DNA of 21,589 bases. It comes from a virus. Shown here one piece after another: positions 1 through 21,589 of this stretch. Made by a program: the position numbers and the translations under genes. The stretch is from the IMG/VR virus record IMGVR_UViG_3300020129_000252, positions 1 through 21,589 of that record. One strand, written 5' to 3'. Numbering within the stretch: the stretch's first letter is position 1; each line of letters opens with the position of its first letter. The notes beneath the pieces are model-generated. The model saw nothing but the letters and a program-made list of their open reading frames with translations. It had not been told where the DNA came from and made no database searches.

Positions 1-178
1 CGGTCGGACTCGGTTCCACGACTGGCGCTCCGCTCTGGGGCGCCAGGTTCTCGTCCGGCTTCCTCGCCCCGCTCGCTGTGCTCGCCTCGTGCTGGTGTTC
101 CTGCTCGAGCTCCTGATGCTCGCGCTCCTGCTGCCGCAGACGTTCTTGTTCGCTCTGACCGCTGGCGTGTTCTGCCAT
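1..178 (-). CDS. Partial hypothetical Glu/Gln-rich protein, runs off the left edge
   Basis: An ATG at 178-176 is preceded by an AGGAG ribosome binding site and opens a frame with no stop before the window edge (59 codons visible). The protein begins MAEHASGQSEQERLRQQ and continues with a run rich in Glu, Gln, Arg and His, as in a charged coiled coil, followed by a Pro/Ala-rich stretch. Third codon positions are strongly G or C, which supports this frame over the other two, also open here. It lies downstream of the capsid gene in the same transcription direction. Function not recognised. The frame of the preceding gene also stays open through this segment, so one of the two is extended by chance, or an indel separates two parts of one gene. 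Confidence 0.5.
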   Translation of the reverse strand, partial: MAEHASGQSEQERLRQQEREHQELEQEHQHEASTASGARKPDENLAPQSGAPVVEPSPT

Positions 179-458
179 ATACCTGCTCCTCTGACGGACG
201 CTCTTTGATGACGGGATCGGGATACGGACCGGGCGGCGGGTCGGGATACGGACCGGGCGGCGGGTCGGTCTGCTCGGCGTGGAACGCCTGCAGCTCGGTC
301 AACGGCTCGAGCGGGCCAGGGTTGGGGATCTCAGCAACCGCCCGCGCGAATGCGCGATCGTTGGCGTCCTGGTCGCGCTCCTTGTCGTGCGCGTGCCACT
401 TCGCTTCCCGCTCCCGCTCGTCGGCGCGTGCCTTCTGCGCCGCGCTTTGCTCGCTCAT
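1..458 (-). CDS. Small hypothetical charged protein; true 3' end uncertain
   Basis: The ATG at 458-456 overlaps the TGA of the preceding gene (ATGA) and has a very strong Shine-Dalgarno sequence, AGGAGGTG. The protein starts MSEQSAAQKARADERERE, highly charged and probably helical. Around residues 62-82 it has a proline-rich segment with PPPGPYPD twice in tandem, encoded by a perfect 24-bp duplication. Codon use is convincing down to about position 180. From there the frame stays open to the window edge, but third positions become A-rich while another frame (ATG at 178) looks better, so the gene probably ends or shifts frame near 180. Its position after the capsid cluster suggests a virion-associated or head-completion role, which is a guess. 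No family recognised. Confidence 0.55.
   Translation of the reverse strand, partial: MSEQSAAQKARADEREREAKWHAHDKERDQDANDRAFARAVAEIPNPGPLEPLTELQAFHAEQTDPPPGPYPDPPPGPYPDPVIKERPSEEQVYGRTRQRSERTRTSAAAGARASGARAGTPARGEHSERGEEAGREPGAPERSASRGTESD
217..264. repeat. Perfect 24-bp tandem duplication
   Basis: Positions 217-240 and 241-264 are identical 24-bp units, followed by the first four bases of a third copy. The length is a multiple of three, so the duplication adds eight residues (PPPGPYPD) to the minus-strand protein without shifting its frame. Confidence 0.9.
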
Positions 459-1111
459 GCGGCACCTCCTGTTACCGGCGATGTGCCACGCGCTGACCGT
501 CGCCGTGCCTGCTCCATCGGGTCGTAGCCCTGCCCCTGGACTGTCGGCCCACCGAGCTTCGACTGGAACGCCTCGAGCGACATCGTCTCTGCCGTCTCGA
601 CGCCCGACAAGAGCTGCGCGTCGCGCGTGTCTTCCCGCGCCTGGGCGCGCTTCGGCAGCACGACCCTGATGTCCTTGCCCGCCTCTTCTTTGATCTGCTT
701 CAGGTAGTCGCGCAGCTCTTCGACCGAGTAATCGTCGAACGTATCCTCGAGATTCAGGTCCCGATAGCGTTCGCCAGCTCGACGGATGGCGTTGATAATC
801 GCGGCCTTCTCGCGCTGCACCTTCAGGATCTGCGGGAACTCGACCTGCCGATACCGCTGCGCTTCGCTGATGCCGTCGCGACCAGGCGTCTCGCTCAGCA
901 TGCGAAACCCTTTATCTTGGTAATACGCGCGGTTCTGCGGATCGCCCTGCAGCGACACGACCATGCCGTCAGGCTTCAGGTACAGGCGCAGCGGGTAGTT
1001 GTAGTTCTGCCCCCGCCGCGGCGTTGAGACGGCTGGAGCGGTCTGATCGAGCAGCTTGTCTAAGAACTCGTTGCCCGTCGTCGGCGCCGCGGGCGCTTCC
1101 GTCATCGTCAT
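455..1111 (-). CDS. Hypothetical protein downstream of the capsid gene (218 aa)
   Basis: A 218-aa protein starting MTMTEAPAAPTTGNEFLDK, one base after the capsid stop codon and overlapping the next gene by ATGA. The middle (about residues 100-160) is charged and probably helical, with the segments LEDTFDDYSVEELRDYLKQ and IKEEAGKDIRVVLPKRAQ. The C-terminus is Gly- and Arg-rich. No catalytic motif, signal peptide or membrane segment is visible. Position directly after the capsid gene would fit a head-completion, head-tail connector or capsid-associated protein, but this is inferred from order only; I do not recognise the family. Confidence 0.75.
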   Translation of the reverse strand: MTMTEAPAAPTTGNEFLDKLLDQTAPAVSTPRRGQNYNYPLRLYLKPDGMVVSLQGDPQNRAYYQDKGFRMLSETPGRDGISEAQRYRQVEFPQILKVQREKAAIINAIRRAGERYRDLNLEDTFDDYSVEELRDYLKQIKEEAGKDIRVVLPKRAQAREDTRDAQLLSGVETAETMSLEAFQSKLGGPTVQGQGYDPMEQARRRSARGTSPVTGGAA

Positions 1112-1966
1112 TTAAGAAGCTCCGTTGAGCAGGATCCCAAAGTTATCGCGCATCTCCTGGTGGCCGTAGATGACCTCGACCGCCAGCTTCCAGGCGAAGA
1201 CATCGATGTCATAAAACACGTGCGACTTGGGCGTCCGCTGGACCACGAGCGCGAGCGCGTCGCGATGAAAGATCGCGTTGTTAGCCTGCCCGCCCGCTGG
1301 ACGGACCAAATTAGTCGTGACCTTAAGGGTAAGACCGTACATTCCCCCTAATTCACCATTTTTCACCGGCATATTCCCGGTGCCGATATAGAGCGCATTG
1401 CTCCAGCGATCAAGCGCCAGCTTCGAGACTTTCTCGGCCGGCGTCATGACGAAGAAACGGTCTTCTTGCGGCACGTCGGCGTCATCGAGCAGCTTGATCG
1501 CGGCCAGCACGTTGGCATCTGTCGCCGCGGTGCCGAGCGTACCGACCACCTGCGAGAAACCCGCGAAGTCGGCGGCCAGCTTGCTATCGATATCTTTGGC
1601 GAGCGCATAACCGGGCTTGCGCTGGTACTCAGACTGCAAATCAACGTTCGACTGGACCTTGACGATGTCTTCGATACCAAGCGCAGCGTAAGACCAGATA
1701 TTCAGAACGATCGTCGTCGCGGTCTCGGCGACGGTCTCGTACGTGATGGCGGTGTTCTCCGCCTTCGCGCGAGCAGCGAGGTTGCCGATCGACGCCACTT
1801 TGACCGACTTGCCAACGGTCGCGTCTGACTCGTACGAGCGGTTGACGCTGGTGGCGATGACGAGATTGCTCTCGGTCGCCCTCAAGACCTGCTTCGACCA
1901 GATGTCGGGCGAGAAGACGCCGTCTGCGATCGTTTTGTCTACGAACTCGGTTGCACCAGTAGGCAC
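1112..1966 (-). CDS. Major capsid protein (HK97-fold type, inferred)
   Basis: A 284-aa protein starting at GTG (1966) with a strong AGGGGG ribosome binding site eight or nine bases upstream. The N-terminus contains FSPDIWSKQVLRATESNLVI, followed by a segment around GKSVKVASIGNLAARAKAEN, a layout common in phage coat proteins (an N-terminal W/L-rich helix, then a G-V-V strand and an extended loop). The middle has alternating Ala-rich helices, and the C-terminus ends in WKLAVEVIYGHQEMRDNFGI, typical of the last strand of coat proteins. It directly follows a scaffold-like gene, the standard order for phages that assemble around an internal scaffold. Third positions are less GC-rich than in neighbours, perhaps reflecting high expression. 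The family was recognised by pattern and context, not by a database match. Confidence 0.8.
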   Translation of the reverse strand: MPTGATEFVDKTIADGVFSPDIWSKQVLRATESNLVIATSVNRSYESDATVGKSVKVASIGNLAARAKAENTAITYETVAETATTIVLNIWSYAALGIEDIVKVQSNVDLQSEYQRKPGYALAKDIDSKLAADFAGFSQVVGTLGTAATDANVLAAIKLLDDADVPQEDRFFVMTPAEKVSKLALDRWSNALYIGTGNMPVKNGELGGMYGLTLKVTTNLVRPAGGQANNAIFHRDALALVVQRTPKSHVFYDIDVFAWKLAVEVIYGHQEMRDNFGILLNGAS

Positions 1967-1978
1967 TGGTCAGACCCC

Positions 1979-2878
1979 CTAGCGTTGTGTCAGGGGGATG
2001 CTCCGAGTAGCTCGGTGACGTACCCCCGGTTTTGGATGCCCGTTCTCATCGAACAAGGCGTCATATTCCCGCATGGACATCGCCGCAATCTGTTCGTCAG
2101 TCACTTCACGGACGCGACCGGGGGTTCCACCTTCGCGCTCTGGGACTGGCTCGTCGCCATTGACTTCCGACAGCACCGACTTGCGTAGTGCAGACTCGCG
2201 GCGGGAAATCTCTTTCTCCACCTCGAGCCTGGTGCGCGCATCGACGATGTACTGGAGATACTCGGCGGCGCCTTGGGCTTGCCCTTTTCCTTCTCCGAAA
2301 ACCTTGCCTGCTACGTCCCGCTGAATCTCAGCGGGTAGTTGCTGCTGGAACAATACAACGCCGTCCCATACGGGACCAGCAGAAGCGAGCGCCTGCTGCT
2401 GCGCGAGGCGTTCCTGGTACTCCTTCTGTGTCAGCTCGCCGAGCGTGTACAGGTCGCCGTTTTGCGCCGCTTCGAGCTTCGCCTGCTCGGCACGTTGCGC
2501 CTCTTGCTGCTGCAGGATCTGGCGCGCGCGCAGATCGGCGCGACTGCCGATGAAGCCGCTGAGCGTCTCGTCCTGCTCGAGCTTCTCCCGCGGCAGGTTC
2601 TTGGCAAGCAGCTTGAACTTCTCAAGTGGGTCTTTGGCGTCCTCGAGCTGCGCTAACCACTCCGGCGGTTCTGTCGGCGCCGGTGATTCGTTGGAGGAGC
2701 CCTCCGAATCCGCCGCACTATCTGGAGCCGCCGGAGTGGGTTCAGGAGTTGGCGCAGGTTCGCGACGACCGCGAGAACGTCGCGGGGCAGGCGCCTCTTG
2801 AGGCTCCGCCTGCTGCTCGCGCTCCTGGACGACCTCTTCGAGCAGGTCAGGGTGCACGCCTCTATCGGTCATCGTCAT
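1979..2878 (-). CDS. Putative scaffolding protein
   Basis: A 299-aa protein starting [16 protein letters not shown], overlapping the 42-aa gene before it by ATGA and ending 12 bases before the capsid start. Residues 15-75 form a low-complexity Glu/Pro/Ala segment, and residues about 75-165 form a long charged helix rich in Gln, Glu, Ala and Leu. A second helical block lies around 205-235, and the C-terminus is basic. An acidic, mostly helical protein of about 300 residues immediately upstream of the coat gene is typical of phage scaffolds, which guide procapsid assembly and then leave. Sequence identity in this class is too low to confirm by eye, so the call rests on composition and position. 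No protease motif was seen. Confidence 0.7.
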
Positions 2879-3003
2879 CGCTTGGACTTCCCCGCTGCCC
2901 GCATTGCCATCGCAATCGCTTGCTTCTGTGGCCGGCCAGCCTTCACCTCACGTCTGATGTTGGAGCTGATCGTTTTCTGCGAAGACCCTTTCTTCAGCGG
3001 CAT
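2875..3003 (-). CDS. Small basic conserved phage protein (42 aa)
   Basis: A 42-aa protein, [20 protein letters not shown] followed by [23 protein letters not shown] chose the ATG at 3003 because GGAGGCG lies eight bases upstream; an in-frame start 18 codons earlier would run into the hairpin region. Short proteins opening with this [13 protein letters not shown](S/E)NI pattern are common in phage genomes, often near head or portal genes, and have no assigned function known to me. The strong positive charge (13 Lys/Arg) could fit nucleic acid binding, which is inference. It is coupled to the scaffold gene by ATGA. Confidence 0.85.
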
Positions 3004-3016
3004 GGCGACGCCTCCG

Positions 3017-3055
3017 TAAAATAAGGCCGGCGGCTGCCTTGAACAACCGCCGGCC
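3017..3055 (-). terminator. Possible rho-independent terminator or leader hairpin
   Basis: Perfect 9-bp arms GGCCGGCGG (3025-3033) and CCGCCGGCC (3047-3055) enclose a 13-base loop. Read on the minus strand, the stem is followed by TTATTTTA, so it can act as a terminator for transcripts arriving from the right. It lies 14 bases before the start of the 42-aa gene, and the U-rich tail runs into that gene's ribosome binding site, so a role in the leader is also possible. On the plus strand it is the 5' border of the HNH gene. Confidence 0.5.
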
Positions 3056-3080
3056 ACACCAAAGAGGTCGTAGCTCTCTG

Positions 3081-3731
3081 ATGCAACTCGATCCTACGCT
3101 GTGCAGCGTTGCGGAGTGCCCCGCGCCCGCCAAGGTGCGCGGCTGGTGCCAGACGCACTACATGCGCTGGTGGAAGCACGGCGATCCGCTCAAGGTCTTT
3201 CCACGAGGGCACTTCCGTGACCGAAGCGTTCCTTGCGCGATTGATGGATGTACACAAACCCCGCTGGCCAGAGGATGGTGCAAAAAGCACTGGCGGGCGT
3301 GGCGCGCCTACGGCGATCCACTCGCCCAGCAACCCTCTGGGCGTCGACAGATGGATACCTGTGCGAGAGGGCACAACGACTGGTATGTGGGGGATGGACG
3401 GGGCAGTCGTTACTGCCGAACCTGCCACGGAACTGCGCCTAATCGCTCCCCGGCGAGCCGCTACCGAGAGCACCTCAAGCTTCGTCGTGGCCTGACGCCT
3501 GAGCAGGTTACGGCAATGTTGGTCTCGCAAGGCGGCGTGTGTGCCATCTGCGGTCAAGTTCCGAAGAAACCCCACGTTGATCACCATCATGGAACAGGCG
3601 TTGTTCGTGGCGTCTTGTGCAAGGCCTGCAACACAGGAATCGGGATGCTGCAAGACTCGCCCGAGATTCTCAGAGCAGGAGCGGCGTACGTGGAGTCGCA
3701 TCAACGCTTAATGGTCCCGCTTAGAGTCTGA
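3081..3731 (+). CDS. HNH endonuclease, recombination endonuclease VII type, with two N-terminal zinc motifs
   Basis: One of two plus-strand genes. From the ATG at 3081 it gives 216 aa. Two related zinc motifs come first: C8-x4-C13, GWC23, H26, ending KHGDP, and C52-x4-C57, GWC67, H70, ending AYGDP. A further CxxxH/CxxC set follows (C94, H98, C112, C115), then the Endonuclease VII-type domain with C154-x2-C157, DHHH (167-170), GVLCKACN (C180, C183, N184) and the typical tail helix around ESH. Such nucleases cut DNA and often behave as free-standing homing endonucleases between phage genes. A TTG start at 3039 is possible, but it would lie in the hairpin loop. The Shine-Dalgarno is weak (AGAGG about 13 bases upstream). 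The 3' end overlaps the convergent minus-strand gene by 31 bp. Confidence 0.88.
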
Positions 3732-5134
3732 GGCGCCGTGAACTGCGGCAGGGTGTTCTGGATCTGCGCCAGTGAGTCTTTCGGGTCCAGCCCGTACTTC
3801 TCCTGCATACCTTGCAGCACCATCGATTGCGTTGACGGTGCGGCCCGCTGAAACTCCACCGAGTTGAGCTTGGTCGGCGTCGGGATGGCGTCCAGCACGC
3901 TGTTCATGCTGGCTGTGTTCGCGCTGGGCTCTCTGATGTCGGAGATTAATTGCGACAGGTAGCCCATCCCGCCCTGCGTATTGCCGCCCACCGTACCGAC
4001 GCCCGTCACCGTATTCGGCGCCGAGAAACCGGCTACACCCCCGCCAGAGAGCAGGTTGCCCATCTGACCGATCGCCTGCTGCTGCCTGAACGGGTTGGCT
4101 TGCAGGTCCGCGGCCTGTTTGATCATGCCCATCTGCTGCGTATACGTCTGGTTCTGCCCGGCCAGCGTAGTGAGTGGCTGGCCGTTGGCACCGATCGGCA
4201 CGCCGCTGGCGTCGTAGGCCTGCGGCACGTAGCCGTATTGCGTCGCGTACTGGTTCTGTGCCTGCAACGTGCGCTGCGGCGTGCCTTGCTGATTCGGCAA
4301 CACGCCACCAGGCGACGCCGCGGCGATGGCCTGGTTCGAGTCCCTGACCCACGCCGTCATCGCCGCATTCCAGTCGCCGCCGTTCGAGACGAAATAGCCG
4401 CGCTGCGTCTGCGGGTCCAGGTCGGAGAACTTGCCGCCGCCAGCGTTGGTGCCAGGCGCGTAGATCTGCGACGGCGCCTGGTACGTGCCGGTCACGCCCG
4501 ACTGCGCGACCGCGTTGTTCATCGCGGCAGTGTTCAGGTTGCTGTAGCCGGTCATGCCGGCCAGCGTCTGCTGCGGTAGCTGCGACGGAGGTGCCTGCTC
4601 GAGTGCCATCGCCTGCTGCGCTGCGATCGTCGGAATGGTGGTCAGACTGCCGTTCCAACCCATCGCCTGCGCTTGCGGGATATTCACCCGCTGGAGCTGA
4701 CCGCTAGGCAGGACGTAGCTCAACTGGACGGCACCGTACGTGCTCGTGTCGTAGGTGTTGGGGTCCAGACGTACGAAGGTGCCAGGCGTGTACTGCGACT
4801 GAGACGGCGCGGTGTAGAAGCCGGTCAGACCAGCGGCGCCCTGCTGCGTGCTGGCCTGCCCCGACAGGTTCGCCATCGACTGCGACGCGTCCAGCCCCGA
4901 GAAGCCGGGGATGTAGCCGATGCCGCCCGTCGCCGTGCCCTGCGCCAGCGTTCCAGCACCTGGCGGTGCAGGCTGGCCGACGCCGAAGTTCTGGCCGTAC
5001 TGCTCAGCGACCGAATTGGTGTACGTCAGGTTCCACTGGCGGATCAGCTCCTGCGCCGCGGCAGTGTTGCCCTTGCCGACCGCAGACGTGAACTGCTGGA
5101 CCGCCTGCTCGAGCTGCGCGTCTGTGAGTGCCAT
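3701..5134 (-). CDS. Putative virion structural protein, Gln/Gly/Thr-rich (477 aa)
   Basis: A 477-aa protein with a good AAGGAG ribosome binding site, nine bases after the stop of the 657-aa gene. The first 45 residues are helical; the rest is rich in Gln, Gly, Ala, Thr and Tyr, with no catalytic motif, signal peptide or membrane segment. Two stretches resemble each other: residues about 102-127 (GLTGFYTAPSQ, TPGT, LDPNT) and 213-243 (GVTGTYQAPSQ, APGT, LDPQT), suggesting internal duplication. It is the last of three large genes after the portal region, so an internal virion (ejection) protein in the sense of T7 gp14-gp16 is plausible by position. No family recognised. The C-terminus overlaps the convergent HNH gene. 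Confidence 0.75.
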   Translation of the reverse strand: MALTDAQLEQAVQQFTSAVGKGNTAAAQELIRQWNLTYTNSVAEQYGQNFGVGQPAPPGAGTLAQGTATGGIGYIPGFSGLDASQSMANLSGQASTQQGAAGLTGFYTAPSQSQYTPGTFVRLDPNTYDTSTYGAVQLSYVLPSGQLQRVNIPQAQAMGWNGSLTTIPTIAAQQAMALEQAPPSQLPQQTLAGMTGYSNLNTAAMNNAVAQSGVTGTYQAPSQIYAPGTNAGGGKFSDLDPQTQRGYFVSNGGDWNAAMTAWVRDSNQAIAAASPGGVLPNQQGTPQRTLQAQNQYATQYGYVPQAYDASGVPIGANGQPLTTLAGQNQTYTQQMGMIKQAADLQANPFRQQQAIGQMGNLLSGGGVAGFSAPNTVTGVGTVGGNTQGGMGYLSQLISDIREPSANTASMNSVLDAIPTPTKLNSVEFQRAAPSTQSMVLQGMQEKYGLDPKDSLAQIQNTLPQFTAPQTLSGTIKR

Positions 5135-5143
5135 ACGGTCTCC

Positions 5144-7117
5144 TTACGCGGGAATCAACGGCAACGGCGGCGCGACGAAACCGTTCGCTGCATTCGGCCC
5201 AACTGACGGCAGACCCACTCCGCTGATGATGCCCTGCTGCCAGGCAGGGTTATACAGACCAGGCGTCGTCGGCGCGCCCTGCATCGCGACCGGCGTCTGC
5301 CCCGCAGCGATCGCCCTGCCCTGTGGGTTGTCCAGCAGTCCTCGAGCTTTCATCGCCGCGGCCTGCGCCTGTGCCTGCTGCACTGCTGCTGCCTGCTGCT
5401 GCTGCAACGCCTGATCGACGCCGACGTTGGTCTGCTGCCCCTGCGCATTACCCGCGATCGTCACCGGCGCGACCACGCCGTTCGCCGCCTGCGAGCCCTT
5501 CGCCGCGATGGTCGCTGCCACGTCGGGATACGGCTTGCCGCTCTGCGTCTGGTACTGCTGCATCATCTGCGCGAGCGTCTGCGTCGCCTGCTGCGCCAGC
5601 GTCGGATCACCCGAGATCTTCGGATCGGCTCCCTGCACCATGCGCGCCGCGGTCTCGTACACCGCGTCGCCGCCTCCCATGTTGGTGACCCAATTCGACA
5701 GACCGCCGACCAGGTTCTTCCCGAAGTCGCTCGGGATGTCGGTGATCTTGCTGCTGCCGATCGTGCCCATCATGTTCGACAGCGCGCTGGTCGCGCTGGA
5801 AACACGCTGGTTGAGCATCCCCGCGCCCGTCGAGGCGTTCGTCGCCGTGTTCGACAGGATGTTGTTCGCCGCGGTGATGGCGTTCTGCTGCCCAGCGTTA
5901 TCGGCCTGCTGTTTGGCAGCGTCCGCGCTGATCCGCGAGGTCTGCGCGTTCATCGTGTTGATCGCGCCGGTGATGATCTTCTGGGCCTGGTCCTCGGACA
6001 TCGACCCAGCCGCGACCTTCATGCCGAGCTGCTTGGCGAGATCCTCGGTCGCCTGCGACGACTTGATCTGGTTGACGTTCGGCGTCGTGACCACAGCACC
6101 CGTCGACGGGTCCAGCGTGACGATGAACGGGTTCGTCGAGTCCGCCGCCGGCGCCGTGCCAGGCTGCACCCGAATTGGCGGCTTCCAGCCAGGTTTCTCG
6201 AGTCGGCTGATCTCTTTGCCAGCCTGATCGGTGAACACGACGTACGGCGAGTCGGGACTGTCGTACGTGCCGGAGACCTTGACATCGGCCGGCAGGTTGG
6301 TCTCGACGAACTGGACCGTGCCGTCGGGATTTTTGACGGGGTAGTACGACTTGCCGTTGCGGGTCTGGATGCCGCCGAGGTTGTTGACATCGGTCGGCGT
6401 CGGCATGACGACGTGGTATTTCGTGGCGTCGTCAGTGCCCTTCGGGTCGTACTCGACCAGACCGACGCCCGGCACGTTGAGCTGCGTCGGTTCCTTGGGC
6501 TTGGCGCCAACGACCGTGTAGGTGCCGTCGGCCTTGATCGACCAGACCTGGTCGCCAACGTCGTGCAGCGCGGGTTGTGGTCCTGCGGGCACGGTGATGC
6601 TCGTCCCGGTTGCGGGGTCACGTAAGGCGATGACCTTGCCCGAGTCATCCTTGACCTGGTCGAGCTTGTCCGTCGGCGAGGGTTGCTTGGTGGTGCTGCC
6701 CTGCGGCACGTCGACCAGAGGCCCGCCCGAGTCCCACTGCACCTTCTTCAGGTCGGCGTTGTAGAGATTCGGGTTCGGCTTCGTAGCGAGCGGATCGACC
6801 TGACCGTTGGCATTGGGCGTCGTATCTGGAATCGTCTCGTTGACACCCGACTGTTTCAGCTCGAGCCCGGCCTTGAGCAGCGCGGGATCATTCGGCTTGA
6901 GCAGGAGCTTTCGCTGTGTACCGTTGGCGTCCTGGACGACGACGTAGTACATACCCGTGCCACGGTTGACCGTCTGTGCCGGCGTCTGCCCATCGGGCGA
7001 GGCGGGAATAGTGACCGGCGCCGTGTCTTCCTGGGGCGTGTCCCCCCCGAACAGCTTCCACTGCTTGTCAGGTGAGCTGGCGTTGAGTTGGTCGACGAGT
7101 TGCTGAATGGATGCCAT
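5144..7117 (-). CDS. Putative virion structural protein (657 aa)
   Basis: A 657-aa protein whose ATG overlaps the previous stop as TGATG, with TAGGAG eight bases upstream. Residues 1 to about 340 look beta-rich, with many short turns of the type N-P-D-G-T (ADGTYTVVGAK, NPDGTVQFVE, DPSTGAVVTT), resembling repeated beta-hairpins. Residues about 345-480 are helical and rich in Asn, Ala, Ser and Gln. After that come Gln-rich stretches and a Pro/Gly-rich C-terminus ending in PPLPLIPA. No enzyme motif, membrane helix or signal sequence is visible. With the genes on both sides it probably forms a virion or DNA-ejection component; this is inferred from order and size only. Confidence 0.75.
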   Translation of the reverse strand: MASIQQLVDQLNASSPDKQWKLFGGDTPQEDTAPVTIPASPDGQTPAQTVNRGTGMYYVVVQDANGTQRKLLLKPNDPALLKAGLELKQSGVNETIPDTTPNANGQVDPLATKPNPNLYNADLKKVQWDSGGPLVDVPQGSTTKQPSPTDKLDQVKDDSGKVIALRDPATGTSITVPAGPQPALHDVGDQVWSIKADGTYTVVGAKPKEPTQLNVPGVGLVEYDPKGTDDATKYHVVMPTPTDVNNLGGIQTRNGKSYYPVKNPDGTVQFVETNLPADVKVSGTYDSPDSPYVVFTDQAGKEISRLEKPGWKPPIRVQPGTAPAADSTNPFIVTLDPSTGAVVTTPNVNQIKSSQATEDLAKQLGMKVAAGSMSEDQAQKIITGAINTMNAQTSRISADAAKQQADNAGQQNAITAANNILSNTATNASTGAGMLNQRVSSATSALSNMMGTIGSSKITDIPSDFGKNLVGGLSNWVTNMGGGDAVYETAARMVQGADPKISGDPTLAQQATQTLAQMMQQYQTQSGKPYPDVAATIAAKGSQAANGVVAPVTIAGNAQGQQTNVGVDQALQQQQAAAVQQAQAQAAAMKARGLLDNPQGRAIAAGQTPVAMQGAPTTPGLYNPAWQQGIISGVGLPSVGPNAANGFVAPPLPLIPA

Positions 7118-10100
7118 CAGCGCGCTCCTACCGCGGCAGGTTGCTCCTGCGGACTCAGAAACCCGAGAGGATTGAAGGGCGGTGGTGGTTCGGCCTGATT
7201 GCGGAGCCGACCCCCGACCTGCCGACCTGCCAGAACACGGGAACGAACTTCTGCCGTGCCAAGTACTCGCGTCACCGCGGACTCGCGGATCTTGTCCGCG
7301 GTGGCAATCGTCGCCTTCAGCATCTGTGCCTTCCGCTCGTCGGGTGCGTTCTGGTACTCGGCCGAGTCCAGTCGCACGGCGAGTTGATCCAATCGGCTGC
7401 CCGTAATCTGTGTGACGGCGCGCTGCTCATCGGGCGACAGCGACACCTTCGACCCAGTAATCGTGATGCTGTCAGGGTAGGCCGAGGGCGCCACCACATC
7501 CTTGAAGCCTGCTTTGTTGAGCCGATCAGCCTCGACCGTGATCGGACTGACCACATCCTGCTGCGCGCCCACCAGCGTGCCGAGACCACTCCTGGCCTTC
7601 ATCGCGGGCTCACCCGTCGTCGGGTCGATCTTCACCGGTAGCGTGTTGGCCAGACCCGGTATGCCCGCCCATGACGACTCCCACAGCGACTTCACACCAC
7701 TCTTGGCTACATCTCGGGCGACGGGGTCGGTCGCGTTTTCGATAAACCGCAGGGCGCCCACGCTGGTCAGACGGTTGACCACGGTCTGTCCCTCTTTGGC
7801 CGCCGCGCCCGTGAAGTTTCCCTGCGTCATCAGACTCAACAGTTGCAGCAACTGGGTGCCAGGAATTGCGCGCGAGAACGGGACCATCGAGGAGTTCAGC
7901 GCAGCGTTGAATCGCGGACCGTAGTAGTTTGTGTACTTCTCCAGGTCCGTCGCCCCCGGCGTGCCCTCGGGGACATTCTGGCCGCCTTTGTCCCAGCCCT
8001 CGGCGAATGCGGCCATCACCTGCATTGGCAACGCATAGCCGCCCAGCTCGCGAGTGTCGATCCAGCCCATGCCCGGCACGTTGATTCCGTTGGGGTGCTC
8101 TTTGTCATCGGGCCCGCGGATGTTGCCGTCGGCGATGTTCTTGGCAATCAGCGCCTGGATCGTCGTCTCGAGCACCATCTCGCCCATGTGCCGCTGCGCT
8201 TCCGCCGGCCGCCCGTGCGCCAGGGCATCCGCCACTTTCCACGCACCGCCGATCTGTGTGCCCGGCGGGGTGCGGTCAGCCACCACGCGTAACAGACGCA
8301 CAGGCACGCCGGTAAACGGCAAGTTGAAGTCCAGCAGCGCGCCGCCAGCCTGGTACAGGCGGTTCGGACTGGCCAGCATGCCCTCCTTGTGGCGCGAGAT
8401 CATGTCGAAGAAGTTCTGTACCCGACGGCCAGCGCCGGTGGCGCCACCCACGGTCGCACCAGTCTGAGCAAAGACCGAACGCGCTCCGTCGCGTGCACCA
8501 GCGCGGTACAGGTCTGCCGCATGACCCGCGAGGAATGCGGCAGCACCAGGATCACCGGGTGACATGCCAGCATCACGCAGGAGTCGGTTCGCCTCAGAGC
8601 TCATGCCCTGGTACTCAGCCAGCGTTCGAGTAAACGCGTCCGTCGCCGACAACACCCGATACACCGAGCTGCGTAGCGGGATGTTGGCCGCGCCCTCGGA
8701 CAAGTTGGCCAGTTGATGGCCCTTGATTGCCTCAAGCGCGTTGCCGGCGGCCTCCCGTAACGCTGGGGCCACACTGGTGATGCCGGCCAGGGCGTCATCA
8801 CCGCGACCACCCAGCGCCAGCGAGATGGGCTGACGGCCGAGTTCGATGGTGTTGCCGATGATGTCGCTGATGCGGCCAACGGGGTTGGTCAGCAGCAGTT
8901 GTTTGGTGCCCTCAGTAACCTCGGGGACGATGCCGCGCCAAGGCGGTGCTGCTCGCGCCGTACCGGGGACCACTCCTGATGCGTGCAGGCTCTGGAGGAT
9001 GTGCTGGTCGACGGTCCCACGGAAGAAGGGCGCGGAGCCCGCGAGCGCCCCGATGCCCGCACCAGCAGCGATACGAACACCGCGCTCGATCGGGCCGGCA
9101 CCTTCGGGCGTGCTCTCGTTGCCCGCGACACCGCCGGCCACGGCGCCACCCAGCGTCGCGCCCCCGCGCAACGTTGCGCGGGTGAGGGGGACCGCACCAG
9201 ACTCACCCCTGAGAAAATCCCCGACCGCGCCGCCGACGCCCGGAACCTCCGCTGCTCCTGAGACGCCGGCGGCGGGCGGTGGTGTCAGGGCCCGCCGTGT
9301 CGCCGCGGTTGGGTCCATGTCGGTGATCTGTTTTTCCAGGGCCGTCAGTTTGTCAGGGTCGACGCCCTTCGCTCGAGCCGCGTCCAGCATCGCCTGCAGC
9401 AGGTCGGTCGACGATTGGGGCACCTGCTGCCGCACGGGCGCCAGTTCGGCCGTGCCTGGCATCTTGCGCACCTGGTCGATGATGTCCGGCACCGACGCCG
9501 TCGTCTCGTTGACCGTCTTGATCGCCTGCTCGAGCTGGGGCGCGGCAATGTCGGGCTTCATGATGTCGGACAGGGCGCTCACCACCTTCGACGCGGCACC
9601 AGAGACTTGCTGCACTGGGGCGGCGTTGGTGATCGCCTGCACCAGCTGGTTCCGCTCGCTGTCATCCATGCTGGCGATCTGCTGCGCCCGCTCAGCCGCG
9701 GTATCTGTCAGTCGTCCACCGAACGACTGCCACGCCTGGTCAACCGCGTTGGCCACCGCCGGCGCCGTCCCTCGAGCCCCGTCGACCGCCGTGAGCGCTC
9801 GAGCGATCTCGAGTGGGTTGGTGCCTGGCTGTAGCACCTCAGCCACCGCGCGCAGTGCCAGCGGCGCATCGCCTGCTGCCAGCACGGTCGCCAGTCCAGC
9901 AGCACCGACGTTTGCCAGCCCGACGGCGGACCCGGTGAGCGGGTTCTGCTCACTGAGGCGCTGATTGAGCTCGCCCTGGTCCTGGCGCGAGGTGCCACCG
10001 CGGATGCCATCGTTGATCGACTGCAGCTGGTTGACGATCTCGGTCATGCGCGGGCTGACCGAGTCGTCGCCGTTCATACGCCGCTGCAGCAGCGTGCGGT

Positions 10101-12168
10101 ACTCGTCCTCGAGCGCGGGCCCACCAGCCTGGGCGTACAGGTTGTTGTACTGATCGCTGCCTGTGGCATCGCGCGCGAGGTTGCTCGCGACGTTGATCTT
10201 GTCGAGGGCAGCGGTTGCCTCCTGGGCGGCAGACCCCAGCGCTGACAGGCCCGTACCCACTGCGCGTCCAACGACACCACCTGGCGCGTTCTCGTCGGGC
10301 GTCTGCACCTTGCCTGCGATGTTCCCCGCCGTATCTGCGATGTCACCGACCGTGCTGACGCCGAAAGGCCCTGGCACCTTCCTGACAACGTCCTGCGCCG
10401 CCTGCACGGCTGGGGTCGCCGCCGCACTGAGCGTGGTCGTCGCCGGCTCCTGGCCGGGCTCGAGCTTGGCCGGCGCGGTCGCCTGCGTAGCCGCGCTCTG
10501 GACCGCGTTGTCGACCTGCTGGAGTGTGCCGCCAACCGCCTGACCGACGCCCTGCATGCCCTGGCCGATGGCATGGCTCGCATCCGAGGCAAGGTTGCCC
10601 GCGGCGTCCTGCAGCCCACCCATGAACGCTCGCGGGGTCGTGCCCGATGAGGCCGCGGTAGTTTGCGCTGGTCTGCTGGGCTGGCTGAGTGGGCTGGGGC
10701 CAGGCACGCCGGGGTTGTCCGACGCCAGTCCGCCCTGCAGCGCGCCCATGCGCGCCTGCATCTGAGCCGGCGTCATCCACTCGCTGCCACCCTTCAGGTC
10801 CAGACCCGAACGTCCCACGTGAAACGCGCCCGTGCTCGAGTCATACGAATCGGCCGTGAAGTAATGCCCAGGCGTACTGATCACGACTGGGTTACCGCTC
10901 GAGGCTTCTTTAGCGAGTGCATTCCAGTCGGCGCCCACCGTCCGATGCGGAATGCCCATTTCGTCAAAGAGTTTGCTCTCGCTGCCCAGACCGGCCATGC
11001 CGCCGCCCACCGTCCAACCGACCTTGCTCGCCATGTCGGTGGCCTCGCGCAGTGTCGGGTTGCGGCCAAACAGTTGCGCGAACCTGACTGCCGCCGCGGG
11101 CCCGCACGCGGCGTACGCCTCAGCTGCGGTGAGCTCGGGGTTGTACTCAGGAAGTTGGATCAGGTCCGACAGCTTGTTGGTCACCGCGCCGGTGGCCTGC
11201 GTAACTGCCTGCTGCGCGCCCTGCACCGCACCGCTGACTGCCTGCTTACCCGCCTGGACTGCACCGCTGATCGCAGTGCCCGCCGCGTCAGCCGCCTTCT
11301 GGGCGTTGCCCATGATTGTCTGGACGTAGCTCTGGGTCTCTTTGTAGGGCGGGATGCCGCCATACTGCGCCACCGCACCAGTGCCAGCGTTGTAGCTCGC
11401 GAGCGTCTTGCCCCAGTCTCCCTCGTATTGCTGCAGTCGTTTCGCGTCCTCGGCCGCGGCCGCATCGAGACTCGCGTACGGGTCCGTCGGATCGAGGTGG
11501 ACGCCGGCGGCCGTTGCGGGCATGAACTGCGCAATACCGATAGCACCAGCAGGTGAGCGAGCTGCAGGGTTGAAACCCGACTCTTGCTGGATCTGCGCCA
11601 TGAACACGTTGGGGTCGATGCCCGCCTTGCGCGCAGCTGCTCGAGCGTAGTCCTGGTACGACATCGAGCGGTCCGGCGCCGGCCCGCCCTGGTCAGCTTG
11701 AGGTTGAGTGGGCTGATTGGGCTGGATGACCGCCGAAGTGGCCTGGGCGCTGGTGCTCGCGTCCTGCGTCGTGGGCGTTGGTGTCTGGGGCGGCGGCTGG
11801 TTGAACGACTGCACGCCCTGGCCAATCTGCTGCACGCCCGCGTCGAGTGACTTCCACGTGTCCTGCGCGTGTTGCTGCAGTCGGTTGGTGACGTCGCTGG
11901 CGTCGATCGTCGGCAGCGGCTGTTGTTGTGTCGGTTGGGCCTGCTGTGCCTGGTCCTGCGCATCCTGCCAGGTCTGCTGGGCATGCTGCTGCAGCCGCTG
12001 GATGATCTCGTTCGGGTCGATCTGGAGTGCGGCCGGCGCCGCGGCGGCTAACTGCTGCGGCGCTTGCTGCGCGGTACTCGTCAGCGCCTGCCACCCGTCC
12101 TGCGCGTGCTGCTTCAGCCGATCGACGTAGTAGTTCTGCGCATCCTCGAGGGGAACGACGCCGGGCAT
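7117..12168 (-). CDS. Giant virion protein with lytic transglycosylase and C39-like peptidase domains (1683 aa)
   Basis: The largest gene. Residues 15-107 hold three copies of a helical motif, RLKQHAQDGW, RLQQHAQQTW and RLQQHAQDTW. After a Pro/Gln/Thr linker, residues about 170-290 form a soluble lytic transglycosylase domain: catalytic E196 in QQESGFNP, then GAIGIAQFMP and LASYNAGTGAV. An Ala/Gly/Gln amphipathic repeat (about 290-330) leads to a C39-like papain-fold domain (about 340-480) with Cys355 in AACGPAAA and His435 in STPGHYFTADSYD. About 1200 residues follow, Ala-rich and helical, resembling in style the large polyvalent phage proteins. The likely role is to enter the cell envelope with the DNA, cleaving glycan strands and perhaps peptide stems, as T7 gp16 does with its transglycosylase. 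The ribosome binding site is weak (AGGTTGAG, distant). Confidence 0.85.
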   Translation of the reverse strand: MPGVVPLEDAQNYYVDRLKQHAQDGWQALTSTAQQAPQQLAAAAPAALQIDPNEIIQRLQQHAQQTWQDAQDQAQQAQPTQQQPLPTIDASDVTNRLQQHAQDTWKSLDAGVQQIGQGVQSFNQPPPQTPTPTTQDASTSAQATSAVIQPNQPTQPQADQGGPAPDRSMSYQDYARAAARKAGIDPNVFMAQIQQESGFNPAARSPAGAIGIAQFMPATAAGVHLDPTDPYASLDAAAAEDAKRLQQYEGDWGKTLASYNAGTGAVAQYGGIPPYKETQSYVQTIMGNAQKAADAAGTAISGAVQAGKQAVSGAVQGAQQAVTQATGAVTNKLSDLIQLPEYNPELTAAEAYAACGPAAAVRFAQLFGRNPTLREATDMASKVGWTVGGGMAGLGSESKLFDEMGIPHRTVGADWNALAKEASSGNPVVISTPGHYFTADSYDSSTGAFHVGRSGLDLKGGSEWMTPAQMQARMGALQGGLASDNPGVPGPSPLSQPSRPAQTTAASSGTTPRAFMGGLQDAAGNLASDASHAIGQGMQGVGQAVGGTLQQVDNAVQSAATQATAPAKLEPGQEPATTTLSAAATPAVQAAQDVVRKVPGPFGVSTVGDIADTAGNIAGKVQTPDENAPGGVVGRAVGTGLSALGSAAQEATAALDKINVASNLARDATGSDQYNNLYAQAGGPALEDEYRTLLQRRMNGDDSVSPRMTEIVNQLQSINDGIRGGTSRQDQGELNQRLSEQNPLTGSAVGLANVGAAGLATVLAAGDAPLALRAVAEVLQPGTNPLEIARALTAVDGARGTAPAVANAVDQAWQSFGGRLTDTAAERAQQIASMDDSERNQLVQAITNAAPVQQVSGAASKVVSALSDIMKPDIAAPQLEQAIKTVNETTASVPDIIDQVRKMPGTAELAPVRQQVPQSSTDLLQAMLDAARAKGVDPDKLTALEKQITDMDPTAATRRALTPPPAAGVSGAAEVPGVGGAVGDFLRGESGAVPLTRATLRGGATLGGAVAGGVAGNESTPEGAGPIERGVRIAAGAGIGALAGSAPFFRGTVDQHILQSLHASGVVPGTARAAPPWRGIVPEVTEGTKQLLLTNPVGRISDIIGNTIELGRQPISLALGGRGDDALAGITSVAPALREAAGNALEAIKGHQLANLSEGAANIPLRSSVYRVLSATDAFTRTLAEYQGMSSEANRLLRDAGMSPGDPGAAAFLAGHAADLYRAGARDGARSVFAQTGATVGGATGAGRRVQNFFDMISRHKEGMLASPNRLYQAGGALLDFNLPFTGVPVRLLRVVADRTPPGTQIGGAWKVADALAHGRPAEAQRHMGEMVLETTIQALIAKNIADGNIRGPDDKEHPNGINVPGMGWIDTRELGGYALPMQVMAAFAEGWDKGGQNVPEGTPGATDLEKYTNYYGPRFNAALNSSMVPFSRAIPGTQLLQLLSLMTQGNFTGAAAKEGQTVVNRLTSVGALRFIENATDPVARDVAKSGVKSLWESSWAGIPGLANTLPVKIDPTTGEPAMKARSGLGTLVGAQQDVVSPITVEADRLNKAGFKDVVAPSAYPDSITITGSKVSLSPDEQRAVTQITGSRLDQLAVRLDSAEYQNAPDERKAQMLKATIATADKIRESAVTRVLGTAEVRSRVLAGRQVGGRLRNQAEPPPPFNPLGFLSPQEQPAAVGAR

Positions 12169-12204
12169 TTACGTTGTCTCAACCTGTGCCCGATATAACG
12201 CAGA

Positions 12205-12233
12205 ACGCCCCGAGCGTCTCACACTCGAGGCGT
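12205..12233. promoter_or_regulatory. Imperfect hairpin between divergent starts
   Basis: Arms ACGCCCCGAG (12205-12214) and CTCGAGGCGT (12224-12233) pair over 10 bp with one C/A mismatch and a nine-base loop. It lies between the start of the 1683-aa minus-strand gene (12168) and the start of the plus-strand secreted-protein gene (12262). It could weakly terminate transcripts reading left or shape either leader. No clear U-run follows on either strand, so its role is open. Confidence 0.35.
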
Positions 12234-12261
12234 CCATCACCCCGATCATTGGAGGATCGAG

Positions 12262-12663
12262 ATGCTCTCTAAGATTAACCGCTACGGCATCGTGCTGGCC
12301 GTTCTGGTGTTCACGGCCTGGTTCGCCTGGGATATCGGTGGCGCCGGCGACACAGTCGCCGCAGGATGCCTCGGGGCCGCGCAGATCGATCATTGTGCCG
12401 GCTACGGCTTCACGCGACCGATCAGTCCCTGTGAAGCAGCCAAGATCCATTTCGAGCAGGCGATCCACTACGTCGGGCAAAGCCATGTCGTGACGACCAT
12501 CGACGGCGTCCCCAGTAACGACCCCCACGACAATTACTACACCCGTGGATACTCGGGACCCACAACTGCTGCCGAGCGCTCCGCTGAGAGCGAGGCGATG
12601 AAATCCTGGAAAACGCTGAACTGCACGGGTCCGATCAACCCGAACTCCGAGTTCTGGGTCTAG
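12262..12663 (+). CDS. Membrane-anchored or exported four-cysteine protein of unknown function (133 aa)
   Basis: Plus-strand gene with a strong ribosome binding site, GGAGGA, five bases before the ATG. The N-terminus is a basic MLSKINR followed by a hydrophobic helix (residues about 9-25, IVLAVLVFTAWFAW), a signal anchor or uncleaved signal peptide. The remaining 108 residues would lie outside the membrane and contain four cysteines (C36, C45, C57, C121), enough for two disulfides, plus several aromatic and His residues. A TATAAC sequence at 12194-12199, with TTGTCT 14 bases before it, is a weak promoter candidate. The opposite strand is also open for 166 codons here, but it lacks a ribosome binding site and looks like a shadow. 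A separately expressed accessory (moron-like) gene acting at the host envelope is plausible. No family recognised. Confidence 0.75.
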   Translation: MLSKINRYGIVLAVLVFTAWFAWDIGGAGDTVAAGCLGAAQIDHCAGYGFTRPISPCEAAKIHFEQAIHYVGQSHVVTTIDGVPSNDPHDNYYTRGYSGPTTAAERSAESEAMKSWKTLNCTGPINPNSEFWV

Positions 12664-12668
12664 CCTCA

Positions 12669-13694
12669 CTAGCCCAGCGCTCCTGACGGGGCCCCGTACT
12701 GAGTGGCCTGTTGCTGGTGCAGGCGCAGCGCGTACGCCGTCGCAGCATCAGGCGTGTTGAAGATGCCAAGATGCTTTCCCGTCGCGCGGTACTGGGCGAG
12801 TGCCTCGCGGTTGGACAGAATCCGTCCGTCGTCGCTGACCGTCGGGACGAGCACCTCGTTTCCGTTGTCGTCTTCAAACGAGATGGACCGCACGGTGCTG
12901 ATCGTGCCGTCCGAGTTGCGCACGATCGGACGATTGTTCAGGTCGACATTGCCCGGCTGCACCAGCCCTGGCACTTGCTCTGACGCGCCTTGCCCAATCC
13001 TAGCGAGCGACTCCTGCGGTGAAGGCGGGCTCAGCGGCACGACCGCCTCGGGCCCCTGCTCACCGATCAGCGCGAGCGTCGGTTGCGTCACTACACCGCC
13101 ACTGGCCATCGCGGGCACTGAAGGGGGCAGCGGCTGACCGTTGGGCCCGAGGATGACCGGCGCGGGCGCTGTTGGAGCAACGCCGGGCACTGGTCCTGGC
13201 GCCAGCGGCATCGGTTGCGGCGCGAGTGCTGCTGGCGGAGCCATTGGCATCGGTGGTGCAACGGGCGCCGCGGGCGGAGGCAACATCGCCATCGGAGGCG
13301 GCGCGGGCATCGGCGCGGGCATCGGTTCAGGTGGTGGCATGGGTGGCGGCAGCTTGACGTTGAGGCGGTCTGCCACCTTCAAGAACTGCTGCGGGTCCCG
13401 CTTGGCTTCGGCCTGCAGCCACTGACGATCGTCAGGATTCCCACTCAGGAACTTCTGACGGTACATGTCGTCCAGACTCGAGTTCGAGACCTGGCGCATG
13501 TCGGGATGGTCAGCGTTGTCGCCGAAGATCCCTTTGGCAATCTCGGGCGCGTCGCGCTGCACCTCGTTGGTGATCTCCGACTGCAGCCGCACGATCTCGT
13601 TGCGCTGGTTCTGCTTTGGCCGCGGGTCCTGGGGCTGCTGGCTCGGCAACAGGCCCTCGGTCGGCGCGTCCTGCTGCGGGTACTGCATGCTCAT
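12669..13694 (-). CDS. Proline-rich virion-associated protein with tape-measure-like motif and C-terminal conserved domain (341 aa)
   Basis: Coupled to the portal gene by ATGA. Residues 1-115 are charged and helical. Residues about 115-195 are an extreme Pro/Ala/Met low-complexity region (many repeats of the [10 protein letters not shown] type). Residues 198-221 read [20 protein letters not shown] and then AVVPL, a motif usually seen near the end of tail tape measure proteins. Residues about 248-329 form a compact domain, beginning [19 protein letters not shown] and including [17 protein letters not shown], a pattern I recall from many phage virion proteins without known function. The mosaic make-up suggests domain shuffling among virion genes. 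Role unknown; position after the portal fits a head or neck component. Confidence 0.75.
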
Positions 13695-15736
13695 ACAGCA
13701 CCCCTGCCGGGGAACGGCGTGGCGCCCGGTGGCGACGCGGCAATGGGCACACCGCCCGGCGGGATGGTGCCGCCTGGTTGCTGCCCACCAGCGATGACCT
13801 GACCGTACGGTGGCGCGTTCGCGCCCGCCCCATTGGGTGCTGTTGCCAGCGCCCCGAGGTCGGGCACGCCGCCGGCGCCAGGTCCGCCGCCCTCGAACAC
13901 GCCAGGCTGTGGCTGACCGCCTGGTCCTAGCGCGCCCTGCACCTGACCTTGCAGCGCGAGCTGTTCGGCGTCCTGCGCCTCTTGCAGCAGGTCGCCGCGG
14001 CCAGCGTTCATGAACACCTCAGCGTCCAACCATTTCTGGTAGGCGGGACTGGCGCGGATACGGTCCCGCGCGATGGAACGCCGAATCTCGTCAGGGTTGT
14101 CGCCCAGGAACGAGACGGCCTCATCTTTGCCGTACGTACCCGCAGCCAGTCGCTCGTGCGCGTAGCGCGCCTGGATCATCTCGTCGGTCGGGAGCTGCGC
14201 CTGCACTTCCCAATGCACGTGCATCGGTCGCTCGAGATCGGATGGACCGAAGCCGATGAACTGCGCAGCGTCGCGGCCTGTACCGACGTTCTCCCCACCG
14301 AAGAACACCCAGACCTTTTCGTTCGCCCGCTCCCTGGTCAGACACCACAGCTTTTCGGTCTGGCCGTGCAGGAGCTGCTCGAGCCCATGCCGTACCGGCC
14401 CGACCCTGGTCCTGGTGAAACTCAGGATCTGCGAGATCGCGAAGCCTGCGCCTTCCATCCCGCTCAGGGTCGTCACCCGCGGCGACTCCAGATCGCGAAT
14501 GGCCTGGTCGATCAGGCCCATATGTTTTTCCAACGTCGCCGCGTCGGGATACTCGATACGCTGCAGCTGGCGACCAGGTGGCAGGTTCAGAATCTCGCCA
14601 GGGTGCAGCGACAGGTCAGCCTGCTCCCGCGGCAGACCGTCCCCCGTCCCGACTGGCGCCGCGGGCGAGTCGCCGTACGTGACCAGCGGGCTCATCAAGT
14701 CTCTTGCCACGTACTGCGCGTGCATAGCGCGCAGATACTGGCGGTACTTCACTAACCAGAGCTTGGTGCGGCCGATGCCCCAGCCCACTTTGCGGTTCCG
14801 CATCCACGACATCGACAGACCAGGCGCGTAGTCGTACGGCACGCCAAACGAATACTTATGCCTGAACTGCTTGACGATGTAGCCTGTCTTGTCGTTGTGA
14901 TAATTGCGACCGACGATCAGGTAGCTGACCCACGTCTTGTCCCAATGCTCGACGAACTGCACCTTTGTGAGCGGTGACTGGGATGTGCCGCTCGAGTCGT
15001 CGCGTGGAACGGTGATCGCGCCGAGCTCGGACGGGACGATGTCGCCGTTCGCGTCGCGGCCCAGGCGGTACTTCCTGAACGCGCTGCGCAGGTTCATCTC
15101 CGAGATCTCGAGCACTTCCTCGAGCTTGCCGCCCGACCGTTGCGGATAGACGCATCTGGGATCCACGTAGCTCCAGACGAACGGCGGTCCCGCTTTCTTC
15201 TTGGCGTCTTCGGTGAGCTTGTCGTACTGCGTATACGCGTCGGTCGCGTCACCCTTTTTGGGTGAGGGCAGCGCGTAGCGCGCCTTCCACAGGTCCGCGG
15301 CCCACAGCAGCTTGGCCCACCCCCCGCCGTCGTTCAAGCACGAGTCGGTCACCTGAGTCATCGTGTCGGCGCCTACGTCCCTGGTGCCGCACTGCCACAG
15401 CGTCTCTTCCGTCCAATGCTCGAGCTTGGACGCGACGGTCTGCGCCGTGTCGCCCTCGCCGCCGATGATGCTCAGCTTCGGCCTGTCGAGGGTGAGTATG
15501 GCAGTCTGTTGGAACGCCTCTTCGGTGATGTCCGGGTCCCGCGGATCGACGTGGACCATCACGTAGCGACTGTCGGCCTCCTGCATCGCCGGCACCTTCA
15601 TCTCGCGGACCGCGCGCATCTCGTCGATGTCGAGGTCCTGCTGGCGGAAGTCGTCGGTCAGCTCGGTCTGCAGGTCCAGGATGTACGTCGAGTCAGGAGC
15701 GCCGAGCTCCTTCGCTTCGCGGTCGTACTCAGCCAC
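13691..15736 (-). CDS. Portal protein
   Basis: A 681-aa protein two genes after the large terminase. Recognisable portal features are an N-terminal helical region with a metal-free acidic stretch, a central part with the sequence [13 protein letters not shown] and [20 protein letters not shown], and a long helix-rich stem/clip region ([34 protein letters not shown]). The last 90 residues are Gly/Pro/Gln-rich and probably disordered. The portal forms the dodecameric ring at one capsid vertex, through which the terminase packages DNA. Length is in the range of the larger podovirus-type portals. It starts at GTG, with no clear Shine-Dalgarno and a hairpin just upstream. Identity was judged from pattern, size and synteny. 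Confidence 0.82.
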
Positions 15737-15742
15737 GCTGGC

Positions 15743-15772
15743 GCGAGTGTAACGCTAAGTCGTCACACTCGC
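15743..15772 (-). promoter_or_regulatory. Perfect hairpin in the portal leader
   Basis: Arms GCGAGTGT (15743-15750) and ACACTCGC (15765-15772) are perfectly complementary over 8 bp with a 14-base loop containing the stop codon of the 76-aa gene. The structure ends six bases before the portal GTG, where no Shine-Dalgarno is seen. It could reduce or couple portal translation, or mark an RNA processing site. There is no U-run, so it is unlikely to be a terminator. Confidence 0.4.
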
Positions 15773-15985
15773 ATCACGCGGTGACGCCGCGGTGACCGCC
15801 GGAGGCTCGAACCGACGCAACAGTTCGGCGCAGCGCGCCTCGGGTGTGTGAGTGTCAGCTAAGATTCGCGCCATTTCTGCGGAGTGGTAAGGCTCAGGCA
15901 AAGTGTCTATGAACCGCTGAATCCCTTGTCTGAACGGGCTGTACTTCAGTGACTCGCGCCAAGCTTTCAACCGCTGGTCAGTCAT
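15755..15985 (-). CDS. Hypothetical protein between terminase and portal (76 aa)
   Basis: Begins MTDQRLKAWRESLKYSPFRQ at the ATG at 15985, chosen because GAGGGG lies just upstream and because it overlaps the stop of a tiny membrane-protein gene as ATGA. A longer in-frame start at 16111 would overlap both the terminase end and that tiny gene. Residues 1-60 are helical and mixed-charge (IQRFIDTLPEPYHSAEMARI), with a Pro/Ala/Ser tail. No metal-binding or catalytic motif is visible. The place between terminase and portal suggests a packaging or head role, but I do not recognise it. Confidence 0.65.
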   Translation of the reverse strand: MTDQRLKAWRESLKYSPFRQGIQRFIDTLPEPYHSAEMARILADTHTPEARCAELLRRFEPPAVTAASPRDASVTT

Positions 15986-16050
15986 ATTCCCCTCAGCACC
16001 ACGACACCGAACGCCACGAGCAGCACGAAGATCATGATCACAATGACCAC
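15982..16050 (-). CDS. Minute single-helix membrane peptide (22 aa)
   Basis: A GTG at 16050 begins a 22-codon frame that is almost entirely hydrophobic (VIVIMIFVLLVAFGVVVL, ending RGI). GAGG lies six bases upstream, inside the terminase stop region, and the TGA overlaps the next ATG (ATGA). One transmembrane helix fills the whole peptide. It is below usual gene-finding limits. It could be a real membrane peptide or a translational relay between terminase and the 76-aa gene. The same arrangement recurs twice in the window (20808-20894 and 21462-21572), which raises the likelihood. Function unknown. Confidence 0.45.
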   Translation of the reverse strand: MVIVIMIFVLLVAFGVVVLRGI

Positions 16051-16058
16051 GTCCCACC

Positions 16059-17342
16059 TCAAGCGCCGAGCGCATAGCTAGTGCGCCGCGGCACTGCGCC
16101 ATTGAACCCATAGCGGCTCACACCCTGCGGCTGATGCTCGCGCTGAGCGCCGAGATACGCCAGCCCGAGCGCGATCACCGTGTCATCGTGCTGCCCTGGC
16201 GGTGCCCCGTAGCGAAGCATGCCGCTTGGCAAGACGCTTGCTTCATAGCCCAGGAGTTCGCTCTGCTGGACAGGGTCGTCCAGCAGGGTCAGCTCTCCAC
16301 GTTCGATCGCCAGCCCGAGAGACTGCACGAGGGCGGCCTTACTGGCATTCGTCGCATCCCACGCCCACACGGGTAGAGCAGGGCGCGGGGCGCCGATGAT
16401 GCGGGCATAACCGCTCTGCAGACGTTCGACAAGCGGCGAGCCGATGCTGTTCTTCTCAGCCACGATAAGTGTCGGTCGGTAGACTTCGGCCCAAGCGTGT
16501 AGGCGCTCGGTCTGCAGCTCGTAATCAATCTCACTGAAACGATCCAGGGCAACCTGATTCCCGAGTGTTGCGTCCACGATCGAGATGGCCGTGAAGTCAT
16601 TGGTCCTCCCCCAGTCAACGCCGATGCAGTATTGATGACCTGCCTGCCGTGGTTGTGGAGTGAGACGTGACACCGCGGACACACCGCGGAACACTCCACC
16701 GCCCTCGAGCTGGAGGAACTCAGCGCGGTACTCCTGCGCCCATGCGCGTTCTGGTAGCTCATGCTGCGCCGACACCAGCTCGTCAGTGGCAATGAACGGA
16801 TTGACACTGGTTGGCATCTGCCACGAACTCCAGTCCACCTGGAGTGGATCCTGACCTTGCTGGTACAGACTCCAGAAGTCGTTCAGTCCACGTGGAGTAC
16901 TCATAAACCACGCACCACCGGCCAGGTCCGTCAGTGTCGGCCGGAGTGCGAGCTGCCAGATCTCCAGCAGGTCGCGCACCATCGCCGCCTCGTCGAGCAC
17001 AATGAGCTTGTACTTTCGGCCGCGAGCAGGATTGGGGTCGTCCAAAGACCAGCACTCGAGCGTGCCCCCGGTGATGAGCTCGAGCCGATGATCCTGCTCG
17101 CTTTTCATGCGCGTCACGGGCTCGAGAACGGCACGCACTTCGCGCCAGAACTCGGCCAAAAGTTTGTACGTTGGCGCGAAATATCCGGCGGGTTTTGCGT
17201 GCAATGCGATGTCGGCGAGCAGGTGCTGAGCCAGCGTCGACTTGCCGGCACGGCGACCGAGCGCGACCACATTGAAGCGTGACGCTTCGTCCAGGATCTG
17301 CTGCTGCGCGGGGTGCGGCCGCACGAGCTGGATACGTGGCAT
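16059..17342 (-). CDS. terL: Terminase large subunit
   Basis: From the ATG at 17342 this gives 427 aa with a complete two-domain terminase. In the ATPase part are Walker A GRRAGKS (29-35), Walker B LIVLDE (113-118) and the coupling motif STP (148-150). In the RNase H-like nuclease part are D243 in GVDWGRTNDF, E296 in LIVAEKNS and D386/D387 in GQHDDTVIAL, which should hold the catalytic metals. The enzyme pumps DNA into the procapsid through the portal and cuts concatemers. An in-frame extension to 17459 is possible but reads as non-coding (Ser/Arg/Cys-rich) and overlaps the 54-aa gene. The nuclease and ATPase residues all appear intact. Confidence 0.96.
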   Translation of the reverse strand: MPRIQLVRPHPAQQQILDEASRFNVVALGRRAGKSTLAQHLLADIALHAKPAGYFAPTYKLLAEFWREVRAVLEPVTRMKSEQDHRLELITGGTLECWSLDDPNPARGRKYKLIVLDEAAMVRDLLEIWQLALRPTLTDLAGGAWFMSTPRGLNDFWSLYQQGQDPLQVDWSSWQMPTSVNPFIATDELVSAQHELPERAWAQEYRAEFLQLEGGGVFRGVSAVSRLTPQPRQAGHQYCIGVDWGRTNDFTAISIVDATLGNQVALDRFSEIDYELQTERLHAWAEVYRPTLIVAEKNSIGSPLVERLQSGYARIIGAPRPALPVWAWDATNASKAALVQSLGLAIERGELTLLDDPVQQSELLGYEASVLPSGMLRYGAPPGQHDDTVIALGLAYLGAQREHQPQGVSRYGFNGAVPRRTSYALGA

Positions 17343-17346
17343 GGCC

Positions 17347-17511
17347 CTATGACCGAGCCTCGAGAAGCTGCCCGAGAACGTGCTGCAGCTCGTCGCTCCA
17401 GCCCGCCGCGTCGACATGTCTGGCGAGCAGCAGGACCGCGGTTTCAAGATTCGCCACACGGCGCAGCAGCTCGGCGTGGACCTCGTACGCGTTGCGCTCG
17501 GACAGCGTCAC
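17347..17511 (-). CDS. Small helical protein directly before terminase (54 aa)
   Basis: GTG at 17511 to TAG at 17347 encodes MTLSERNAYEVHAELLRRVA, then a Leu/Ala-rich helix with heptad-like spacing (NLETAVLLLARHV), then DELQHVLGQLLEARS. It fills the gap between the possible small terminase gene and terL with three and four bases on its sides, and its third positions are mostly G or C. This fits a coiled-coil oligomerising peptide. Function unknown; a packaging accessory is conceivable from position. The GTG start and absence of a strong ribosome binding site leave doubt about the exact start. Confidence 0.6.
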   Translation of the reverse strand: MTLSERNAYEVHAELLRRVANLETAVLLLARHVDAAGWSDELQHVLGQLLEARS

Positions 17512-17514
17512 GGC

Positions 17515-17853
17515 TCAGTGTGCGACGCCGTTCGTGAGCGCGTTCGGACGGTCGACGTACTCGATCTCAATGACCTGTCGACCCTCGGACTGGAGCTTCT
17601 CCGCGGACTTGAAACCCGCATAGTCGAGCACGTACCGCGCCGCAGCCAGGTCGTTGTCGGCGATGAGATTCGCGAGTGCGGATACCGCGGGATGCACGAG
17701 TGCTCGCATGCGGTCCTCGGCATTGGCGAGCGCTTGCGGCGACTTGCCGCCGTGCATGCGGCACACCTGCTGGTTGCGCATGGCGGGCACCCGGCATTGT
17801 CGACCGTCGCGGACTCGAGCGTGGCACTGGCGCATGGGGTCGACAACACGCAT
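17515..17853 (-). CDS. Possible terminase small subunit, with Cys/His HGG motif (112 aa)
   Basis: A 112-aa protein starting at the ATG at 17853, four bases after the preceding stop. The N-terminal third has a zinc-like motif, C10, C20, C31 and H34 within CRMHGGKSPQ, followed by the helical part ALANAEDRMRALVHPAVSAL and a region ending IEIEYVDRP. Proteins with this C-x-C-xMHGG opening followed by helices lie just upstream of the large terminase in many phages and are often taken as small subunits or their partners, which recognise phage DNA. Position supports this. A homeobox-like or helix-turn-helix segment is not obvious, so the role is tentative. Confidence 0.55.
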   Translation of the reverse strand: MRVVDPMRQCHARVRDGRQCRVPAMRNQQVCRMHGGKSPQALANAEDRMRALVHPAVSALANLIADNDLAAARYVLDYAGFKSAEKLQSEGRQVIEIEYVDRPNALTNGVAH

Positions 17854-17857
17854 GGGG

Positions 17858-18037
17858 TCAGGACGCTTGCGCTTCGACGGGTTCGGGCTCGTCGGCGCCG
17901 GTCTCGGCGAGCAGCATCAGGCTCTTCCAATCCGAGAGCAAGTGCAGGCCCCAGTGGTGCTCGAGCAGGTTGTCCGAGGCTTCGAGCTCGACGGCCGCGG
18001 CGTGCATCACCACGAGCAACTCAGGCAGATACGTCAT
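17858..18037 (-). CDS. Small hypothetical protein (59 aa)
   Basis: ATG at 18037 (overlapping the previous TGA as ATGA) to TGA at 17858. Sequence starts MTYLPELLVVMHAAAVELEA, continues SDNLLEHHWGLHLLSDWKSL and ends in an acidic Glu/Pro/Ala tail. Mostly amphipathic helix, with a strong excess of GC at third positions. It fills exactly the gap between two genes with tight spacing on both sides, which supports reality despite its small size. Function not recognised. Confidence 0.65.
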   Translation of the reverse strand: MTYLPELLVVMHAAAVELEASDNLLEHHWGLHLLSDWKSLMLLAETGADEPEPVEAQAS

Positions 18038-18231
18038 GCCGATTCGTTCTCCGGCGGGGTAGTTCGGCGCAGTCGTTTCAGGGTTTCCTGCTGGCGCCGG
18101 GCGCAGCGCAGCGAGCAGTACAGGTGCTTGACGACGGCGTGATTCGAGGGCTCATGCCACTCGGTCTCGGGAATCTTTCGGCCACACCCCACGCAGAACT
18201 CGACGGCGCCAGTGTACGGCTCCTGGGTCAC
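18034..18231 (-). CDS. Small zinc-finger protein (65 aa)
   Basis: I chose the GTG at 18231, which overlaps the stop of the replication gene as GTGA; an in-frame ATG five codons earlier lacks a ribosome binding site. The protein has C13-x2-C16 in CVGCGRKIP and C39-x3-C43 in YCSLRCARRQQ, with several histidines in between (H26, H31, H36), which suggests one zinc site of treble-clef type. It ends in a basic, then acidic tail. Small proteins of this kind often bind nucleic acid or a partner protein; the specific role is unknown. It lies between the replication and packaging genes. Confidence 0.7.
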   Translation of the reverse strand: MTQEPYTGAVEFCVGCGRKIPETEWHEPSNHAVVKHLYCSLRCARRQQETLKRLRRTTPPENESA

Positions 18232-18812
18232 GGCACGACCACCCATTCGCGTTTGCCGTTGGCGTCCTGGCGCTGCTCGTACTTCGGCCCGTCGTTCTCA
18301 AACTCGAGCGTCTCGGAAGAATTCCGCCCCCTTCGCTTGCGAGGGGGGTTGGGGGGTGCTCCGGGGATTCCCGTAGGGAATCCGGGACCGGGACCGGGAC
18401 CGGGACCGGGAGCGCCCGGAAGATTTTCGGAATCCGGTGGGGTTCCGGCCGGAATCCGTTGTGAATTCGTGGTCTGCGCGCCGCGGCGTTTGCGGGCGCG
18501 ATCCTCGTCGCGTTGACGCAGCACGGCCTCGCGCGACGGCTGAAATTCCAGGTAGTCGTGGATGTACCAGCCACTGATGTGCTCGGGCGCTTCCCAACGC
18601 CGCGCCGCCACGAGTTGCTGCACGGCCACGTCCCAATTCCGCAGGTGAATCAACGCCCCAATAGCCTGCACGTCCGTCACGCTCAGGTGCCCGTCGCGCA
18701 ACTCGCGTGCGGAGTAGATGATGCCGGCCATGTCCAGCGCAATCGCTTGCGTCGACAAGCCTGCTAATTTCCCATTGCCCAGATAGTCATCTGCGAATCT
18801 TGCCCATGGCAC
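18228..18812 (-). CDS. Winged-helix replication initiation-type protein (194 aa)
   Basis: Starts at GTG 18812, directly after the previous TGA, with AGAAGGA about nine bases upstream. Residues 1-100 match the pattern of phage winged-helix proteins: MPWARFADDYLGNGKLAGLS, then STQAIALDMAGIIYSARELRDG, LSVTDVQAIG and GWYIHDYLEFQPSREAVL. A basic segment (RARKRR) follows, then a Pro/Gly linker (residues 113-157) made of GP repeats, then a basic and acidic tail. Proteins of this build include replisome organisers that bind an origin and recruit replication proteins, and neighbouring RecT-like and nuclease genes fit a replication-recombination module. The linker DNA carries repeated GGAATCCG, as if the origin lay inside the gene. 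A transcription factor role cannot be excluded. Confidence 0.68.
   Translation of the reverse strand: MPWARFADDYLGNGKLAGLSTQAIALDMAGIIYSARELRDGHLSVTDVQAIGALIHLRNWDVAVQQLVAARRWEAPEHISGWYIHDYLEFQPSREAVLRQRDEDRARKRRGAQTTNSQRIPAGTPPDSENLPGAPGPGPGPGPGFPTGIPGAPPNPPRKRRGRNSSETLEFENDGPKYEQRQDANGKREWVVVP
18364..18458. other. Candidate replication origin: iteron-like repeats inside the replication gene
   Basis: GGAATCCG occurs exactly three times at 18377-18384, 18429-18436 and 18451-18458, with an inverted near-copy GGGATTCC at 18364-18371. The last pairs with the first as a perfect hairpin, GGATTCCC (18365-18372) against GGGAATCC (18376-18383), with a three-base loop. The repeats read in three different codon phases of the gene, so they are not simply a repeated peptide. 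Lambda ori lies in the same relative place, inside gene O. No strongly AT-rich melting region is obvious nearby. Confidence 0.4.
18382..18411. repeat. Five tandem CCGGGA hexamers
   Basis: Five uninterrupted copies of CCGGGA (30 bp). On the minus strand they encode the alternating Gly-Pro run of the replication protein linker. Such a repeat is prone to slippage in whole hexamers, which changes linker length without changing frame. Confidence 0.9.
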
Positions 18813-19037
18813 TCAAGCGTCCTTCTTTCGCCTTGCCTTTTTGAAGCGTCCCAGACTGGTGATCATCGATTCCTCAGATGGCAGCAGCAGGTCGTTCAGC
18901 GTCTCCTGAGAAATCACGTCCATATCCGTGATCTTGTCGACACCATTCACACCGTGGATACCGCACCACACGCCGGTCCGCGTGGTGCGGTGCGCCGCCA
19001 GGTCCTCGTGCAACTCCACTAACCAGAACCGGCTCAC
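18813..19037 (-). CDS. Hypothetical protein (74 aa)
   Basis: GTG start at 19037 overlapping the recombinase stop as GTGA; its TGA is immediately followed by the start of the replication gene. It begins MSRFWLVELHEDLAAHRTTR, has GVWCGIHGVNGVDKITDMDV in the middle, an acidic helix and a very basic C-terminus (FKKARRKKDA). No catalytic motif, zinc set or membrane segment is visible. The basic tail would fit nucleic acid contact. Tight coupling on both sides supports it as a gene in the replication-recombination module. Family not recognised. Confidence 0.7.
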   Translation of the reverse strand: MSRFWLVELHEDLAAHRTTRTGVWCGIHGVNGVDKITDMDVISQETLNDLLLPSEESMITSLGRFKKARRKKDA

Positions 19038-19861
19038 ACCAGTTCGCCACTCCTGAGCTGTCGCGCCTCTTCGATAGCGTCCAGGTCCTCGTCACGATGC
19101 TCCGCGGCCGCATGGGCCTGCGCCGCGATGCGCGCCGCTTCCTGGTTGTCGAGCTGCTCTTGCTTCGCCTCGATGGCGTCCACCAACTCCGTGCCGCGCA
19201 GCTTCAATTCGTCACGCGCAATCGGTAGTTTGGCCACCACCGGATTCAGTCCGAGCGCGTGCGCCTGGTCGATCAACTCCCGATAGCGTTTCCAGATCCG
19301 GTCGTCCGCCGAGCGCACCATGTCAGCGTCGACGACCTCCCGCTCGCGCGTCGGCACCGGCAATGCTTCTGCCTCCGGGTAATACGCACCAGGGATCGAG
19401 TCGACCTCGCTCTCGTCCGTCATGCCCAATCCGCACAACGACAGGGTGACGCGACGCTTGGCTTTCGTTTCACTTTTCATGAGCGCATTCGCCAGCGCCT
19501 CGCCAGCGAGACCCTTGACGTTGACCGCGCCAATGGCCGAGTCCCTGCGTCCATCAGGTGTCGACGCCGTGGCCGTCACGACCAGCAGGTCGCCGATCTG
19601 CTCTCGCTCAAGCCGCGTGATGCTCACCTTGTGCAAGCTGCGCAGCTGGTCGGTGGCATCCTTCTTGGCGTACAGCACCAGCTTGCTGTTCAGCACGATG
19701 TAATCGAACGGCTTGCTCAACGGATTCAGGTTCAGGCTGGCGCAGAGCTTCAGGTAATAGTTGATGCGCTGCTCGGAGTCGAGCCCAGACAGGTCGCCCT
19801 GCACTAGCGCCTGCTCGACGGTCAGGCTCTGCGGCTTCGGTTTCGCGAGTGTTTGCGTCAT
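19034..19861 (-). CDS. Putative single-strand annealing recombinase (RecT/Rad52-like)
   Basis: From the ATG at 19861, with GGAGG seven bases upstream, this gives 275 aa. The core has INYYLKLCASLNLNPLSKPF, LNSKLVLYAKKDATDQLRSL, DLLVVTATASTPDGRRDSAI and GEALANALMKSETKAKRRVT followed by LSLCGLGMTDESEVDSIPGA. This arrangement is typical of a widespread phage protein family that I associate with RecT/ERF/Rad52-type annealing proteins, which pair single DNA strands during recombination and replication. The last 90 residues are a charged helix. The reading frame stays open upstream to 20494, which I take as a frameshift artefact (see the neighbouring gene) rather than a real fusion. Closeness to a VRR-NUC nuclease and a replication protein supports the role. 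The exact superfamily is inferred. Confidence 0.7.
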   Translation of the reverse strand: MTQTLAKPKPQSLTVEQALVQGDLSGLDSEQRINYYLKLCASLNLNPLSKPFDYIVLNSKLVLYAKKDATDQLRSLHKVSITRLEREQIGDLLVVTATASTPDGRRDSAIGAVNVKGLAGEALANALMKSETKAKRRVTLSLCGLGMTDESEVDSIPGAYYPEAEALPVPTREREVVDADMVRSADDRIWKRYRELIDQAHALGLNPVVAKLPIARDELKLRGTELVDAIEAKQEQLDNQEAARIAAQAHAAAEHRDEDLDAIEEARQLRSGELV

Positions 19862-20362
19862 GCACTTGCCTCCGATACGAGCAGGTAGCGTCCGAGCGTT
19901 GCCAGACGACGCTGCTCCCGAAAAATATTGACGATATCCGTCGCCAGTGAAGGTCAGGTCGGCTTTGCCTACCACGTCGTCGACACTGTCCATCGAACAC
20001 TGCTGGTACCAACCTGCTTTCGCCACAAGACCGAACGCGTGGTACGTGTCGATCAGCGATGGATAGAAATTGCGTCCGATCTTGGCTTGTACAGCCCCGA
20101 TATACGGCGTGGACGGCCAGCCATCCCATTGGTCAAAGCAGAATTCCGTGAACTCTTGCTGGCTCGGGAGTCGGCCACATGACGCAACCCAGTTATGAAA
20201 TTCGTAAACGACAGGCGTGGGAGTCATTCCGGCCTGATCAGCGAGACCACCCAACCGGGTCAACTCGCGGTTATCCCAGACGCAGGGATGCGTAGTCAGA
20301 AAGTCCTTGATGCCTTCCGGATCAAAGAAGCGAACCAACAGCCTCGCAGTTGTGGTGCCCAT
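19858..20362 (-). CDS. Hypothetical protein with an apparent one-base frameshift near its end
   Basis: The ATG at 20362 overlaps the lysozyme stop (TGATG) and gives MGTTTARLLVRFFDPEGIKD, then a compact, aromatic-rich protein (FHNWVASCGRLPSQQEFTEF; GRNFYPSLIDTYHAFGLVAK). In this frame it continues without stop into the recombinase. If one base is dropped from the run of five T's on the minus strand (A's at 19921-19925), the frame instead continues from GDGYRQYF to REQRRLATLGRYLLVSEASA and stops in an ATGA overlap with the recombinase start, the joining style used throughout this window. The length 505 bp is one more than a multiple of three. A +1 slip by the ribosome would have the same effect. 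Function not recognised. Confidence 0.6.
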
Positions 20363-20808
20363 CAGCAGTACCCCGCAGAAACGGCGACGAACTCGCGGGC
20401 GCGGCCGACGGCGATCATCCAGTTGATGGCCGCGGTGTTGGCAGCGGGATCGAACACCGACAGTCCGGCGCGACCTTGGGGTGTGGATTTCCACGTCCCA
20501 GGTAGAAATTGCCCAAGGCCGCTAGCGCCGGACCGCGGATTCACAGCGTGCGCGTCGCCCCGACTCTCGACGCGAATGATGCAAGCCACTCTGCTCGATG
20601 CGCTGGGCGCCGGTGGTGCATGGGTAGCCGGAGGATCGAGCAGACCCTCAGATGCCAGGTACGCCGCCGGCGCCACGCCCGTGCTGTTGACGGCACCCTG
20701 CAGCGCTACAGGGTCCACACCCACCGACGCGGCAAGCACAGTCGTTTCCTCGTCGGGGTTGACGGCACCCGTGGAAAGCAAGAGCATCGCCGCGGCCAGC
20801 AGCGCCAC
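20362..20808 (-). CDS. Secreted lysozyme/transglycosylase-like muralytic enzyme (148 aa)
   Basis: GTG start at 20808, overlapping the stop of a 28-aa membrane gene (TAGTG). The N-terminus is a hydrophobic segment (ALLAAAMLLLSTGAV), a likely signal peptide or signal anchor. After a Pro/Ala linker (residues about 57-72) comes a lysozyme-fold domain with probable catalytic E81 in IIRVESRGDAHAVNP, then the conserved GASGLGQFLPGTW, FDPAANTAAINWMI and the final YC. With C76 it could form a disulfide outside the membrane. This layout resembles Rpf-like or transglycosylase-like muralytic enzymes found in phages and actinobacteria, which cut the glycan strands of peptidoglycan. It is probably the lysis enzyme of this phage. 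Its place between nuclease and recombinase genes is unusual for a lysis gene. Confidence 0.8.
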   Translation of the reverse strand: MALLAAAMLLLSTGAVNPDEETTVLAASVGVDPVALQGAVNSTGVAPAAYLASEGLLDPPATHAPPAPSASSRVACIIRVESRGDAHAVNPRSGASGLGQFLPGTWKSTPQGRAGLSVFDPAANTAAINWMIAVGRAREFVAVSAGYC

Positions 20809-20894
20809 TAGCCCACGCTCCTGAGCGCAATGATCACGATCAGCAGCACCAGAAACCCGAACGGCACGTAGACGTGCATCTGGTCGTCACTCAT
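20808..20894 (-). CDS. Minute membrane peptide before the lysis enzyme (28 aa)
   Basis: The ATG at 20894 overlaps the preceding gene by eight bases (ATGAGTGA), and the TAG at 20808 overlaps the lysis-enzyme GTG. The peptide is MSDDQMHVYVPFGFLVLLIV then IIALRSVG: a short acidic N-terminus, one transmembrane helix (about residues 10-24) and a basic end. The position directly before a muralytic gene recalls holin-endolysin pairs, but 28 residues is far below the usual holin size, so a holin role is only a possibility. Translational coupling on both sides supports the gene. Confidence 0.6.
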   Translation of the reverse strand: MSDDQMHVYVPFGFLVLLIVIIALRSVG

Positions 20895-21078
20895 CGTCAG
20901 CAGGCTCGCCCAGGCAGTCGTGGCGGCGGCGCGGCGTCAGCTCGTCGTGCTCCGCGCATAGGAACTGGGTGCACAAGGGACACCACGTCTCGGGCACGCG
21001 CTCGCAGCCCCGCGCCTGGCACAACACCGGCACCTCGTCGAGCATCCACTCGATTTCCGGCGAGGTTGTCTCGTTCAT
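20887..21078 (-). CDS. Small zinc-binding protein with eight Cys/His ligands (63 aa)
   Basis: Starts MNETTSPEIEWMLDEVPVLC at the ATG at 21078, six bases after the VRR-NUC stop. Ligands are C20, C25, C33, C36 (WCPLC), C41, H44 (LCAEH), H53 and C55, in the order C-x4-C-x7-C-x2-C-x4-C-x2-H-x8-H-x-C. This spacing resembles the B-box or AN1-type fingers that hold two zinc ions. The N-terminus and C-terminus are acidic. Such a fold usually mediates protein contacts. I know of no specific phage function; it may assist the neighbouring nuclease or lysis genes, which is speculation. GGAGGA lies 11 bases upstream. Confidence 0.72.
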   Translation of the reverse strand: MNETTSPEIEWMLDEVPVLCQARGCERVPETWCPLCTQFLCAEHDELTPRRRHDCLGEPADDE

Positions 21079-21084
21079 CTCTTG

Positions 21085-21465
21085 CTAAATCCTCCGTCGC
21101 AAGATGGCGGCGATCACCGGAAGGTCGGCCGGGCGCCACACGTAGACCTCGGCGCACGTCGCGCGCAGGTCCTCGAGCCACTGCTGCTGGTCGACCGTCA
21201 GCCGGCCGCGGGCGTTCTTCAGCTCCGCAAAGATCACGCGATGGCCGCGCACCAGGACCAGGTCGGGGAAACCGGGCACGCTCTTACGCGAGTCGTGCGT
21301 GTGGTAGTGCCGCCAGTTGTAGAGCCGAGCCAGCGCCACGACCTGGTTGAGCAGCACCGCCTCGGGCTGCACCAGTTGGACGACGCGCACGCGCTTGGCC
21401 TGCACTCGTCGCCGCGAGCGGCCGCCGGTCGTGGCGTAGCCCAGACCACGGGTCGCCACGCTCAT
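21085..21465 (-). CDS. VRR-NUC domain nuclease
   Basis: From the ATG at 21465, overlapping a membrane-peptide stop as ATGA, this gives 126 aa. After a basic N-terminus (GGRSRRRVQAKRVRVVQ) comes the VRR-NUC core: E35 in QPEAVLLNQVVALAR, D68 in VPGFPDLVLV, then E81 and K83 in IFAELKNARGRLT and DQQQWLEDLRA with the conserved Gln. It is a PD-(D/E)XK-fold nuclease, metal-dependent, that in phages is thought to resolve branched DNA during replication and packaging. The domain spans nearly the whole protein, and the key residues all appear present. An in-frame extension to 21558 is possible but would run through the upstream gene. Confidence 0.88.
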   Translation of the reverse strand: MSVATRGLGYATTGGRSRRRVQAKRVRVVQLVQPEAVLLNQVVALARLYNWRHYHTHDSRKSVPGFPDLVLVRGHRVIFAELKNARGRLTVDQQQWLEDLRATCAEVYVWRPADLPVIAAILRRRI

Positions 21466-21572
21466 CGGCTGATGAGTCTCCAGACGACCAGCACCAGCCC
21501 GAGCCAGAAGAGCAGGCCCAGGCCGCACGCCAGCCACACGAACAGCGGCGGACGCCACACTGGCTCGTTCAC
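21462..21572 (-). CDS. Small membrane peptide at the right edge (36 aa)
   Basis: GTG at 21572 with an excellent GGAAGGA ribosome binding site six bases upstream; TGA overlaps the VRR-NUC ATG (ATGA). The peptide is MNEPVWRPPLFVWLACGLGL followed by LFWLGLVLVVWRLISR: one transmembrane helix of about 20 residues rich in Leu and Trp, with a basic end pointing inside. Too short for routine gene calling, but its signals are strong. Function unknown. It is the first gene visible in the leftward series; the promoter must lie outside the window. Confidence 0.65.
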   Translation of the reverse strand: MNEPVWRPPLFVWLACGLGLLFWLGLVLVVWRLISR

Positions 21573-21589
21573 GCGGGGTCCTTCCAGTA

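Follow-up and report, generated by a model that had tools for sequence, protein, structure and literature searches.

In a soil phage known from virus record IMGVR_UViG_3300020129_000252 (IMG/VR; positions 1-21,589, the whole of the DNA analysed here and hereafter called the window), the gene for the replication initiator probably also contains the initiator-binding part of the origin, located in the codons that connect the DNA-binding domain to the C-terminal tail. Origin activity is inferred. A first-pass annotation had proposed such an initiator-origin unit within one gene, and it was supported by PHROG matches, by a winged-helix model of the protein and by co-variation between the repeats and a basic helix, its function being an inference. 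Origins inside initiator genes are already known from lambda and from pSK41-type plasmids; no described origin of the present type was found for actinobacterial phages in the open-access literature searched. An actinobacterial host was inferred for the window from sequence comparison, since homologs of its initiator come from actinobacterial phages and genomes. The initiator and its parts are encoded as follows.

18228-18812, minus strand: replication initiator gene, 194 aa, GTG start (ORF; PHROG 2447/3926, 'replication initiation protein')
18534-18812, minus strand: winged-helix DNA-binding domain, residues 1-93 (AlphaFold2, block means mostly >90; winged-helix structural matches)
18462-18533, minus strand: basic helix, residues 94-117 (..QRDEDRARKRR..), proposed iteron reader (model; more similar helices tend to share more iteron 6-mers)
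18234-18284, minus strand: beta-hairpin tail, residues 177-193 (model; tail type common to homologs L014 and L032, whose helix types differ)

Profile matches extended over residues 1-162 for PHROG 2447 (E = 2e-18) and residues 1-119 for PHROG 3926 (E = 1.2e-11). Together with the confident winged helix over the first 93 residues, they bear out the earlier proposal of an N-terminal DNA-binding initiator domain. Pfam searches gave no family at E <= 0.1, RepA_N (PF06970) included; likewise, no sequence relatives were found in the PDB and no plasmid homologs of the N-domain in our search. The AlphaFold2 model, built with 34 sequences of the protein's own family, placed a disordered linker at residues ~118-171. 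Its structural matches comprised winged helices of ORC2, Cdc6, MCM8 and plasmid-type initiators, and the fold was not discriminating because unrelated winged-helix proteins matched alongside them. Among the matches were 4pql, 4pt7, 4pta and 5kbj (residues 1-86, Z 7.0-7.9, tied with unrelated winged helices), titled initiator or Rep-DNA complex, which we take to be RepA_N N-terminal domains. No helicase match was obtained for the ORFs neighbouring the initiator. Two stretches upstream of it, 21085-21558 and 20362-20808, encoded proteins resembling a VRR-NUC nuclease and a transglycosylase (SLT).

The repeat element of the window comprised the following DNA features.

18451-18458, plus strand: iteron copy GGAATCCG (exact match)
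18440-18457, no strand assigned: imperfect palindrome GGGTTCCGG/CCGGAATCC, overlapping an iteron (inverted repeat, 89% complementary)
18429-18436, plus strand: iteron copy GGAATCCG (exact match)
18382-18411, plus strand: tandem array (CCGGGA)5, i.e. five GGGACC units (TRF; synonymous null p = 0.0004)
18377-18384, plus strand: iteron copy GGAATCCG, shared with the right hairpin arm (exact match)
18365-18383, no strand assigned: hairpin GGATTCCC / GTA / GGGAATCC, perfect 8-bp stem, 3-nt loop (inverted-repeat match)
18343-18356, plus strand: G tracts GGGGGGTTGGGGGG at 18343-18348 and 18351-18356 (sequence; homologs have C tracts at this position)
18327-18347, no strand assigned: GC hairpin CCCCCTTCGC-TT-GCGAGGGGG, one mismatch or bulge (sequence; same 20-mer in the linker of L032)

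The three exact copies of GGAATCCG, spanning 82 bp and present nowhere else in the window, had been reported in the first-pass annotation, as had an inverted near-copy (18365-18372) and a perfect 8-bp hairpin with a three-base loop, whose arms bear the iteron core; all were recovered. Its reading of the copies in three codon phases was also reproduced on the minus strand (CGG ATT CC, R-I-P; CCG GAT TCC, P-D-S; CCC GGA TTC, P-G-F). The (CCGGGA)5 array, whose G runs are on the gene's template strand, the G tracts and the GC hairpin were absent from that annotation. The 20-mer of the GC hairpin was found in just two viral contigs, one of them carrying the divergent homolog L032, with the 20-mer in its linker. 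In another viral contig, the same 20-mer CCCCTTCGCTTGCGAGGGGG was located at the end of an unrelated coding sequence (L033, positions 714-733), so the hairpin may in part belong to a widespread type of palindrome. A mobile palindrome was considered and rejected, only two viral contigs containing the 20-mer.

Taken alone, the window gave moderate support, since the repeats and the array had good p-values once the protein was accounted for and the hairpin was unsurprising; the case became strong when relatives were added. GGAATCCG occurred three times against 0.67 expected, a number reached in 6 of 100 shuffles, and its cluster was one of just two sites in 21.6 kb with at least three dispersed 8-mer copies within ~90 nt. 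Under a synonymous null, in which the protein was kept constant and synonymous codons were permuted, p was 0.007 for the three 8-mers, 0.002 for four GGATTC/GAATCC sites, 0.0004 for the tandem array and 0.16 for the hairpin alone. When all 8-mer pairs were simply counted per 240 bp, a cruder measure, the dispersed repeats did not stand out in the genome. Without a protein null, repetitive tail and structural genes filled the top of genome-wide rankings; with the synonymous null the initiator linker came first or second in several genomes, and did not in four others (G001, G003, G004 and G008). The strongest dispersed-repeat segment of the present record under this null contained a 24-bp tandem repeat at 212-268, of 2.3 copies with 96% matches.

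Sequences flanking the iterons were GC-rich (0.66 over 17501-18500) and no AT-rich unwinding region was found near them. The cumulative GC-skew maximum lay near the initiator linker in most of twelve genomes when the gene was left unmasked; with the gene masked, 2 of 10 relatives stayed within 5% of half-genome distance (p = 0.09). GC skew, one of the checks named in the first-pass annotation, was dropped as origin evidence because its peak vanished on masking and the maximum was opposite to the usual origin sign.

Homologs were gathered from viral contigs, sampled genomes and cultured phages, and 107-117 initiator genes were compared. Among 395 genomes sampled from the class to which an Actinomadura genome belongs, 33 carried them, in most cases presumably as prophages; they were also carried by cultured phages of Gordonia, Microbacterium, Mycobacterium, Streptomyces, Arthrobacter and Propionibacterium; 415 cultured records matched the initiator domain. 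A recurring order was observed 3' of the DNA-binding domain, where short iterons were followed by a 5- or 6-bp tandem array, a hairpin and often a C/G tract. Homolog L066, for instance, displayed GGATTCCGGC repeats, (CCCGGT)3, the hairpin GGATTCCGGC-TAC-GCCGGAATCC and then CCCCCTACCCCTCCCC. Four homologs with a similar N-domain (L001, L002, L167 and L191) had no clear iterons or array. DUF1376 was not found in the Actinomadura genome and controls, and a synthetic helix query returned no match.

As far as sequence comparison can tell, iterons changed along with the helix behind the winged helix. The comparison involved 107 genes and took as helix the residues after the HDY motif, upstream of the iteron DNA compared. 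Helix similarity correlated with shared repeated 6-mers over all pairs (r = 0.39) and among pairs below 45% and 35% N-domain identity (r = 0.29 and 0.21, p = 0.0005 each), subsets in which control N-domain DNA gave r about zero (0.00 below 45%). Four helix/iteron classes were defined after inspection of ~25 genes and then tested on others: the predicted motif ranked top in 24 of 54 held-out genes (11.4 expected, p = 5e-5) and, among 18 later additions, in 6 (2.8 expected, p = 0.017). Classes C and D performed well among held-out genes, class B mainly in those fetched later, and class A, that of the window, was the poorest of the four. At least two GGANTCC sites were present in 7 of 12 held-out class-A genes against 2 of 68 (p = 8e-6); the N allowed in this motif and the RK register in the helix were set after inspection of the data. 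The p-values of all these homolog comparisons, here and below, are optimistic because the homologs are related, and the classes were shaped by the first ~25 genes inspected. Repeats and a basic helix changing together are what is expected of an initiator and its sites. The first-pass annotation had named, as a refutation, relatives that keep the protein and lose the repeats; L001 and L002 are on the face of it such cases; in the wider set the repeats change with the basic helix.

Other pairings were apparent. For the L026-type initiator, which has an RM helix, GAACGTTC would be the DNA of its class. RQ.RW(L/R) helices formed a further class with AGACGCGTCT-type palindromes (L145, L147, L152, L154, L158, L093, L081 and L087), RK.RW helices (L012, L058, L109 and L161) paired with GGAACG..CGTTCC, and KK.R helices with GGGGAC/GTCCCC.

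A broader reading, to which we incline with little assurance, is that actinobacterial phages and prophages share a so far undescribed origin module in which class-specific iterons are combined with a C-run/G-run array of 5-6 bp units and fixed strand polarity and with a hairpin that bears iteron sequence, usually inside coding sequence and outside it when the initiator is truncated. The helix behind the winged helix would read the iteron by a simple code (RK-basic/GGANTCC, RM/GAAC..GTTC, RQ..aromatic/GTAACG and AAGxxGG/AGCAAA being proposed examples), and the module would for this reason be swappable between phages.

Co-variation demonstrates a partnership between protein and DNA and not origin activity itself, which leaves room for the iterons to be operators for self-repression of the initiator or for copy-number control, with the true origin elsewhere. 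Initiator sites of iteron plasmids often double as control sites. Still, we regard this as unlikely, as sites in the middle of a gene or past its stop codon are odd for an operator, and the array and hairpin that often follow them would be left unexplained.

In the preferred reading, an origin part inside the gene, the element is kept as DNA. Pro-rich low-complexity linkers are common, replication slippage can create tandem arrays and the hairpin of the window was by itself not unexpected given the protein, so a functionless linker drifting neutrally by slippage, with host-type palindromes inserted, had to be weighed. For 72 genes, direct repeats exceeded the synonymous null (p <= 0.05) in 49 linkers and only 8 of the upstream N-domains, inverted repeats in 26 linkers and 6 N-domains. 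Arrays (period 4, 5 or 6, match run >= 11) were found in 59 of 117 homolog linkers and in 2 of 225 control windows; they were built of differing units and lay at a similar distance, ~197 nt after the HDY motif. In 21 of the 59 the period was 5 bp; many arrays had this period within coding sequence, where it runs out of codon phase and cannot give a simple dipeptide repeat in one frame. Four C runs on the coding strand characterised 61 of 107 linkers (14 of 588 controls), and G runs there were rare (3 of 107), making the element strand-polar. Hairpins with a stem of at least 8 bp lay just 3' of the array in 22 of 75 genes, compared with 0.5% of 2443 control windows; in 16 of 33 cases the stem and the gene's own iterons had a 6-mer in common (6.0 expected from the iterons of other genes, p = 0.0004).

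The element was also met outside coding sequence. In short initiators ending right after the helix (Anatole, Lang, Dori, L048, L052, L069 and L110), iterons and array lay in non-coding DNA past the stop codon, and repeats were individually significant in 9 of 17 short genes. Anatole displayed GAGCAAGCAAACGGGTAAG repeats followed by CCCGTACCCGTACCCGTACCCGTA, L052 displayed GTTCGCCCGAC repeats, and L069 and L110 the GGAATC sites of the window type. These comparisons of DNA with its coding constraint showed that iterons, array and hairpin are kept beyond what the protein requires. Slippage and drift seem very improbable to us, given the identical order of elements in many divergent genes, the regular distance of arrays of differing unit, the C-run strand bias, the non-coding copies and the co-variation with the helix.

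A packaging site (pac/cos) might be suspected since, in the window, the large-terminase gene and what may be a small-terminase gene come just downstream of the initiator gene. This is barely tenable because phage Appa has its initiator ~23 kb from the terminase, near a DnaB-type helicase, and its linker keeps iterons and array. No more credible is an RNA element, with hairpins and C tracts acting in mRNA (attenuation, translation coupling or antisense control): hairpins are present on the coding strand and antisense RNA control is used by pSK41-type plasmids (PMC5703833), but single-strand folding of the whole stretch was not better than that of shuffles (z = -0.95, DNA parameters), iteron cores occur in both orientations and the co-variation partner is a basic, probably DNA-binding, helix.

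If the region is an origin part, replication might be initiated as follows. Dimers or higher oligomers of the initiator would contact the GGATTCC iterons with the winged helix and the basic helix DRARKRR. This binding would wrap or strain the DNA, so that the array and the hairpin become single-stranded. Of the two strands, the one with the G runs, which is in every case the gene's template strand, would perhaps fold as a G-quadruplex and leave the C-run strand free; this is only an idea resting on the motif, and no literature joining phage, iterons, G-quadruplex and replication origin was found. Host helicase and primase would then be loaded at the exposed site and theta replication would proceed, the linker peptide having little role beyond that of a flexible spacer. 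Use of the host helicase is likely in ten near-complete relatives, since no recognisable DnaB helicase (DnaB_C) was detected in them; no Prim-Pol was found in ten relatives either. Some distant cultured relatives do carry a helicase next door to the initiator, Appa, Schmidt and NelitzaMV having a DnaB-like helicase or helicase near it. No binding or replication experiment for initiators of this type was found in the literature searched.

In lambda, initiator-bound iterons lie inside gene O, between the DNA-binding N-domain and the C-domain; there are four of ~18-20 bp, accompanied by an AT-rich region, and the helicase loader P is encoded next door. O-type initiators and iterons of lambdoid phages vary together. 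The window resembles lambda in that the initiator gene itself contains repeats, downstream of the part for the DNA-binding domain, binding being inferred. It differs by a core of only 7-8 bp, in three exact copies and one inverted near-copy at uneven spacing, by a second element made of a GC-rich 5-6 bp array and hairpin, and by the lack of both an AT-rich region and a recognised P-like gene in the window. The 'lambda-type' label given earlier was too narrow, there being no AT-rich region and the RepA_N origin of pSK41 being an equally close model. Membership of the lambda or RepA_N family was not shown.

In pSK41, the origin is central in rep and the linker that it encodes is dispensable in trans, while a winged-helix N-terminal domain of ~120 residues binds the Rep boxes (PMC5703833). 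This system (PMC5703833), together with lambda O/ori as known generally, is the closest experimental precedent; the repeat element of the window occupies codons between helix and tail, its origin activity being inferred. In contrast to RepA_N proteins, the window initiator has no PF06970 match and structural matches no better than to other winged helices, its tail is modelled as only a short beta-hairpin instead of the five-helix DnaG-binding domain of pSK41 type, and its sites are GC-rich and without long iterons where RepA_N sites are A+T-rich. In RepA of the V. cholerae PLE satellites, the RepA_N DNA-binding domain and origin iterons co-vary as a swappable module with a shared C-domain (PMC8263062). 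Initiator tails of the present type also occur with different helix and iteron types, but PLE iterons are ~30 bp, semi-palindromic and in a non-coding region. For mycobacteriophages Miko, Rachaly and Jeeves, repA suffices for autonomous replication, in Miko with 171 bp upstream, and an origin upstream of or within repA was suggested, as in lambda (PMC7157519). That RepA is akin to RepA of pMSC262-family plasmids and acts in the prophage state, and no repeats were reported (PMC7157519), in which it differs from the present case.

Because ~100 relatives share the layout with matching variants of protein and DNA, it could now become possible to find and test the origins of many phages of actinobacteria, the anatomy giving a testable position in many laboratory phages. 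The pairing of helix and iteron suggests that initiator specificity is readable from sequence, which bears on which phages and prophages can share replication or interfere in it. Genetics in Gordonia, Microbacterium and Mycobacterium hosts might also gain small candidate replicons, and the window initiator is a gene whose linker follows DNA needs over protein needs.

Several variants of this organization were recorded. HNH-nuclease-like sequence directly followed the winged helix in L155, L156, L157, L160, L166 and L177 (also L054, L104 and L170), and neither iterons nor an array were seen where these normally lie; such proteins are possibly origin-directed nucleases or a different initiator design. 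In the non-coding gap after the short initiators L181, L189, L190 and L186, a motif close to CTTACGTnAGAACcTACTCACCTTTGG was shared beyond the array and was recognisable as ACTACTCACCT / CTCACCTAAG in StorminNorm and RedRaider77 (L179 and L123); Mycobacterium and Gordonia phages may thus have another conserved origin element. L088 and L092 displayed unusually long, 14-bp perfect hairpins right after the array, e.g. CTTCCTTCTCCTTC-AGA-GAAGGAGAAGGAAG, in which purines and pyrimidines were unevenly divided between the strands. One initiator domain was joined to at least five C-terminal tail types unrelated to each other (window 18228-18290 and homolog tails), an identical tail occurring with different helix and iteron types, and some tails were zinc-ribbon-like (CPLC...DH).
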